From assembly GCF_026802175.1 (NCBI RefSeq), contig NZ_CP113797.1:2705026-2769025 (forward strand): a stretch of DNA of 64,000 nucleotides, read 5' to 3'. Positions within the stretch are counted from its first letter, which is position 1, and each line of letters opens with the position of its first letter. Shown piece by piece: positions 1 to 64,000 of the stretch. Source of the stretch: Thermocoleostomius sinensis A174 (GTDB lineage Bacteria > Cyanobacteriota > Cyanobacteriia > Elainellales > Elainellaceae). Made by a program: the position numbers and the translations under genes. Under the pieces are notes generated by a model. The model had not been told where the DNA came from. It saw only the letters and a list, made by a program, of their open reading frames with translations, and did not search any database.

Positions 1-474
1 GCGCTGGCGCAACTCGATCGCCTTTCCCCACTCCCAACTCTTGACCGACGACTCCCACAAAGCGGTCCGTTTAAACAGGAAAGGTCTTCTTTATGCATTA
101 TCCTTTTACAATCAATTTGCTCACGTTTATTTAATCGTTTTACTATCATTCACTTTTAGCGTTCATTAATCAGTCAAATTATTTAGTTACAACAATCTAA
201 TTTTTTATTGAAATTAGTTAAAAGCTTTGTTCAAAAGTTTCCATTTTTTTCACCCGGTTTGTACTTTCACCAATTCCTCTGATCAACATAAATTTTCTTT
301 AATAAGTAAAAATTGTTTATACAAGATTACTTTTCATTGCTCCATGTTTATTATTAGACTCATCTACAAATTGGTCAAGCACTATACTCTATCTACGGCT
401 ACAGCATGTTTAGTCTGTAAAATGTTTAGTCTGTAAAATAGTTGCATTCATTCAGCTAAGTCACCTGAAAGACA
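1..474. other. AT-rich intergenic region
   Basis: No convincing gene is seen. The first 60 bases are C-rich and resemble the degenerate short repeats found elsewhere in the window. From about 100 onward the sequence is very AT-rich, and the only open frame (227-436, plus) has a composition set by that bias and no ribosome binding site. It may hold the 3' flank of a gene outside the window. Confidence 0.5.
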
Positions 475-859
475 CTAACTCCTCGCCATTTGCCGCTTGA
501 CTTGCCACAAAATCGGGATTGCTAGCAATTGCAAACCGATAGAAATCACAATCAGAGTCGGAATTGAGCGATCGTATATAATTCCCATCAACGCACTGCC
601 AACAAACCAAGCAAAGCCGTAGCATAAGTAAAACAGGCCAAAGGCCGAACCGCGCTTATTAGGGGGAACCATAGCCGCAATGGCTGCCTCCAATCAATTC
701 ACCTGACCCTGCTACCAGTCCTACGATCGCTCCGCTTGCTCCAAGCGCTCCAAGGTATGCTCCCGCAACACTGCGCCCTCCTTCGTAGGTAGCATCTGCA
801 CATAAACTGACAAGTCCCAAAAGGATGACGAACTTTAGGGCACTGGCTTTGTGAGTCAT
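475..859 (-). pseudogene. MFS transporter remnant with a large internal deletion
   Basis: Two pieces of one major facilitator transporter lie head to tail. The first (859 down to about 690) gives a normal N-terminus with a first membrane segment and a motif of the form ADxTYEGGRS...GELIG. The second (about 690 down to 475) gives a C-terminal part beginning EAAIAAMVPPNKRG and ending with two membrane segments. The pieces are in different frames and join directly after GELIG. A full protein of this family has about 400 residues, so some 270 internal codons are missing. The seen part is the two ends; the deletion is inferred. It is almost certainly non-functional. Confidence 0.8.
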
Positions 860-1040
860 TGGTTGTGAGGCATTGGAGAGAGAAGATACAAGGAAATCAG
901 AAATTCTTTATTCAAAGTTTCTGCTGTGATTAGTAAACGCTTCTTAAGAGAAATTGTCAATAATTGAAGACTTGTTGGTATTAAGTTTGATTGCAATCCG
1001 TCTCTGTACTCTGTAGTCTCTACTGTGAATCATCGCAAGT

Positions 1041-1081
1041 TTGACGAGCTGTCTTTTGACAGATACAGATACCAACTGTCA
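1041..1081 (+). promoter_or_regulatory. candidate operator/promoter upstream of mbnP
   Basis: A perfect dyad CTGTC-TTTT-GACAG lies at 1049-1062 and a further half-site ACTGTC at 1075-1080, 47-90 bases before the mbnP start. A TTGAC-like hexamer overlaps at 1041. The arrangement looks like a repressor site over a promoter, but the binding protein cannot be named from sequence. Confidence 0.35.
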
Positions 1082-1127
1082 GAATTTTGTGTCTCTTTGA
1101 TAGATTGACTGATAAAACGACAGCATC

Positions 1128-2066
1128 ATGGGGAGCATGAAGAAGTTCCAATCACTTGCATTAATGACACTGGCTGGGATTGTCCTAGCTGACAGCTATT
1201 TTGGAGTAGGGCGATCGGCAAGGGCGGCTGAGACTCAAGAGGTCACCATACGATTTAGGGGCATGGTGGGGGAGCAACCGTTTCGCTGTGGGGAAAGCTA
1301 CAGTCTGGGAACAACTGCCAGTCTGATGACACCGACTGATTTTCGCTTATATATCTCGGATGTGGCGTTGATTGACGCCAACGGAAACCCCGTTCCACTC
1401 ACGTTGCAGCAAGATGGCAAGTGGCAGTATGAAACGGTGGCACTGCTCGACTTCGAGGACAAATCGGGAGCCTGCACCAATGGGACTGTAGAGATGAACG
1501 ATCGCATCATTGGCACGGTTCCCGCAGGCAACTACAGCGGACTGCAATTTACCCTTGGTGTGCCATTTGAACTGAATCATGCCGATGCAACGCTGGCTCC
1601 CTCCCCTCTAAATCTCACGTCGCTGTGGTGGAATTGGCAGTTCGGCTACAAGTTCGCTCGTATCGATTTAAGCCATCAGCATCAAACTGGAATGCTGCCG
1701 AGCCAGTCTCTCAAACACGAAAACAATCAGCCGCACGGACATGGAGAAGAATCCAATACTGGGTTTGCCATTCACCTAGGCAGCACGGGCTGTGAAATAG
1801 CTGAGGGCAGCCAAAGCCCGTCAAGTTGTAGTTATCCCAATCGGTCTACTATGACCTTCACGGGATTTAATCCGGCTCAGAATGTGGTTGTAGCAGATTT
1901 AGCGGCACTGGTTGCCAACACTGATCTAAGCCGCAATCAACCCGATACGGCCCCTGGCTGTATGTCGGAACCCACAGACAGTGATTGTGCTGGCATTATG
2001 GAGGCGATCGGGTTAGCCTTTAATGGCACCCTTGCTCAAGATCAGAGCTTCTTTAGAATGGAATGA
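1128..2066 (+). CDS. mbnP: MbnP-like protein (metallo-mystery pair four-Cys protein)
   Basis: A 312-residue secreted protein of the MbnP family, the copper-associated partner of a di-heme enzyme. Residues 1-34 form a signal peptide with a hydrophobic core and an Ala-rich cleavage region. Six cysteines remain in the mature part (about residues 54, 116, 222, 234, 278, 287), matching the four-Cys family pattern plus extras. A Trp-rich WWNW stretch (about 167-170) lies in the conserved core; in studied MbnP proteins a conserved Trp is oxidised to kynurenine and helps bind copper. A His-rich segment (HQHQ, HGHG, about 183-206) could bind metal. The stop overlaps the next start (ATGA), so the two genes are translationally coupled. 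The start could also be the ATG at 1137. Confidence 0.85.
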   Translation: MGSMKKFQSLALMTLAGIVLADSYFGVGRSARAAETQEVTIRFRGMVGEQPFRCGESYSLGTTASLMTPTDFRLYISDVALIDANGNPVPLTLQQDGKWQYETVALLDFEDKSGACTNGTVEMNDRIIGTVPAGNYSGLQFTLGVPFELNHADATLAPSPLNLTSLWWNWQFGYKFARIDLSHQHQTGMLPSQSLKHENNQPHGHGEESNTGFAIHLGSTGCEIAEGSQSPSSCSYPNRSTMTFTGFNPAQNVVVADLAALVANTDLSRNQPDTAPGCMSEPTDSDCAGIMEAIGLAFNGTLAQDQSFFRME

Positions 2067-3232
2067 TGCGCCGTTTGCCCGTTCTTATCTTTGTTTGCGT
2101 GCTGTCTTGTTTGCTGGCGATCGGCTTCAAGCGCGTCCTAGCCGTAGAGTCTGTCTCGTCAGAGCTTGTTTCGTCTGGCTACCAGTGGAATCTTCCAGAT
2201 TGGGCACCCAAGCCGATCGTGCCTGCGGACAATCCTATGAGTCAGGCCAAAGTGGAGCTAGGCAGACACTTGTTCTATGAACAGCGGCTGTCGATCACGG
2301 GAGACCATTCCTGTGGGTCTTGTCATTTACAGTCTTTGGCATTTACTGATGGCAAGCCAGTAGGCATTGGAGCCACCGGAGAACAACATCCCCGTAACTC
2401 CATGAGTCTGACAAATATTGCCTACAATCCGGTGCTGACCTGGGCCAATCCCTTGATGACCCAACTGGAGCAGCAAGCCTTGGTGCCTTTGTTCGGGGAA
2501 CATCCGGTAGAACTGGGAATGGTAGGCAAAGAGAATGAGATTTTGACGATGTTGCGAAATGATCCGCAGTATCGATCGCTGTTTGCCTCTGCTTTTGGAG
2601 AAGGTGATGCGAACATCAACTTGAACCATTTGATGAAAGCGATCGCGGCATTTGAACGCACCCTAATTTCATTCAATTCACCTTATGATCGTTACCGTTA
2701 TGGAGGCGAAGCTAACGCCATTTCAGAATCAGCTAAACGTGGGGAAGCGTTATTTCATAGTGAACGCTTGGAATGCTTTCACTGTCATGGCGGACTCAAC
2801 TTCAGCGATTCCATCATGCACGAGCGTTTAGCATTTCAAGAGATTGCCTTTCACAATACTGGATTGTATAACATTGATGGAAAAGGAGCTTATCCCCCAA
2901 ACAACACAGGGATATATGAGATTACCCATGAACCAACAGATATGGGGCGGTTCAAAGCACCGACACTGCGAAACATTGCGCTAACGGCTCCCTACATGCA
3001 CGATGGCAGTATTGCTACATTGGAAGAAGCGATCGATCATTACAAAGCAGGAGGTAGAACGATTGAGTCCGGTCGTTACGCAGGAATAGGCAGTGAAAAT
3101 CCACTGAAAAGTCATTTCATCTCAGGGTTTGAACTAACGGAACAGGAAAAACAAGATCTGCTCGCCTTCCTTCACAGCTTGACCGACGAGACCTTCATTC
3201 ATAATCCAGCGTTCGGTGATCCGCAGGATTAG
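2063..3232 (+). CDS. mbnH: MbnH-like di-heme cytochrome c peroxidase/MauG family enzyme
   Basis: A 389-residue periplasmic di-heme protein. An N-terminal signal segment (about residues 6-28) is followed by two CXXCH heme sites, CGSCH near residue 84 and CFHCH near residue 238, the layout of bacterial cytochrome c peroxidases and MauG. The gene overlaps mbnP by four bases, which is the hallmark of the MbnH/MbnP pair. In characterised pairs MbnH oxidises a Trp of MbnP; this role is inferred here from pairing and family. It could instead be a plain peroxidase, but the neighbour argues against that. The C-terminus shows the conserved APTLRNIALTAPYMHDG region. Confidence 0.88.
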   Translation: MMRRLPVLIFVCVLSCLLAIGFKRVLAVESVSSELVSSGYQWNLPDWAPKPIVPADNPMSQAKVELGRHLFYEQRLSITGDHSCGSCHLQSLAFTDGKPVGIGATGEQHPRNSMSLTNIAYNPVLTWANPLMTQLEQQALVPLFGEHPVELGMVGKENEILTMLRNDPQYRSLFASAFGEGDANINLNHLMKAIAAFERTLISFNSPYDRYRYGGEANAISESAKRGEALFHSERLECFHCHGGLNFSDSIMHERLAFQEIAFHNTGLYNIDGKGAYPPNNTGIYEITHEPTDMGRFKAPTLRNIALTAPYMHDGSIATLEEAIDHYKAGGRTIESGRYAGIGSENPLKSHFISGFELTEQEKQDLLAFLHSLTDETFIHNPAFGDPQD

Positions 3233-3276
3233 TAACGTCGATCGAAATCAATTCATTACTATGTCTCAACAGAAGG

Positions 3277-5043
3277 TCACTTATAATCACCTGATTGTAC
3301 ACGCCAAAGACCTGCGTAGACTCCAGTCTGGGTGAGTAATTCTTCGTGTGTGCCCTGCTCCACAATCTGCCCCTGATCCATCACATAGATGCAATCGGCA
3401 TGACGAATCGTAGAAAGCCGATGGGCGATTGCAATCGTGGTTCGATTCTGAGTAATCTTGGTCAAGGAGCGCTGAATCGCTGCCTCAGTCTCATTGTCTA
3501 CGGCTGATGTGGCTTCATCCAGAATCAGAACTGGCGGGTCTTTGAGAATGGCACGGGCAATCGCCAACCGCTGTCGCTGTCCTCCCGAAAGCTTCTGTCC
3601 CCGTTCTCCCACAATTGTGTCATAGCCTTGCGGCAACTGCTCAATAAACGTATGGGCTTCTGCTAACTTCGCTGCGTGAATAACCTGCTCATTCGTGGCA
3701 TCAAAACTACCATAGCGAATATTCTCAGCCACCGTTCCGTGAAACAAAAATACATCCTGACTCACCCAGCCAATACATCTTCGTAGGTCAAATAAATTCA
3801 CGTCTCGGATATCAATACCGTCAATCAAAATGCATCCAGTTTGTACTTCATAGAAGCGCAGCAACAGTTTCACCAGCGTACTTTTACCAGAACCCGTCAC
3901 ACCAACAATGCCGATCGTCGCTCCAGCAGGAACCTGTAAAGATAAATCTTTGAGAACAGGTTTGCGACCGTTGTAGGCAAAGGTGATATCCTCAAACTTT
4001 ACCTCGCCTTGAACAATTTCAACTGACAGAGATCGATCGCCATGCGGAATGGAAATCGGGATATCCAGCAAGCCCATCACCCGCCGTACCGATGCCATTG
4101 CCCGCTGATATTCATCCATTAGCTCACTTAAATCAGTGAAGGGCCACAGTAATCGCTGAATGATGAACACCAGAAACCCATAGGTTCCTGCCGATAAATT
4201 GCCATTAGCAACCGCGACACCACCCAAAAATAGTGTGGTGGTGAACCCCACCAGAATCAAAATCCGAATCAGGGGGACAAAAGCGGCACTGAGGGCGATC
4301 GCCCTGCCATTACTGCGACGATAGGCTTCACTTTCCAGTGTGACCCGATCGCGTTCATAAGCCTCTGCGGTAAAGCTTTTGATGGTGGCAATCCCCGACA
4401 AGTTATTGGCTAATCGACTACTAATTAATCCACTTTTCTCCCGCACATCTGCGTAGCGTGGTTCTAGTTTAGACTGAAAAACCATTGACCCCCAGATGAC
4501 AAAGGGAATCGGTACCATCGCCCACCAAGACACACCGGGAGCCAGGGCAATAAATGTCGTACCAACAAATAGAACTGTTGTGAGAAAGTGAAGAATATTG
4601 TGAGCACCAAAGTTGAGAAATCGCTCCAGTTGGTTGATGTCGTCATTCAACACCGACAGCAACATTCCGGTACTGCGATCCTCAAAGTAGTTCAGTTCCA
4701 ACTCTTGCAAATGACTATAGGCATCGATTCGCAGTTCGTGCTGCAACGTTTGCGCCAGGTTTTGCCACAGACGGCTATAGAGATACTCGGTCAGGGATTC
4801 TAGGCTCCAGATTAGTAACGTCAGCAGCGATAACACTGCCAGTTGTCCAGTAACGCTGGTGATGCCGAACTGAGCGATGAGGGAGTTCTCTTCATTGACA
4901 ACCACATCAATGGCAACGCCGATAAGATAGGGAGGCGCAAGGTCAAAGACTGTATTGAGGATGGAGTTGGCGATCGCCCCCCAAATTTGAGAGCGGTAGG
5001 TGGTCGCGTAGGACAGCAGTTGCAGGATAGAAAGACGGTTCAT
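3277..5043 (-). CDS. ABC exporter, fused membrane and ATPase domains
   Basis: A 588-residue half-transporter of the MsbA/LmrA type. The first 300 or so residues hold six membrane segments; the rest is the ATPase with Walker A GVTGSGKST, signature LSGGQ, Walker B LILDEATS followed by the D-loop AVD, and the switch His in AIAHRLST. It should work as a homodimer or with a partner, pumping a lipid, peptide or small molecule out of the cytoplasm. The substrate is not visible. Its position beside siderophore-uptake genes on the same strand makes siderophore export possible, but this is a guess. It converges on mbnH with only 44 bases between stops. Confidence 0.88.
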   Translation of the reverse strand: MNRLSILQLLSYATTYRSQIWGAIANSILNTVFDLAPPYLIGVAIDVVVNEENSLIAQFGITSVTGQLAVLSLLTLLIWSLESLTEYLYSRLWQNLAQTLQHELRIDAYSHLQELELNYFEDRSTGMLLSVLNDDINQLERFLNFGAHNILHFLTTVLFVGTTFIALAPGVSWWAMVPIPFVIWGSMVFQSKLEPRYADVREKSGLISSRLANNLSGIATIKSFTAEAYERDRVTLESEAYRRSNGRAIALSAAFVPLIRILILVGFTTTLFLGGVAVANGNLSAGTYGFLVFIIQRLLWPFTDLSELMDEYQRAMASVRRVMGLLDIPISIPHGDRSLSVEIVQGEVKFEDITFAYNGRKPVLKDLSLQVPAGATIGIVGVTGSGKSTLVKLLLRFYEVQTGCILIDGIDIRDVNLFDLRRCIGWVSQDVFLFHGTVAENIRYGSFDATNEQVIHAAKLAEAHTFIEQLPQGYDTIVGERGQKLSGGQRQRLAIARAILKDPPVLILDEATSAVDNETEAAIQRSLTKITQNRTTIAIAHRLSTIRHADCIYVMDQGQIVEQGTHEELLTQTGVYAGLWRVQSGDYK

Positions 5044-5455
5044 ATCAAGAGAAGGCTATGCTCAATAAAATTGAGGTTGAACGGTTGCAATGTAGAGTTT
5101 GCCAAACTCAAGATAGAACAGTAGTGCTAGGTTTTGGAAGCTTGCGCGATCGCAGGAAAAAAATGAGAGTGCGATCGCGCTGCCAATTGGTCGTGTTCTA
5201 GTTTTCATCGGTATAGGATTCATAGGGTTCCTCCGGCTGATGAGGGATTGCGAAAAAGCGTTTCAGGTGATGCGCTACGCTGCGTTTTAGCAAAGCCATG
5301 TCCGAAGGGCTATACACAGCCCACAAGAGGAGCGATCGCACTGAATACAATGTATGAAGTTGTTCAAGTAAACGTGTGCTATTTGCGGGCTGATGTTCCG
5401 ATCGCACTTCAGAACGTAGGATTGGTAAACAAACAGGATGTGTTCGGAGAGAAGT
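5044..5455. other. intergenic region with repeat-like sequence
   Basis: No gene is supported. The stretch 5260-5345 carries the kind of text seen in dispersed cyanobacterial repeats (GATGCGCTACGCTGCG and a HIP1 octamer). A 69-codon open frame (5198-5407, minus) has no recognisable domain or ribosome site and is probably repeat-derived. Confidence 0.4.
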
Positions 5456-6466
5456 TTAGGATGTATTGATAAAGTACTTGTAAAGATCATCAATCAATTG
5501 ATTAGCCGTAATCGGGCCAACAACAGTACTCGACCAACTCACTGCATAAACTCGATCATTTTGCACGGCTTTTAAGGTTGACCAAATCGGTTGTTTCAAG
5601 AATGACAATGATTTGAGCTTCTCAGAGTCTTCTTTTTGAAGTATGTCTACAAATAGAATATCGGCATCCCAGTTGGGCAAATCTTCAAGACTTAGTTGTA
5701 AGTAGCCTTTTAGATTTTTATAAGCAGGAATAAACTCTATGCCTGCATCATTCATAACTTGAGAATGAACAGAAATATCTGATCCATAAACATGAACTGT
5801 CAAGTCGTAAAGATGGACAACAGACACTGTTTTAGTTTTTAACTTTTCTCCTAGCTGCTGCCGAAACTTTTGAATTCGCTCATTGTACTCAGCCAAGATT
5901 TCCTTAGCTTGCTCGCTTCTATCTAGAATCTCAGCTAAATACTTCAAATTCTTCTTAAAATCGACTTCACTATCCGTATCTATCATCACTGTAGGTGCGA
6001 TCGCCGCTAGCAGTGCATAGTATTGCTCCTGCCAGACATGCCCCACAATTAAATCTGGTTTGAGGCTGAGGATTTTTTCTAAAGACGGTTGCTCCCAATG
6101 CCCTACGGGTGACACATCGGCAACAAACTGGTTCAACGTCTCCGATGGAATGCAGTAAGCACAAATAGCTGCCCCCACGGGCTTGATATCCAACGCCAAC
6201 AAGGGATCGAGTAGGAACCTATCATCGAGCACCACAATCCGCTGGGGATGGCGGGGAATTTCTGCTTGCCCTAAAGCATGGCTAACGACTTTTGTCGCTG
6301 CCGAGTTTGAAGCAATGTTTGACGGATTTGTCTGTCCAGGGGGAGAAGTCACTTCGCTCGGTTGGAACCACAGCAACTTACTCGTGCAACTCGTTGTAGA
6401 GAAAATAACAACTGTTGTTAAGAAGAGTAACCATCGAGTGGCTTTACGGAGCACCTTTTTCTTCAT
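5456..6466 (-). CDS. iron-siderophore ABC transporter substrate-binding lipoprotein
   Basis: A 336-residue protein of the FecB/FhuD/BtuF fold. The N-terminus is a basic, hydrophobic signal ending in a lipobox-like STTSC, so it is probably lipid-anchored in the periplasm. The mature part starts the typical run PQRIVVLDDRFLLDPLLALDIKPVGA, followed by KPDLIVGHVWQEQYYALLAAIAPTV, which are family landmarks. It would pass ferric siderophore from the TonB receptor to an inner-membrane permease. No permease or ATPase of the FecCDE type is in the window. It lies directly downstream of the broken receptor on the same strand, so its expression may be reduced by the insertion. Confidence 0.88.
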   Translation of the reverse strand: MKKKVLRKATRWLLFLTTVVIFSTTSCTSKLLWFQPSEVTSPPGQTNPSNIASNSAATKVVSHALGQAEIPRHPQRIVVLDDRFLLDPLLALDIKPVGAAICAYCIPSETLNQFVADVSPVGHWEQPSLEKILSLKPDLIVGHVWQEQYYALLAAIAPTVMIDTDSEVDFKKNLKYLAEILDRSEQAKEILAEYNERIQKFRQQLGEKLKTKTVSVVHLYDLTVHVYGSDISVHSQVMNDAGIEFIPAYKNLKGYLQLSLEDLPNWDADILFVDILQKEDSEKLKSLSFLKQPIWSTLKAVQNDRVYAVSWSSTVVGPITANQLIDDLYKYFINTS

Positions 6467-6530
6467 TGTGGATTATTGCAAAACCATATTTGACCTGCAT
6501 CTTTGAGTCTTAATCAAAAGAAGCTGTCGA

Positions 6531-7816
6531 TTAAAACTCCCAACTTACTGAAGCAATAACTGTAAATGGTGCGGCTCTATAAACACTCGTGTCAAATCCA
6601 GCAACAGCATAGTCGATATTGAATAAGTTACGAATGTTGATTGCCGCATTCAATCGTCCTCTCCGGTAGTAAAGGGCTGCATCAGTGCGTAAATAGTCAT
6701 CTAGTTGAAATGAGTTTGCCAAATCAGTCTGTCGCTCACCAACGTAGAACAGTCCTAGTCCAAATCCTAACCCTTGTAAATCGCCTCCTTGAATGGTGTA
6801 AGTTGTCCAAAGGCTGGCTTGGTTTTCTGGGACACCCGGTAGACGATTGCCAACCGGCGTAGAGTTGTCTTCTGTAACTTTTGCATCTGTATATGCATAA
6901 GATAAGATGACATTCCAACCTGGCAAAATTTCACCTGTCACGTCTAATTCAATGCCTTGACTCCGTGCTTCTCCAGTCTGAACGGAAAAATTAGGATTAC
7001 TCAAGTCAGGAGTTGTAATGTTCGTTTTTGTTAGGTGATAAGCTGCTAAATTTGCTGCAAGCCTGTCTTCTAGAAATTCCGATCGAAGTCCGATTTCATA
7101 CTGTGTTCCCCTTGTTGGAGAAAATTGGTTCCCCTCCGCGTCAAATCCACTAGTTTGTAAAAATGAACGGCTATAGCTGGCATACAGAGAGACTGTATCA
7201 CTTGGTTGATATACTACGCCAACTCGGGGGCTGAAAGCACCATCATTTTGAAATGGAGTATTGATTCCATCTCCTAATGTTTCGTTTCTACTCGATATCC
7301 AATCATATCGACCGCCAAGCAATACGATGAATTGATCACTCAACCTAATTTGATCTTGAAGATAAACTCCATAGGACTGAACTGTATTTTGAGACTGTAT
7401 GAGTGGAGCAGTAACTAGCTCTGGAATATCGTATTCTGGATTGAGCAAATCCAAATCTGGTACATCAGCCGTAAAGTCAATACTAAGGTTATCTACAAAT
7501 CGATTGAAATCGAAACCTGCTAAAACTTGGTGCGAAACTGAACCCATATTGAACCTTCCAACCAAGTCAATCTGTCCAAAGTAATTGTCTATTGCTTGTT
7601 TACCCTCATAAAGATCGAATTGTATAAAGCGATCGTCCACAATACCAATAAAAGCTAGATTCCTCACTCGAAAGGTATCGGTCAAGGCTACAGATAATCC
7701 ATTGCGAATCTGCCAATTGTCGTTAAACTCATGCTCTAGCGTATAACCAAATCTCTGAGTGGCTATATCTAAAATGTTGTACTCAGGATAGCCAGCATAA
7801 AAGTCTCGTGGTGTTA
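6531..7816 (-). pseudogene. TonB-dependent siderophore receptor, C-terminal part (interrupted by IS)
   Basis: This is the downstream half of the receptor whose N-terminal half is at 8730-10044. It encodes most of the beta-barrel and ends with the outer-membrane signature of a terminal aromatic residue (SVSWEF). The open frame continues upstream of the first ATG (7685) right to the IS edge. Removing the IS and one copy of the target duplication joins it in frame to the N-terminal part, giving about 865 residues, a normal length for a receptor with an extra N-terminal AMIN domain. By itself this piece lacks a signal peptide and plug, so it cannot be a working receptor. Confidence 0.88.
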
Positions 7817-8729
7817 GAGGGTGTTTGAGAAGCCAGGAAGGTCGTAAAAAAGCTCACTCAGTGTAGGCTGCGAATAGCAAATATCTACAGCCCTGAGTGA
7901 GTCAGATGAGTAAAGCATATCCCAGTAACCTAACCCGCGCCCAATATGAGGTTTTGAGTGAATTAATTCCAGCAGCAAAGCCAGGTGGTCGTCCTCGCAG
8001 CGTTGACCTGTGGGAGGTGCTCAATGCCATGCTCTATGTTCTGGTTGAAGGCTGTCGTTGGCGTTCTTTACCTGGTGATTTCCCAGCCTGGCAGACGGTG
8101 TACACGTACTTCCGCAACTGGCGATTGGACGGCACCTGGATTTCCATTCATGACCAGTTGCACCAGTGGGTTCGCATCGATGCGCAACGCTATCCTAGTC
8201 CATCAGAAGCGATCATCGATAGCCAAAGCATCAAGAGTGCAGCAGGAGTTCATCAACAAGTTGGCTTTGATGGAGGCAAGCTGATTACAGGACGCAAACG
8301 ATTTTTAACGGTGGATACGTTAGGACTGGTTTTGCGGGTGTTTGTGAGTGCGGCAAACCTGGGGGAACGCGAAGGGGGCAAACGTGTCCTCAAACGAGTC
8401 AAACGGATGAAGAAAAAGGTTTCACGCTTAATCACCATTTGGGTAGACGGCGGGTTCGATGGCGCCCCTTTTCTGATGTGGGTGATGGATGTTTGTCGTT
8501 GGATTGTGCAAGTTGTACTGCGACCTGAGCAAACCAAAGGCTTTAGCTTGCTCAAAAAGAGGTGGGTGGTAGAACGAACTTTTGGTTGGCTAATGGGATG
8601 CAGACGGTTGGTCAGAGACTATGAATTATTACCAGAGACATCAGAAACCTTGATCTACCTTGCCATGATTCGGATTATGGTGAGGCGGTTGGCATAAATT
8701 TGACACCTCAAATCTTTTCAAACACCCTC
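7817..8729 (+). mobile_element. IS5-family insertion sequence (IS1031-like group), complete
   Basis: The element is 913 bp. Its ends are inverted repeats reading GAGGGTGTTTGAgAAG on the left (7817-7832) and the same with one mismatch on the right (8714-8729). A three-base duplication TTA flanks it (7814-7816 and 8730-8732). One uninterrupted transposase gene fills it. TNA target sites, GAG-type ends and this length fit the IS1031 group of IS5. It is inserted in the opposite orientation to the receptor gene. Perfect duplication and intact flanking frames indicate a recent event. Confidence 0.93.
7906..8697 (+). CDS. IS5-family DDE transposase
   Basis: A 263-residue transposase counted from the ATG at 7906 (an in-frame GTG lies at 7897). 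The N-terminal 80 residues form the DUF4096-type domain with GCRWRSLPGDFPAWQTVYTYF. The catalytic core shows the DDE arrangement: Asp in IIDSQSIKS, Asp in WVDGGFDG, and Glu in VVERTFGWL, the last within the family Y(R)E-like signature followed by RRLVRDYE. No stop or frameshift is seen, so the enzyme is probably active. It is encoded in a single frame, without the programmed frameshift used by some related elements. Confidence 0.93.
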   Translation: MSKAYPSNLTRAQYEVLSELIPAAKPGGRPRSVDLWEVLNAMLYVLVEGCRWRSLPGDFPAWQTVYTYFRNWRLDGTWISIHDQLHQWVRIDAQRYPSPSEAIIDSQSIKSAAGVHQQVGFDGGKLITGRKRFLTVDTLGLVLRVFVSAANLGEREGGKRVLKRVKRMKKKVSRLITIWVDGGFDGAPFLMWVMDVCRWIVQVVLRPEQTKGFSLLKKRWVVERTFGWLMGCRRLVRDYELLPETSETLIYLAMIRIMVRRLA

Positions 8730-10044
8730 TTAAACTACCATTGCTAAGAGCAAAGGAGTAGGTCTGAATGGAATCTAGGAAAAGATCGGCATATTCGTAG
8801 TAAAAATTTAAGCTTGTTCGGTCACCCAAGTTTAGAGTAACTGAAGGTGCAACTGTGATTCTTTCTGAGTTGACAAAATCTTGAAAGCTATCTGCGTTTT
8901 GATAGCTAGCAATGAAGCGATATAATAGCGTGTCGTCAACCGTTAAGGGGCCTGATAGATCGATATTAGGTTGATAGAAACCATAACTTCCTGCTTCAAA
9001 GGCAATCTCGTAAAAGGGTTCGCTTAAAGGCTGACGGGTGATCACGTTGATGACTCCACCCGGTTCCAAAGCACCAAACAGAACTGAGGCAGGCCCTCTT
9101 AGTACTTCTATTTGCTCAATCGTTCCAATTGGTGTAACAGAATAGTAGTTGACATCTCGATAGCCGTTTCTCAGGTTCGCAGGAGCCGCTCCAAATCCCT
9201 GACTAAATCCTCTGATAATTCTATCTCCTGCATATCCACCATCATCGCCATTATCAATTACACCAGCAACAGTTTCTACTGCCTGATTCACACTTCTCAC
9301 ATTGCGATCGTCCAACACCTGTCGCGGCACTACTGTAATCGACTGAGGAATATCGCGTAGGGGTGTATCCGTTCGGGTGGCCGTGCTGGCCCTGCGTGGG
9401 TTGTGACCTTCGTCCTGTTCTCCCGTCACCACCACTTGAATCGCATCTTCCTCTGCAACTGCGCTAGCATCCCCCAGCATCACCGTCAAAACCAACCCTT
9501 GCACTTCTGATGTCACCTCAGCACTAGGCGGCGCATCGGTTCCAGTAATGGCAACCCGCACGCGATCGCCCGGTAACTGCGTCACATTCACCAACGCGAT
9601 CCCTTCGATCGGGTTTGCCTGAGAGAACTCCTCGGCAATCGTGGCATTGGGAATATCTGCAATCAAGGCATTACCGATCGCTCTGGTCTCCGGCACGTTC
9701 AGCGCACCATCTGCCGTTTCCAAAATCACCTGCAATCCAGCGTCAGTCGTTTCAATCCGGACTCTAGTAATTTGTGTCAAAGAAGCTTGGATTTGAGCGA
9801 GCCATTCTTCAACCGTAGCGGCAGGTTGGTCAAGATTAGAGAGGGAATCGGGAGTTAAGAGTCGGGAGTCGGGAGTCGAGTCAGATTGTTGTTCCGCTCC
9901 ATTCCCCATTCCCCATTCCCTATTCCCTATCTCCCCTACCTCCTGTGCCCATCCAGGCAATACCAACCCATGCCCAAAACCTCCTGCCAGAACCACAACC
10001 ACCAATGCCGATCGCACCGAATTGGCAAACCACCACAGACACAT
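8730..10044 (-). pseudogene. TonB-dependent siderophore receptor, N-terminal part with AMIN domain
   Basis: This half holds a signal peptide (ending near GWAQ), a low-complexity segment derived from short repeats (about residues 37-70), an AMIN domain (about 75-190), the plug domain (about 205-340, with DIPQSITVVP and the VLRGPASVLFG region) and the first barrel strands. AMIN domains in front of TonB receptors are typical of cyanobacteria. The frame runs into the IS and stops at 8641 after some 29 foreign residues. The product would be a truncated receptor without most of the barrel. Restored length and family place it as a ferric-siderophore receptor in the outer membrane. Confidence 0.9.
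9841..9936. repeat. degenerate heptameric repeats inside the receptor gene
   Basis: Runs of GGGAGTC and of ATTCCCC/ATTCCCT alternate here. They are translated in frame as a Gly/Asn/Asp/Ser-rich insert between the signal peptide and the AMIN domain. Similar units occur near 22446, 26064 and 33400. Confidence 0.7.
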
Positions 10045-10221
10045 TTCAGTTCCTCACACACAAGCAATTAGACTATTGCCAATTATTCTTAACTGCAATG
10101 AAAGGCAGTGTAAGGAAATTGAGCGATCTGCGTCTACTCAAATCCGGACTTTGATCCGAAACTGGACAATTTAAGCCATCTTTTTTGATAAGCGAAGATG
10201 ACTCCTCTGCTTCTGTTCAAC

Positions 10222-11025
10222 TCAAACCGAGGGATCAACCCCCAATTCTCGCAGTTTTGCAGCTAGCCGCTCTGCTCGTTGCCGCTCCTGTTCTGCCTGC
10301 TGTTGTGCTTGTTCTGCTTGCTGTTGTGCTTGTTCTGCTTGCTGTTGTGCCGCTTCTTCAGGCAGTAACACCAACTCTCCTTGGGGCGTATAAAATCTCA
10401 GCCAGGTACAACTGCCGTTGCTTGGCTCCCGATCGATCGCGCCCTCCCAAGTGCCTAGCCATAGCCCCAGCGTCTCGCACCACAACCAGCCCTGATCGTT
10501 GGGAGTCAGGGGTTGATAGCCCTGCGCTAGATCCAAGCGCCACCCTGCCAAAGAGGTCGGATCAAACGGATCAAAGACAAAATAATCGGGGGTGCGAAAC
10601 GTTTGCTCATAGAGGTCTTTCTTTGCCCCGCGATCGATCGCTGCCGTGCTGGGAGACAGCAGTTCGATAATCACATCCGGATAGCGACCCGATTCTTCCC
10701 AAATCACCCAAGCCTTTCGTTCTCGATCCGGTTCGACCCCTAGAACTGCAAAAAAATCAGGTCCTCTAAAATCGCGGTTCATTGCCTGCTGGCGGCTGTA
10801 GTAGACGAACATATTGCCGCCTACAAAACTGTCGAGGCGAGAGGATAGGGCTTGCTGCGCTGAGCGAATCAGCACATTCATCGCAATCCGATGACGATTA
10901 CTTTCCAAAGGTTCTCCATCGTCAAAAATTAAGTCGGAAGGAGGGGTAGGAACTTCCCAGTCAGGGGGGAGGGCAGGCTGGGAAGATGAGGCAATCTCTT
11001 GAACCATAACGTGCGCCTCTGCCAA
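10222..11025 (-). CDS. Uma2 family (DUF820) nuclease-like protein with coiled-coil tail
   Basis: A 267-residue member of the Uma2 family, which has a PD-(D/E)XK nuclease fold and is greatly expanded in cyanobacteria; its cellular role is not established. Family landmarks are GPDFFAVLGV, VIIELLSPSTAAIDRGAKKDLYEQ and PDYFVFDP. The C-terminal 50 residues are tandem copies of QQQAEQA, which predict a coiled coil and are common in long Uma2 proteins; at the DNA level this is a 21-base direct repeat near 10310-10345. It is followed by the smaller Uma2 gene upstream at 11087. A later ATG at 11007 is an alternative start. Confidence 0.88.
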   Translation of the reverse strand: MAEAHVMVQEIASSSQPALPPDWEVPTPPSDLIFDDGEPLESNRHRIAMNVLIRSAQQALSSRLDSFVGGNMFVYYSRQQAMNRDFRGPDFFAVLGVEPDRERKAWVIWEESGRYPDVIIELLSPSTAAIDRGAKKDLYEQTFRTPDYFVFDPFDPTSLAGWRLDLAQGYQPLTPNDQGWLWCETLGLWLGTWEGAIDREPSNGSCTWLRFYTPQGELVLLPEEAAQQQAEQAQQQAEQAQQQAEQERQRAERLAAKLRELGVDPSV

Positions 11026-11086
11026 ATGCTTTTTGATTATATCGAGTCGTATCGGTGGCTGAAATCGCTAAGTTTTTGAGCTTTTT

Positions 11087-11677
11087 TTAATTTTGTCCGA
11101 ATGCCAAAATCTGAGCCACACTGAGGGCAAAATCAGGAACGACTGTAGACTGAATCGGCGTATCGCCCTGATAAACCGTATCTTCATACTGCCCATTCAC
11201 CCACAGACACACCGTCACCTGCTGCATCTCTGGGTCAATAATCCAATATTCCGCAATGCCGCGGGCGGCGTATTCTGTGTGCTTGAAGCGATAGTCACGG
11301 TCTCGGTTCTCTTGCCCAGGAGAGACCACCTCAACCACCAGTGCCGGAGGTGGCATATCTCGCAACAGGATCGCGCGTTTGCCTCCAGATAATGCAGCGT
11401 GGGATTCCTCGGAATGAATCATCAGGTCAGGCACTCGGCTCTTGGCTCGTTTGCCAGAGACTTCTACCTCGGTCATTGTCGCCAACAACGCAATCGGTAG
11501 ATGTTTAGCGAATTCAAACAGCAAATATTTGACAATGCTGAGATTGATCTGACTCTCTACTGGCATTTCCACTAATTCTCCATCCACCAGCTCATAGCGG
11601 GTGTCAGTGCCATCGTCATAGGTCAAATATTCTTCCATGGTCATGAACTTGGAGAAGGTACTCGCTGTTTGTGTCAT
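11087..11677 (-). CDS. Uma2 family (DUF820) nuclease-like protein
   Basis: A 196-residue short Uma2 protein. [55 protein letters not shown] and EYWIIDP are the family signature and include the predicted nuclease residues. The ATG at 11677 is preferred because homologues begin just before the MxxEEYL motif; an open frame extends to 11704. It lies 61 bases upstream of the longer Uma2 gene on the same strand, so the two may be cotranscribed. No partner that would explain its substrate is visible. Confidence 0.86.
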
Positions 11678-11740
11678 CGTTGCCAACCTCCGCGATCGCC
11701 CCAATCGAGCCGTAAAAGCACGCTATGATCCTATCAAATC

Positions 11741-12733
11741 CTATGGATATGCCGATTTCTGACCCATGGCACACTGCTTAGGCGTAATGCCAAACTTGCG
11801 TTTGAACGCAGCCGCAAAATGTCCCTGGTTGCTATAACCGCAGCGATAAACTACCTCCGCAACGGTGAAGCCCTGTCGCAGAAGCTGTTCTGCTTGAATC
11901 AATCGCTGTTCTGTCAAGTAGCCCAGCACAGTTGTGCCAAAGACCGCTTGAAAGCCGCGTCTGAGGGTGCGATCGCTCACGCCGACAAACTGCGCCAGTT
12001 CGGTTTGCAAGAGAGGAGATTCTAAGCGCGATCGCAAAATCTCGGCAGCGTAGTGAATGCGGGCGATCGTATCTGCCTTGAGAGAATCAGACGGTGTAGC
12101 TGCTTCATGGCTCAGCATCCCTTCCAGTTGAAGTGCCATCAGTTCAAACACCTTACCCTGCAAATACAACCGCTTGGTGATTCCCAAATACGGACAATCG
12201 ATGATTTGCTGCACCACCGATCGCATTGTCCTTGTCACCTTGGGTGAAAAGACTCGCTGCCAGTCTTCCCCCTGTATTAAAGGTTGCAGTTCAGAAGGAA
12301 GTTCCCCAGTCGGAGTCGCAAAAAATTGATGCAATAGGTGCGGCTGCAAGTGAATGTTCACGCCTACTTCCGGCTGGTTCGCTCGATGAGTGCTGGTCAC
12401 AGATGGTTGTAATCCACTCCCCCCGACATAGCTTTGAGTTGCATCTTGATACAGAAAATCACCGCTATCCACCACCCCAGACAGATGCATCATGAACTGC
12501 ACCAGATGCGAATGCTCAACTCCCCGACAGATGTAGTCTTCGGCATAGGTTTCATGAAAAATTGCCAGTTCCAAACCAGGGCATAACTCCATCACCCGAA
12601 TGTAGCCTCTGCCTAACCGAGATGGCATCATGTGAATGGTCTCCAGGCGATCGATCGAGGTGACAGGGGGGCACTGCTGCTCTGCTTCCAGCCAGAGTTC
12701 GTCTTCTTCGCGGGCAGTCAGGTCGAGACTCAT
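11741..12733 (-). CDS. AraC family transcriptional regulator, PchR-like
   Basis: A 330-residue regulator. The C-terminal 100 residues form two helix-turn-helix motifs (TELAQFVGVSDRTLRRGFQAVFG and VAEVVYRCGYSNQGHFAAAFKRKFGITPKQ), the classic AraC DNA-binding domain. The N-terminal part is a ligand-sensing domain of the size seen in PchR, which senses ferric siderophore and activates its receptor gene. The start at 12733 is chosen because it lies just downstream of a Fur-box-like site; an ATG-initiated extension of three codons is possible. Its place at the head of the siderophore locus supports local control of the receptor, but that is inference. Confidence 0.88.
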   Translation of the reverse strand: MSLDLTAREEDELWLEAEQQCPPVTSIDRLETIHMMPSRLGRGYIRVMELCPGLELAIFHETYAEDYICRGVEHSHLVQFMMHLSGVVDSGDFLYQDATQSYVGGSGLQPSVTSTHRANQPEVGVNIHLQPHLLHQFFATPTGELPSELQPLIQGEDWQRVFSPKVTRTMRSVVQQIIDCPYLGITKRLYLQGKVFELMALQLEGMLSHEAATPSDSLKADTIARIHYAAEILRSRLESPLLQTELAQFVGVSDRTLRRGFQAVFGTTVLGYLTEQRLIQAEQLLRQGFTVAEVVYRCGYSNQGHFAAAFKRKFGITPKQCAMGQKSAYP

Positions 12734-12755
12734 GAGAAACAAGAGGTCAAGGTAA

Positions 12756-12770
12756 TGAGAATCAGTTTCA
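12756..12770 (-). promoter_or_regulatory. Fur-box-like dyad upstream of the AraC regulator
   Basis: TGAGAATCAGTTTCA matches the 7-1-7 Fur consensus TGATAAT-N-ATTATCA at 11 of 14 positions. It sits 23-37 bases before the regulator's start codon, where bound Fur would block transcription under iron sufficiency. Confidence 0.5.
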
Positions 12771-13057
12771 ATAATCTCGGTTCACCCATTAGAAGTCAAG
12801 GTGCTGGCTTTTACCCACCAAGGTCTACCTGCCTCTATCCAACCACGATAGATAATAGAAGGACTGGTAGCAGTTGCTGATATTAATCGATCGCCAACCC
12901 TAACAATCGATCACAATGCTCTCGTGCCCGATCGATTGTATTTATGTATTTGTATTTATGTATTTAACTTTCACGGCTATCTTACTCTCAATCGCAATCG
13001 GTTCTATCACTCGGCTTGTGCAAGTGATGGTGATGGCAAACAAGTGCAGCAATGGGT
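12771..13057. other. intergenic region
   Basis: No gene is supported. A short direct repeat of GTATTTAT/GTATTT units lies at 12938-12964. The open frames here are short and lack ribosome sites. Confidence 0.4.
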
Positions 13058-14992
13058 TCACCAGATTCTCTTGTGAGGTTGAAGGCGATCGACGATGGAT
13101 TCGTTCACTCTAGATTTTGTGGTGCTTAATGACTTAACGGTTGATTCTAGCCTGTTGGGTTCGATCGCAACAGGTTCCTCATCCTGGAGAGGATCACGCC
13201 AATAGGTGATGGCATTAGTCAACAGTTGCAGCTCGGACCCAGGATAGTAAAAGCTGAGGATCTGCTCGCTTGACCAACCCAAATCTCCTAAATTATAGGC
13301 TCCAGTTTGGCTCATGCCCACACCATGCCCTAACCCACCACCTACAAAGGCATAACCCTTTAGAACAGGAGCCACAGATGGTTGGGCTGTTGGTTGGGGC
13401 GATGGGGTTGCTGTTGTGGAGCTACCTGCTGGACTTGTGGTTGGTAACGGTGTCGCACTAGGAGAACTGGTCGCTTGTGCGGGTTCAACGGCTGGCTTTT
13501 TGGCTTGAGGAGCGGAAGGTTGCTGATAGATGGGTTCTAGGTAAAAGAGGGTGCTGTTGGGAGCATAGAGCGCCCGCAAGATTTCGTCTTTCTCTAAAAT
13601 TACTTGTCCTCGATCGGTGGTAATTGCAATGCGCTGCACCCGTCCGGCTGGCGATCGTTCCAGCACTTCCATCTGTTTCACCTGCGTAAAGTTAGCTAAC
13701 GGATGCTTTTTACTCTGCAAATAGGCCTTCAAATCTCCGGCAATTTCAGTCAGGGGGCTTTCGATCCGCCAGCGGAACATATCCCAGCCCTCTTCATTAA
13801 AACCAGATTTGCGGTTAATAAACGCACGAAAATTCAGTTCTTCAGTCAACGGCTGGTTGGTAATATCCCAAACGTTTTGCACCGAATCAACAACAGCCCT
13901 AAGATAGGGGCGATCGCTACCATTCCAGACATCGCTAAAAGGGGCCGTAATACCGCCCGCTGTCGAAGAATACAGGGCATCCACCAACTCGTTTTGGTAT
14001 GTAAGCACCTGCCCGCGAGTGGCTGCAATTGCCCGATCGGTGTCAGGAACGGCTCCATTCAACCCCCAGTAGACTTGGCATTGAGTATCGGCGCAAAGCT
14101 GATAGTTATCGATGGCAAACCGGCGCAGATTTCGCAATGCATAGGTGCGGGCAAGGATAGCTTGCGCTTCGATCGTCGTTTGAGGTGCACCAATGCCAAT
14201 TTCGTGCGGCACCACGCCCCGCAAATAGGTTTCCAGTGGGACATGATTCACCAACGTATAGGTGCCATAAGCATTCGGCTGAAAGCTAAATGTACCACCA
14301 TATAGCCGCCGCCCATGATCATCACGGTTTGAGATCACCTCCAACCGATCATTGACTGTGTCAATCGAGACCTCATCCGATTGCAGTTGCGCACCATTGA
14401 CAGTAAATGAAGCTTGCGGTTCTTGCTGCTGCACGTGGGTATCGATGAAAGCAGTCCGCGATCCATTCGACTGCAAGTTCTGCATCAACAAGCGGCGCAA
14501 CAATGGAGTGCCATAGGTTTCTCGCTTAGCCCAAACCTGCCATTGCCGAGGTTGAGCAATTTCCACTTCAATGCCCTGTTGTCGCCATTGATTGGCGCTA
14601 TCTTCCGCACTTTCGAAACTGCGATGAGTACTTAAAACCAATCGCTCTGTCACTTTTGGTTCTGGCAATGGCTGCATTACCACATTCACCTTCACTTCGG
14701 TGCTAGTGGTCAGGGTTCGCTCTTGTTCGCCTTGCTTGAACTGCAATGTTATCTGATCGCCCGCTTCGGGTTTTAGGACTAGAGAATCACTAGCATTTGC
14801 GCCAAACCGCTGTACAACACCAACATCTATAGTTGGATTTAGTGGCCCTTCTTGAGCAAATCCTGGTGTAGCTAGGCTCACCAAACAGGCAGCCGCCAAA
14901 AAGGTACCCCAAGCGGCTTGAATGTTGGCTGAGGTGCTGAGCAAGGTAGGAAAAATCGTGTAGCGATCGCTCAATCTTTTAGTTTGAAGCAT
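13058..14992 (-). CDS. SpoIID/LytB domain protein
   Basis: A protein of about 644 residues from the ATG at 14992, which places a signal peptide (AAACLVSLATPGFAQ) near the N-terminus; an upstream TTG at 15082 would add 30 residues and a second hydrophobic run. The SpoIID domain spans about residues 230-450 and 545-600, with YLRGVVPHEIG carrying the catalytic-type Glu, ILARTYAL, SSTAGGIT and GHGVGMSQTGAY. SpoIID is a peptidoglycan lytic transglycosylase in Bacillus sporulation; in cyanobacteria it is presumed to act on the wall. A Pro/Ser/Thr/Ala-rich linker (about 490-545) splits the domain's last motif from the rest. A second SpoIID protein is at 56423. Confidence 0.85.
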   Translation of the reverse strand: MLQTKRLSDRYTIFPTLLSTSANIQAAWGTFLAAACLVSLATPGFAQEGPLNPTIDVGVVQRFGANASDSLVLKPEAGDQITLQFKQGEQERTLTTSTEVKVNVVMQPLPEPKVTERLVLSTHRSFESAEDSANQWRQQGIEVEIAQPRQWQVWAKRETYGTPLLRRLLMQNLQSNGSRTAFIDTHVQQQEPQASFTVNGAQLQSDEVSIDTVNDRLEVISNRDDHGRRLYGGTFSFQPNAYGTYTLVNHVPLETYLRGVVPHEIGIGAPQTTIEAQAILARTYALRNLRRFAIDNYQLCADTQCQVYWGLNGAVPDTDRAIAATRGQVLTYQNELVDALYSSTAGGITAPFSDVWNGSDRPYLRAVVDSVQNVWDITNQPLTEELNFRAFINRKSGFNEEGWDMFRWRIESPLTEIAGDLKAYLQSKKHPLANFTQVKQMEVLERSPAGRVQRIAITTDRGQVILEKDEILRALYAPNSTLFYLEPIYQQPSAPQAKKPAVEPAQATSSPSATPLPTTSPAGSSTTATPSPQPTAQPSVAPVLKGYAFVGGGLGHGVGMSQTGAYNLGDLGWSSEQILSFYYPGSELQLLTNAITYWRDPLQDEEPVAIEPNRLESTVKSLSTTKSRVNESIVDRLQPHKRIW

Positions 14993-15312
14993 TCTCCGTA
15001 CCGATGAAACTCCCCAAAGAGAGATTAAGAATCTAACGGCTAACAGTTTCCGATTATGGACGCTGACCAAGGAAATCGGCAAGGTTCTAAGTAAGTTTAT
15101 GAAAACTTTACAGGGTTAGCTGGGTGAGTGACGCCAAAGCTAGTGACAAATCCGGGCGAGCAAGCACTGCCAAACCCTACTGTTGGCCAAGTCTATAGCC
15201 CTACAGCTTCTCTTGACCACGCAATTCAGAATACACCCTTACTTGCGGCAATACGGTCATGGTCGCGAGCATTGATACGTTGGATGGCATCAGCTATGGA
15301 TTCGTTAGCCTC

Positions 15313-15609
15313 TTAGTGACCATGGGTTGGACACGGTGGAGCCGAAATCGATCGATCGAGCCAGCCACTGGCCTGCTGTAGACGGGCGAGGGCTTCTTCA
15401 GGGTGCTGATTCAGCAGATATACCAAGGCAATTGCTGCCTGTTCTGCCGCACGGGCATTACGATTTGCCTTGAGCCGATGCCAATCCCCTGGTGCAATGG
15501 CTAACCGTTCAGCGAGGGCTTGAGCTAGCTCGGCTGTTGATAGTTCTGCAATCGGTTTCTGGCTATTGGAACGGGTGAGAGGCGTTGCGAAATCAGAGGT
15601 TGGGGACAT
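15313..15609 (-). CDS. small conserved cyanobacterial protein (DUF6439-like)
   Basis: A 98-residue soluble protein. The core, LAQALAERLAIAPGDWHRLKANRNARAAEQAAIALVYLLNQ, and the end GWLDRSISAPPCPTHGH look like a small conserved cyanobacterial family that I associate with DUF6439. It is mainly helical with one Cys. No function is known. It stands alone on the minus strand. Confidence 0.65.
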   Translation of the reverse strand: MSPTSDFATPLTRSNSQKPIAELSTAELAQALAERLAIAPGDWHRLKANRNARAAEQAAIALVYLLNQHPEEALARLQQASGWLDRSISAPPCPTHGH

Positions 15610-15746
15610 AGCTGAAAATTTAAAGCAAACTTTTCAAAAACGATGCAACTTGGCAATTCAACAGTCAATCAGGGAATGCTTGCTAGGGAATCCGATCTCT
15701 TCTGAGCGCTCGGTGCTTCATTTCTACTCTACGTTAACTTAACCCT

Positions 15747-16205
15747 ATGAAACTGCCATCTTTTCCGCCGGCCCAACCCGATCGATCGGCAGGTGATTCT
15801 GCGTCGCTGTCCGCAACACCTCTTGAGTCTACCCCCAACATCGAAATTGGCGAAATTGACAAGATCGATCAGACCATACATGAGAGCATACATGAGCTTG
15901 AACAAGCCTTTCAACTCCTCAAAACCCGTCATGCCCAAATCCAGACCGATCGCCAGTGTCAGCAAATCCTCCGTGATCGCAAAGATCAGATCGAACAGCA
16001 GCTTCAGCACACTACCTCTGCACGGATACAACACCAACTGAAACAAGACTTGAAGCAAATTCGTCAGCAGCTTGAGACATTGGAAGTAGCATTGGAAAGC
16101 CAGTTGTTTTCCTGGACTGGACTCAAAGAAGTCTTTTGGCAAGCTGTGCGGTTTGGCGGACTTGGAATGATGATCGGATGGGTGCTGCGATCGTGGATGC
16201 GGTAG
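15747..16205 (+). CDS. coiled-coil protein with C-terminal membrane segment
   Basis: A 152-residue protein I do not recognise. Residues 1-35 are Pro/Ser-rich. Residues about 40-120 are Gln/Glu/Lys/Arg-rich with heptad leucines and predict a long coiled coil. The last 25 residues (VFWQAVRFGGLGMMIGWVLRSWMR) form a hydrophobic anchor ending in Arg. It may be a tail-anchored membrane protein. Start context is AACCCTATG with no strong ribosome site, usual in cyanobacteria. Confidence 0.7.
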   Translation: MKLPSFPPAQPDRSAGDSASLSATPLESTPNIEIGEIDKIDQTIHESIHELEQAFQLLKTRHAQIQTDRQCQQILRDRKDQIEQQLQHTTSARIQHQLKQDLKQIRQQLETLEVALESQLFSWTGLKEVFWQAVRFGGLGMMIGWVLRSWMR

Positions 16206-16313
16206 GAACTGGGGATTAGGGATTGGGAATTAGAACTAAAAACGCGGTGTACCACTTGATGTGCCACTTTCTGAAAAAGCATAGATCAATTCTGTATCGC
16301 CTTCATCCCCAGT

Positions 16314-16337
16314 CCTGCTCTCATGCGTGAGAGCAGG
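16314..16337. repeat. perfect 10-bp hairpin, dispersed palindromic repeat
   Basis: CCTGCTCTCA and its exact complement flank the loop TGCG. There is no T-run on either side, so it is not a simple terminator. Related sequence occurs at 43841 and 49182. Confidence 0.55.
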
Positions 16338-16358
16338 GAAACGATGCAAAAAATCTAT

Positions 16359-16404
16359 GAAAAACAAAACCCCTGGGCGTCTGTCCGTGTTTCGACTCCA
16401 GGGG
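16359..16404 (-). terminator. Rho-independent terminator downstream of bioD
   Basis: On the minus strand a CCCCTGG/CCAGGGG stem with a 21-base loop is followed by TTTTGTTTTT. It lies 135 bases beyond the bioD stop and is in the right orientation. Confidence 0.65.
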
Positions 16405-16538
16405 CTTGCTTTGTTTCGTTCCTCCTCACACATCCTTAATTTACGGCCCTTATCTGAGAGATAAATCTGATTTGGGACACTTCATAGAGTGGCACGATGT
16501 TGTATTTGCAAGAGGGGCTATGTTGCATGAATTCATGC

Positions 16539-17240
16539 TTATGAGAGAATTCGCTCAATTTCTAAATTGGATGCGATTTGAACCAATTTGTTGACGTCGG
16601 TTGGGTCTGCTAAGTAGGGCAGACAACCCAAAACGGGTTTATTCGTCAAAGCTTGAAGCAATTCAACAGCAGCCCAATCATCTCGATCGTTAGCATGGCA
16701 GGGCTGCACACAGTTCAACACAATTCCTTTTAGGTGAATGCGTGCATGACGGGCCAACGCGACATTAGCAACGGTTTGGGGAATAGCCCCAGGTAGGACG
16801 GGAACAACGAGTACAACCGGAATCCGCCAATCCCAGGCTAAATCAGCTAGGGTTGTTTCTGCGGTAATCGGAGATCCCAATCCACCCCATCCTTCCACCA
16901 ACACAAACGATCGCTGTTGAGTCAGTTGCTCGAAGGCCCGCCAAAGGTACTCAAGTTCAATGCGACGGCCCTCTCGCTCGGCAGCGATAGGAGGGGCAAG
17001 CGAAGCAGCAAAGTGCAGCGGGTTGATGTCATCAGGAGTTTGATCCAGATTAAACAATTGGCTGTAAAGTTGGCGATCGCCGTCGGGATACTGATCTTGA
17101 GCGTATCCGCTTCCACACTGTACAGGCTTAAAAAGAGCCAAGCGCGACGGATGATACCGTTGCCAATAGGCAGCCAATGCACTGGTGAGTACGGTTTTGC
17201 CAACACCACTGTCTGTTCCTGCAATCAATAATGCGTCCAA
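16539..17240 (-). CDS. bioD: dethiobiotin synthase
   Basis: A 233-residue ATP-dependent enzyme that closes the ureido ring of dethiobiotin in biotin synthesis. The N-terminus LDALLIAGTDSGVGKTVLT carries the Walker-type loop GTDSGVGKT, and FKPVQCGSG and VEGWGGLGSPI are family motifs. The start is TTG at 17240, preceded by a clear GGGAG site; the open frame extends upstream to 17354 but would run through the tRNA gene, so a longer protein is unlikely. The biotin transporter gene bioY is at 54199 in this window, not linked. Confidence 0.9.
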   Translation of the reverse strand: MDALLIAGTDSGVGKTVLTSALAAYWQRYHPSRLALFKPVQCGSGYAQDQYPDGDRQLYSQLFNLDQTPDDINPLHFAASLAPPIAAEREGRRIELEYLWRAFEQLTQQRSFVLVEGWGGLGSPITAETTLADLAWDWRIPVVLVVPVLPGAIPQTVANVALARHARIHLKGIVLNCVQPCHANDRDDWAAVELLQALTNKPVLGCLPYLADPTDVNKLVQIASNLEIERILS

Positions 17241-17295
17241 CTTAAACTCCCTTCTAGAGCGATCGAAAAAAAGCAAGCTATAATAGCTAAGGCAA

Positions 17296-17373
<78 letters not shown>

Positions 17374-17492
17374 AGATAATTTAATCGATTTTCCTCAACT
17401 TTGCGGGCTAGTCCGGCTGCGTTGTTTTATCCAAATTGTGATTGATGCGCTAAAACCGGGAACCTTAACGGTAGTTTAGGCACAAACACTCT

Positions 17493-18254
17493 ATGGAACG
17501 ACGTTTGAAACAGGCGGCAAACGGTCTCACCTCGTTGCTGTTGGCCTTGTCAGCATTGTCACTATCACCCATGGCGCCAATAGAACCAGCCCAAGCGAAC
17601 CCGGTAGAAGCTCAACAGGTGACGGCTTGGCGTTCTGGTTTGCATCGATCGTACTGCAACAGTAATTGGACAGAAGCGATTAGCCTCGCTGGGGCAATGA
17701 TGGGTAGTTCTGAAGTGACATCCAATGAGCGCTTGTGGCTATTTGTAGTGCGTCAAGATATGTTCAACTTTCAGCGAGGTGTTGCAGAATTTTCGGGATG
17801 TCAAGGCGGACGAGTGCTAGCGGGAATCACTGCCGATGCAACTCAAGCATTACAAGCATTAGTTGAATTTTCAGATTCTTCAGCGACAAGTTCTTCAGTC
17901 AATTGGGCAAGAGGGTTGACGGCTATCAGAGCCGATCGTCGCCAATCGACACCCTTGGCTAACGCCTCAACGACACCATCCTCTGTCAATCCAACCAGGA
18001 TTGATCGGTCGGCTCAAACTCCGACAACTACTGATTGTCCAGCGAATTCTGAGGGAGACAGGCGTGTAGCAGACGGCTCAACGAGCAATCAATGGAATTA
18101 TGAAATCTGGCGAAATACGAGTTCTCAGTTCTATGTGAGATATTGGCGGCAACATCAAACCTGTGCCCAGGCTAGAATCACTTCCGAACGTTACTCTACA
18201 CAAAACGAGGCATGGCAAGCATTTAGACAGGCAATTCGGTTTGAAAATAACTAA
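17493..18254 (+). CDS. secreted protein of unknown function
   Basis: A 253-residue protein with a signal peptide (hydrophobic residues about 12-30, likely cleavage after AQA). The mature part contains four to six Cys, including YCNSN and GCQGG, and a Ser/Thr/Pro-rich linker near 145-185. The final 70 residues are rich in Trp and Tyr (WNYEIWRNTS, YVRYWRQHQTC). I do not recognise a family. It is followed by a strong terminator. Confidence 0.7.
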   Translation: MERRLKQAANGLTSLLLALSALSLSPMAPIEPAQANPVEAQQVTAWRSGLHRSYCNSNWTEAISLAGAMMGSSEVTSNERLWLFVVRQDMFNFQRGVAEFSGCQGGRVLAGITADATQALQALVEFSDSSATSSSVNWARGLTAIRADRRQSTPLANASTTPSSVNPTRIDRSAQTPTTTDCPANSEGDRRVADGSTSNQWNYEIWRNTSSQFYVRYWRQHQTCAQARITSERYSTQNEAWQAFRQAIRFENN

Positions 18255-18255
18255 A

Positions 18256-18287
18256 AAGGGCGCTTCACCAACGCCCTTCTTTTAAGA
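18256..18287. terminator. bidirectional-type terminator
   Basis: AAGGGCG and CGCCCTT form a stem around a short loop, followed by CTTTT on the plus strand and preceded by TAAAAA, which reads as a T-run on the minus strand. It separates two convergent genes. Confidence 0.75.
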
Positions 18288-18305
18288 ATAGGCTGGATCG
18301 ATCAT

Positions 18306-19721
18306 CTATGACTCGCCGCCAACTTCGATCGTTTCTTGCACCTCTAGCTGCCCATTGTCGTTAATCGTCCAGATATCGTAGGCTCCAACTACATCGCCTT
18401 GATCGTTAAAGTCAACGTTGCCGCTAGCTCCTTGATAGTTGATGTCTCGGCCTTCCCGCACCAACGCCAAGGCTTGGCACACATCCGTGACTTCTTCGCC
18501 AGGGGCATTGGCCACCTCGCGAATTTGATCCTTCAACGCAGATCCTGTATTTGCTTTGGCCGCTTCTGCGGCTAAAACCATTACGGCTGCTGCATCCCAA
18601 GAGTTCGGATCATACACATTCGGCTCGCGGTTGAATTTAGCATTGTAGGCGGACTTAAACGCCTCCAGTCCTGGACCAGTGGCACTTGGAGCCGTTCCTA
18701 ACACTCCAGACACAATGTAGTTACCGTCCGCATCGCGTCCCACAAGCTCAGCCAGTTCATTAGTTTTCATCCCGTCGGTCAGCAGGATTTTGGTTTCTCC
18801 GTCTAGTAATCCTTGCTCGAAAGCGGATTTGAGAATGAGACTGCCAGTTTCAGGATACGCTACCAGCAAAACCCCGTCAGGATTGCCGCTAAAGGCTGCA
18901 CTTAGCTCCGAGTCAAACGTTGTAGCATTTTCTGCATACAGGGTGGGGTTCGACTCATTCACCACGGTTCCTCCCTGGGCCTTAAATGCGTCCGTAAAGG
19001 CCTGCACTAATCCGTTCCCGTAATCATTGTTGATGGCAAACACGGCCACGTTCTGTAACCCTTGATCGCGCGCGAGTTGGGCCAACGCATCGCCTTGGAA
19101 ACTGTCGGGAGGAGCCGTTCGGAACCAATAGCCATTGAACTCTCCCTTTTCTGCCCGAGCGGTAAACTCAGGACTGGTGCTAGACGGAGAAATTTGCACC
19201 ACCTCATTACGAACGGCAATATCAACTGCTGCGCTAGAAACTGCACTACCTGCGGCTCCAACAACGCCTGCCACCTGATCTACTTCTGCGAGCTTGGTCA
19301 TGCCAGAGGCCCCAGCCGCCGGATCGGTTTGATCGTCTTCGGAGATTAAGGTAACTTCGCTACCCAGCACCCCATCACACGCATTGACGCTTTCAACTAG
19401 TAGACTAACGCTGTCTTGCATCGTGGTGCCGTACTGAGCTAGATCGCCCGTAATGGGAAGCAACGTACCCAATTTCAGCGCTCCAGCCGCGGCTCCATCG
19501 CTGCTAGCTGTTGTCGTCGAAGTTGCATCAGAATTGGCAGGAGATTCAGTCGTGGTCTGTGTACCGCCACAAGCCGTTGTCAGCATCAATAGGGCGATCG
19601 CTCCTCCGGTTAGTTGCAATCGTCGGATTTTGCTCGTCGGTTGAGGGATTGACTGAGAAGCTTGGGGCTGAGAAGTTTGGCGGAATCGATCGAAATCGAA
19701 TAGGTGTTTAAAGCAGTTCAT
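18306..19721 (-). CDS. branched-chain amino-acid-type ABC transporter substrate-binding lipoprotein
   Basis: A 471-residue periplasmic binding protein of the LivK/NatB type. After a basic leader, the lipobox LTTACG (about residues 48-53) marks the lipid-modified Cys, followed by a Thr/Ser-rich tether. LKLGTLLPITGDLAQYG and the SDDQTDP-like region are typical of the Leu/Ile/Val receptor family, as is the SPSSTSPEFT ligand loop. In cyanobacteria such proteins bind neutral amino acids or urea; the ligand cannot be told from sequence. No permease or ATPase genes adjoin it. The leader is unusually long, and a start nearer the hydrophobic segment is possible. Confidence 0.85.
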   Translation of the reverse strand: MNCFKHLFDFDRFRQTSQPQASQSIPQPTSKIRRLQLTGGAIALLMLTTACGGTQTTTESPANSDATSTTTASSDGAAAGALKLGTLLPITGDLAQYGTTMQDSVSLLVESVNACDGVLGSEVTLISEDDQTDPAAGASGMTKLAEVDQVAGVVGAAGSAVSSAAVDIAVRNEVVQISPSSTSPEFTARAEKGEFNGYWFRTAPPDSFQGDALAQLARDQGLQNVAVFAINNDYGNGLVQAFTDAFKAQGGTVVNESNPTLYAENATTFDSELSAAFSGNPDGVLLVAYPETGSLILKSAFEQGLLDGETKILLTDGMKTNELAELVGRDADGNYIVSGVLGTAPSATGPGLEAFKSAYNAKFNREPNVYDPNSWDAAAVMVLAAEAAKANTGSALKDQIREVANAPGEEVTDVCQALALVREGRDINYQGASGNVDFNDQGDVVGAYDIWTINDNGQLEVQETIEVGGES

Positions 19722-20583
19722 ACGGCAACCTAACTCAAAAAAATAAGCGTGTTACTGAAGTTGAAATTAAAACAAAGATTAGGCCTATAATCGCGCCAAC
19801 TGTTGTGGAGAAGCAACAGGGTTGTTAAGGTTACATCAACTGAAATAACAGATCGCTGTGAAGACGTGACAAAATGACCTTTCACAGAACTGTGATCTGG
19901 TGTCTGTGTTGACTGGCTTGAGCCAAATCGTAGATTGGCAATTCAGCATAGCAACAATTCAATTATTTTGACGCTGCTCTGTATCGTTCAACTGCGGATG
20001 TTGCCCCTTCTGATAAAAAACTTTGAAGTTTCGCGGCTCGGATGGCTAGTTTTTGCTGATTGATGGGAAATGTCCGATCGCAAATGTACCTTGGGTATAA
20101 GGAACTATCGCTCGATCGAGCCAGTCAAGATTACCTACGACCAATTTGGTAGTTTTGTCGATGCGCAGCTAGATGTGTTTCATCGAACAAATCTAAACGG
20201 TTGCCTAACGCATTAATTTATGTAAATCTAGTCTGCTAGTCGCAGCGATTTATTCCACTGGCTGTTTAAGTGGGTTCAATCAGTAGTTTCAGTCAATTAC
20301 CGCGAACCCTTCTGCTTCTCAGCTTGTCCTCATAAACCCACAACTTGAGTTGAAAGTGATAGCCTTTAGGCGAGCGATCTAAGTTGCAGTTTAAGTTAAG
20401 GTGAGTGGGCCAATATTCGACTGTTCAACGGTGGAGATCTATCCCACGAAAATGGTCTGCGATCGAATGAAGTGTTTGTTGATGGTTGGATTGAGTAATT
20501 GGGTTCAGTAGTTTTTCCGTCTGAGCAGATGACTCATTGCAAATGGCGTTAAGTGCGGATGATTTAGTTTCGTAGGAGTTTTT
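19722..20583. other. long intergenic region
   Basis: 862 bases between two divergent genes. No coding frame, tRNA or convincing terminator is seen. It must hold both promoters. The AAGTTTGAAG- and GTGGGTTCAAT-type stretches show no clear operator dyad, and no NtcA GTA-N8-TAC site was found by eye. Confidence 0.45.
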
Positions 20584-21384
20584 ATGAAATCATTGATTCG
20601 CTGGAGTGCAACCCTTGCTCTCATTGGAAGTGTTCTGTTTGGTTCTCTCTTTGTTGGAGGCAGCAGAGTACTAGCTTTATCCGATGAAGAAGTGAAAGCC
20701 CGGTTGGAAACAGTTCCAGTTTTCACCCTAGTGGATGGTGAAGGTTCACTGGTTGTTGCAACTTTTTCAGAAGAAGAGAACGCACCGCCTGTTGCCACCG
20801 TATTTATTAGCCATACCAATGCTGAAAACTTTTTGCGCAACATGTCCAATACCGACCCACAGGCTGTAGAAGGTGTACGAATTGTGCCAATTTCGCTGGC
20901 ACGGGTGTATGAAATTGCCCTGGATGGACAAAACGAAGAAAACCCGCTGCGAGTTGCGTTTATTCCTCAACGGCAAGAGGTGGAAGCGGCAGTTGCTATC
21001 TTAGAAGAGAGTGGTCAATCCGCTGAGAATTTTCAAGGTGTGCCGCTGTTTATTGCCAAATCGGGTGAGGGGGAAGAAGAAGCCCTGTTGACTGTGCGTC
21101 GAGGGGAAGAGGAAGTTATTCCTATGTACTTCAGCGAAGACGAACTGCAAGCAGCCTTGGCTGGACTGCGTGAAAGTCAACCGGAATTAGCAGAATCGGT
21201 TCGGATTGAAGTAGTGCCGCTCGATCGACTGATTGAGAACTTGCGCACGAGTGATAATCAGGAATTGAACCAGATTTACTTGGTGCCCCCTCAAGAAAGC
21301 ATTGAATATATTCGATCGCTACAACAACAGGGTGGGCAACAACCAGCCCCACAGCAAGCCCCGGAACCAGCCCCACAGCAGTAG
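20584..21384 (+). CDS. Tic22-like protein
   Basis: A 266-residue protein of the Tic22 family. Residues 1-32 are a signal peptide ending at VLA. The core (VPVFTLVDGEGSLVVATF, VATVFISHTNAENFL, VRIVPISLARVYEIA, IPMYFSEDELQAAL) has the two-fold repeated Tic22 structure. Cyanobacterial Tic22 is a periplasmic/thylakoid-lumen chaperone-like protein needed for outer-membrane biogenesis. The last 25 residues are Gln/Pro/Ala repeats, probably disordered. A GGAG ribosome site lies 7 bases before the ATG. Confidence 0.85.
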   Translation: MKSLIRWSATLALIGSVLFGSLFVGGSRVLALSDEEVKARLETVPVFTLVDGEGSLVVATFSEEENAPPVATVFISHTNAENFLRNMSNTDPQAVEGVRIVPISLARVYEIALDGQNEENPLRVAFIPQRQEVEAAVAILEESGQSAENFQGVPLFIAKSGEGEEEALLTVRRGEEEVIPMYFSEDELQAALAGLRESQPELAESVRIEVVPLDRLIENLRTSDNQELNQIYLVPPQESIEYIRSLQQQGGQQPAPQQAPEPAPQQ

Positions 21385-21484
21385 GGAGGCTGTCAGCGAA
21401 TAGATCCAAGCGTTGAGTTGAGGGGCATGGTCGATCGTGCCCCTTATTGCTATGGTTTTGTGAGAATGGTTTGTAATTTCGGCT

Positions 21485-22396
21485 GTGTCCGGCTCACGGA
21501 ACTCTATGCACCGCACTTCTCAAGGAGATCTTTGGCACTGGCGACAAACTGCACACCAGCAGGCGATCGCAGCAAACATACCACCCGTGGAAGTTGATTG
21601 GCTCTTGCAACACCTAACTGGTCTAGATCGGCTGAGGTTGCGCTTACTGTCTCCAGGTGATCCAACGGTGATTGACTTAAAGTACTCTCTCTACGAGCTA
21701 GATCAGCGTTGGCATCAGCGATTAAACGCTCGGACCCCTGTGCAATATTTAGTGGGTGCAACACCGTGGCGACGGTTTATGTTAAAGGTTTCGCCCGCGG
21801 TTTTAATTCCTCGACCGGAAACAGAATCGATCATTGATTTGGCGATCGACGCGGTGCAAACCCACTCAGAACTGGGGTACGGACACTGGGCGGATTTGGG
21901 AACAGGCAGTGGAGCGATTGCCTTGGGGTTGGCGGATGCATTTGCTGAAGCCATGATTCATGCTGTGGATTACAGCCCAGACGCCCTCGCGATTGCCAGG
22001 TTTAATGCTCAGCAGTCAGGATTCAGCGATCGCATTCGGTTCTATCAGGGCCATTGGTTTGAACCGTTGACCCAACTTCAGGGTCACTTGCGCGGGATGG
22101 TATCCAATCCGCCTTATATTCCCAGTGATATGGTGGCCAAGCTTCAGCCCGAAGTTGCAGATCATGAGCCTGCCTTAGCCCTAGACGGTGGAGCCGATGG
22201 ATTAGATTGTATCCGTTACCTTGTTGCTGAAGCCCCAAATTATTTAGTGTCTGGGGGGGTATGGCTCATTGAGATGATGGTGGGGCAGGCAGAGAATGTG
22301 GTCAATCTGTTGCAGTCCCAAGGGTGTTATCGCGATGTGCACATCTATCCCGATCTGGCAGGGGTCGATCGATTTGCGTTGGCTTATCGGGTTTAA
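21485..22396 (+). CDS. prmC: release factor N5-glutamine methyltransferase
   Basis: A 303-residue SAM-dependent enzyme that methylates the GGQ glutamine of peptide release factors. The SAM-binding motif is DLGTGSGAIALGLA (about residue 140) and the catalytic NPPY motif is in VSNPPYIPSDM (about 215). The N-terminal helical domain with PVQYLVG and LIPRPETE is standard. The frame opens with GTG at 21485; the ATG at 21506 is equally possible. The downstream tsaC-like gene follows at 97 bases, a pairing (prmC-tsaC/sua5) common in bacteria. Confidence 0.92.
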   Translation: MSGSRNSMHRTSQGDLWHWRQTAHQQAIAANIPPVEVDWLLQHLTGLDRLRLRLLSPGDPTVIDLKYSLYELDQRWHQRLNARTPVQYLVGATPWRRFMLKVSPAVLIPRPETESIIDLAIDAVQTHSELGYGHWADLGTGSGAIALGLADAFAEAMIHAVDYSPDALAIARFNAQQSGFSDRIRFYQGHWFEPLTQLQGHLRGMVSNPPYIPSDMVAKLQPEVADHEPALALDGGADGLDCIRYLVAEAPNYLVSGGVWLIEMMVGQAENVVNLLQSQGCYRDVHIYPDLAGVDRFALAYRV

Positions 22397-22445
22397 ATGG
22401 CAAATGGCTATTTGAGACGGTTTCAAGCGGTGCGTTACTCTGTCA

Positions 22446-22488
22446 TGGTAATAGGTAATGGGTAATGGGTAATGGGTAATGGGTAATT
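22446..22488. repeat. tandem heptamer array immediately before tsaC
   Basis: Five to six head-to-tail copies of GGTAATG (first copies variant) end four bases before the tsaC start codon. The array replaces the place where a ribosome binding site would be. Similar units occur at 33412-33440. Confidence 0.85.
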
Positions 22489-22492
22489 AAGT

Positions 22493-23110
22493 ATGCCGGG
22501 GGTTTCCTTTTCTGAACTGGTTTCGGCGGCTCGATCGGGTGATCGGCTTGTTAGCTTTCCTACAGATACAGTTCCCGCTTTGGCAGTGCGGCCCGATCGA
22601 TCGGCGTTGATTTTTGAGGCTAAGCAGCGGAGCCACACTAAGCCGTTGATTCTCATGGCGGCGACGGCGGATGATTTATGGCCCTACGTGCAAGGCAGTG
22701 ATGCAGAGTTCAATCTTTGGCAACAGGTGGCGGCTACTTATTGGCCGGGAGCACTCACCTTGGTATTGCCCGCTAGCGATCGACTGCCGCCTGAGATGAA
22801 TCCTACTGATCCGACGACTATCGGCATCCGAGTTCCCAACCATGCGATCGCTCGACATATCTTGGCTCAAACTCGACCGTTGGCAACGACAAGCGTGAAT
22901 CGATCGGGTCAGCCACCCCTAGAAACCCTAACGGATATCAACGCTGAATTTCCAGAGGTACTGACTCTACGATCTGACGAGTTAGCAGAATTGGAGCGCA
23001 CCCTGATGTTGGAAACCCAGCCAAGTTCTCGCCTACCTTCTACCGTTGCTAAATGGACATCGACAGGATGGGAAATTCTACGACAGGGAACGGTCAGGTT
23101 AGAAGGATGA
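22493..23110 (+). CDS. tsaC: L-threonylcarbamoyladenylate synthase (TsaC/YrdC)
   Basis: A 205-residue YrdC-fold enzyme making threonylcarbamoyl-AMP for t6A37 tRNA modification. Landmarks are VSFPTDTVPALAVR, KQRSHTKPLILMAA (with the conserved Lys and Arg), WPGALTLVLPA, IGIRVPNHAIARHIL and ATTSVNRSGQPP. It is the short TsaC form without the C-terminal Sua5 domain. The start ATG follows directly after a heptamer array, so translation may not rely on a Shine-Dalgarno site. Confidence 0.9.
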   Translation: MPGVSFSELVSAARSGDRLVSFPTDTVPALAVRPDRSALIFEAKQRSHTKPLILMAATADDLWPYVQGSDAEFNLWQQVAATYWPGALTLVLPASDRLPPEMNPTDPTTIGIRVPNHAIARHILAQTRPLATTSVNRSGQPPLETLTDINAEFPEVLTLRSDELAELERTLMLETQPSSRLPSTVAKWTSTGWEILRQGTVRLEG

Positions 23111-23182
23111 GCTTGAGCCACGTAGGACGGCACTGCTTACCGGATTCAACAGGATTTTCGCTAGAACGTTGGACAATGGGTA

Positions 23183-24439
23183 TTAGCGCATCACCAGTGG
23201 TGAATCGAGCGTCAAATCTAGATCCACCGCCGGATTAATCGAAATTAGGGTGATTCGATCGCGTCCCAGAAATAGTCCTGCCAACCCTCCAAGGGCTGCT
23301 CCCCCTAGCACTTCTTCGGTGGCAATGGCGCGATCGCCTGTTACTGCGGCTACGCCAGCGGCCGCCCCTGCTCCAAGAGCCGCCCCTGCCAAAATTTCAC
23401 CGACGTTAGCGCCTCGAGTAATTCTGCGAGTGGTGGTGACAGTTCCCGATGTCGCGCTCATCGGCATTCGAGTTCTGTCGGTGAGCACCAACTCTTTGGC
23501 ATAGAAGCGAGCACCCGTCCCACCATCTACGGTGCGTAACTCGCCTACAATTTGGCTACCAGCAGGAATTAGCAAGCGATCGCCTTGACCCCGGATGTTA
23601 CGTGCCACCGTTAGTGTCACTGGTACAGGTTCTGGTTCTTCTGTTGAAATAAAGATTCTCTCTGCCTCATCATAGCGAACCGTAATTACAGTTCCTGCGG
23701 GAAGCTCCGCCATGTTGGTTGGCGGTGTCGGTGTAGAGGCTTGATTGCCAACAATATAAGGCGAATTAATGGCCGCCACATTGCCAGAACTAACCAAGGC
23801 TTGATAGATAAAGGCTGCAACTTCAGCACGGGTGGCCGATCGATTGGGGTTCAAAAAGCGAACATCTGGATAGTTCACGACAATTTGGCGATCGGTAGCC
23901 GCCGCGACGCTGGGGCGGGCCCAGTCGGGAATTGCGCTAGCATCGGCATAGGCTTGCAAAGTACCATTCACGGAACCAGCCGTCGAATACCCCAATCCGT
24001 TGGCTAGCGATACTAATACCTGTGCCCGAGGGATGTTCTCATCGGGACGGAATACATTATTAGGATATCCTGATAAAAAGCCCATTGTGTAAGCTTCTCG
24101 AATGGCATCAGCCGCCCAATAATTAGCCGGAACATCGACAAACCGTGTCGAGCCTCGAACGGCAGACCGGCGAAAGGCTTGGCGTACCATGGCTGCAAAC
24201 TGGGCCCGCGTCACTGAATCATTAGGACGAAACGATCCATCGGGAAATCCGCTAATGACACCGCGATTGGCTAACTCTTGAATGAATTCTCTTGCCCAAT
24301 AATCTGAAGAGATATCTGAAAAGGTGCTTTGTGCCTGCGCTGGAGCCTGAACTACTATCAAGGGAGCCGCTGCCCCTGCCATTAACGTCAGCGCAGTAAA
24401 CAAGGCAGTGCCAGACTGCCAGGAACGGAAACTAGACAT
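23183..24439 (-). CDS. S-layer homology domain protein
   Basis: A 418-residue envelope protein. A signal peptide (cleavage near AQAQ) precedes three SLH repeats: FSDISSDYWAREFI (about 39-85), FVDVPANYWAADAI (about 100-150) and YADASAIPDWARPSV (about 163-215). SLH domains in cyanobacteria bind peptidoglycan-linked polymer. The C-terminal half has an all-beta region (LPAGTVITVRYDEAERIFIS, LLIPAGSQIVGEL) and then glycine-zipper segments rich in GAALGAGAA that may insert in membrane. It is too short for an SLH-OprB porin. Its exact role is unknown. Confidence 0.82.
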   Translation of the reverse strand: MSSFRSWQSGTALFTALTLMAGAAAPLIVVQAPAQAQSTFSDISSDYWAREFIQELANRGVISGFPDGSFRPNDSVTRAQFAAMVRQAFRRSAVRGSTRFVDVPANYWAADAIREAYTMGFLSGYPNNVFRPDENIPRAQVLVSLANGLGYSTAGSVNGTLQAYADASAIPDWARPSVAAATDRQIVVNYPDVRFLNPNRSATRAEVAAFIYQALVSSGNVAAINSPYIVGNQASTPTPPTNMAELPAGTVITVRYDEAERIFISTEEPEPVPVTLTVARNIRGQGDRLLIPAGSQIVGELRTVDGGTGARFYAKELVLTDRTRMPMSATSGTVTTTRRITRGANVGEILAGAALGAGAAAGVAAVTGDRAIATEEVLGGAALGGLAGLFLGRDRITLISINPAVDLDLTLDSPLVMR

Positions 24440-24689
24440 AATCGTCCTCTTTAGATGCTATGAAATGGCTTGCTGTGGAACTTAATATTCCCTATATCGC
24501 TCAGGATGGAAACGTCCTGTAGACGACTGAGTTTCATCCAAGGGTTAATCTATGCACCGCAATTAGAGGGAATATTGCAAAGTTCTAACGCGCTAGCTTA
24601 CTTGACTATTGAGTCATTCTCTGAGTTCCCGATTCATGCCCCGCAATTCTCATCTTTCCTCATCGTCGTATCAAAATCTGTAACCCTGT

Positions 24690-24788
24690 CAGTGCCAGGA
24701 GACGTTTCATCCTACTCTAAGGTAGACAGCTCCTCATGCACCTCATGTATGGGAAGAAGCAGCCGCCCCGATTGGCTGCTTTTTTATT
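24690..24788 (+). ncRNA. candidate small RNA ending in a strong terminator
   Basis: A perfect stem AAGCAGCC/GGCTGCTT (24757-24781) followed by TTTTTTA is a textbook plus-strand terminator, but no plus-strand coding gene precedes it; the nearest open frame has no ribosome site or recognisable domain. It lies 318 bases upstream of, and divergent from, the SLH gene. A short transcript ending here is the simplest explanation. The 5' end is unknown and the start given is arbitrary. The motif CTCCTCA occurs just before the stem but the full Yfr1 signature is absent. Confidence 0.35.
24757..24788 (+). terminator. Rho-independent terminator without an upstream gene
   Basis: An 8-bp perfect GC-rich stem with a 9-base loop and a T6 tract. 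On the minus strand there is no T-run, so it serves plus-strand transcription. Confidence 0.8.
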
Positions 24789-24876
24789 GGAATTGCTCCT
24801 TAGCAAGTGGCTGACGTTGGGTCGATCGCCTTTCACTGATTGGGTTTCGAGAACAAGTTTCGAGAACAAAATTAAG

Positions 24877-25305
24877 TTATAGATTTAGGTTCGGGTGGAT
24901 GGTGGCTGCCCAGCCCGTTGCCAACCCCAGTAACGAAAATGTGCTCAAAATTAGCAACGCCTGCACTCGAGTAAATCCAGCATTTTGTAGATCAAGGCGC
25001 GCCAGAATTTCAGCGGCAATCAGGACAAAAAAGTAACCAAAGATCCGGAACCATACCAACACGATCGTCACGCCCAAGGACGCCACAATAATCAGCGTGA
25101 AGTAGCCAATATCGGACTTCAACCAAGCTTTGATCAAGGCTTTCAGTCCATCAAACAGGGTGGTGAGCAGTAAGGCTTGCAACAACGTGAAGGCTAAGAC
25201 CAACGACCAAGCCAGCCAAGTGGCAGTTGATTGAATCAAAAACCAACTGAAGCTGGTATAGGCTGCAAACAGAATTGCCAGAGAAAGCCAGGGTAACCGT
25301 TTCAC
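24877..25305 (-). CDS. four-segment membrane protein of unknown function
   Basis: A 142-residue protein with about four hydrophobic segments (residues 5-25, 29-50, 66-90 and 112-135). LLLTTLFDGLKALIKAWLKSDIGYFTLI is a likely amphipathic loop. I do not recognise the family beyond its cyanobacterial style. Its start is 45 bases from the stop of the LpxB-related gene on the same strand, so the two are probably cotranscribed. Confidence 0.75.
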   Translation of the reverse strand: MKRLPWLSLAILFAAYTSFSWFLIQSTATWLAWSLVLAFTLLQALLLTTLFDGLKALIKAWLKSDIGYFTLIIVASLGVTIVLVWFRIFGYFFVLIAAEILARLDLQNAGFTRVQALLILSTFSLLGLATGWAATIHPNLNL

Positions 25306-25350
25306 AGAAGAGAGTGATAGAACTGAAAGCGAAAGGGAATACCCTAGAGT

Positions 25351-26670
25351 TTACCGGTAAGCCTGGCTTTGTACCAATTGAGCCAACCGTTGAGCGGCTC
25401 CTGCTTGCCCTCGGGTTTGCCGCAGCCGTTTCCGTATTTCTGCAAGTTCGTCTGGATGAGACAACCACTCTAGCGCTAGCGCTGCCACTAGTTGTGGCTG
25501 AAGTTCTCCAATCAGTTCTGGAACGATCGCCTCTCCTGCCCAAATGTTTGGCCAAGCCAACAAGCGAGGTTTCCGCAAAAACCACCAATTAATCAATTTG
25601 GCGAACCCACTCCCCACTCCTGGCAAGTTAGCCAACAATCCTGGAATACCGTCCCAAGCCCGCATCGCGTCTAGTTGTTGAGTCGGAATCAGGACAATCA
25701 TCGGCACAGCCAAGGCTCCTAACTCTGCTGTGTTTGCACCTACCGTAGTCAGGCACAGAGCACAACGGGACAATAGATCATACGCAGGAAACTTTAACCA
25801 TAAATCAACCCGCAATCCGTCTGTGGTTTTTAGATAAACGCGATCTCCTTCCCGATCGATCGTAGCTGTGACATTGCCAAATTTTGAGGCGATCGGATTT
25901 TGGGTAGCGTCGGCAAATTTGGCCAGGGTAGCTAAATCCAGGGTAGGAGCTACGGGAATCACAAAGCGCGTATTGGGGCGCCTGTGATAAATCTGTTGCA
26001 GAATCGCCAGCCCAAATGGAACACCTTGAGCTAGTTTGGCTGGTTTGGAACCAGGGAGGAGAGCGATGAGGGAGTCGGAAGGATGAGGGATGAGGGATAA
26101 GGGATGAAGGGGTACCGGGGTGTTTTCTTCCCCATCTCCTCTATCTTCCTTAGCTCCCCAACCCCCATCTTCCCAACCCCCAATCTCCACATCTGCCATC
26201 AAATCGCCCACCACGCTTAGCTTATGGGCGTACTGCTGGGGAACGCGATCGATTAACTCTGGTTTCATGACGCCAAACCGATCGACCCAACGATGCCAAC
26301 GGGTCTCCCATTCGCCATAAACCACAATGCGATAGCCGAGCCGCTTGCCGATGATCACTGGATAAATTTGATCGCCGCCCAGAAACACCACTACCCCTCG
26401 ATCGCGCCAGTCCCAGCTATCTGCCGTTTTGCCCCACAACAGAAATGGGAAAAAATGCCGAGCCGCTTGAATGCGATCGATCTCTGGATAGGATTGGGCA
26501 ATTTCCACCTCGCGCCCGCTAGCATTGGGACAGGGAGACAGGATGAGGGAGATGCGGACACAACGGCGATCGTTTCCCATTTGCTGACGGATGGCTCTCA
26601 CGACGGGGCGCACCCAAGTGGTAATTTCACCCGGACCGTTGGAAAGCAGGAGAATATCAATGGGATTCAT
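25351..26670 (-). CDS. lipid-A-disaccharide synthase-related glycosyltransferase-like protein
   Basis: A protein of about 439 residues from ATG 26670; homologues start with MxxIDILLLSNGPGEITTWVRPV, so the 34 upstream codons of the open frame are excluded. It has the GT-B fold of LpxB but belongs to a separate cyanobacterial family annotated as LpxB-related. Motifs are LLSNGPGE, VFLGGDQIYPVIIGKRLGYRIVVYGEWE, ALLPGSKPAKL and LTTVGANTAELGALAVPMIVLIPTQ. Its acceptor is not known. About 30 residues (near 170-205) are encoded by degenerate short repeats and look like a recent in-frame insertion between VVGDLMADV and SLIALLPGSK. Confidence 0.82.
   Translation of the reverse strand: MNPIDILLLSNGPGEITTWVRPVVRAIRQQMGNDRRCVRISLILSPCPNASGREVEIAQSYPEIDRIQAARHFFPFLLWGKTADSWDWRDRGVVVFLGGDQIYPVIIGKRLGYRIVVYGEWETRWHRWVDRFGVMKPELIDRVPQQYAHKLSVVGDLMADVEIGGWEDGGWGAKEDRGDGEENTPVPLHPLSLIPHPSDSLIALLPGSKPAKLAQGVPFGLAILQQIYHRRPNTRFVIPVAPTLDLATLAKFADATQNPIASKFGNVTATIDREGDRVYLKTTDGLRVDLWLKFPAYDLLSRCALCLTTVGANTAELGALAVPMIVLIPTQQLDAMRAWDGIPGLLANLPGVGSGFAKLINWWFLRKPRLLAWPNIWAGEAIVPELIGELQPQLVAALALEWLSHPDELAEIRKRLRQTRGQAGAAQRLAQLVQSQAYR
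26064..26185. repeat. degenerate short repeats inside the LpxB-related gene
   Basis: GATGAGGGAT/GGATGAGGGA units on one side and CCCCAACCCCCATCTTCC-like units on the other. They are read in frame as a Gly/Trp/Asp/Pro-rich insert. Confidence 0.65.
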
Positions 26671-26790
26671 AGTCAGAAGCCGCGATAGATAGAAAAGCTG
26701 AACGATGAAGGGGCCGGAATGGAACCAAATTCCACTGAAGGACCTCACCAAGGCTAGAGACACTGAAGGCAAACGTTGGGAGCAGCGAAC

Positions 26791-27483
26791 ATGCTAGGGT
26801 TACTCGTGATGGCAGTTCTTGCGGGGGTTGGGGCGATGTGGTGGTTTCTGCGTCGCCAAAAGCGAGAGTGGATCAGCAACCACGCTTTAGTCTATGTGAA
26901 AGGGGCCGAGTACCGCTACCCAGACCTACCTTTGGGGGGCTATGGTATCCCGATGCGGGTGAAAGATTCTGGCTACCAACGAGTTGAGGTGGTGTTTCCT
27001 CGTCTTACCGAAAGCGGAGAGGTTGAATATATCTACTCCTGGCATTATTGGCGAGATGTGGAAATGGCGACTCCCGCAGCGGCTCAACAGCTAGACAAAC
27101 CGATGGAACTTGCAGACGGAATTGCACCAGTGATTCGGGAACATCTGCAAATTGATGCAGAAATCTCGCGGTTAAATCGAGAGTATAAAAAAGTCAATGA
27201 ATTAGCCGATCTAGTCTCAACATCAGATCTTTACTCTAATCAAGTGAGTCTCTATGAACGTGCGCTAGATCAGATCGAAAACTTATTGAGAAAAGCAGAA
27301 GAATTGGAAAATATCTATATTTGCTTCATTCGAGAAACATTAATCGGTCTACAAATAGCGTCATACGATGCCGATCGCATCACTAGTGATGTATTGCAGT
27401 TTGATGAGCAATATCGGCAATTAAGAGAAGAATATTTGCGCCTGAAAGAGACGGCGATCGCCCATACAGAACTCATGCGCTAG
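26791..27483 (+). CDS. membrane-anchored coiled-coil protein of unknown function
   Basis: A protein of about 230 residues. A single N-terminal membrane segment (about 2-22, ending WWFLRRQKR) is followed by a compact region with EYRYPDLPLGGYGIPMRV, VEVVFPRL and YIYSWHYWRDV, then a helical half with likely coiled coil (residues 115-230). I do not recognise a family. It is divergent from the LpxB-related gene. ATG 26791 is preferred to the TTG at 26776. Confidence 0.7.
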   Translation: MLGLLVMAVLAGVGAMWWFLRRQKREWISNHALVYVKGAEYRYPDLPLGGYGIPMRVKDSGYQRVEVVFPRLTESGEVEYIYSWHYWRDVEMATPAAAQQLDKPMELADGIAPVIREHLQIDAEISRLNREYKKVNELADLVSTSDLYSNQVSLYERALDQIENLLRKAEELENIYICFIRETLIGLQIASYDADRITSDVLQFDEQYRQLREEYLRLKETAIAHTELMR

Positions 27484-27873
27484 CAAATAAGTAGCAAATA
27501 ACAATTCGATTGCTTTTTTAGAAAAAGCTGTGAAACCTAGGTGCAATTCATAGATTTTTCCAATCAAATTGATTAGATTTTTTTAGAAAAACTGAGCATA
27601 CACTTTTATGTTCGTCAAGAAATGTAAAAAAATATCTCGTTGTTTTTATCAAATTGTGTCAGATAACCGGTCGATTGCCCAGTTGGTAAGGGTTTTCTGG
27701 TAAAACACTCATGTAACATTATTTCGGGGCATCCGCGTCAGCGCTGTGCTTGGGCGGCTGGGTTCGGTCTATCTGCGTGCTGACCCCTACCTGCCAGGTA
27801 TCCTTAACTTGCGCTGATAGAAGGATGAACTCGTGCTAAGTAGCCGACAGCCTTTTGAAAGGAGCCTAACCGC
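27484..27873 (+). promoter_or_regulatory. upstream region of chlH
   Basis: 390 bases without a gene. The first half is AT-rich with an A/T hairpin (GCTTTTT-TAG-AAAAAGC at about 27510). The second half (27740-27850) is GC-richer and could be a structured 5' leader. A good ribosome site AAAGGAG lies 10 bases before the chlH ATG. No known riboswitch signature was recognised. Confidence 0.4.
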
Positions 27874-30800
27874 ATGTTCACTCACGTCAAGCCCGCCATC
27901 AGGCACATCGCGCCCACCGATCTACAGGGACGATCGCTGATCAAGGTGGTCTATGTCGTGCTAGAGCCGCAATACCAGAGTTCGCTCTCGGCGGCCGTTC
28001 GTTCCATTAACCAGAACAACCCTAACCTGGCCATCGAAATCAGCGGCTATCTACTAGAGGAGCTTCGTAGTCCCGAAAACTATGAAGCGTTTCAACAGGA
28101 TGTCGCCCAAGCTAATATCTTCATTGCCTCTCTTATCTTTATTGAGGAACTAGCCGAGAAAGTCGTAGCCGCTGTAGAGCCGCACCGCGATCGGCTCGAT
28201 GTAGCAGTGGTGTTCCCGTCGATGCCGCAGGTGATGCGCCTTAACAAAATGGGCAGCTTTTCCATGTCGCAGTTGGGGCAATCCAAGAGCGCCATCGCCC
28301 AGTTTATGAAAAAGCGCAAGGAAAAGTCAGGGAGTGGCTTCCAGGATGCCATGCTGAAGCTGCTGAATACGCTGCCGAAGGTACTGAAGTATCTGCCGAT
28401 GGAAAAGGCGCAAGATGCCCGCAATTTCATGCTGAGCTTTCAGTATTGGCTGGGCGGTTCGTCCGAGAATCTGGAAAACTTCCTGCTGATGCTAGCAGAC
28501 AAGTACTGCGATCCAGCGGGAAGTCTGCGCGATGCACCGCTGCAATATCGCGATCCTGTCACCTATCCCGATATGGGCATTTGGCATCCGCTTGCGCCAC
28601 ACATGTTCGAGGACTTGAAGGAATACCTCAACTGGTATGCTTCTCGCCAAGACGTTCCCAATGATTTGAAAGATCCGCTGGCTCCCTGTGTGGGGCTGGT
28701 GCTGCAACGAACGCACTTAGTCACAGGGGATGATGCCCACTACGTGGCGATGGTCCAAGAGTTGGAGTGTCTAGGAGCCAAGGTGATTCCTGTATTTGCT
28801 GGCGGACTAGACTTTTCTAAACCCGTCGATGCCTACTTCTACGATCCGATCGTTAAAGAGCAGGCGATCGTTGATGTGGTGGTATCCCTGACTGGATTTG
28901 CGCTAGTGGGCGGCCCGGCTCGACAAGATCATCCCAAGGCGATCGAGGCGCTGAAACGACTGAATCGTCCCTATATGGTGGCGCTGCCGCTGGTGTTTCA
29001 AACTACCGAAGAATGGCAAGACAGTGATCTGGGTCTGCACCCGATTCAAGTGGCGCTGCAAATTGCCATTCCTGAACTGGATGGAGCGATCGAACCGATT
29101 ATCCTGTCGGGACGCGATGGTACAACGGGGAAAGCCATTGCTCTGCAAGACCGGATTGAGGCGATCGCTCAGCGGGCAATGAAGTGGGCCAACCTGCGCC
29201 GCAAGCCTAAGCTCCACAAAAAAGTGGCGATCACAGTGTTCAGCTTCCCGCCGGATAAGGGTAACGTGGGCACGGCGGCTTATCTAGATGTGTTCGGCTC
29301 CATTTACGAGGCGCTGAAAGCTCTAAAGCAGAATGGCTATGACGTAGAAGACCTGCCGGAGTCGGCAGAAGCGTTGATGCAAGCGGTGATTCACGATGCG
29401 CAGGCGCAGTATAGTAGCCCCGAACTCAATATCGCTTACCGGATGTCGGTTCCAGAATATGAGCGGTTAACGCCCTACTACAAACGCCTGGAAGAGAACT
29501 GGGGCCCAGCTCCGGGTCACCTGAACACCGATGGCGAAAGCTTGTTGGTGTTTGGTAAGCACTTTGGTAATGTCTTTATTGGCGTCCAGCCCACCTTCGG
29601 CTATGAAGGCGATCCGATGCGGCTACTGTTCTCGCGATCGGCCAGTCCCCACCACGGTTTCGCTGCCTACTACACCTACCTGGAACATATCTGGCAAGCG
29701 GACGCAGTGCTGCACTTTGGTACGCATGGATCGCTGGAATTCATGCCAGGCAAGCAAATGGGCATGTCCGGTGAGTGCTACCCCGACTCGCTGATCGGGC
29801 ACATTCCTAACCTCTACTACTATGCGGCCAACAATCCCTCGGAGGCGACGATCGCCAAACGCCGCAGCTATGCAGAAACGATCAGCTACCTGACGCCGCC
29901 GGCAGAAAATGCCGGATTGTACAAGGGCTTGAAGGAACTGAGCGAGTTGATCGCCTCCTACCAAACTTTGAAGGACACGGGACGCGGCGTACCCATTCTC
30001 AACGCCATTGTGGACAAGTGCCGCCTGGTGAATCTGGATAAAGATATTGAACTACCAGAACAGGATGCCGCGGCATTAGAGCCAGAGTACCGAGATACGC
30101 TGGTGGGCAAGGTCTATATCAAGCTGATGGAGATCGAATCGCGCCTGTTGCCCTGTGGTTTGCATGTGATTGGCAAGGCTCCCACCGCTGAAGAAGCGAT
30201 CGCCACGTTGGTCAACATCGCCGGACTCGATCGTCCCGAAGAGGAAATCATGAGCCTACCGCGCATTATCGCCAACAGCCTGGGCCGAGATATCGATCAG
30301 ATTTACAAAAACAGCGATCGGGGACTGCTGGACGATGTGCAGTTGCTCTACGAGATCAACCAAGCCAGCCGGGCGGCGGTGGCAGCAATGGTGAAGGAAC
30401 AAACTGATGCCGACGGTCGCGTTTCAAAAGTAACGAAGCTCAACTTCTTCAACATCGGACGCAAGGAACCCTGGATTGAAGCCCTGCACGAGGCAGGTTA
30501 CCCCAAAGTTGATCCAGACGCAATCAAACCCTTGTTTGAGTATCTGGAGTTCTGCCTAAAGCAGGTGACAGCCGACAACGAACTAGGAGCGCTGCTAAAA
30601 GCCTTGGAAGGCGAGTACATTCTGCCGGGCCCGGGTGGCGATCCGGTGCGTAACCCCGATGTGTTGCCGACAGGCAAGAATATTCATGCCCTCGATCCGC
30701 AATCGATTCCCACCACTGCCGCAGTACAGTCGGCACAAATTGTGGTCGATCGCCTCTTGGCCCGGCAAAAAGCTGAGAACAATGGGCAATATCCAGAAAC

Positions 30801-31860
30801 GATCGCCTTTGTCCTTTGGGGTACAGATAACATCAAAACCTATGGTGAATCGCTGGCTCAGGTGATGTGGCTCGTGGGTGTGCGCCCGGTCCCCGATGCT
30901 TTGGGTCGGGTGAACAAACTGGAGTTAATGTCGCTGGAAGAACTGGGGCGTCCTCGCATTGATGTCGTGGTCAACTGCTCCGGTGTGTTCCGCGATCTGT
31001 TCATTAACCAAATGAACTTGCTCGATCGGGCAATCAAAATGGCAGCGGAGGCCAATGAGCCGATCGAACTCAACTTTGTTCGCAAACATGCGATCAAGCA
31101 AGCAGAAGACATGGGTGTGAATCTGCGACAGGCGGCGACTCGCGTTTTCTCCAATGCCTCTGGTTCCTATTCCTCCAACGTCAACTTGGCAGTGGAAAAT
31201 AGCACCTGGGAAAGCGAGTCCGAGCTTCAGGATATGTACTTAGCGCGGAAGTCCTTTGCGTTCAACTCCGATAATCCCGGCATGATGGAGCAGGCGCGAG
31301 ACTTGTTTGAATCAACGCTAAAGACCGTGGATGTGACGTTCCAGAACCTGGATTCATCCGAGATTTCCCTCACTGATGTGTCACACTACTTCGACTCCGA
31401 TCCCACCAAGCTAGTATCTACTCTACGGGGAGACGGCAAAACGCCCACGGCCTACATTGCCGATACAACCACCGCCAACGCTCAAGTCCGCACCCTGTCG
31501 GAAACTGTTCGCCTAGATGCCCGCACCAAATTGCTGAATCCTAAATGGTATGAGGGTATGTTGTCCCATGGGTATGAAGGTGTGCGGGAACTGTCGAAGC
31601 GACTGGTAAATACGATGGGCTGGTCGGCTACCGCCGGAGCCGTAGACAACTGGATCTACGAGGACGCGAATACAACCTTCATTCAAGATGAAGCGATGCG
31701 GAATCGATTGATGAACCTGAACCCAAACTCCTTCCGTAAAGTGGTGGGAACGCTGCTGGAAGTTTATGGACGCGGTTATTGGCAAACCAGCGAAAGCAAT
31801 ATTGAATTGTTGCAGCAACTGTATCAAGAAGTAGAAGATCGCATTGAAGGGGTTGAGTAA
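27874..31860 (+). CDS. chlH: magnesium chelatase subunit H
   Basis: A 1328-residue protein, the normal length for ChlH, the large porphyrin-binding subunit that inserts Mg2+ into protoporphyrin IX at the first step of chlorophyll synthesis. The N-terminal domain (residues 1-170) contains [16 protein letters not shown]. The cobN/Mg-chelatase core contains [75 protein letters not shown] and [17 protein letters not shown]. It acts with ChlI (41042 in this window) and ChlD (not seen). Coding is intact from end to end. Confidence 0.97.
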
Positions 31861-32008
31861 TCTCTGTTTAGAGGATTGATGGCAGTGGATATTCGGCTAG
31901 AACTATCTCAGGTGGTTAAAACTCGAAAAGATGGATGATAAAGTACACAACTTACCCTTCATCCGTCCATGACCGAGCAATTTACCCAAATTAATACTCA
32001 ATTAATAA

Positions 32009-32034
32009 GGCGGGTGATGAACCCGTCTTTTTTG
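32009..32034 (+). terminator. terminator downstream of chlH
   Basis: GGCGGGT/ACCCGTC stem (one G-U pair) with loop GATGA and a T6 run at 32028-32033, 150 bases beyond the chlH stop. The rest of the 31861-32174 gap shows nothing else. Confidence 0.75.
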
Positions 32035-32174
32035 GTCGCATTTGTCACTTATGTGCCCTTCCCGTTTCTATATTCCCTAACTTACCTTTACTCTGGGGTT
32101 GAAGCAGTTCTTGAAAGTCACCTGTCGTGAAGGTGGCTTAACTTGAGCGTTACATCCCAGATTTGAATATGAAA

Positions 32175-33335
32175 CTAATCCTCAAACCAACTCGATCGCC
32201 AAGCGGCTTCAGCTTCGGCGATCGATCGTTCTTTCTGTTTTTTGTGATAATCGCGTCCTAGTTTATGCAGTTGGTTCGAGAGGTCGCGAATTTTAGCGCG
32301 CCAAATCGTGGTGGCAGAATCACTAAATTCAATTTCAGATAGCCGTAAGCGGATGGCCATCAATTGTGTCATTGTTGGTTCTTTCTCTTCCTCGCCATCA
32401 GTTTCAATTAGTAGGTGCAGAAGATTAGGTGGGCTAACCGTGGTTTCAGCAGCGATATCGGCTTTGGATGCAACTTCTAATACGGGTTCTGGCAAATGCC
32501 CCGACAGTACTTCAGATTGTTGTAAAAGGCGATTGGCACCGTGCGACAGGGTTTGCAACAGGTCAATAATGCCCGCTTCTAGGTGTTCTTGCCACTGCAA
32601 TAGGTCTTTGGGATGCGCCGGCAAGATTGGTTTTTGATCGGGAGAGGCGGAAGGTTCGATCGTATCCTCTGTCTTTGAAGACTCAGCGGCGTTGGGGGGG
32701 GGGACGAGGGAATCAGATTGGGTCTCTAAATTGCACTCAAGGGGGGGAGCCTGATCAGCATCCGGATCAAAATGAGAGTCGCTAGTTGCCTCCGTTGGGG
32801 CAGATCTGAGCGCTTCGATCGCCTTTAACCAGTCAGGCAGTGAATCAGATGATGACAGGGTTGCCTCCGTTGAGGTGTCGATCGTCGTTGCCTCAGATTC
32901 ATCGGGATTGATGGGCGGGGCCGATTGCTGGTGTGCCCGCTCAATTTCTCTTGCTACCTCCTCGTCAATTTCCTGAAGAATGGCCAGATCGGTGGTGTCC
33001 AGGAGCGACGCGGCCGTGGAAGCAATCGATGAGGATCGCGAAGTTGCTGGAGTATAGGCAGCATGAAGCAACTGTAGAAGTTGGGGTTGGGCCGCTTTGG
33101 CTAGCTGCCGTAATGCCTGTTGTAACTGTTGCCGTTGGCTGAGGGAAAGCTTCAGAAATCGCTCTGGATAGGCATGAGTACAAAGATGATAGCTAGCCAC
33201 CACAAGCTGCTGCTGCACAGCTTGTCCCAGCGCCGTGAGATATTGCTGATAGGTGTCATAGAACTCTTGAGCGATCGCCGTTACAGACTGATTGAGGCGA
33301 GCCAGTTCTTGATCAATGCGCTCAACTGTTCTCAT
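32175..33335 (-). CDS. cyanobacterial protein of unknown function, helical with acidic linker
   Basis: About 386 residues from ATG 33335. The N-terminal 100 residues (TVERIDQELARLNQSVTAIAQEF, YHLCTHAYPERFLKLSLSQRQQLQQALRQL) are strongly helical. A long Ser/Glu/Asp/Pro-rich linker follows (about 125-250), then a C-terminal helical domain (LQWQEHLEAGIIDLLQTLSHGANRLLQ ... LRLSEIEFSDSATTIWRAKIRDLSNQLHKLGRDY). I do not recognise a function. The open frame extends 31 codons upstream, but that part is translated repeat sequence, so the internal ATG is preferred. Confidence 0.7.
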   Translation of the reverse strand: MRTVERIDQELARLNQSVTAIAQEFYDTYQQYLTALGQAVQQQLVVASYHLCTHAYPERFLKLSLSQRQQLQQALRQLAKAAQPQLLQLLHAAYTPATSRSSSIASTAASLLDTTDLAILQEIDEEVAREIERAHQQSAPPINPDESEATTIDTSTEATLSSSDSLPDWLKAIEALRSAPTEATSDSHFDPDADQAPPLECNLETQSDSLVPPPNAAESSKTEDTIEPSASPDQKPILPAHPKDLLQWQEHLEAGIIDLLQTLSHGANRLLQQSEVLSGHLPEPVLEVASKADIAAETTVSPPNLLHLLIETDGEEEKEPTMTQLMAIRLRLSEIEFSDSATTIWRAKIRDLSNQLHKLGRDYHKKQKERSIAEAEAAWRSSWFED

Positions 33336-33462
33336 CGTGTGTTCCAATCTCTGTTGTTTCCAGAATAACGTTTGTTTATGTCCAACTAACGAAAATGGGT
33401 AATAGGCGTTGAGAAAACGGCTTCCCATTCACCTATTACCCCCTTCTATCTAGACTCGGTAT

Positions 33463-33481
33463 AGGCGCATAGGATACGCCT
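33463..33481. other. hairpin just downstream of tsf
   Basis: An 8-bp stem with a three-base loop (AGGCGCAT/ATACGCCT, one G-T pair) lies 20 bases after the tsf stop. There is no T-run. It may stabilise the 3' end of the rpsB-tsf mRNA. Confidence 0.4.
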
Positions 33482-33501
33482 CCACAAACTGTCTATTTCT
33501 T

Positions 33502-34386
33502 CTATTTCTTCTTTTTCTTCTTATCCGACTTGGGCTTGCTTTCGGTTTTGGTCTTAGGAGCCTCGATCGTTTCAGCCGCCGCGACGGGTTCAGCATCTTC
33601 CACTTCAGAGACGGTCGCTGGCTCAGCAGCAGTGGCAGCCGTAGGCTCACTTGCGGCTGGAGGTGCGTCCACCTTCTCGACCTCTACAGTTTCGGTCACG
33701 GTTGTAGAAGGTTCCTCTGGTTTTGGAGCAGCCGCACCCGTTTGGGCAGCCACCTCAGCGGCAAAATCTGTCTCTTCCTTCTCAATGCCCTCGCCCATCA
33801 CAAAGCGAACGAACCGACGAATCTGAATGTTTTCTCCCAAACTAGCGATATTTTGTTTAACCAGATCGGCAACGGTAATGCTTTGGTCTTTAATGTAAGG
33901 CTGATCGAGAAGAGACAATTCCTTCAGCCGTTTCTCAATTCGCCCTTCTACAATTTTCTCGCGGATATTTTGTGGTTTGTTGGCCATATCATCTCGGCCC
34001 ATTTCAATCTCTTTCTCTTTCGCTACCACATCCGCTGGAATGTCCTCAACTTTGACATATTCCACATTAGGACAAGCCGCAATCTGCATGGCCACATCTT
34101 TGGCTAGAGCCTTGAAGGCTTCATTGCGGGCCACAAAGTCTGTTTGACAGTTAACCTCGACCAGAACCCCAATGCGGCCGCCCGTGTGGATGTATTGCTC
34201 GACCAATCCTTCAGCTGTAATCTTGCCGGCTTTCTTCTCCGCTGAGGTAATTCCTTTTTGGCGGAGCCATTCGATCGCCTTTTCAATATTGCCATCTGTA
34301 GCTTCTAGCGCTTTTTTGCAGTCTCCGAAGCCTGCATTGGTTTTATCACGCAGTTCCTTAACTAGTTTTGCTGGTATATCCGCCAT
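33502..34386 (-). CDS. tsf: translation elongation factor Ts with charged C-terminal extension
   Basis: A 294-residue guanine-nucleotide exchange factor for EF-Tu. The N-terminal UBA-like domain ([33 protein letters not shown]) and the core with [16 protein letters not shown] are standard, ending near residue 218. About 75 more residues are Ala/Glu/Pro/Thr-rich and finish in [12 protein letters not shown]. Such a tail is absent from the short cyanobacterial EF-Ts type. The residues after NAG are FGDCKK where most bacteria have MMDCKK. It follows rpsB on the same strand, the usual operon. Confidence 0.95.
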
Positions 34387-34586
34387 TGTGCCTTAGTCCC
34401 TTTCTAAGTCAGTGTTGAGTGCTCAACCGTGTCCTTACTCAATCCTAAAAGGGGAGGGGAGCAAGGAAAAGGCTAAAAACTAAAGGATGACGGCAAAAGC
34501 ACAGGCTTAGGCTTTTATTTTTTACCTATCTTTCACCTTTTTCATCCTTTGAATTCCCGTCCTTGCCCGCCGTCGCCTTGCTCGAC

Positions 34587-35375
34587 CTATTCTTCCGTTT
34601 CTTCTTCGTCGTCTACAAACTCGCTGTCGTCGTAGTCAAACTCTTCTTCGGCTCCTTCGTAGTCGATATATTCTTCCTCTTCTGGTTCTAGTTGACCGTG
34701 ACGCCCTTCGTAGATAGCATCTGCCAGGCGACCCACAATGAGTTTAATCGATCGAATGGCATCGTCATTGGCAGGAATCGGAATATCAGCTGTATCCGGA
34801 TCGCAGTTCGTATCTAACAAAGAGACGATCGGAACACTGAGCTTTTGACATTCTTGAACGGCGTTGTACTCCCGACGCTGATCGACAATCACGACAACAT
34901 CAGGCAGTTTGCGCATTCCTCGAATACCACCTAGGTATTTTTGTAGCTTCTCTAGTTCCCGCCGCAACACCGCTGCTTCTTTTTTGGGCAACAGATCTAG
35001 TGCGCCTGTTTCTTGGCGACGCTCCAAGTCCTTCATGCGCTCAACCCGGGTTTTGATGGTGGCCCAGTTTGTGAGCATTCCGCCCAACCAGCGCTGATTG
35101 ACATAGAAAGAACCACAGCGAGACGCTTCCTGAGCAATGATGCCCGCCGCTTGCCGCTTTGTGCCCACAAACAAGACACGCTTACCTTGTTCAGATGCGG
35201 TACGTAAATAATTGTAGGCTTCCTCCATCAACTGAGCGGTTTGCACCAAGTCGATGATATGAACCCCATTGCGAGCCGTATAGATGTACGGAGCCATCTT
35301 CGGATTCCAGCGACGGGTTTGATGCCCGAAATGGACTCCAGACTCCAATAGCTGAGCCAACGTAACAACTGGCAT
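34587..35375 (-). CDS. rpsB: 30S ribosomal protein S2 with acidic tail
   Basis: A 262-residue small-subunit protein. [52 protein letters not shown] and [20 protein letters not shown] are S2 landmarks. The body ends near residue 228; the final 35 residues are almost all Glu, Asp and Tyr ([10 protein letters not shown]..., ending DDEEETEE). It heads the rpsB-tsf operon, 200 bases before tsf. A leader with an SD-adjacent complementary segment precedes it. Confidence 0.97.
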
Positions 35376-35385
35376 ATCGGTTTTT

Positions 35386-35459
35386 CTCCTTTCGGGTTAA
35401 TCCTCCATCCAGGCGTATTTCTAACAACAGCGCAATAACGCCGTCAGAAACACCCGAAA
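35386..35459 (-). promoter_or_regulatory. rpsB leader with possible SD-adjacent hairpin
   Basis: In the minus-strand transcript TTTCGGGT (35459-35452) can pair perfectly over 8 bases with ACCCGAAA (35397-35390), which directly abuts the GGAG ribosome site (35389-35386), 10 bases before the ATG. A second small hairpin lies in the loop around GCGTTATTGCGC. Such a fold could control rpsB translation, for example by S2 feedback. This is inference. Confidence 0.35.
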
Positions 35460-35531
35460 CCCCGGATGTGTGAAGTTAGACAACCCTACTAGGGTATCAT
35501 GTCTTGCCCAGGGGCTGCATGTTGTATGGGG

Positions 35532-36308
35532 CTAATTTTCCGCTGCTTGAGACAGAGAATGAACGGAACTACGGTTACGGCTTTTTGATCGGGCCTTGGT
35601 GCCACCATCCAAGCCGGAGTGAGCTTTCACAATTTCTACGTTAAAGCGGTAGCCAACGTTGCGAACCGTTTGAATTAAATTAGGTTGGCGCGGATCGATC
35701 TCAATTTTTTTGCGCAAGGATAGCACATGCGTATCAACTGTACGGTGGTTGTCAATTTCATCCGGCCAGGCCTTGCGCAATAATTCTGCCCGGCTGAGGG
35801 GGGCCCCTCCAGCTTGCGCCAGCACATAAAGTAAGCTAAATTCCTGTGGGGTTAAATCAATTAACTCATTTTTGAGGCGAACTCGACGCTGAATTAAATC
35901 AATTTTTAGATCGCCATAATCTAACGAAGCGGGGGCGGTTATGGTACGATTTCGGCGAATTAGAGCTTCAACTCGAGCCAAAAACTCTTGCATACCAAAG
36001 GGTTTGGTGAGATAGTCATCCGCCCCTGCCCGCAACCCCGCCACAATGTCAGCCTCGGTATTACGAGCCGATAGCATTAAAATCAAGGCCTGCTGTTGCT
36101 GAAGCCAACGACAGAATTCTAGTCCATCCCCGTCGGGCAATTCTGAATCGAGAATGATTAAATGCGGTTGGCGGCTAACGAACATATCCCTTGCCTGTTG
36201 GAGGTCAGCAGATTGATGAACCCAATAACCAGCCTGTTGCAAGTGCCAACCGAGTAACGATCGCAAGTGGGGGTTTCCCTCAACGATTTGAATGCAAACA
36301 GAGGCCAC
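35532..36308 (-). CDS. OmpR/PhoB family response regulator
   Basis: A 258-residue two-component regulator. The receiver domain (1-118) has the phosphorylated Asp54 in LIILDSELPDG, Ser80 in LMLSARN and Lys102 in YLTKPFG. The usual acidic pair near residue 10 is Glu-Gly, so one acid is missing. The winged-helix DNA-binding domain (about 125-225) has IDLTPQEFSLLYVLAQ and VDTHVLSLRKKIE...TVRNVGYRF. A basic Ser/Arg-rich tail of about 30 residues ends it. No kinase gene adjoins; the PAS hybrid kinase at 38499 is nearby but not linked by operon. Confidence 0.9.
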   Translation of the reverse strand: MASVCIQIVEGNPHLRSLLGWHLQQAGYWVHQSADLQQARDMFVSRQPHLIILDSELPDGDGLEFCRWLQQQQALILMLSARNTEADIVAGLRAGADDYLTKPFGMQEFLARVEALIRRNRTITAPASLDYGDLKIDLIQRRVRLKNELIDLTPQEFSLLYVLAQAGGAPLSRAELLRKAWPDEIDNHRTVDTHVLSLRKKIEIDPRQPNLIQTVRNVGYRFNVEIVKAHSGLDGGTKARSKSRNRSSVHSLSQAAEN

Positions 36309-36640
36309 GGCGCTAAGTTTTGCTTTGACTTTATTCTTCAGGCTAACAGAGCCTTTGTCAGGGTTTTGTAACCACGGCTACGTGATATGGTTCGGGGGTC
36401 GGCCATAGAAATTGAGGATTTAGACCTTTAGACTACCTCAAAAACACTAGATCCCGACAGGGATCAGCGCAAAGGCAGTTCTACTGCAACGCTACAATAG
36501 TCTTACAGATAGATAAACCCAAGTCCACAAGCCTTTATAATGACAAGACACCTTAAATAAGTGCTTCCTAAACCCACTGAGTTGTTTGTAATCATTTGTA
36601 GACTCGTTATTCTTTACAGTCAAAGATTGGAATAGCTACT
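36309..36640. other. divergent promoter region
   Basis: 332 bases between the response regulator and the DUF6761-like gene. A perfect hairpin GATCCC-GACA-GGGATC lies at about 36452-36467. No coding frame is supported. Confidence 0.45.
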
Positions 36641-36883
36641 ATGCTTCAAGATGCCCAAACAATTCGCTACTACCAGAGGCTAACAGATGCCTTAGTTGAG
36701 TTATGGAATCGGGGGTATCGCTTTGAGGAAATGCGACATTACATGGAAGGTTATGTTGCAGCTTTGCGGCATTCTAACGCGATCGAGCCATTTATGATTC
36801 ATCGTTTAGAAGAAGAAGTGACTCGTTATCTCTATGATCCATCCAATTTCGCGATGCCTGAATCAGAACCAGACTACCGATAG
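36641..36883 (+). CDS. small conserved cyanobacterial protein (DUF6761-like)
   Basis: An 80-residue soluble protein. TIRYYQRLTDALVELWNRGYRFEEMRHYMEGYVAALRHSN and IEPFMIHRLEEEVTRYLYDPSNF are strongly typical of a small family conserved across cyanobacteria, which I associate with DUF6761. It is mainly helical. Function is unknown. A good terminator follows 8 bases after the stop. Confidence 0.8.
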   Translation: MLQDAQTIRYYQRLTDALVELWNRGYRFEEMRHYMEGYVAALRHSNAIEPFMIHRLEEEVTRYLYDPSNFAMPESEPDYR

Positions 36884-36890
36884 CAAGCAA

Positions 36891-36926
36891 ATACCCCTCT
36901 AGCAAATTGCCTGGCTAGGGGGGTAT
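36891..36926 (+). terminator. terminator after the DUF6761-like gene
   Basis: A long stem ATACCCCTCTAGC/GCTAGGGGGGTAT with a 10-base loop, followed by a T-rich stretch. It can act in both directions between two convergent genes. Confidence 0.7.
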
Positions 36927-36984
36927 CTAATTTAATTTAGTTTGATTTAGTTTGCTGTTTGATCGCGTAACCAGACTTGGATCA

Positions 36985-37308
36985 TTATGAGGCAAGCGCA
37001 ACTTCCACCATCTGCTGCAACTCACCCTTTTGATACAGTTCAATCATGATGTCTGACCCGCCGACAAACTCACCATTGATGTAAACTTGCGGAATCGTCG
37101 GCCAGCTAGAGTACTCTTTAATGCCCTGCCGAATGGCCTCATCGCTTAAGACATCAAAGGTTTCAAAGGGAACGGCCAGCATATTCAAAATTTGTACTAC
37201 ATTGTTCGAGAACCCGCACTGAGGCATCAACTTAGTGCCCTTCATGAAAACCATGATCTTATTGTTTTGGACTAGCTCATCAATTCGTTGCTGAGTTTCT
37301 GGAGACAT
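36985..37308 (-). CDS. grxD: monothiol glutaredoxin (CGFS type)
   Basis: A 107-residue glutaredoxin with the active site MPQCGFSNN (Cys near residue 31), plus KGTKLMP and [20 protein letters not shown] for glutathione binding. Monothiol CGFS glutaredoxins bind a [2Fe-2S] cluster with glutathione and hand it on, and form a complex with BolA. The bolA gene lies directly upstream at 37403, giving the familiar pair. Confidence 0.95.
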
Positions 37309-37402
37309 ATCGTTTAAAGAAATAAAAGTTCAATCAAGTGTGTATCAGTGTGTATCACGTTTCGATTGCTTCCATCTTAGGCAAGATGTAGGTATATAGG
37401 TG

Positions 37403-37660
37403 CTAGATTTGTCCAGACATTGCCCACTCTTGCGGAGTATAGGTTTTCATCGTCAATGCATGAATAGCTTCAGACGACATAGCTTGCTGTAAAGTTCGAT
37501 AAACTAGCTGATGCTGTTGAATCAGGCGTTTACCCTCAAACTGCGAAGAAACAACCACTACTTGGTAATGATCGCGCGTTCCAGTCAGATCTTGAACCTG
37601 AACTTGAGCATCTGGCAGTCCAACTTTGATCATTTCCGCAACTTGATCGGGACTCACCAT
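37403..37660 (-). CDS. bolA: BolA family protein
   Basis: An 85-residue BolA-fold protein. VAEMIKVGLPDAQVQVQDLTG and the conserved FEGKRLIQQHQLVYRTLQQAMSSEAIHALTMKTYTPQEW region are diagnostic, with the cluster-binding His in the last segment. It should partner the glutaredoxin encoded 94 bases downstream in sensing or moving Fe-S clusters. Confidence 0.93.
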   Translation of the reverse strand: MVSPDQVAEMIKVGLPDAQVQVQDLTGTRDHYQVVVVSSQFEGKRLIQQHQLVYRTLQQAMSSEAIHALTMKTYTPQEWAMSGQI

Positions 37661-37696
37661 TCAACCTCCTGGGATGTGAATTTACCTTTAATTTTA

Positions 37697-38344
37697 CTAT
37701 TGAGGCACTGGCAACGCGGAGGTAGGCTCATTAGAACCGCGAGGATAGGGGGAATCAACGAATCCTAGTTCAAATAACTGCTGATAGGCCTGGCGTCCCA
37801 GATCGCGGGTTGGATTTTGACTACGAATGATTTGGATAAGCAGGGGAACAGCTAGTTCTGGCTTATTTTGGGCCCGATGCACCAACGCCAACTGATAGGT
37901 AGCTTGATCGCGCATCTGAGCCGTTTCTACGGCCTGGGCACGCTGTTCTTCGGCAATGCGATTGTCAATACCGGAAAAGCTAGCGGCTAGCTCTTGGTAG
38001 AAATTGGAAAGTTGATTAAACACTTGACGAGCTTCTTGTAGCTTTGAAACCGCCAACTCGTAGTTTTGGGCAGACACGGCGGCTCCCGCTTCGTCCATGA
38101 GCCGCTGACCGCCCTGGATGCTGAGGATGCTACCTTGGGCCAGCGGACGTAAATCGTCAGTTGTAGTGGCTGGCGTTGGTGCAGAACCTTCCTCTTCGGG
38201 CAGGGCTGGAACTTCGTCTGAAACATCAGGGGTTTGGGCTTGCACAACTGGGTGCCCAATGCCCACGAGTGCCATGGTTGACACAGTTGTCAGCAAAAGC
38301 AAACTCGTCGAAGGCAAAACGCGAAGGGGGTTAAACGCTACCAT
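37697..38344 (-). CDS. secreted protein with helical repeat region
   Basis: About 215 residues from ATG 38344, which directly precedes a signal peptide (LLLLTTVSTMALVGIGHPVVQAQ); the upstream 20 codons of the open frame are excluded. After a Pro/Glu/Thr-rich stretch, residues about 80-210 have a TPR-like helical pattern (AVSAQNYELAVSKLQEARQVFNQLSNFYQEL, YQLALVHRAQNKPELAVPLLIQII). It is probably periplasmic. I do not recognise a specific function. It ends 37 bases upstream of bolA on the same strand. Confidence 0.75.
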   Translation of the reverse strand: MVAFNPLRVLPSTSLLLLTTVSTMALVGIGHPVVQAQTPDVSDEVPALPEEEGSAPTPATTTDDLRPLAQGSILSIQGGQRLMDEAGAAVSAQNYELAVSKLQEARQVFNQLSNFYQELAASFSGIDNRIAEEQRAQAVETAQMRDQATYQLALVHRAQNKPELAVPLLIQIIRSQNPTRDLGRQAYQQLFELGFVDSPYPRGSNEPTSALPVPQ

Positions 38345-38498
38345 GAACTCACTCTGTTGAACTGTGTGACTGCAAACAAATTTGGTCTTGCGCCATCTTA
38401 CCACTGAGTGCTTTACTCCATTGAACTTTTTATTTTGATTGCTGCTTCGATGTGGCGTCCAGTTTTCAGGTCGTTTCGCCCTCGTCTCTTAGCTGGAT

Positions 38499-40229
38499 TT
38501 AACCGCATTGTCTGACTTCCGTGGCGATCGCCGCCGCCAACATAGCTGGTTCAATGGGTTTAGCTAGATGCTGTTGAAATCCAGCGACAAGGGACTGTTG
38601 CCGATTCGCCTCAGTAGCGTAGGCCGTGAGAGCGATCGCATAAATTGATTGGTAGGGAGCAGAGGACGATCGAATTTGCCGCAGCAAGGTATAGCCGTCC
38701 ATATCCTGCATGCCAATATCACACACTAAAACATCAAAAGGAGATGTTTCGACAGTATTAAATTCCAAGGCATCAAGGGCAGCTTGGGCAGAGGTGACGG
38801 CGGTTACGGTTGCACCTTCTTGTTCCAAGACAAAGGCAATGAATTTTAGAGTAGCAGGCTCATCTTCTACAACCAGTACCCGAATCCCCGACAAATCAAA
38901 CCGCTGCATGGTCGGAGCGATCGAGAGTTTGAACGAGGGAGAATGAGACACCAACGGCAGCCGCACTGTAAAGGTTGCACCCTGATTATTTCCTTGGCTT
39001 GCGGCGGTGATGGTGCCGCCATGCGCTTCTACCAGTTGTCGAGCGATCGACAGCCCTAGGCCTAATCCTCCATACTGGCGGGTGATTGATCCATCGCCTT
39101 GGCGAAAGCGCTCAAAAATAAATGGCAACAGGTCAGGATCAATGCCCTGTCCCGTATCGCGGATGGTGATTTGAGCATAGCGATCGACTCGCTCTAAGCC
39201 AACGTAAATTTGACCGCCCTCTGGAGTGAACTTGATTGCATTGGACAGCAAATTCCAGATCACTTGTTGCAATCGCCCTACATCGCCCATAATCTGGCCA
39301 ACTGTTGGATCAAGATTGGTCTCAAGGCGAATCGATTTTGCATCGGCAGATAATCCGACGGTTTCCAAGGCCGCGGCGATCGGAGTGATCAACGAAACAA
39401 AGGTTAAATTCAGCGTCAGTTTCCCCTGGACAATACGTGACAGATCGAGCAAATCATCGACAAGTTGAGCCTGGCGTTTAGCACTTTGTTCGATCGCATC
39501 CAACGCTTCTTGATATTTGTCTGCTGATAGTTGCTTGGTTTGCAGCACCTTCGTCCAGCCTAGAATCGGGGTGAGGGGGGTTCTCAACTCGTGGGAAAGC
39601 GTCGCCAAAAATTCATCTTTGCTGCGGTTGGCTAGTTCTGCCTCGGCTCGTGCCTGTTGTTCTTGCTGCAATAGCTGTTCTCGTTCGGTTTCAGATCGTT
39701 TGCGATCATCAATATCTCGCTGAATGGCTACAAAGTGAGTGATAGTCTGATTGCCATTCCGAATCGGCGTAATGTTCCACTCAACATAAAATGGAGTTCG
39801 GTCTTTGCGATAGTTAATTGCTTCGCCATGAAAGGGCTTGCCTTGAGCAAGATGAGTCCGCAACTTGTCTAATACCGTGCGATCGGTTTCTGGCCCTTGC
39901 AAAATTCGCGGTGTTTTCCCCAATACATCTTCGCTGCGATAGCCTGTCATTTCGCTGAAGGCCGGATTCACATAGACGATCTCAGGACCTGGTGGATTCA
40001 ATTGGGCGGTGGTGATGATGATTGAATCCCGCGATTGCTGAACAGCCGAAAGCAACAACCGAATGGCTTCTTCGGCCATTTGCAAATCTCGTAGAGCTGC
40101 TGTCAACCGTTCCAGTGATTCGGTTAATCGACTTTTCTGTTGGGGCGGCAACTGCTTGGCATTTTGCTCAAACTCGGCCACCCTTTGTTGCACATCTTGA
40201 ATTTGATCAATAAATTCGTCGCCGTTCAC
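38499..40229 (-). CDS. PAS-domain hybrid histidine kinase with C-terminal receiver
   Basis: A 576-residue soluble sensor kinase. Order: N-terminal coiled coil (1-60), PAS with PAC (about 62-178, VYVNPAFSEMTGYRSEDVLGKTPRILQGPETD, a LOV-like text without the NCRFLQ cysteine), linker coiled coil, HisKA with phospho-His213 (LSHELRTPLTP), ATPase (about 325-430, with IWNLLSNAIKFTPEGG and DTGQGI), and a receiver (about 450-570) with Asp in VLVCDIGMQDMDG and Lys in HLAKP. The signal is unknown. No membrane segment is present. A separate regulator is not encoded beside it. Confidence 0.92.
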   Translation of the reverse strand: MNGDEFIDQIQDVQQRVAEFEQNAKQLPPQQKSRLTESLERLTAALRDLQMAEEAIRLLLSAVQQSRDSIIITTAQLNPPGPEIVYVNPAFSEMTGYRSEDVLGKTPRILQGPETDRTVLDKLRTHLAQGKPFHGEAINYRKDRTPFYVEWNITPIRNGNQTITHFVAIQRDIDDRKRSETEREQLLQQEQQARAEAELANRSKDEFLATLSHELRTPLTPILGWTKVLQTKQLSADKYQEALDAIEQSAKRQAQLVDDLLDLSRIVQGKLTLNLTFVSLITPIAAALETVGLSADAKSIRLETNLDPTVGQIMGDVGRLQQVIWNLLSNAIKFTPEGGQIYVGLERVDRYAQITIRDTGQGIDPDLLPFIFERFRQGDGSITRQYGGLGLGLSIARQLVEAHGGTITAASQGNNQGATFTVRLPLVSHSPSFKLSIAPTMQRFDLSGIRVLVVEDEPATLKFIAFVLEQEGATVTAVTSAQAALDALEFNTVETSPFDVLVCDIGMQDMDGYTLLRQIRSSSAPYQSIYAIALTAYATEANRQQSLVAGFQQHLAKPIEPAMLAAAIATEVRQCG

Positions 40230-40361
40230 CTGTTTCGCAACCCAACAACACCGACTCCTATTGTGAAGAAATATATCAACAAAAACATTGCCACAGAGAG
40301 AGATTTATGAGGAACACAGAAGGCAGGTTAAGTTGGTTGGTAGTACGATTGCTCTATGTGC

Positions 40362-40402
40362 TAAGTTGATGAGCATCACAAGTTATAAGTTGATGAGCAT
40401 CA
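40362..40402. promoter_or_regulatory. two direct repeats containing a dyad, between the kinase gene and ruvC
   Basis: The 17-base unit TAAGTTGATGAGCATCA occurs perfectly at 40362-40378 and 40386-40402, spaced 24 bases. Each holds the dyad TGATG-AG-CATCA. It looks like a double operator; the protein is unknown. It lies 86-126 bases before the ruvC start. Confidence 0.45.
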
Positions 40403-40487
40403 GGTTATCTACCCATGGCTTGGGTGCTGGGGGAACAGGGCTAGGGGCTAGAATTGTAAGACCACGGCTATGGCTGGAACGTAACCT

Positions 40488-40985
40488 ATGACAGTTTTGT
40501 ATGATTTAGCTGACTGCGTAATTCTTGGCATCGATCCAGCGATCGCCACAATTGGCTTCGGTGTGATTCGCGGCAAGCAAGCTTTAGACTATGGTGTGAT
40601 TACCACGCCTGCCAAACAACCGATGTACGAGCGCTTGAGTCAGATTCGCTCGGACATTCAAGAGTTGTGCGATTTGATCCAGCCAGATCTAGCGGCGATC
40701 GAGATGCCGTTTTTTGGGCGTGAAAATACTAACGCCAGCAAGGTGCTACGGGCCCTGGGTGTGATTGAATTGGCCCTAGGCGATTGGGGCTTGACTGAAC
40801 TTGTGTTCCTGCATCAATCGCAGGTAAAGGCGGCCGTGGCGCAGTATGGAGCTAATAAAGGGGAAATTAAGCAAGCCGTGATGCACATTTTTGGGCTGGC
40901 GCACCCCCCCTCACCGGATGACAGTGCTGATGGCTTGGCCATTGCTTATGCGGCTCAATGTGGCGCACGGGCCAATGTGGCATAG
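40488..40985 (+). CDS. ruvC: Holliday junction endonuclease RuvC
   Basis: A 165-residue resolvase. The acidic active-site residues are in ILGIDPAIATIGFGVI, AIEMPFFGRENTNASKVLRALGV and PDDSADGLAIAYA. It cuts Holliday junctions with RuvAB, which are not in the window. The start at the first ATG is preceded by CTGGAACGTAACCT, without a strong ribosome site. The stop codon lies within an inverted repeat. Confidence 0.93.
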   Translation: MTVLYDLADCVILGIDPAIATIGFGVIRGKQALDYGVITTPAKQPMYERLSQIRSDIQELCDLIQPDLAAIEMPFFGRENTNASKVLRALGVIELALGDWGLTELVFLHQSQVKAAVAQYGANKGEIKQAVMHIFGLAHPPSPDDSADGLAIAYAAQCGARANVA

Positions 40986-41032
40986 TAGGGGCGATCCGCG
41001 CATCGACCCCACTTTGCGCATCGCCTTTACTA
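40983..41032. terminator. inverted repeat between convergent ruvC and chlI
   Basis: TAGTAGGGGCGAT at 40983-40995 pairs with ATCGCCTTTACTA at 41020-41032 over 13 bases, with two G-U pairs in RNA. The first arm includes the ruvC stop codon, and the second lies 10 bases from the chlI stop. It probably serves as a terminator or 3' end barrier for both genes. Confidence 0.5.
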
Positions 41033-41041
41033 CAGACATGA

Positions 41042-42169
41042 CTATCGCACTCCAGCAGGTTTACCCGTACCGTTTTGGCTAGCTTCGGTTTCTGGATCGG
41101 CAAGCCCAAACACCTGATTGAACACCTTTTGCACTTTGTAACCAGAATCGATCGACTCCAACGGGTCTTTCCGTAAGCGGTGGCGCAAGGCCATGACAAT
41201 TACCCGGCGAATGTCATCAACCGTGACTTCGGTGCGGCCTTCCAATGCAGCCAGGGCTTTGGCAGTGCGATTCGTGACAATATCGCCGCGCAGACCGTCT
41301 ACATCCAGTTCAGCACAAACCTGTGAAATGTTCACCTTCAATTCATGGTCAATCGAGACCAACTTGAGGCGTTCTTGTGCACTGATTAGCTTTTGCTGAA
41401 GGGCTGCTTGTTGCGCTTGATATTTTTCTAGAAAGGCGTCTGGATCTTGGTCAAATTCCGATCGCTGTTCCACAATTTCGACGCGCAGGGTTGGATCTTT
41501 GACGGTGCGGATTTCGGCATGTAAGCCAAAGCGATCGAGCAATTGCGGTCGCAGTTCACCTTCTTCGGGGTTGCCCGACCCCACCAACACAAATCGGGCT
41601 GGATGACGAATGGAGATGCCTTCTCGCTCTACCGTGTTCCAACCAGAAGCGGCCGAATCGAGCAGGACATCCACCAGATGATCATCTAATAAATTCACTT
41701 CATCCACATAGAGAATGCCCCGATTGGCTTGAGCGAGGAGTCCTGGCTCGAAGGCCTTGACACCTTCCGACAGCGCTTTTTCAATATCGATCGTGCCACA
41801 GACGCGATCTTCAGTCGCGCCCAAGGGCAGATCGATCATGGGCACTTTTTTCTTTATCGTGGTGATTGCGTCGCCCGCTTCAATCTGCTGCTTCACCCAG
41901 TCGCTCATCAAGCCTGGATCACTAGGATGGCTGTTGAAGGGATCGCCAGAGACGACTTCGATGTCCGGCAACACATCAGCCAAGGCTCGAATAGTGGTGG
42001 ATTTGCCCGTGCCGCGATCGCCCATGATCATGACGCCGCCAATTTTGGGATCGATCACATTTAGCAATAACGCCAGCTTCATCTCCTCCTGTCCAACAAT
42101 CGCAGTGAAGGGAAACACGGCGCGACGAGTCGAAAATTTAGCAGAGGAACTGGCAATGGTAGGACTCAC
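41042..42169 (-). CDS. chlI: magnesium chelatase ATPase subunit I
   Basis: A 375-residue AAA+ protein. Walker A is in [19 protein letters not shown], Walker B in [24 protein letters not shown], and [23 protein letters not shown] carries sensor residues. ChlI drives Mg2+ insertion by ChlH through a ChlI-ChlD ring. The insertion [44 protein letters not shown] is typical of the plant/cyanobacterial form. The chlH gene is 9 kb away on the other strand; chlD is not here. Confidence 0.96.
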
Positions 42170-42456
42170 AGGATTACCTAAATTCTAATAACGCGACATT
42201 AAGACTGTTTTTCATTTTGACACATTCAGGGAAAGCGAATGCTGCCGACTAGCTATCTTTGGAAATTTGCGATCGGAGGTAGGAGGTAATGTTATACGCC
42301 GTTATACGCCAATTACCAGTTCGTCGCTGATCTTAGCTGGTCATGAATTGAAGACCTGAACCAAGCACTGACATCAGTCTCGAGTGAGCATTCGCTACGA
42401 TCAATTAATCAAGCAATTAATTAAGACAAATTGGAGACAGATTCAGGAGAACGGCA

Positions 42457-42867
42457 ATGAGTGTTTTAGGAAATCTCATCTGGCTGATTTTTGGAGGATT
42501 GGTGAGCGGCTTCGGATACATTATCGGGGGCTTGACTTTGTGCTTGACGATCGTTGGCATTCCCTTCGGGCTGCAAGCCATCAAGCTGGGCATTGCAACG
42601 CTGACCCCCTTTGGACGGGAGGTCGTTGAACTAAAGGAGGCTGACAGCACATTGAGGCTGGTGTTTAACCTAATTTGGATTGTGCTGTTTGGCTGGGAGA
42701 TTGCGCTGTCTCACCTAATTCACGGCGTGATTTTAGCCATCACTATCATTGGGTTGCCCTTTGCTAAACAGCACTTTAAATTACTGGAAATGGCGCTGCT
42801 GCCCTTTGGTCGTGAATTTCGTCGCGTCCGCGTCAATCGCCCCTACCTCACCGATCGGCTAACCTGA
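42457..42867 (+). CDS. yccF: YccF domain membrane protein
   Basis: A 136-residue inner-membrane protein with two YccF repeats: LIWLIFGGLVSGFGYIIGGLTLCLTIVGIPFGLQAIKL and the similar LIWIVLFGWEIALSHLIHGVILAITIIGLPFAKQHFKL, each followed by PFGRE. The family function is unknown. A GGAG ribosome site lies 8 bases before the ATG. It may be cotranscribed with dapB, which begins about 48 bases after its stop. Confidence 0.9.
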   Translation: MSVLGNLIWLIFGGLVSGFGYIIGGLTLCLTIVGIPFGLQAIKLGIATLTPFGREVVELKEADSTLRLVFNLIWIVLFGWEIALSHLIHGVILAITIIGLPFAKQHFKLLEMALLPFGREFRRVRVNRPYLTDRLT

Positions 42868-42914
42868 TCTCAACCTGATCTACAATGCCTTTGTCGCAAT
42901 CAACACAGGATAGT

Positions 42915-43742
42915 ATGGCAAGTCAGGCTGCAATTCCAGTCGTCGTCAATGGGGCAGGCGGCAAGATGGGTCGGGAGGTGGTTAAGGCAGTGGCCGCAGC
43001 GGATGACATGTCTCTCGTGGCTGCCGTCGATCGCAGCCCCGACTTACAGGGTCAAGACATTGGCGAACTGGCAGGTTGCGGCGAATTGGAAGTGCCGATC
43101 GTCAATGATCTTCAAGCGGCGTTGGTGCTCTCGACGCAGGAGCGCGGAACCCCCGTCATGGTAGATTTTACGCACCCGGATTCGGTGTATGACAATGTGC
43201 GCACGGCGATCGCCTATGGAGTGCGTCCGGTCGTGGGAACCACAGGACTCAGCGCTGAAGAAATTCAAGACTTAGCGGAGTTTGCCGACAAAGCGAGTAC
43301 GGGTGCTGCAATTATTCCCAATTTTTCGATCGGCATGGTGTTGTTGCAACAGGCAGCCGTGCGCGCCTCGCAGTATTTTGATCATGTAGAGATTTTGGAA
43401 CTGCACCACAATCAAAAAGCCGATGCGCCCAGTGGTACAGCTATTCAAACGGCTCAATTGCTGGCTGAGTTGGGTAAATCCTATAACCCGGCCCGCGTCA
43501 ACGAAACCGAGAAAATGCCCGGAGCACGCGGCACTTGCACTTCGGAGGGAATTCGGATTCACAGTATTCGCTTACCAGGACTGATTGCCCACCAGGAAGT
43601 GATCTTTGGTGCACCTGGAGAACTCTATACGTTGCGCCACGATACGAGCGATCGCGCTTGCTATATGCCCGGCGTGCTGTTGACCATTCGTAAAGTGCTT
43701 CCGCTGAAGTCGCTGGTGTATGGACTAGAAAAGCTGCTGTAA
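42915..43742 (+). CDS. dapB: 4-hydroxy-tetrahydrodipicolinate reductase
   Basis: A 275-residue NAD(P)H-dependent enzyme of lysine and diaminopimelate synthesis. The nucleotide loop [31 protein letters not shown], and the active-site [15 protein letters not shown] are diagnostic. The ATG at 42915 gives the usual family length and has an AGGA ribosome site; the earlier ATG at 42885 would add ten residues. The product feeds the peptidoglycan pathway. Confidence 0.95.
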
Positions 43743-44060
43743 TAATCCGCTGCCAGAGGCGGGTGTTCACTAAAATATGAAATCATTGAACACTTCTGCC
43801 TAAATCTCTCTCCTAAAATAGGCGAGAAACTCTCGATTTGGCTCTCCTGCTCCAGCGGATGGAAGCAGGGGTTAGGGATGAGAGTAGTTCTAGATACGAG
43901 TCCACCGATGTTACTAGGCGAATAAAGTTCGAGCCGTCCCCACCACAGGGTAGAATGCGGATGGTTTTTGGCAGGTTGAGTCTGCCAGTTCTCATCGATT
44001 TGATTGACTTTAGCTTAACCAAAGCTTAACCAAACAGTTGACTGTAAGGAGGGTAACGTC
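43743..44060. other. intergenic region with a dispersed palindromic repeat
   Basis: No gene is supported. The part 43841-43885 (CTCTCCTGCTCC ... GGAAGCAGGGGTTAGGGATGAGAG) belongs to the same repeat family as 16314 and 49182. A TTAACCAAAGC-type repeat and a ribosome site (AAGGAGG, 44046-44052) for the next gene close the region. Confidence 0.5.
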
Positions 44061-45422
44061 CTGGCTACTCGTGTCGTTCTTGTGCGTCATGGTGAAAGTA
44101 CCTACAATGCTGAACGTCGAGTTCAGGGACACTGCGATGCATCCCGGCTAACGGAAAAGGGGCGAGCAGGTGCTCGTCAAGTTGGAGCCACGCTCAAAGA
44201 ATTACACTTTGCCGCCATCTACAGCAGTCCGCTGCAACGGGCCCGCGAAACCGCAGAGCTTATTCGATCGACCCTGCTTGACCAGAATGGCTCCGCTGCA
44301 CCAGCTTTATACCTAACCGACAACCTTAAAGAAATTAGTTTGCCGTTGTGGGAAGGCTTGACGTTTCAAGAGGTTGAAGAAAAGTATGCCGAGGGCTATG
44401 CGGCGTGGCGCGAGCGCCCCCATGAACTATGCATGGAGATTGTCACCGATCAGGGCATGGAACCGTTTTATCCCGTACCGACCCTATATGACCAAGCACG
44501 ACGTTGTTGGCAAGAGGTGCTGTCTCGTCATTCTGGAGAAACCATTTTGCTGGTCGCTCACAGTGGCATCAATCGTTGCTTAATCAATACGGCGATCGGG
44601 TTAGGGCCAAAATCCTATCAGTCCATTCATCAATCTAATTGTGGTATTAGTGTCCTCAATTTTGCTGGGCAGTTGGGCGACTCTGTGCAACTAGAATCAG
44701 TCAACTTGACGGCACATTTAGGGGAACCACTCCCTAAACCTAGAAATAACCATACGCCTCGATTTTTGCTAGTTCGGCATGGCGAAACGGACTGGAATCG
44801 CCAGCAACGCTTTCAAGGTCAAATGGATATACCGCTTAACGATCAAGGACGGGTGCAAGCTCAACAAGCTGCTGCATTTCTAGCGAATGTGCCCATCGAT
44901 CGGGCAATTAGTAGCCCGATGCTCCGGCCCAAGGAAACCGCCGAAGTGATTTTGCAACACCATCCCAACCTTTCCCTAGAACTCGATGGCAAGTTGCGTG
45001 AAATTAGCCATGGACTGTGGGAAGGCAAGCTAGAAGCAGAGATTGAGCAAGCTTTTCCGGGTACTCTGGCGCAATGGAAAACGGCTCCTGAGACAGTGCA
45101 GATGCCTGAAGGCGAGAACTTACAGCAGGTTTGGCAACGGGCGATCGCGGCTTGGAACGCTATGTTGAATTCCACCCCCCCCAGCGGCGGCGATCGTCCC
45201 TTCACCACGTTGGTAGTAGCCCACGATGCAGTCAACAAAGCGCTATTATGCCACCTTGTCGGGTTGGGACCTCAGCACTTTTGGACGTTCAAACAGGGCA
45301 ATGGCTCTGTCACCGTAATTGATTATCCGCAAGGCATCACCGGCAATCCCTTAATCCATGCTCTCAATATCACCAGCCACTTGGGAAGCGTGCTCGATCG
45401 AACGGCCGCAGGCGCATTGTAA
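44061..45422 (+). CDS. tandem two-domain histidine phosphatase
   Basis: A 453-residue protein made of two histidine phosphatase (phosphoglycerate mutase-like) domains: the first with VLVRHGESTYNAERRVQGHCDA (about residues 5-28), the second with LLVRHGETDWNRQQRFQGQMDI (about 235-257). Both also have SSPLQRARETA- or SSPMLRPKETA-type motifs and a late His (VAHSGINR, VAHDAVNK). The best start is CTG at 44061, because AAGGAGG lies 8 bases before it and the protein then begins with the family's MATRVVLVRHG-like text; the GTG at 44082 would cut the first catalytic strand. Substrates are unknown. Confidence 0.85.
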   Translation: MATRVVLVRHGESTYNAERRVQGHCDASRLTEKGRAGARQVGATLKELHFAAIYSSPLQRARETAELIRSTLLDQNGSAAPALYLTDNLKEISLPLWEGLTFQEVEEKYAEGYAAWRERPHELCMEIVTDQGMEPFYPVPTLYDQARRCWQEVLSRHSGETILLVAHSGINRCLINTAIGLGPKSYQSIHQSNCGISVLNFAGQLGDSVQLESVNLTAHLGEPLPKPRNNHTPRFLLVRHGETDWNRQQRFQGQMDIPLNDQGRVQAQQAAAFLANVPIDRAISSPMLRPKETAEVILQHHPNLSLELDGKLREISHGLWEGKLEAEIEQAFPGTLAQWKTAPETVQMPEGENLQQVWQRAIAAWNAMLNSTPPSGGDRPFTTLVVAHDAVNKALLCHLVGLGPQHFWTFKQGNGSVTVIDYPQGITGNPLIHALNITSHLGSVLDRTAAGAL

Positions 45423-45425
45423 TCC

Positions 45426-46742
45426 GTGGAAGCCAGTATGTCGAAGGAACTGCTTCAACAGGTTCGGCTGATTGATCCAAACACCAGCACCGATCGCAGG
45501 GTTGATGTGCTGGTAGTAGATGGCAAAATAGCCGCGATCGAGGAGAAACTGGTTGATATTCCAGCCGATGTTCAGGTGCAGCATTGTGCAGGACTGGTTT
45601 TAGGACCAGGGCTGATGGATTTGTATAGTCACTCTGGAGAGCCTGGCTTTGAAGCCCGCGAAACCTTAGATTCGTTGCGGCAAGCGGCCCTCGCAGGAGG
45701 CTTTACTCGCCTAACGCTGTTGCCGGATACACATCCCCCACTTGACAATCGCGCGAGTGTGGAGTGGATGCAATCGCAATCCTCCCGATATGTGCCTATG
45801 GCTCAATTGCCTAATGACCAATCGACTCAGTACCACGCTGCCTTACCCAAGCTCAATTACTGGGGAGCATTGACACTGGGAACGCAAGGCGAACAAATGG
45901 TGGAATTGATGGAACTGGCTGAAGCGGGCGTGATTGGGTTTACAGATGGTAAACCGATTGCCAATACCTCGCTGCTGCGAAGACTTTTGGACTATGGACA
46001 AGTGCTACAAAAACCGATCGCCCTCTACTGCTGCGATCGCAGTCTAGCTGGAGGAGGGGTCGTGCGGGATGGGCTAGAGGCGGTGCGGTTAGGGTTACCG
46101 GGCAGTCCAGTGATAGCTGAAACGGTGCCGCTTGCTGCTGTATTGGAGTGTGTGGCCGAGGTGGGAACACCAGTGCATCTCATGCGAATCTCGACGGCAC
46201 GGGGGGTTGAACGACTGCGGGCTGCTAAAGCAGAAGGGTTGCCCGTCACTGCCAGTACCACCTGGATGCATTTACTGTTGAACGTGACCTCGGTGCATGC
46301 CTATGACCCCAGCCTATGCCTCGACCCGCCCTTGGGTAATCCCAGCGATCAAGCGGCCCTGATTCAAGGCTTGCAGGATGGCACGATTGACGCCATTGCC
46401 ATTGATCACACCCCTCTCACCTATGAAGAAAAGACCGTAGCCTTTGCCGAAGCTCCACCCGGTGCGATTGGGCTGGAACTGGCCTTGCCGCTGCTGTGGC
46501 AAACCTTTGTGGCATCGAACCGCTGGTCGGCCGTGGCGCTATGGCAATCCCTCAGCACCAATCCTGCCAAATGTTTACATCAGCCCACCCCCCAATTGCA
46601 ACTCAACCAACCCACAGACCTGATTTTATTTGACCCCAACCTCGTCTGGACTCTGACGCCAACGACCCTGAAATCTCGATCGGCCAACACCCCGTGGTTG
46701 GGACATGAAATTCAGGGACGGGTGATTAAAATCTGGGGATAA
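45426..46742 (+). CDS. dihydroorotase homologue, probably inactive (PyrC'-like)
   Basis: A 438-residue amidohydrolase of the class I dihydroorotase type, three bases after the phosphatase gene. The fold is intact, but key residues differ: the DxHVHxR metal motif reads DLYSHSG, MPNTxP reads LPDTHP, HCED reads YCCD, the CHIST His reads MRIST, and PHHL reads WMHL. Three metal-binding His and the substrate Arg are therefore gone; the late DHTP Asp remains. Inactive PyrC' proteins in other bacteria hold aspartate transcarbamoylase together, and this may be the role. The start is GTG 45426 or ATG 45438. Confidence 0.8.
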   Translation: MEASMSKELLQQVRLIDPNTSTDRRVDVLVVDGKIAAIEEKLVDIPADVQVQHCAGLVLGPGLMDLYSHSGEPGFEARETLDSLRQAALAGGFTRLTLLPDTHPPLDNRASVEWMQSQSSRYVPMAQLPNDQSTQYHAALPKLNYWGALTLGTQGEQMVELMELAEAGVIGFTDGKPIANTSLLRRLLDYGQVLQKPIALYCCDRSLAGGGVVRDGLEAVRLGLPGSPVIAETVPLAAVLECVAEVGTPVHLMRISTARGVERLRAAKAEGLPVTASTTWMHLLLNVTSVHAYDPSLCLDPPLGNPSDQAALIQGLQDGTIDAIAIDHTPLTYEEKTVAFAEAPPGAIGLELALPLLWQTFVASNRWSAVALWQSLSTNPAKCLHQPTPQLQLNQPTDLILFDPNLVWTLTPTTLKSRSANTPWLGHEIQGRVIKIWG

Positions 46743-46916
46743 TCGACGGCATCTACATAAGAAAAACTTCGGGGATAAAGCTGTTCGGTCTAAAATCATG
46801 AATCGAAATTCGTGAAAAGCTGATACCCTGATCCTGAGCTAACAAGGTAGTTAGGTGCACTTGGAGTACAATGTACACCCCGCTGTTCCTTCATCCTGGT
46901 TTCCCTGAGGTTTGAG

Positions 46917-49163
46917 ATGGCGTTTTGGGAATTTCTGATTCAAAAAGAAGGCGATCGCTCTTGGTTGCCGCTGGGATCTTCTAAGGTAGAGATTCTGGAA
47001 GGACGATACCGCATTGTGGCCCATTCCGAGCGCAGCAATACCCCTGTGGAAATTCGGATCATTCACGATGCCACCGCTGAAATTCCGCCCATTCGCCGTA
47101 CGCAGAAGCGGGTTAGTCAAACCAACAACAATGGATTAGTGGCGATTCTGCCGTTTACTCGGCTGCTGCCTGGAGTTTGGGAACTGCGCTGCACCAGCGA
47201 TTTGATGGCAGATATGTTAGGAGAAGGATGGCAGCACAGCGTTCAGTTGCAAGTGTTGCCGCTAGAGGCAGACGAGGATTGGGAACCAGATTGGTTAGAG
47301 GCACACAATTTAGTTCGTGAGGCCCCCCCGCAACCTCTGACTACTGTGCCCTCTCAGGAGTCGGAGAAGGCTCCCCTCACTGCTAATTCAGGTGATGGCT
47401 TTATCGCTCGCCATGAATCGCCATTGCATTCCGTTCTCGGTCCAGAGATTTCTTCCGCAAAGCCCGCAAAGACAGAGGAAGCATCTCAACCAGCCGCCAC
47501 AGACGAGCCTCCCATCCTATCCACTGACACCCCCCCAGACACCACTCCAGACACCGCTCCAGCCGCCACGGCTTCTGATCTGCTCCCCCTAGCCGAGCGG
47601 ACGATTTCATCCGCTGCCGAGGTACCGGCACGGTTGCGTTTGGGACAAGATACATTTATTATCCAACGCGGACAGTCTCTGATGCTGATGGGGCAGGTAG
47701 AAGCCAGCAATGGGCAACCCACTGAGCAGCCCGTTTCGCTAACAGCGCTGCAAGTCCGTCTCTATGACCCTCGCACATCTAATATTCTGGCTGAACAGCA
47801 ACAACCTCTCACCGATCGCCCTTTGCCCTTTCCGTTTACTTGCCAAATTACTCTCCCCGATGACTTTCAAACTTATCTTGTCCTAGGAGAAGTGATTCTG
47901 CATACTGGCCCGGCCGCCATCAGCCAGTCCTTCAGCGTCACTACCGATCTCCACGAGTTGTTAGACGCCATTGCCAACGATTTCTCTGATATCGAGCTTT
48001 TGCCGCCGCCTGGTCTGTCTTCCGAGGCAGAAGCGCTTGCGCCCCTGGACTCAACTCCTTTACCTTCTGCGCCGACGGATACCATCGTTCAAGCAGTTCA
48101 GTTCCACCCCTCTCCTCAGCAACCGCTGCCACCGCAACTGTATCCCGCTACTGCTTCTGCCGATGCTTCTGCCGATCAAGATGGGGTTCGCAAGCCCCTC
48201 GATTTACCTTCTTTCCCAATCGCATCAACCCCAGCCAGTTCTGCTGATGTCCATCCTGCCTTCAGTGATCCGGCGGCTGGCAATGGCTCATCTCTTGCCG
48301 ATCGCCCGATCGCAGAATATGCTGGGCACTCATCTCTCAATCCAGAAATGACGGTTCCGGCTTTCCTTGATCCAGGAGCGATGGCTGCTACCACTCCGTC
48401 CGTTGTACCGCAAGCATTCGATAATGATGCTCCGCTTCCGGATTGGGAGCAGCTAGAGCGTACCGAACCACCACCATCGCCATCGGTTACTGATTCTCCA
48501 GAGGACGTAGCGTTTCGATCGTTGAATCTACAGTCCCGGTTTTGGAATCGACTTCAGTCCTTAGCGTCCGATCGCGAGTTAGTCGAATGGTTGCGGACTA
48601 TAGACCCAGTGTTTGAATCTAGACAAGCTGGCGTTGAAACTGCGGCGATACCGCCAGTCGTCGATCGCGAGTCCGAGTTAACCGCTCAAGAAATTGTAGT
48701 CGAGGACGAACTCACGGATAATTCCTCAGCTATGAATGGCGTCTCAATGGACTCGGCGGCAACAATGCCCGTTCTGCCAATTCAGGAACCTGTTCCCGTT
48801 CCCGAATTAGAGATTGCCACAGACGAGTTAATTGCTGGTGAACAAACCTCTGTCCGTGTGGTGCTCCCCTATGGATTGCCTCGGCTACTAGTGAAGCTGT
48901 GGTTTGTCGATCGGCAACAACGCACGCTCTTGGATGGTCCCCACTGGCTTCTAGACTTCGCACCCGATGGGTTTGGTCATCTCGTCACTGAAACGAAGCT
49001 TTTAGTCCCCTATGGGTGTGTTGAAATTCAAGTTGAGGCAATTGCCATTGAAATGGCGACCCAGCGCGAAAGCAACAAGGCGATCGTCGTTTGTGGCGTT
49101 GTACCACCGGATCTGTCGGTTCCATTGGATGAAATCGACGTGTGGTTGAATCAAGACAGTTAA
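46917..49163 (+). CDS. large cyanobacterial protein of unknown function, long disordered middle
   Basis: A 748-residue protein. The first 125 residues (MAFWEFLIQKEGDRSWLPLGSS, GRYRIVAHSERSNTPVEIRI, LLPGVWELRC) look like a compact beta domain. A long Pro/Ser/Thr/Ala-rich stretch follows, with an Ig-like segment near 230-345 (FIIQRGQSLMLMGQVEAS, VRLYDPRTSNILAEQQQPL, FQTYLVLGEVIL). A final beta domain (about 615-740) reads LEIATDELIAGEQTSVRVVLPYG and VKLWFVDRQQRTLLDGP. It has no signal peptide. I do not recognise a function. Confidence 0.75.
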   Translation: MAFWEFLIQKEGDRSWLPLGSSKVEILEGRYRIVAHSERSNTPVEIRIIHDATAEIPPIRRTQKRVSQTNNNGLVAILPFTRLLPGVWELRCTSDLMADMLGEGWQHSVQLQVLPLEADEDWEPDWLEAHNLVREAPPQPLTTVPSQESEKAPLTANSGDGFIARHESPLHSVLGPEISSAKPAKTEEASQPAATDEPPILSTDTPPDTTPDTAPAATASDLLPLAERTISSAAEVPARLRLGQDTFIIQRGQSLMLMGQVEASNGQPTEQPVSLTALQVRLYDPRTSNILAEQQQPLTDRPLPFPFTCQITLPDDFQTYLVLGEVILHTGPAAISQSFSVTTDLHELLDAIANDFSDIELLPPPGLSSEAEALAPLDSTPLPSAPTDTIVQAVQFHPSPQQPLPPQLYPATASADASADQDGVRKPLDLPSFPIASTPASSADVHPAFSDPAAGNGSSLADRPIAEYAGHSSLNPEMTVPAFLDPGAMAATTPSVVPQAFDNDAPLPDWEQLERTEPPPSPSVTDSPEDVAFRSLNLQSRFWNRLQSLASDRELVEWLRTIDPVFESRQAGVETAAIPPVVDRESELTAQEIVVEDELTDNSSAMNGVSMDSAATMPVLPIQEPVPVPELEIATDELIAGEQTSVRVVLPYGLPRLLVKLWFVDRQQRTLLDGPHWLLDFAPDGFGHLVTETKLLVPYGCVEIQVEAIAIEMATQRESNKAIVVCGVVPPDLSVPLDEIDVWLNQDS

Positions 49164-49181
49164 CCCCTGAAAGAAGGGACT

Positions 49182-49244
49182 TCCGATCCAGCTCTCCTTT
49201 TCTGGGAGAAGGAAAGGGGGCTGGGGGATGAGGGGGGTCGGAAG
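49182..49244. repeat. dispersed palindromic repeat
   Basis: Outer arms TTCCGA/TCGGAA enclose an inner CTCTCCTTTTC/GAGAAGG stem and a G-rich GGGGGCTGGGGGATGAGG part. It resembles sequences at 16314 and 43841. It sits between two convergent genes. Confidence 0.55.
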
Positions 49245-49285
49245 GCAAGATCCAAGATCAAGGATGGCCGGGGTAATAGCTGGCT

Positions 49286-49687
49286 CTACCAAAACTCTGG
49301 GGTAGGAATGGGTTCCCCATAGCTAGGATCATAGGGAACTGGCACGCCGTATGGGTCAACTGGCAGCGGGTCATCGTAGATTGGCTCAACCGGAATAGGT
49401 TCCCCATAACCAGAATCGTAAGGATCAACCAGACCATTGGGATCAATCAGGACAGGAGCATCGTCGGTGCAGCCAAGATTCACTGCTTCTTGCACGGTAT
49501 AAATGTCACCCGTCAATGTTTCGACGTAGGTGTCAATCACCGATTGATAACCGCAAGTTCTGCCGAATTCGTCGGTGATAACGTATCGATCGCTAATTTG
49601 ACGATCGGAGTGCACCACCTCTGCCCCTACCGGAGCCGCGATCGGCAAAATCAAGAGAGCCGTTGTCATGCCAATAAGTTTGTGCAT
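49286..49687 (-). CDS. small secreted protein with acidic Pro/Tyr-rich tail
   Basis: A 133-residue protein. Residues 1-22 are a signal peptide ending at VGA. The mature N-terminal half has two Cys (RTCGYQ, NLGCTD) that could form a disulfide. The C-terminal half is a low-complexity run of GYGEPIPVEP, DDPLPVDPYG and SYGEPIP repeats. I do not recognise a family. Confidence 0.7.
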   Translation of the reverse strand: MHKLIGMTTALLILPIAAPVGAEVVHSDRQISDRYVITDEFGRTCGYQSVIDTYVETLTGDIYTVQEAVNLGCTDDAPVLIDPNGLVDPYDSGYGEPIPVEPIYDDPLPVDPYGVPVPYDPSYGEPIPTPEFW

Positions 49688-49916
49688 AAGGCTGATGGGT
49701 AACGAGTGGAATCAAACAATTTTCCAATCAATACCATTGACAACAATGCCAAGACCGGCTATTCCAAATTGCGTTTAGGTTTCTTAGAGCGGGGGATTCG
49801 ATCGCAATGGCTCGATTGACGCGCAATGGTTGTTAAAATTTCTTAGCAGTCAGAAATTGAGACCCAATTCACAGTAAAGTTGGCTCTAAGATTTGTTGTA
49901 TTTATGAGGAGAGCCG

Positions 49917-50048
49917 ATGCTTTTTGCAGCTTATTCAGCTTCGTTTTTGCCCTCAGTGCTAGTTCCCGTCACTGGATTGGTGTTTCCGGCTGTGGCGATG
50001 GCGTTTTTGTTCCTTTACATTGAGCGCGAAGACGCCGCTGGTCTGTAG
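49917..50048 (+). CDS. psaI: photosystem I subunit VIII
   Basis: A 43-residue one-span membrane protein: SASFLPSVLVPVTGLVFPA then VAMAFLFLYIERED. This is the PsaI pattern; PsaI helps bind PsaL to the PSI core. It is in the usual place just before psaL, 147 bases upstream. A GGAG ribosome site precedes the ATG by 5 bases. Confidence 0.93.
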   Translation: MLFAAYSASFLPSVLVPVTGLVFPAVAMAFLFLYIEREDAAGL

Positions 50049-50195
50049 TCCTAACTTTTTGTCTTAAAAGTTAGCAGGTATCTCTGCCCTAGGCGCGCTT
50101 GCTAACTCGTTCTGCTGGGTTTGGATTTAATATCCAAACAGCAATAAAACTAGACTTAGATAACATAAACAAGCGATTTTGGAGATAAATCCACG

Positions 50196-50678
50196 ATGAC
50201 AACGGAAGTAGTTAAACCCGCTGACGATCCCCAAATCGGTAATTTGGCTACCCCTATTAACTCATCCCCGTTCACAAAGGCGTTGATTAACAACTTGCCC
50301 GCCTACCGGGCTGGGTTGTCCCCTCAGCGTCGGGGACTGGAAATTGGCATGGCCCATGGATACTTGCTGTATGGGCCATTTACCTATGCGGGTCCCTTAC
50401 GTAATTCGGATGTGAGCGATCTGGCTGGGTTAATTGGTGCGGCTGGTCTCGTTGTAATTTTGACAATCTGTCTCTCCATCTACGGCAGTTCTCAGCCCAA
50501 CAAACCCATCAGTACTGTTACCAATCCCAACCCACCTAGCAGCCTGGAAACTTCCGAAGGTTGGAGCGAATTTGCCGGTAGCTTCTTAATTGGTGGCATC
50601 GGTGGGGCAGCGTTTGCCTATCTCTTGTTCCAGGTGTTTAATTCTGGTGTTTTCCATGCGATCGGCAATCTAGGGTAA
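50196..50678 (+). CDS. psaL: photosystem I subunit XI
   Basis: A 160-residue membrane protein that forms the trimer or tetramer contact of photosystem I. NLATPINSSPFTKALINNLPAYRAGLSPQRRGLEIGMAHGYLLYGPF is the conserved N-terminal part with chlorophyll ligands; two membrane segments follow (about 75-95 and 122-148). Cotranscription with psaI is likely, and a good terminator follows. Confidence 0.97.
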   Translation: MTTEVVKPADDPQIGNLATPINSSPFTKALINNLPAYRAGLSPQRRGLEIGMAHGYLLYGPFTYAGPLRNSDVSDLAGLIGAAGLVVILTICLSIYGSSQPNKPISTVTNPNPPSSLETSEGWSEFAGSFLIGGIGGAAFAYLLFQVFNSGVFHAIGNLG

Positions 50679-50759
50679 GGGTTCCTTTGTTCACTCCAAA
50701 CTCTGCCTGACGACGCTCTGGCTACAACGTTTGAATGAATGTGTGATTGAACATGCAAC

Positions 50760-50792
50760 ACTGTCCAAGGTAAAAACTTGGGCAGTTTTTTT
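50760..50792 (+). terminator. terminator after psaL
   Basis: ACTGTCCAAG/CTTGGGCAGT stem with loop GTAAAAA and a T8 run. It ends the psaI-psaL transcript. Confidence 0.85.
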
Positions 50793-50900
50793 AGGCCGCC
50801 ACTTGAGGCTTTAAAGCCAAATAGAGGTGCAACGACAACACCTCTACTGACTAAACTAGTGAGCTAGGAAGCTTCAAGCAATGATCGAACCAGGGCAAGT

Positions 50901-51020
50901 TTAAATTGAAGACCCTAAGCCTGCATAAGCCCCATAGAAGAACAGGCCAACCACAACCAGCACGCCCGTTCCGGCAATGGTTGCTACAACCCAGAGGGGA
51001 ATTCTGCCAGATTGCAACAT
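50901..51020 (-). CDS. psbJ: photosystem II protein J
   Basis: A 39-residue single-span protein, [18 protein letters not shown] then [19 protein letters not shown], which is PsbJ. It is near the QB/plastoquinone exchange site of PSII. ATG 51020 is chosen because GGGAGG lies 9 bases before it; the in-frame ATG at 51026 lies only 3 bases from that site. It is the last gene of psbEFLJ. Confidence 0.95.
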
Positions 51021-51050
51021 AATCATGAACCTCCCAACTTGCTTAAAGAA

Positions 51051-51176
51051 TTAATTGAAGAAATAGCTAGAGAACAAAATGCCAAGTACGAAAACTAATA
51101 GCAACCCGAGGTAGAGCGAAGTACGATTTAACTCAACTGGTTGCTTATTAGGATTAGGACTCCGTTGTAACGCCAC
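51051..51176 (-). CDS. psbL: photosystem II protein L
   Basis: A 41-residue single-span protein with the PsbL pattern [20 protein letters not shown] then [17 protein letters not shown]. The start is GTG at 51176 with GGAGG five bases before it; that site lies directly after the psbF stop at 51186. It is important for PSII dimer and plastoquinone binding. Confidence 0.95.
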
Positions 51177-51185
51177 AATGACCTC

Positions 51186-51326
<141 letters not shown>

Positions 51327-51343
51327 TCAATCTGTGTTTGTTA

Positions 51344-51595
51344 CTACTTGTCTTGTAAAAACTCATTGATTTGTTGCTTCGACTCAAACCGATCGTTCAC
51401 AATGGGCAACTCTTGTCGAGTTTCCGTGAAGTATTCGTTGGGTCTAGGTGTGCCGAACACGTCGTAGGCCAAACCAGTGCTAACAAAAAGCCAGCCAGCA
51501 ATAAATAATGCTGGAATTGTAATGCTGTGAATGACCCAATAACGAACACTCGTTACGATATCGGAAAAGGGACGTTCACCTGTAGTACCAGCCAT
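51344..51595 (-). CDS. psbE: cytochrome b559 alpha subunit
   Basis: An 83-residue PSII protein. [31 protein letters not shown] holds the heme-ligand His and the single span; [16 protein letters not shown] is the conserved lumenal part. It heads psbEFLJ. A strong GGGAGGAG ribosome site lies just before the ATG. Confidence 0.98.
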
Positions 51596-51636
51596 TCAAT
51601 CTCCTCCCAAAGATGGTAAATTGGAACCCAATTTAT

Positions 51637-51665
51637 ATGATACGAGAGTACGCAAAGAGTCACAA
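51637..51665 (-). promoter_or_regulatory. candidate promoter of psbEFLJ
   Basis: On the minus strand TTGTGA and TATCAT are spaced by 17 bases, about 42 bases before the psbE start codon. No stronger candidate is seen in the 340-base gap between psbE and ycf48. Confidence 0.5.
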
Positions 51666-51935
51666 GCAAGAATTGCCAATTGAATTCTCTTTGCTCATCG
51701 CTTTATTCATCAGTCGAGTCGTTCAATCCTCCATTCAGCTATCAGTTTTAACTGGAAATCAATCTAGTTGACCTCTGTAAACCGCCGTGATTTCTTGGAT
51801 ACTTTCTAACTGCTTCTGACCGATAACAAAGTTATTCCAAACGCCTATCTGCAACCTCGATCGCCACAACCAGAGTTCAATCAGTTGGTATCGTCTACCT
51901 GCTCGCAAATGGTTTCACTCAAAATCGATGAAGGA

Positions 51936-52949
51936 TTAGGCCGCCTCCGTAGACGGTTGATATTTCAACAGCGTTCCATTTTGACCTAAAATAAAGCCTC
52001 GGTCTGGTGATATAAACATCACTTTGTAGAAATTAGACGGAACATTTTCGACCGCTCTATCTTTTTGCCAAGTTTGCCCGCCGTCTACACTCACCAGCAG
52101 ATTGCCACTGCCGCCAGCAACCCAAATCTCTTCAGGAGTGCGATAGGCCAAATCCAGTAACCCCCAACTGGTGGCATATTCTGGGGAAATTGGCTCGTCC
52201 CATTCGTCTAAACTATCCTCCTGACTAAATTGGACAACGCCTCCACGCGCCAACAGCCAAACCCGACCATCCTTACCAAAGCCCATATTTTGTAGACGGC
52301 GAGAACTATTGCGATTATGAGGTTCCCAAGCTTCCTGACCCGGCTCCCACGTGGAATAGAAGCTGCCGCGGGCTGATACGGCTACATACTTGCCGTCGTT
52401 CGATCGCGACACATTCCGAATAACCCCGACGGCTTCCTGCACCATTGCCTGCCAAGTGCGCCCCCCATCTTTGGTGCGATAAATTGCGCCAATGTCCGTT
52501 GCTAGCTCTGCCGCCTTTGGCCCCAAGGCGGTAATTGCATAGGGCGAACCCGGTAATTTTTCGCTAAGTGGAACGCGCAGCCAAGTTTGGCCACCATCTA
52601 AAGTGTGCAGCAGAATATTGGGCTGTCCAGTGATCCAGCCTTCATCGCCCGCAAAACTGACTGAATTAAAGCTATAGATCAATGAGTCGCCCAAATCTAG
52701 ACTGCGTTGTTGCCAACTCTGCCCGCCATCAGTGGTTTCTAGAAGTGTGGCGTTTTTACCTACCAACCACCCGTGATTCGGGTCATCTGTAAATGCAATA
52801 TCTGATAGTGTTTCCTGGGTCGGCAATTCAATGACTTGCCAAGGATTAAATTCGACAGATGGCAGAAACCCGCGTGCGCAACTGGCACATAGCAGGACTG
52901 CGACAACTACAATAGCAATTTGCTTTAAGGGTTTTAGAATTGAGTTCAT
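51936..52949 (-). CDS. ycf48: Ycf48-like photosystem II assembly protein
   Basis: A 337-residue lumenal lipoprotein. The signal ends in the lipobox LLCASC. The rest is a seven-bladed propeller with repeated [30 protein letters not shown] and [12 protein letters not shown] units. Ycf48 binds precursor D1 during PSII assembly and repair. It lies between rubA and psbE, the gene order usual in cyanobacteria. Confidence 0.95.
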
Positions 52950-53153
52950 CGGACTACAGACTACAACTCCTAACTGGTTTGGGATGACAAGACTGGATTT
53001 AGCGATCGCCAGTATTGCCTCAAGCGAGTCACTTCATAGGGTGTGATTCACATCCACGTGACGCACTGCCTATGGAGGTGAACCGGATGGGTCAATACAA
53101 TCGTCCCTTAAAAAAGAGGTGCGATCGGCAAGGATGGGTGGCAAGGAATTGAT

Positions 53154-53489
53154 TTACCGCAAGCCGTACAGACTAATGAAGAATAAAAAGCCCAGTGCCA
53201 GGGCCCCAAAGATCAACACATTTTTCTGACCGGGGGTGAGTGAATTTACCCCAAGCCCGTACTTCAAGTTTTCCTTAAAGCCAGATGGATTACCTACTGG
53301 ACCAATGTTGCTGAATCGAGGTTTGCGTGCTCCACAGACGGGGCAACGCCAACTTTCAGCAAGCGCTTCAAAGGCAGTCCCTGCGGGCGTGTTGCTGGTG
53401 CTATCCCCCTTGGTGGGTTCATAAACATACCCGCAAGCCCCACATTCATAGCGATCGAGGGTTTTGGGATCAAGAGCTTCTGTACTCAT
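53154..53489 (-). CDS. rubA: membrane-anchored rubredoxin
   Basis: A 111-residue protein. The rubredoxin domain has the iron site YECGACGYVYEP and WRCPVCGARK (four Cys). A linker and a C-terminal membrane segment (NVLIFGALALGFLFFISLYGL) follow. RubA is needed for assembly of PSII (and reported for PSI). It heads the rubA-ycf48-psbEFLJ block. Confidence 0.95.
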   Translation of the reverse strand: MSTEALDPKTLDRYECGACGYVYEPTKGDSTSNTPAGTAFEALAESWRCPVCGARKPRFSNIGPVGNPSGFKENLKYGLGVNSLTPGQKNVLIFGALALGFLFFISLYGLR

Positions 53490-53605
53490 TACTAGTGCCC
53501 GTTTATTTCAATCGAGAGTCGCTAGAGATTCGCTGCAAAACTGCAAATATGAGAAACTCTGTTACAAAAGATTATGACATAGAGTGATGATCCTAATGAT
53601 TGATC

Positions 53606-54103
53606 CTAGCGATCCTGATCTCGATGGGAGCGTTTAGGGTTGCCGTTGGAGGATGTCGGACGAAAGGCCGCCATCAGCAAGCAAAGAATGCCCAGGTTGA
53701 TAAACACATCGGCAATATTGAACACGGGGAAATTAATCAAGCGAAAATCGAAAAAATCCACCACTTCGCCATTGAGAAAGCGATCGATGCCGTTTCCCAA
53801 AGCACCAGCCAAAATACAGCCATAGCCCGCTTGCTCCCAGCGCGGCAACCGAGGGCCAAATATCGCCAAAGCAGCTAGCCCTAGACTCACAATCAACGAC
53901 AACCAGCGTAGCCACTCACCTTGCTCACTGAATAAACTGAAGGCGGCTCCTTTGTTGGTGACATAGGTGAGATGAAACACACCTTCCCACAGCGGCACGG
54001 TTTGCGTGAGTTCAAAGGTGCGAGTAACCCAAAATTTGCTGACCTGGTCTAACACCAAGCCAATGACGGCAGCAATCCAAAACAGACGGTTTTTTATCCT
54101 CAT
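53606..54103 (-). CDS. lspA: lipoprotein signal peptidase
   Basis: A 165-residue aspartyl peptidase with four membrane segments that removes signal peptides from lipoproteins. The catalytic Asp are in AGALGNGIDRFLNGEVVDFFDF and FNIADVFINLGI; VTNKGAAFSLF is a further family motif. It is followed upstream by bioY on the same strand. Confidence 0.93.
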   Translation of the reverse strand: MRIKNRLFWIAAVIGLVLDQVSKFWVTRTFELTQTVPLWEGVFHLTYVTNKGAAFSLFSEQGEWLRWLSLIVSLGLAALAIFGPRLPRWEQAGYGCILAGALGNGIDRFLNGEVVDFFDFRLINFPVFNIADVFINLGILCLLMAAFRPTSSNGNPKRSHRDQDR

Positions 54104-54198
54104 GACGGTGGTGGCGATCGAGTTGGCTGCCGAGTAGAAAATCAGTGACTTCTAGCGCTAGGGCTATTCCTAGTAAACCATTGTTCGGAGAGTTGGGA

Positions 54199-54798
54199 TT
54201 AATAAAACATTAAGTGTCGCAAAATATAGGACATGACCGTGACAGCACAGACGATCGCCAGTTGCCCCGGCAGGGGGTGGATCGAATAAGTGAGAAACGC
54301 TTGCCAAAACGGAACTGCACTCAGCGAAGCCCACTGAAATAGGTGAGCCATCAGAAGATACCCTACTCCTGTTAGATGAATCGTCAGTAAGCCAAACACA
54401 CAACTGAGAGCTAGAAACTCCAAACGTACTGGCAAGCGAAACGCCAACCAACCGCAGATCCAGGCACCCGGAATAAAGCCCAACAAATAGCCAAAGCTGG
54501 GTTGCAATAGATATCCCAACCCGCCGCCTTGGGCAAACACATCAAACCACGTCAGCCCCAGCAGCACATAGGCAATTTGGGAGACAGCGGCTGCACTTTT
54601 GCCGCCCAAACACCCCACCAATAGCACGGCTCCAACTTGCCACGTGACACCCAGCGAATAGGCATAAATACCAGACTGACTCCAACTCCAAGGAGGACTG
54701 GCAATAAAAGCTTCTAACAAAGTCCCGCCGATCGTCAGGACGATGCCAATCAAAACCCACAACAGTTGGGTGGGAGCAGCCACGTTCACGCTAGACAC
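54199..54798 (-). CDS. bioY: biotin transporter S-component
   Basis: A 199-residue integral membrane protein with six segments. Its length and the motif G...GYLLGFIPGAWICGWLA fit BioY, the substrate-binding part of an energy-coupling-factor biotin transporter. In several cyanobacteria BioY acts alone or with shared ATPase units, which are not here. Its start is about 95 bases upstream of lspA, so cotranscription is likely. Confidence 0.82.
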   Translation of the reverse strand: MSSVNVAAPTQLLWVLIGIVLTIGGTLLEAFIASPPWSWSQSGIYAYSLGVTWQVGAVLLVGCLGGKSAAAVSQIAYVLLGLTWFDVFAQGGGLGYLLQPSFGYLLGFIPGAWICGWLAFRLPVRLEFLALSCVFGLLTIHLTGVGYLLMAHLFQWASLSAVPFWQAFLTYSIHPLPGQLAIVCAVTVMSYILRHLMFY

Positions 54799-54991
54799 AA
54801 AGAGATATTAGGAGTAAAGATTTGCGGGAATCGGGGTGCACAATAGTGAGTCACCCAATGTCGAGTTGCCCAATAGGACGAGTGTTGCTGCATGGGATGC
54901 TGAAGATTCAACCCAAAAATTATACTGCGCTACTCAACAATTGCTTCGCCCAGATTTTTGTCCAGATTTTTGTCTGGATGATAGAAGGCTA

Positions 54992-55960
54992 TCAACGAGT
55001 AACCGCCAATGCTTCCACCTGACGACGGGGAATCTCGTAGGTAAAGAAATCGTGCGCCATCAGAGTATTGGGAAAGATGGCTTTGGCTTCTGCAAGTAAA
55101 TCATCCAAGCCGATCGAATTGCCAGGAGCATAACGGGGGCTGAAATGTGTCATGATCAATTGCTTGGCTTGCGCTCCCAGCGCCACCTGAGCCGCCATTG
55201 TAGACGTAGAGTGTAGGCGTTGATAGGCTAATTCGGCATCTTGATGCGAAAAAGTAGCTTCATGCACCAACACATCAGCATCCTGAGCTAACTCCACCGC
55301 TGCATCACAGTAAATCGTGTCAGTACAGTACACAAACTTGCGTCCTATCTGCGTTTCGCCACATAGATCGGCTCCATTGACAATGCGTCCATCGGATAAT
55401 GTAATCACCTCGCCCCGCTTGAGTTTGCCATAAAGCGGGCCAGGCGGAATGCCCATTGCCATTGCTCGATCGACATCAAACCGGCCCGCCTTATCTTTTT
55501 CAGCGACTCGGTAGCCAAAGGCAGGCACGCGATGCGTCAACGGAGCACAGCTAACAGTAAATTCTTCATCCTCGAACACCAACCCCGGCCTGACTGTATG
55601 TACTTTCACCGGATATGAAAAATGCGTTTGGGAATAGCGCCCACAAGCCTTTAAATAGTCATCTAACTTAGGAGGGCCGTAAATATCAATTCGGCTAGGA
55701 TTTCCTGCCAACCCGCAGCTTGCCAGTAGCCCCATCAGCCCATAAATATGATCTCCATGCATATGGGTGATGAAGATCCGAGTAATTTGACTAACTTTTA
55801 GCTCGCTGCGCAACACCTGATGCTGAGTGCCTTCACCACAGTCAAACAACCATACTTCGGCGCGCTGAGGTAGACGTAGGGCAATACTGGAGACATTACG
55901 CGATCGAGTGGGCACTCCGGAACTCGTCCCTAGAAACGTAATTTGCAAAGCTTCATCCAA
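54992..55960 (-). CDS. rnz: ribonuclease Z
   Basis: A 322-residue metallo-beta-lactamase-fold nuclease that trims tRNA 3' ends. The zinc motif is [12 protein letters not shown], with [20 protein letters not shown] at the N-terminus, the exosite-like [39 protein letters not shown] and [24 protein letters not shown]. It would process tRNA such as the CCA-less tRNA-Pro in this window. Confidence 0.95.
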
Positions 55961-56299
55961 TCCGTCAGTAAGGGTTTACCACCCACCTATAGTGACATAA
56001 GTAAATTACGATTTGCTATTGGCTAATTAATCACTCGATCCGCATGGATCACAGAAATCAGTCCTGACCGAGAAATTAATCCGTGGAATGACTGAAGCAG
56101 CCTTGGTGATTGCCTAAAGCTTTTATCTTGCTCTCCGTAAAACTGAGGAGGAAATCAGCGGTTTTGTTCTGATTACAAAATAATCTCTCCGTTCTTATCC
56201 AAATCTTGATGAAATGGCCCTACTATTAAGCAGAGAAGTTAAGTACGATCGACTAATTTTAAGTAGATCCAGGTTTAGGACAATCTAGACAAGCTAGAT
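55961..56299. other. divergent intergenic region
   Basis: 339 AT-rich bases between rnz and the second SpoIID gene. No coding frame or hairpin with a T-run is seen. It presumably carries both promoters. Confidence 0.45.
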
Positions 56300-56422
56300 G
56301 TGAGCAGACAGAAAAGGGCTTTACCTGTTTCTAATACTAGTGTTCAAGGATGGCTAGGGATTACTTTTGAGTTTGTTTTTGACCGATCGTTTTTGCTTTT
56401 TCGGTGCGAGGAGCTTACCAAT

Positions 56423-57631
56423 ATGACTCAATCCTGCTCTGCGGAGCGTGCCGATCGCACGTTCTGGCTCATGCAGATAGCTCAAACCTTTCGTCATTAC
56501 GCCCAAAAAACTTGGTGGATGGTGTTGGGTCTATGGCTGGTGGCAGCGGTTCCGGCACAAGCGCGATTGCTGCTGCGAGTGGCGATCGAACAAGATGTTA
56601 GCCAAGTGAAAATTGGCAGTTCCACTGATGCCGCGCTACTAGATGCGTCTGGGCAAGCAACGGAAGCGATTCCCGCCATGAATGCCGTTGTGGCCGAAGC
56701 CAAACAAGGTCAAATTGCGATCAACCATTTACGCTCTCCGCAGTTTTGCTTGCAACCCAGCGAAGGGGGATTTGTTTTCATTGGCGAAAAATGGTACCGC
56801 GGCTCTACTTGCCTGATCATAACGGGGAATAATCTCACTGCTGTTAACTATGTGGATCTAGAGCAGTACCTCTACAGCGTTGTTGGAGCTGAAATGCCGA
56901 CGCATTGGTCGTTGGAAGCACTGAAAGCTCAAGCTGTTGCTGCTCGATCGTATGTATTGTATCAGCGACAAAACAGCGCCACTGCCATTTTTGACGTAGG
57001 CAGTACCACTCGCTGGCAGGTCTATGGTGGGGTGGAGGAGGAAACCGCTAGTACTCGTGCTGCCGTCGAGTCTACTCGCGATCAAGTGTTAATTCATAAT
57101 GGCCGCATCATCAATGCAGTGTTTCATGCCTGTGCAGGCGGCTATACCGAAAATGTGGAAGATGTCTGGTCAAGTCCGTTGCCCTATCTGCGTGCTGTGC
57201 CCAGCCCCGATGCCAACATTACAGAATGTCAGTGGACACAATCGTTTAGCGCTCAAGAACTGAGTCAGAAATTGAATTATCCGGGCACGATTTCAGCAGT
57301 AATTCCCAGTTTTGACAATCGCGGTCGCATTGCCTCCTTGCGGCTGGAGGGTAGCACTGGCAGTACCACCCTACGCGGCACAGAAGTCCGTCGAGCTTTA
57401 GGAGTGCGCAGCACCTTATTCACATTACAGCCGCTGCGCAGCCGAGTTGCCGCTGCTGGCGATTTACCTGCTGCCCCCAGTAGTTTTCAACTGATTGGTC
57501 GCGGCAACGGGCACGGAATTGGTATGAGTCAATGGGGCGCTAAGGTGTTTGCTGATCAAGGTTATAACTATGCCCAGATCTTGGCGCATTACTACACCGG
57601 AGCCAGCTTAGCTACGATCGAGGTGGAATAA
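56423..57631 (+). CDS. SpoIID/LytB domain protein
   Basis: About 402 residues from ATG 56423, which has a GAGGAG site 9 bases upstream; the frame opens at 56300. A signal peptide ends near AQA. The SpoIID domain (about 115-390) has VDLEQYLYSVVGAEMP with the catalytic-type Glu, LEALKAQAVAARSYVLYQ, FHACAGGYTENVEDVWS and GRGNGHGIGMSQWGAKVFADQGYNYAQILAHYY. It is complete and closer to the standard domain than its paralogue at 13058. Confidence 0.88.
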   Translation: MTQSCSAERADRTFWLMQIAQTFRHYAQKTWWMVLGLWLVAAVPAQARLLLRVAIEQDVSQVKIGSSTDAALLDASGQATEAIPAMNAVVAEAKQGQIAINHLRSPQFCLQPSEGGFVFIGEKWYRGSTCLIITGNNLTAVNYVDLEQYLYSVVGAEMPTHWSLEALKAQAVAARSYVLYQRQNSATAIFDVGSTTRWQVYGGVEEETASTRAAVESTRDQVLIHNGRIINAVFHACAGGYTENVEDVWSSPLPYLRAVPSPDANITECQWTQSFSAQELSQKLNYPGTISAVIPSFDNRGRIASLRLEGSTGSTTLRGTEVRRALGVRSTLFTLQPLRSRVAAAGDLPAAPSSFQLIGRGNGHGIGMSQWGAKVFADQGYNYAQILAHYYTGASLATIEVE

Positions 57632-57645
57632 GCCGATCAAGCGAA

Positions 57646-58179
57646 ATGGCTACCATCGTGATTCGTACGGGCGGGCAAACAGGGGTCGATCGGGCTGCGC
57701 TTGATGTCGCAGTCACATTGGGAATTCCCTATTTGGGTTGGTGTCCCCAGGGAGGTTGGGCGGAAGACTATCCTCAGCCGCCGGGAGTGCTGGCAATTTA
57801 TCCTCAGCTAGTAGCAACGCCATCGGCAAACCCCCAACAGCGCACAACCTGGAATGTTCGCGATAGCCACGCCACTCTAATTTTGATCTCTGAATCACCT
57901 TTTGGTTCAATGAGTTCTGATGCAACGAGTGAGCAGGCGTTGCGATCGTCTCCGGGTACGTGGTTTACCTACCGCACAGCCAGCCTTGTGTTTTTGCGGC
58001 CGTGTTTGGTACTCGTCCTTACCGCTGCTGCTGTCGATTCTTGCAAACAATGGCAGCAGGATGTCCGAAACAGGTTGAAACTAAAGACGTTGATTTTAAA
58101 TATTGCTGGCCCCCGCGAGTCTGAACAACCAGGTATCTACCGACAAGCGCAACAGTTTTTGTCTCACGTTTTGGCATAA
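57646..58179 (+). CDS. YpsA/SLOG-type putative molybdenum carrier
   Basis: A 177-residue protein of the putative molybdenum carrier family (SLOG/YpsA-like Rossmann fold). The nucleotide-binding motif is IRTGGQTGVDRAALDVA, with YLGWCPQGGWAEDY, TTWNVRDSHATLILIS and LNIAGPRESEQPGIYRQA. SLOG proteins bind nucleotide-derived ligands; the molybdenum role rests on a distant structural resemblance. Residues 85-125 are unusual for the family: the GT-rich segment is replaced by Ser/Phe-rich text. It follows the SpoIID gene at 14 bases and is probably cotranscribed. Confidence 0.8.
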   Translation: MATIVIRTGGQTGVDRAALDVAVTLGIPYLGWCPQGGWAEDYPQPPGVLAIYPQLVATPSANPQQRTTWNVRDSHATLILISESPFGSMSSDATSEQALRSSPGTWFTYRTASLVFLRPCLVLVLTAAAVDSCKQWQQDVRNRLKLKTLILNIAGPRESEQPGIYRQAQQFLSHVLA

Positions 58180-58271
58180 CGCATTGGAGCATCCGTTTCC
58201 AACTAAGAACCTACTGTTCCTACGGCATCACTTTTAAAATTATTCACATTTAAAACTATCCATAAAACTAT

Positions 58272-58325
58272 CCGCCCTCACTGGGCTGTAATCTGGAACT
58301 CCATCATACAGGAAAGTAAGGGCGG
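58272..58325. other. long imperfect hairpin
   Basis: CCGCCCTCACT and AGTAAGGGCGG pair over 11 positions with one mismatch, enclosing 32 bases. No T-run follows on either strand, so it is not a standard terminator. Confidence 0.55.
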
Positions 58326-58342
58326 CCTAGGGGGTCTTCAAT

Positions 58343-58474
58343 TTGGAACTTGACTGCCGGGAGGAACTCTATTACCCCAGCAACGATTCAGGAGCTATAC
58401 TCCGACGAGTTAACTCGGCTATTAGAGAACAGCCCCGGCGCACAGCCAGCATACTCCAAACCGACGACCCATGA
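58343..58474 (+). CDS. possible 43-residue small protein
   Basis: From TTG 58343 the frame reads a hydrophilic peptide with protein-like composition (ELDCREELYYPS, AILRRVNSAIREQPRRTASI, ending QTDDP). AGGGGG lies 8 bases upstream. It could equally be chance, or the end of a decayed gene. I do not recognise it. Confidence 0.25.
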   Translation: MELDCREELYYPSNDSGAILRRVNSAIREQPRRTASILQTDDP

Positions 58475-58493
58475 ATTTACTACTATCTTGCAT
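58422..58493 (-). CDS. possible 23-residue small protein with an ideal ribosome site
   Basis: ATG 58493 is preceded, 8 bases from GGAGG, by AAGGAGGTGAT (58508-58498), a full-length complement of the 16S rRNA tail. The peptide runs MQDSSKFMGRRFG then VCWLCAGAVL and stops with TAA TAG in sequence. Such a perfect site is rare in this window. It could be a leader peptide or chance. Confidence 0.25.
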   Translation of the reverse strand: MQDSSKFMGRRFGVCWLCAGAVL

Positions 58494-58656
58494 GGGCATC
58501 ACCTCCTTAAATCCTAAACGGCAGTTATCTGTAGAGTTTCAACCTAAAGCACCTCAGAATCTAAGACTCGGAAGCTATTGGGTTGCAGGTGCTCTTGCAC
58601 CGTACTGCCAGCATAACATGGAAATTTAAATTGGTGGAGGAATGAACCGGAATTGC

Positions 58657-59724
58657 TCAGGAGCAACGGGATGTTCTCGGATTTTTAGTTCGCGCTAGGG
58701 CAGACTTCAGTAATGCTCTGACATCGATCACTAAAGCTAGGTGGTTTTGAGCCGTGAGGCAACAGCCATACACATAGGGTGGAGGGACGATCGCATCTCC
58801 TAGCGAATGAACGACTAGTTCCTGTTCACCCAAAACCTGATCAACTTGTAGCCCAATCCAGCCAGTATCGGTTTGCAAAATTGCAATGTGAGACCCTGAT
58901 GAAGGTAGTGCCCTAGCTGGGTCTGAATCAGCTAGCAAGCTAGACAAAGTTTGTACCACGATGGGAATGACCTCTTGCCTGTGTTGCCACTGCCAGATAA
59001 ATTGATCTGCTATTTCCACCTGATTTGGAGCAAATACAATTTGTTCGATCGCATCTATTGGCACCGCATAGATCGTTTTCTGACTTTCACATAGTAACAG
59101 CTTCAAGCTCTCTAGAAACGGACTCTGAATTACTGTCAACCGATTTCTAGCTATCCCTAAAAGTTGCTGCTGTGAAGTCAAGGAATAGCACTGCTGGCGG
59201 TGTATATATTGCAAAGTCTCTGTAATGCTGGTCAATTCCATTGCTTCATCTATGGCAATCTGAATAGAGGTTTTCAGGTTGCGACAGTCAATCTCTGATT
59301 CAGTCTCAAATGTGTGAGTATTCAGGTTTATATTTTGTCCCCTTGCTGAAGATATTTGAGTTTTAGAATTATCTTCTATAGGTTGCAGCAATAACCACTC
59401 GATTGCATCCAATAACTCGTTGAGTGTCTGTTGATGATTTTGCAAGTGATGTACTAATGTTTGTAGAACAGAGTACGAATGATAGTGGTGATTAATTTGT
59501 CGAGTTTGATTCTCCAATAGTTCACAAGCTAAGTGATCGAGTTGCGCTAGCTGACCGGATCGAACTGCAATCACTCCGTCGGTGATTGGCTGATCTGAAT
59601 CGTCAGCCTTCTGGAAGGCGGTATTAGCTGATTCCATTGTGGCAGAACTTCGCGAGGAAGGGGCTATTGCGATCGCAATGGCTGCTTCTGTAAACTGCCA
59701 CCATTTTTGCCACCATTTTTTCAT
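58657..59724 (-). CDS. CheA-like protein reduced to a C-terminal CheW/P5 domain
   Basis: A 355-residue soluble protein. The C-terminal 150 residues are CheW-like: LLLCESQKTIYAVPIDAIEQIV, WQWQHRQEVIPIVVQTLSSLL, IAILQTDTGWIGLQVDQVLGEQELVVHSLG and VYGCCLTAQNHLALVIDVRALL, closer to the P5 domain of CheA than to free CheW. No Hpt motif or ATPase (N, G1, F, G2 boxes) is present. The N-terminal 200 residues are helical and unlike a kinase. It is 11 bases downstream of the MCP gene, so the two are in one operon. It may link the receptor to a kinase encoded elsewhere. Confidence 0.75.
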   Translation of the reverse strand: MKKWWQKWWQFTEAAIAIAIAPSSRSSATMESANTAFQKADDSDQPITDGVIAVRSGQLAQLDHLACELLENQTRQINHHYHSYSVLQTLVHHLQNHQQTLNELLDAIEWLLLQPIEDNSKTQISSARGQNINLNTHTFETESEIDCRNLKTSIQIAIDEAMELTSITETLQYIHRQQCYSLTSQQQLLGIARNRLTVIQSPFLESLKLLLCESQKTIYAVPIDAIEQIVFAPNQVEIADQFIWQWQHRQEVIPIVVQTLSSLLADSDPARALPSSGSHIAILQTDTGWIGLQVDQVLGEQELVVHSLGDAIVPPPYVYGCCLTAQNHLALVIDVRALLKSALARTKNPRTSRCS

Positions 59725-59735
59725 AGGAATTTCAG

Positions 59736-61445
59736 TTATTCCACGGTGAACTGGTTAAGGCTGGTTTGCAATGCTTCTATTGTTGCAAGTAAGGTTTGAA
59801 ACAATGTGGAAACAGATGCAGTTTGAGAAACGGAGCATTCAGCGACCGGCTCTGTTGAGATCTCAACTATTCCTTGTAGACTATGTGTAATAGATTGTAC
59901 CAAATGATTTACTTTTGCAATAGCATTCGCAATTTCATTTACCGAGTGGTACATTTCGTTGACTACATTCGTTCCATGCATAATCTGATCAATACTAGCG
60001 TTCGTTGCTATTATTACTGCATGGATTTGTGTCTGAATGTTTTGAACAAGCGTTTCAATTTCTGTTGTTGATTCTGCCGATCGTCGAGCTAGTGTCTGGA
60101 TCTCATCAGCCACTACAGCAAACCCACGTTCTGCTTCACCCGCACGAGTCACTTCAATCGCTGCATTCAAGGCCAACAATTGAGTTTGTGCGGTAAAAGG
60201 ACGAATTAGGTTCGCAGCTTCGGAAAATTTCTGCGACAGTTCGTACAGGCGTTTAATCTTTTTGTTACTGTCGGAAATAGTATTGCGAATATTCAACATT
60301 CTGTTTGTCATTTTATTAGCAGTTGTATGACCTTGCTGAACGATCGCTGTGGTAGTTTGTATTGCTGTTGTGAGTTGTTGAGCATCGACAGCTATAGTTC
60401 GCATTGAATTCATCAGGGAGCGAATCTCCTGGGTATGCCAATCAAGCCGTTGTCCAAGGTTCGCAATCGCTCGCACAACTGTGCGTTCTCGTTCGGCGAC
60501 TTTGGTCAATTGCGCGTCGGCCTGAAGCTGTTGCAGTCGTAACGCTAATTCTGTGCCCATATGCCAAAGCAGATCAGTGTCAGCTTCTTGCCAATGACGA
60601 TCGTCTACTTGAAACGCAACCAGCCCGCCCCAAGCTTGTCCATTTACCCAAATCGGCAATGCCAAGCCCGTAGTCATTTGTAACCGCTCCAACAACTGCT
60701 CACACCAGGAACGTTGCCTTGATGAATCAAAATTTTGATGATTGATTATTACGGGACTAGCTTGATAATCCGGATCAACGCATAGTGCAAATTCAAGATC
60801 CTCCGCAACTACAAAGGTTCCTTGCAACGATCGTGATTCCTGCGCTGTGTCAGCCAATATCTTAAGCTGAGAGTGATTGACCCACTGCAATAGCAACACC
60901 CGATCGCTCCTAAGACCATGCTGAAGCCAAGTCACAGCCACTTGATATAACGACTCTACATCCCCCGCTTGTCGAAGTGCTTGCCCAACCGCCCTGCCTT
61001 GTTGCCGCATCGTTTGTAACTGCTGCTGCACTCCCATCTCAATCAAATCTTCGATGCCGTCGTGCGTCGTTTGGAATAACTGCCCGATTTGCTGTAACCT
61101 CGTTTGCAATCCGGGTTGATTCAGCAAGCCAGCCTTTTCCAACTCGGTTCTTAGACCAAGCATAGCGGTGGCAAATTTCTGTGCGTCTGGACTGTTTCCA
61201 AGCTCAGCTTGTCGCACCGTGTCAATCACCCTTGCCCGCTTCCAAGACTGGTGATCGGGGGTTTGATGATGACGACCCTGAATTAACTCTACCTCCTCAC
61301 CCACTACATCTGAGGATTGGAAGCTACTTGAGCTATTCGTTGTCTGAAGACAAGAAGGGCCGATCTCAGCAGATACAAACGCGACCCCATCAAACTCACT
61401 AAAGAGATCTTCATCGGGCTGCGCAGATGGATAGTATGGATTCAT
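59736..61445 (-). CDS. soluble methyl-accepting chemotaxis protein with GAF domain
   Basis: About 569 residues from ATG 61445 (the frame opens at 61484 with a Cys/Phe-rich stretch unlikely to be translated). No membrane segment is present. A helical N-terminal part is followed by a GAF domain (about 160-310, ALPIWVNGQAWGGLVAFQ) and the MCP signalling domain (about 330-555) with the hairpin tip LLALNAAIEVTRAGEAERGFAVVADEIQTLARRSAESTTEI. It would relay signals to CheW-type proteins, two of which flank it. In cyanobacteria such clusters control type IV pili motility or other outputs. Confidence 0.92.
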   Translation of the reverse strand: MNPYYPSAQPDEDLFSEFDGVAFVSAEIGPSCLQTTNSSSSFQSSDVVGEEVELIQGRHHQTPDHQSWKRARVIDTVRQAELGNSPDAQKFATAMLGLRTELEKAGLLNQPGLQTRLQQIGQLFQTTHDGIEDLIEMGVQQQLQTMRQQGRAVGQALRQAGDVESLYQVAVTWLQHGLRSDRVLLLQWVNHSQLKILADTAQESRSLQGTFVVAEDLEFALCVDPDYQASPVIINHQNFDSSRQRSWCEQLLERLQMTTGLALPIWVNGQAWGGLVAFQVDDRHWQEADTDLLWHMGTELALRLQQLQADAQLTKVAERERTVVRAIANLGQRLDWHTQEIRSLMNSMRTIAVDAQQLTTAIQTTTAIVQQGHTTANKMTNRMLNIRNTISDSNKKIKRLYELSQKFSEAANLIRPFTAQTQLLALNAAIEVTRAGEAERGFAVVADEIQTLARRSAESTTEIETLVQNIQTQIHAVIIATNASIDQIMHGTNVVNEMYHSVNEIANAIAKVNHLVQSITHSLQGIVEISTEPVAECSVSQTASVSTLFQTLLATIEALQTSLNQFTVE

Positions 61446-61535
61446 AAGATTCACTCTGTTAAAGAAACAGAAGTAACAAAACAAAATCTAGTGATTAGAA
61501 CCAGTCCTGAAGCAACTTTTTAATTTGCTTAACTA

Positions 61536-62366
61536 TCAAACCTGATACAGATGTAGATGCCGATCGTGGATAATTGCAATCGCACTTAGAAGAGGAATTT
61601 GGGAATCTTGTAAATAACTTTGAACAAACGGTAACGGAATCGATGAAGATAGAAATGTGGCGGCAGCTTGAAACTTCTGCCATGAATAGGACTCAATGTC
61701 TAGAACTGTGGATACTACAAATCCGATCGTCTGTTGGTCTGCTTCAATCACAATGACGTTGAGGCTCGGAGATGGCGATGAAGGAACATCAGATTGACCC
61801 ATTGCTCTCGATCGATCGAGTACTGAAGATTGAGTTATGCCTAATTGTAGTCCCAAATCTACTAGCCACAAAATTCTTCCTCGGTGGTAATACACTCCTA
61901 AAACACAGCGAGGCATCTGTGGAATCGACAAAATCTCCTTTGCTGAAATACTTAAAACTTCTCGAACGCATTCTAAGTGGAACAGGGCCGTTACCGTCGA
62001 ACCAAGCTGAAACCGCAGTACTCGAATTTGGTTAATGTCGATTGTTTCTCGCCAAGCTGGGCGCGTTTGTCCGATCTGCCGTCCGTAGACCTCAACCTTA
62101 CAAATTTCCTCTAAATGCAGTTGGCTAAACTGTTGCCGCATCCAAGTGCTCAGTAAGGATTGATCAGGAACCGTCACTGCTTCTACAACAACCCCAAGTC
62201 GATCGTCTTTACGACCGCACTTCACAGTCATTTCCATTGGTTGCAATCCTTGATTCAGCAGTTTCGCAATGGCGGAGGGAATACCCTGTTGCACCTGCTG
62301 ACGTTCGCCGGAACCAAGGTTGGGCAAAGACTGTTGCTGCATCCAGCCGGACTGTACCATTGCCAT
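61536..62366 (-). CDS. CheW domain protein with extra N-terminal domain
   Basis: A 276-residue protein. The first 100 residues (AIAKLLNQGLQPMEMTVKC, LGVVVEAVTVPDQSLLSTWMRQQ, ICKVEVYGRQIGQTRPAWRE) look like a small domain I have seen attached to several cyanobacterial signalling proteins; it has no name that I can give. The CheW domain (about 110-265) has VTALFHLECVREVLSI, CVLGVYYHRGRILWLVDLGLQLG and IEADQQTIGFVVSTVLDI. It is the first gene of the CheW-MCP-CheW-like set, 51 bases before the longest MCP frame. Confidence 0.85.
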   Translation of the reverse strand: MAMVQSGWMQQQSLPNLGSGERQQVQQGIPSAIAKLLNQGLQPMEMTVKCGRKDDRLGVVVEAVTVPDQSLLSTWMRQQFSQLHLEEICKVEVYGRQIGQTRPAWRETIDINQIRVLRFQLGSTVTALFHLECVREVLSISAKEILSIPQMPRCVLGVYYHRGRILWLVDLGLQLGITQSSVLDRSRAMGQSDVPSSPSPSLNVIVIEADQQTIGFVVSTVLDIESYSWQKFQAAATFLSSSIPLPFVQSYLQDSQIPLLSAIAIIHDRHLHLYQV

Positions 62367-62627
62367 CGTTGTCTACTATTGTTATCTACTATCGTTACTA
62401 TCGTTAGCTGCCATCGTCCGTTCCTACAATTGTTCGCGGCAGTATTGGCTTTACAAACGCGAGGAACGATCTCATTTGCAGTATCTAGTAAACCCAAAAA
62501 ACAGCCATAACTTAACAGGATCATTGACTCAACCGATTGAACTCCAACCAAAATCAACCAGTGAGACAAAATACAACACAAAAATTAATGTGGACTTGGA
62601 TAAAGTTGCTCCGCTGAGGGGATAAGC

Positions 62628-62666
62628 AAGGATGTTTGTCTAAGATATTTGTCTAAGATATTTGTC
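62628..62666. repeat. 13-bp tandem repeat at the HEAT gene stop
   Basis: Two perfect copies of TAAGATATTTGTC (62641-62666) follow a partial GGATGTTTGTC. The array ends at the HEAT gene stop codon. There are no spacers, so it is not CRISPR. Nearby, CTACTATCGTTA-type repeats lie at 62365-62410. Confidence 0.7.
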
Positions 62667-63949
62667 TAGTTCATCCATTCCTGTATTGCAATGGTCAACC
62701 CTTGCTTGAAAGATTCATCCAGATCAAAGCGATCGGCGTATTCGTGTAATCGTTGATATGATTGTTGCCAATCAAGTTGCTTTAAAGCAGCAATCGCGTG
62801 AAAACGCACACTGGCACTTGAATCGGCGAGAAGATGGATTAGGGCATCAATCGCTATGGGTTGCCCTAGTTGTCCTAAGCTGAGGGCAATGGTTTGCTTA
62901 TGCTTAAGGGTGAGAACCTGACCAGAGCGATGCAGTAAATCCAGCAGAATTTGAGTTGCTTGCTCTTGCGTTTTTGGTGATTCCGTGCGCCCTAACACGG
63001 CGAGAATTTCTTGCTGAACGTCAGATGTGAGGAGGGTAGCAAGCTGGGCTGAAGCGGATACAGAGTGTTTGATTAGAAAATGCAATGATTCTAGGGCGTG
63101 TGGGGTGTCGATCCGGGATAAAGCGCGCACCGCTTCTAGTTGTAACGCTACAGGTGTATGAGGCGATTGCAACACCTCGAACAGCGCATCGGCTGCCTGA
63201 TTGGTACCAATCCGACCAAGGGCGATCGCTGCTTGACAACATACGTCAAGATTAAAATCTCGCAATCGTTCCTGCAAGTGTTGTGTGAGTTGCCCTAACT
63301 CAGGGGTATCCATATGAGCCGCTTGAATGCCCAGTCCAATCACGGCCGCTTTGCGCACACTGGTTGTCAGGTCCGCAAGGGCTGGCAGCAGCACAGTTGA
63401 AACAGCGGGTGTGTGGAAATGGCTAAGGGCTTCGATCGCGGCAGCACGGATAGCAGGATCGGGATCGGATACCAACGTCAGCAAAGGAGAAATAGCCTCA
63501 GGGTGACGAATTTGAGCTAATGCCTTAACTGCGAAAAGCCGGGTAGCTTCTTGTTGCAATAGGGTGGTGAGAGGAGCGATAGCGGTTGTGCCGTGATGGG
63601 CTAATGCAGTGGCGGCCATCCCTGCCACATCTTCATGGGTTGCTGTGGCTAACAAATTCACCAACGCGGAAACGGCAGCAGGATGCGCGATGTTGCCTAA
63701 GATCCGCGCTACAAACCACAGCAGTTCCCAATCGGAATCTTCTTCTTCAAGAATGACCAACAATGGCTCGATCGCGACCGCACCGCTTTTAGCAAGCAGT
63801 TTGCTGGCTTCCCAACGAGCTTGAAAGTCGCCCATCTTTAAGGTGTCAACGGTTACTGCTACCTTGAATTGAGCCTCAGAGAGAGACGACTCAGCGACAT
63901 GCGGGCGAACTGAACTGGATTGTGTGTTGGTCGATCGATTCTTAGTCAT
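62666..63949 (-). CDS. HEAT-repeat protein
   Basis: A 427-residue protein made almost wholly of PBS-lyase-type HEAT repeats. About 11 units can be counted, such as AVSALVNLLATATHEDVAGMAATALAHHG, AISPLLTLVSDPDPAIRAAAIEALSHF and AIDALIHLLADSSASVRFHAIAALKQL. It should be a curved protein-binding scaffold. The Lys/Arg pattern of phycobilin lyases is not clear. It is the first gene upstream of the chemosensory set, 299 bases away on the same strand, which suggests a shared role. Confidence 0.85.
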   Translation of the reverse strand: MTKNRSTNTQSSSVRPHVAESSLSEAQFKVAVTVDTLKMGDFQARWEASKLLAKSGAVAIEPLLVILEEEDSDWELLWFVARILGNIAHPAAVSALVNLLATATHEDVAGMAATALAHHGTTAIAPLTTLLQQEATRLFAVKALAQIRHPEAISPLLTLVSDPDPAIRAAAIEALSHFHTPAVSTVLLPALADLTTSVRKAAVIGLGIQAAHMDTPELGQLTQHLQERLRDFNLDVCCQAAIALGRIGTNQAADALFEVLQSPHTPVALQLEAVRALSRIDTPHALESLHFLIKHSVSASAQLATLLTSDVQQEILAVLGRTESPKTQEQATQILLDLLHRSGQVLTLKHKQTIALSLGQLGQPIAIDALIHLLADSSASVRFHAIAALKQLDWQQSYQRLHEYADRFDLDESFKQGLTIAIQEWMN

Positions 63950-64000
63950 GATCGCAGAACAGACTTGGAGTTATGCCGAGTCTACTGTGAGTTTGATGCA

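Follow-up and report, generated by a model that had tools for sequence, protein, structure and literature searches.

A widely conserved RNA element with a 23-codon reading frame and a covarying helix in Cyanobacteriia

Dual-function bacterial RNAs with known regulatory targets include SgrS and SR1. Among cyanobacterial RNAs, Yfr1 is described as a 54-57 nt RNA with a single-stranded motif (PMC4734099). The same report describes ncl0160 of Synechocystis sp. PCC 6803 as an sRNA of wide distribution whose peptide of 23-25 amino acids is probably translated; its frame starts with ATG or GTG, mostly ATG, always after a possible ribosome site, and its 83 homologs end in 47 TAA, 34 TAG and 2 TGA codons (PMC4734099). 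The element analyzed here very probably belongs to the family reported as ncl0160, an assignment made from the published description of that family. The name ncl0160 was not found beyond PMC4734099 in the literature searched. A term search of PMC5126843 did not return it, and none of the titles or abstract starts listed in the literature searches described the element.

A conserved element between two convergent genes

The window, by which we mean the whole 64 kb stretch of DNA analyzed, carries the element in 477 bases (58180-58656) between two convergent genes. A cpYpsA-family gene on the plus strand ends at 58179 and a CheW-family gene on the minus strand ends at 58657. Since both neighbours converge on the region, no neighbouring gene could use the element as a leader here, as an earlier reading of the sequence without database searches (the sequence-only reading) had recognized. 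No known Rfam RNA was identified: the region had no Rfam 15 match at the gathering score or up to E 5, and 18 related loci gave no match. Elsewhere in the window, a Cyano-1 RNA was matched at 16358-16435 on the minus strand (46.6 bits, gathering score 41), and a tRNA lies at 17296-17369 on the plus strand.

The 477-base DNA matched 73 of 98 genomes, its own included, at E<=0.001. A pattern over the ribosome site and first codons matched at least 117 stretches in the genome collection, and all 80 titles shown were cyanobacterial. These 117 pattern matches, 24 loci from DNA or protein-level searches and the window's own locus constitute the 142 loci analyzed, which have 136 distinct cores; a few of the loci share a contig. 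Sixty-eight sequences less than 90% alike were drawn from these loci for structure analysis. A covariance search, the check that the sequence-only reading had suggested, gave matches in 292 of the 388 genomes of Cyanobacteriia searched, and in 138 of their 160 genera; its model was built from the 68-sequence set, mostly pattern-chosen loci, and may favour typical members. Conservation in relatives is found with the DNA (73 of 98 genomes) and with the model (292 of 388). The same reading had also considered a mobile fragment, an idea that found no support: just two of the 292 genomes with a match list more than one, and the plasmid and phage collections gave none. The two exceptions, G012 (C112 and C329) and G278, have two model matches each. 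In a phylum-wide draw of 117 genomes, all 44 matches fell in Cyanobacteriia; among those listed of the 73 unmatched genomes, 5 belong to Cyanobacteriia and 15 lie outside, and 53 are unlisted. The small genomes of one family (f2), which we would guess from that size to be picocyanobacteria, are mostly without a match, with one weak match at E 4.7e-5.

In relatives, the element commonly has a photosystem II reaction-centre gene upstream and is followed by genes for a pterin-4a-carbinolamine dehydratase and for a porin-like protein with an SLH domain, with family matches, in the only loci tested, to Photo_RC (L014), Pterin_4a (L014 and L019) and SLH (L014). In our reading, the upstream gene is psbD. 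Within the 1.6 kb upstream of the element, a psbD C-terminal motif was found in 85 of the 142 loci, a figure inflated because contigs break in psbD. Where the upstream sequence available reaches 1.6 kb or more, in 56 loci, only 17 have the motif. The motif was present in 49 of 58 contigs with less than 600 nt upstream, so that most of these breaks are located at psbD; beside the element, many assemblies seem to be interrupted by psbD repeats (L014 and other related loci). The many matches near contig ends had raised the idea of an rRNA leader or 16S fragment, which was rejected when 18 related loci showed no rRNA or other Rfam match. Of 124 loci, 74 have the pterin dehydratase cluster downstream, in the same orientation as the element, and the other 50 lack it within the downstream sequence examined; in the element's own genome, the single pterin dehydratase family match lies ~2.56 Mb away. 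Elsewhere in relatives, the element does not depend on any one neighbour.

The minus-strand unit and the opposing frames

On the minus strand, a promoter-like extended -10 motif, a strong ribosome site, a 23-codon open reading frame (ORF), a long helix between the ORF and the 3' part, and a terminator hairpin together make up a full predicted transcription unit. The predicted transcript of ~345 nt (58258-58603, minus), with its start placed from the -10 motif and its end from the terminator, has limits conserved in the alignment, where conserved DNA spans the extended -10 motif to the hairpin and U-run, both on the minus strand. The minus strand folded better than its own shuffles (z -3.38, 0 of 100 shuffles as good); the plus strand folded no better than shuffles (z -1.23, 13 of 100 as good).

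The promoter-like motif TGTTATGCT (58610-58618, minus) fits the looser pattern TGNTANNNT, which 60 of the 67 relatives left after dereplication have upstream (mean of shuffled sequences 9.4, maximum 20). A stricter pattern, TRTGNTANNNT, is present in 53 of the 67 (shuffled mean 1.5, maximum 6), and the window's own -10 has the looser form only. A general promoter scan flagged no minus-strand promoter at the element. The terminator hairpin, at 58272-58325 (minus) and followed by ATAGTTTTAT, has a 3' arm of the GCGG(A/G)TA type in 134 of the 142 loci (two of the other eight are cut short) and compensatory changes in its stem. The element carries its own terminator and a computationally predicted promoter of its own.

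Three hairpins pointed out in the sequence-only reading are all present and are parts of one RNA. The 54-base hairpin (58272-58325) is the terminator just described. The 12-bp palindrome CGAGTTAACTCG (58406-58417) is a variable hairpin past the stop codon, in a stretch that is unconserved in relatives. The 5-bp GGTGC/GCACC hairpin (GGTGC-AAGA-GCACC, 58588-58601, minus) is a 5' leader hairpin, with a similar GGTG..CACC seen by eye in several aligned relatives.

The ribosome site AAGGAGGTGAT (58498-58508, minus), described earlier as the longest anti-16S match of the window, is the sole 11-base match to the anti-16S string AAAGGAGGTGATCC on both strands of the 64 kb window, and there is none longer. 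Its GGAGG ends 8 bases ahead of the ATG at 58493, and a CCGTTTAGG box lies directly upstream (58513-58521, minus), with a loose version in 50 of the 68 sequences. The 23-codon ORF MQDSSKFMGRRFGVCWLCAGAVL (58493-58422, minus) has two Cys, as had been noted, and ends in TAA.

Two plus-strand ORFs overlap this frame, one of 43 codons with a TTG start (58343-58474) and one of 55 codons (58350-58517). The former exists, as stated in the sequence-only reading, which had found its text protein-like, but neither ORF is kept in relatives. We rejected both as genes: when relatives were read in frame from the overlap, the frame of the 43-codon ORF gave at least 40 amino acids in 15 of 68 and that of the 55-codon ORF in 14 of 68, and the two frames held no start-to-stop ORF in 45 of 68 and 41 of 68, respectively. 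At fixed offsets, a rough measure because indels shift the frame, the plus-strand ORFs were open in 6 of 68 (43 codons), 7 of 68 (55 codons) and 6 of 67 (58471-58629). The 55-aa peptide matched no Pfam family. One antisense frame is open across the 66 nt overlap in 58 of 68 sequences; this explains the protein-level matches found in 81 of 98 genomes at E<=1, many of which contain internal stops.

The 23-codon frame and the long helix

Across the 142 loci, 138 starts are ATG and 4 GTG, with constancy at the ribosome site, start and codons 3-5 being partly a product of how the loci were chosen, since the search pattern fixed these positions for most loci. Stops are 72 TAA, 68 TAG and 2 TGA, and the ORF has 23 codons in 136 loci, 24 in 4 and 17 in 2, so that 140 of 142 loci have 23 or 24 codons. 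Over a stretch of 66 nt, 140 of the 142 loci have the ORF frame open; the other two sense frames are open in 29 and 0. A fairer set consists of 29 diverged loci found by the covariance model, just 7 of which conform to the pattern used in the search. All 29 have GGAGG followed by a start codon, with a spacing of 8 in 25. Their ORFs have 23 codons in 12 loci, 24 in 9 (23 or 24 in 21 of 29), 17 in 4 and 16, 22, 27 and 28 in one each; the stops are 14 TAA, 11 TAG and 4 TGA, and an LCAGAVL-like C-terminal end is retained in many. The ribosome site, start, lengths and stops of these diverged loci speak for probable translation of the ORF.

A coding signal in the substitution pattern was looked for in the 64 sequences of the 68-sequence set whose ORF has exactly 23 codons without irregularity, and was not found: changes in codons 7-23 scored -4.85, and when columns were permuted, 53 of 200 runs did as well (mean -5.18, sd 0.50). 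The amino-acid constancy in these codons can be explained by RNA pairing. Because substitutions in the ORF are no more conservative than in permuted controls, it may be less the peptide that counts than the process of translating it.

The second half of the ORF pairs with the 3' part of the RNA in a long interrupted helix (58332-58470, minus) made of four segments: 58470-58466/58336-58332, 58462-58455/58347-58340, 58450-58444/58354-58348 and 58439-58433/58362-58356. In this helix, 96.4% of cells are paired (90.4 in shuffled controls), 14 of the 26 pairs changed on both sides (7.8 shuffled), and 128 cells changed on both sides versus 30.9 shuffled (sd 8.2). Slid versions reached at most 55.2% paired, a comparison in which the helix is at an advantage, having been derived from the same alignment. 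The long helix is strongly supported by covariation.

A second pairing, of GCCCA (58497-58493) with UGGGU (58471-58467), forms a start-codon hairpin (58467-58497, minus) that competes with the long helix for the same GGGU; 99.4% of its cells are paired, and its helix is nearly invariant, so that covariation hardly tests it. In computed ensembles, the mean probability of the start codon being unpaired was 0.13 for the 5' fragment, 0.149 when the RNA was extended to the stop codon and 0.497 for the full RNA. With the 3' part shuffled it was 0.169, and the native value exceeded the shuffled one in 63 of 68 sequences. Accessibility of the ribosome site was unchanged in these ensembles (0.57 and 0.56). 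The computed values suggest that the 5' part alone would hide the start codon and that the native 3' half would expose it.

Several lineages depart from this layout. The ORF ends after 17 codons in L172 and L180 (also in L045 and L102); L172 and L180 have lost the last six residues, yet the equivalent RNA stretch is still recognisable, as if the RNA had been kept and the peptide end lost. L183, L184 and L189 have the ribosome site and first codons, and the usual 3' half and helix are absent; another hairpin comes next in L183 and L184.

Interpretation and comparison with known RNAs

The minus-strand small-ORF gene or dual-function RNA proposed in the sequence-only reading is supported by class-wide conservation, the kept frame and the covarying structure. 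The terminator stem, too, is an observed feature, not one predicted by folding of a single sequence. We favour, with moderate confidence, a free-standing dual-function RNA gene of ~345 nt that combines a structured RNA with a 23-codon message, in which the 3' half would open the start codon and ribosomes would free the 3' arm. By itself, the 5' part would fold a hairpin over the start codon. Once transcribed, the 3' half would pair with GGGUC of the ORF and the next segments, disrupting the hairpin and freeing the start codon, a switch predicted by computation. A ribosome crossing the ORF would then open the long helix and release its 3' strand, the arm from GUUCCUCCCGGCAG to GACCC. Translation would thereby most likely control the availability of this arm, either for acting on a second RNA or a protein or for being bound by one; what role the freed arm or the peptide may play is our guess. 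The lineages without the usual 3' half (L183, L184, L189), those with short ORFs and the unchanged accessibility of the ribosome site run counter to this explanation. More tentatively, the short ORF could be a ribosome sensor and not a peptide gene, and the class-wide RNA could report the state of translation to a target through its freed 3' arm.

It is rather unlikely, in our judgement, that the element is a message for a small functional protein of 23 amino acids, with an RNA structure that merely protects or tunes the message. The strong ribosome site, the fixed length of 23-24 codons, the three interchanging stops and the LCAGAVL-like end in many diverged loci are what such a gene would show, and ncl0160 was judged likely translated (PMC4734099). 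However, the score of codons 7-23, matched by 53 of 200 permutations, gives no sign of amino-acid selection beyond RNA pairing, and L172 and L180 lack the last six residues with the equivalent RNA stretch present. A non-coding sRNA, with an ORF that arose by chance and a ribosome site that serves another purpose, would agree with the many compensatory changes in the helix and with amino-acid changes that are not conservative; we hold it to be improbable in view of the fixed distance from the ribosome site, the kept start, the interchanging stops and length differences of mostly whole codons.

That 74 of 124 loci have a gene of the dehydratase family downstream in the same orientation could point to a leader peptide or attenuator of the pterin dehydratase gene, left here as a remnant after rearrangement. 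This would call for a constant linkage, which is missing in 50 of 124 loci and in the element's own genome; the terminator arm is present in 134 of 142 loci regardless of what comes next, no antiterminator was seen by eye, and we consider such an origin very unlikely. Least credible to us is a type I toxin message: the ORF is very short and its start codon is hidden in the computed fold of the 5' part, but no membrane-spanning peptide was seen by eye, and a single match in all but two of 292 genomes, with none in the plasmid and phage collections, argues against it.

The element is nearly single-copy and occurs in roughly three in four of the Cyanobacteriia genomes covered; with a translated-looking ORF and no Rfam match, it may well be a core regulator that has been overlooked. 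Both its covarying helix and its computed start-codon switch make direct tests by point mutation possible.

Like SgrS and SR1, with which we claim no homology, the element joins a short ORF and a structured part in a single RNA; the regulatory targets of those two are known, and any target of the element is hypothetical. It resembles Yfr1 and Yfr2 (named in PMC4734099) in being a free-standing RNA conserved across cyanobacteria, and differs from Yfr1 in being longer and in having an ORF and a long helix. The closest likeness is to ncl0160 as described in PMC4734099: wide cyanobacterial conservation (292 of 388 class genomes here), an ORF past a ribosome site, of 23-25 codons there and of 23 or 24 codons in 140 of 142 loci here, starts that are mostly ATG with a few GTG (138 and 4 here), and the use of three stops with TGA rare (TAA/TAG/TGA 47/34/2 there and 72/68/2 here). 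In the present analysis, we worked out the helix with its covariation, the hairpin at the start codon that competes with it, and the loose association with psbD and the dehydratase gene.
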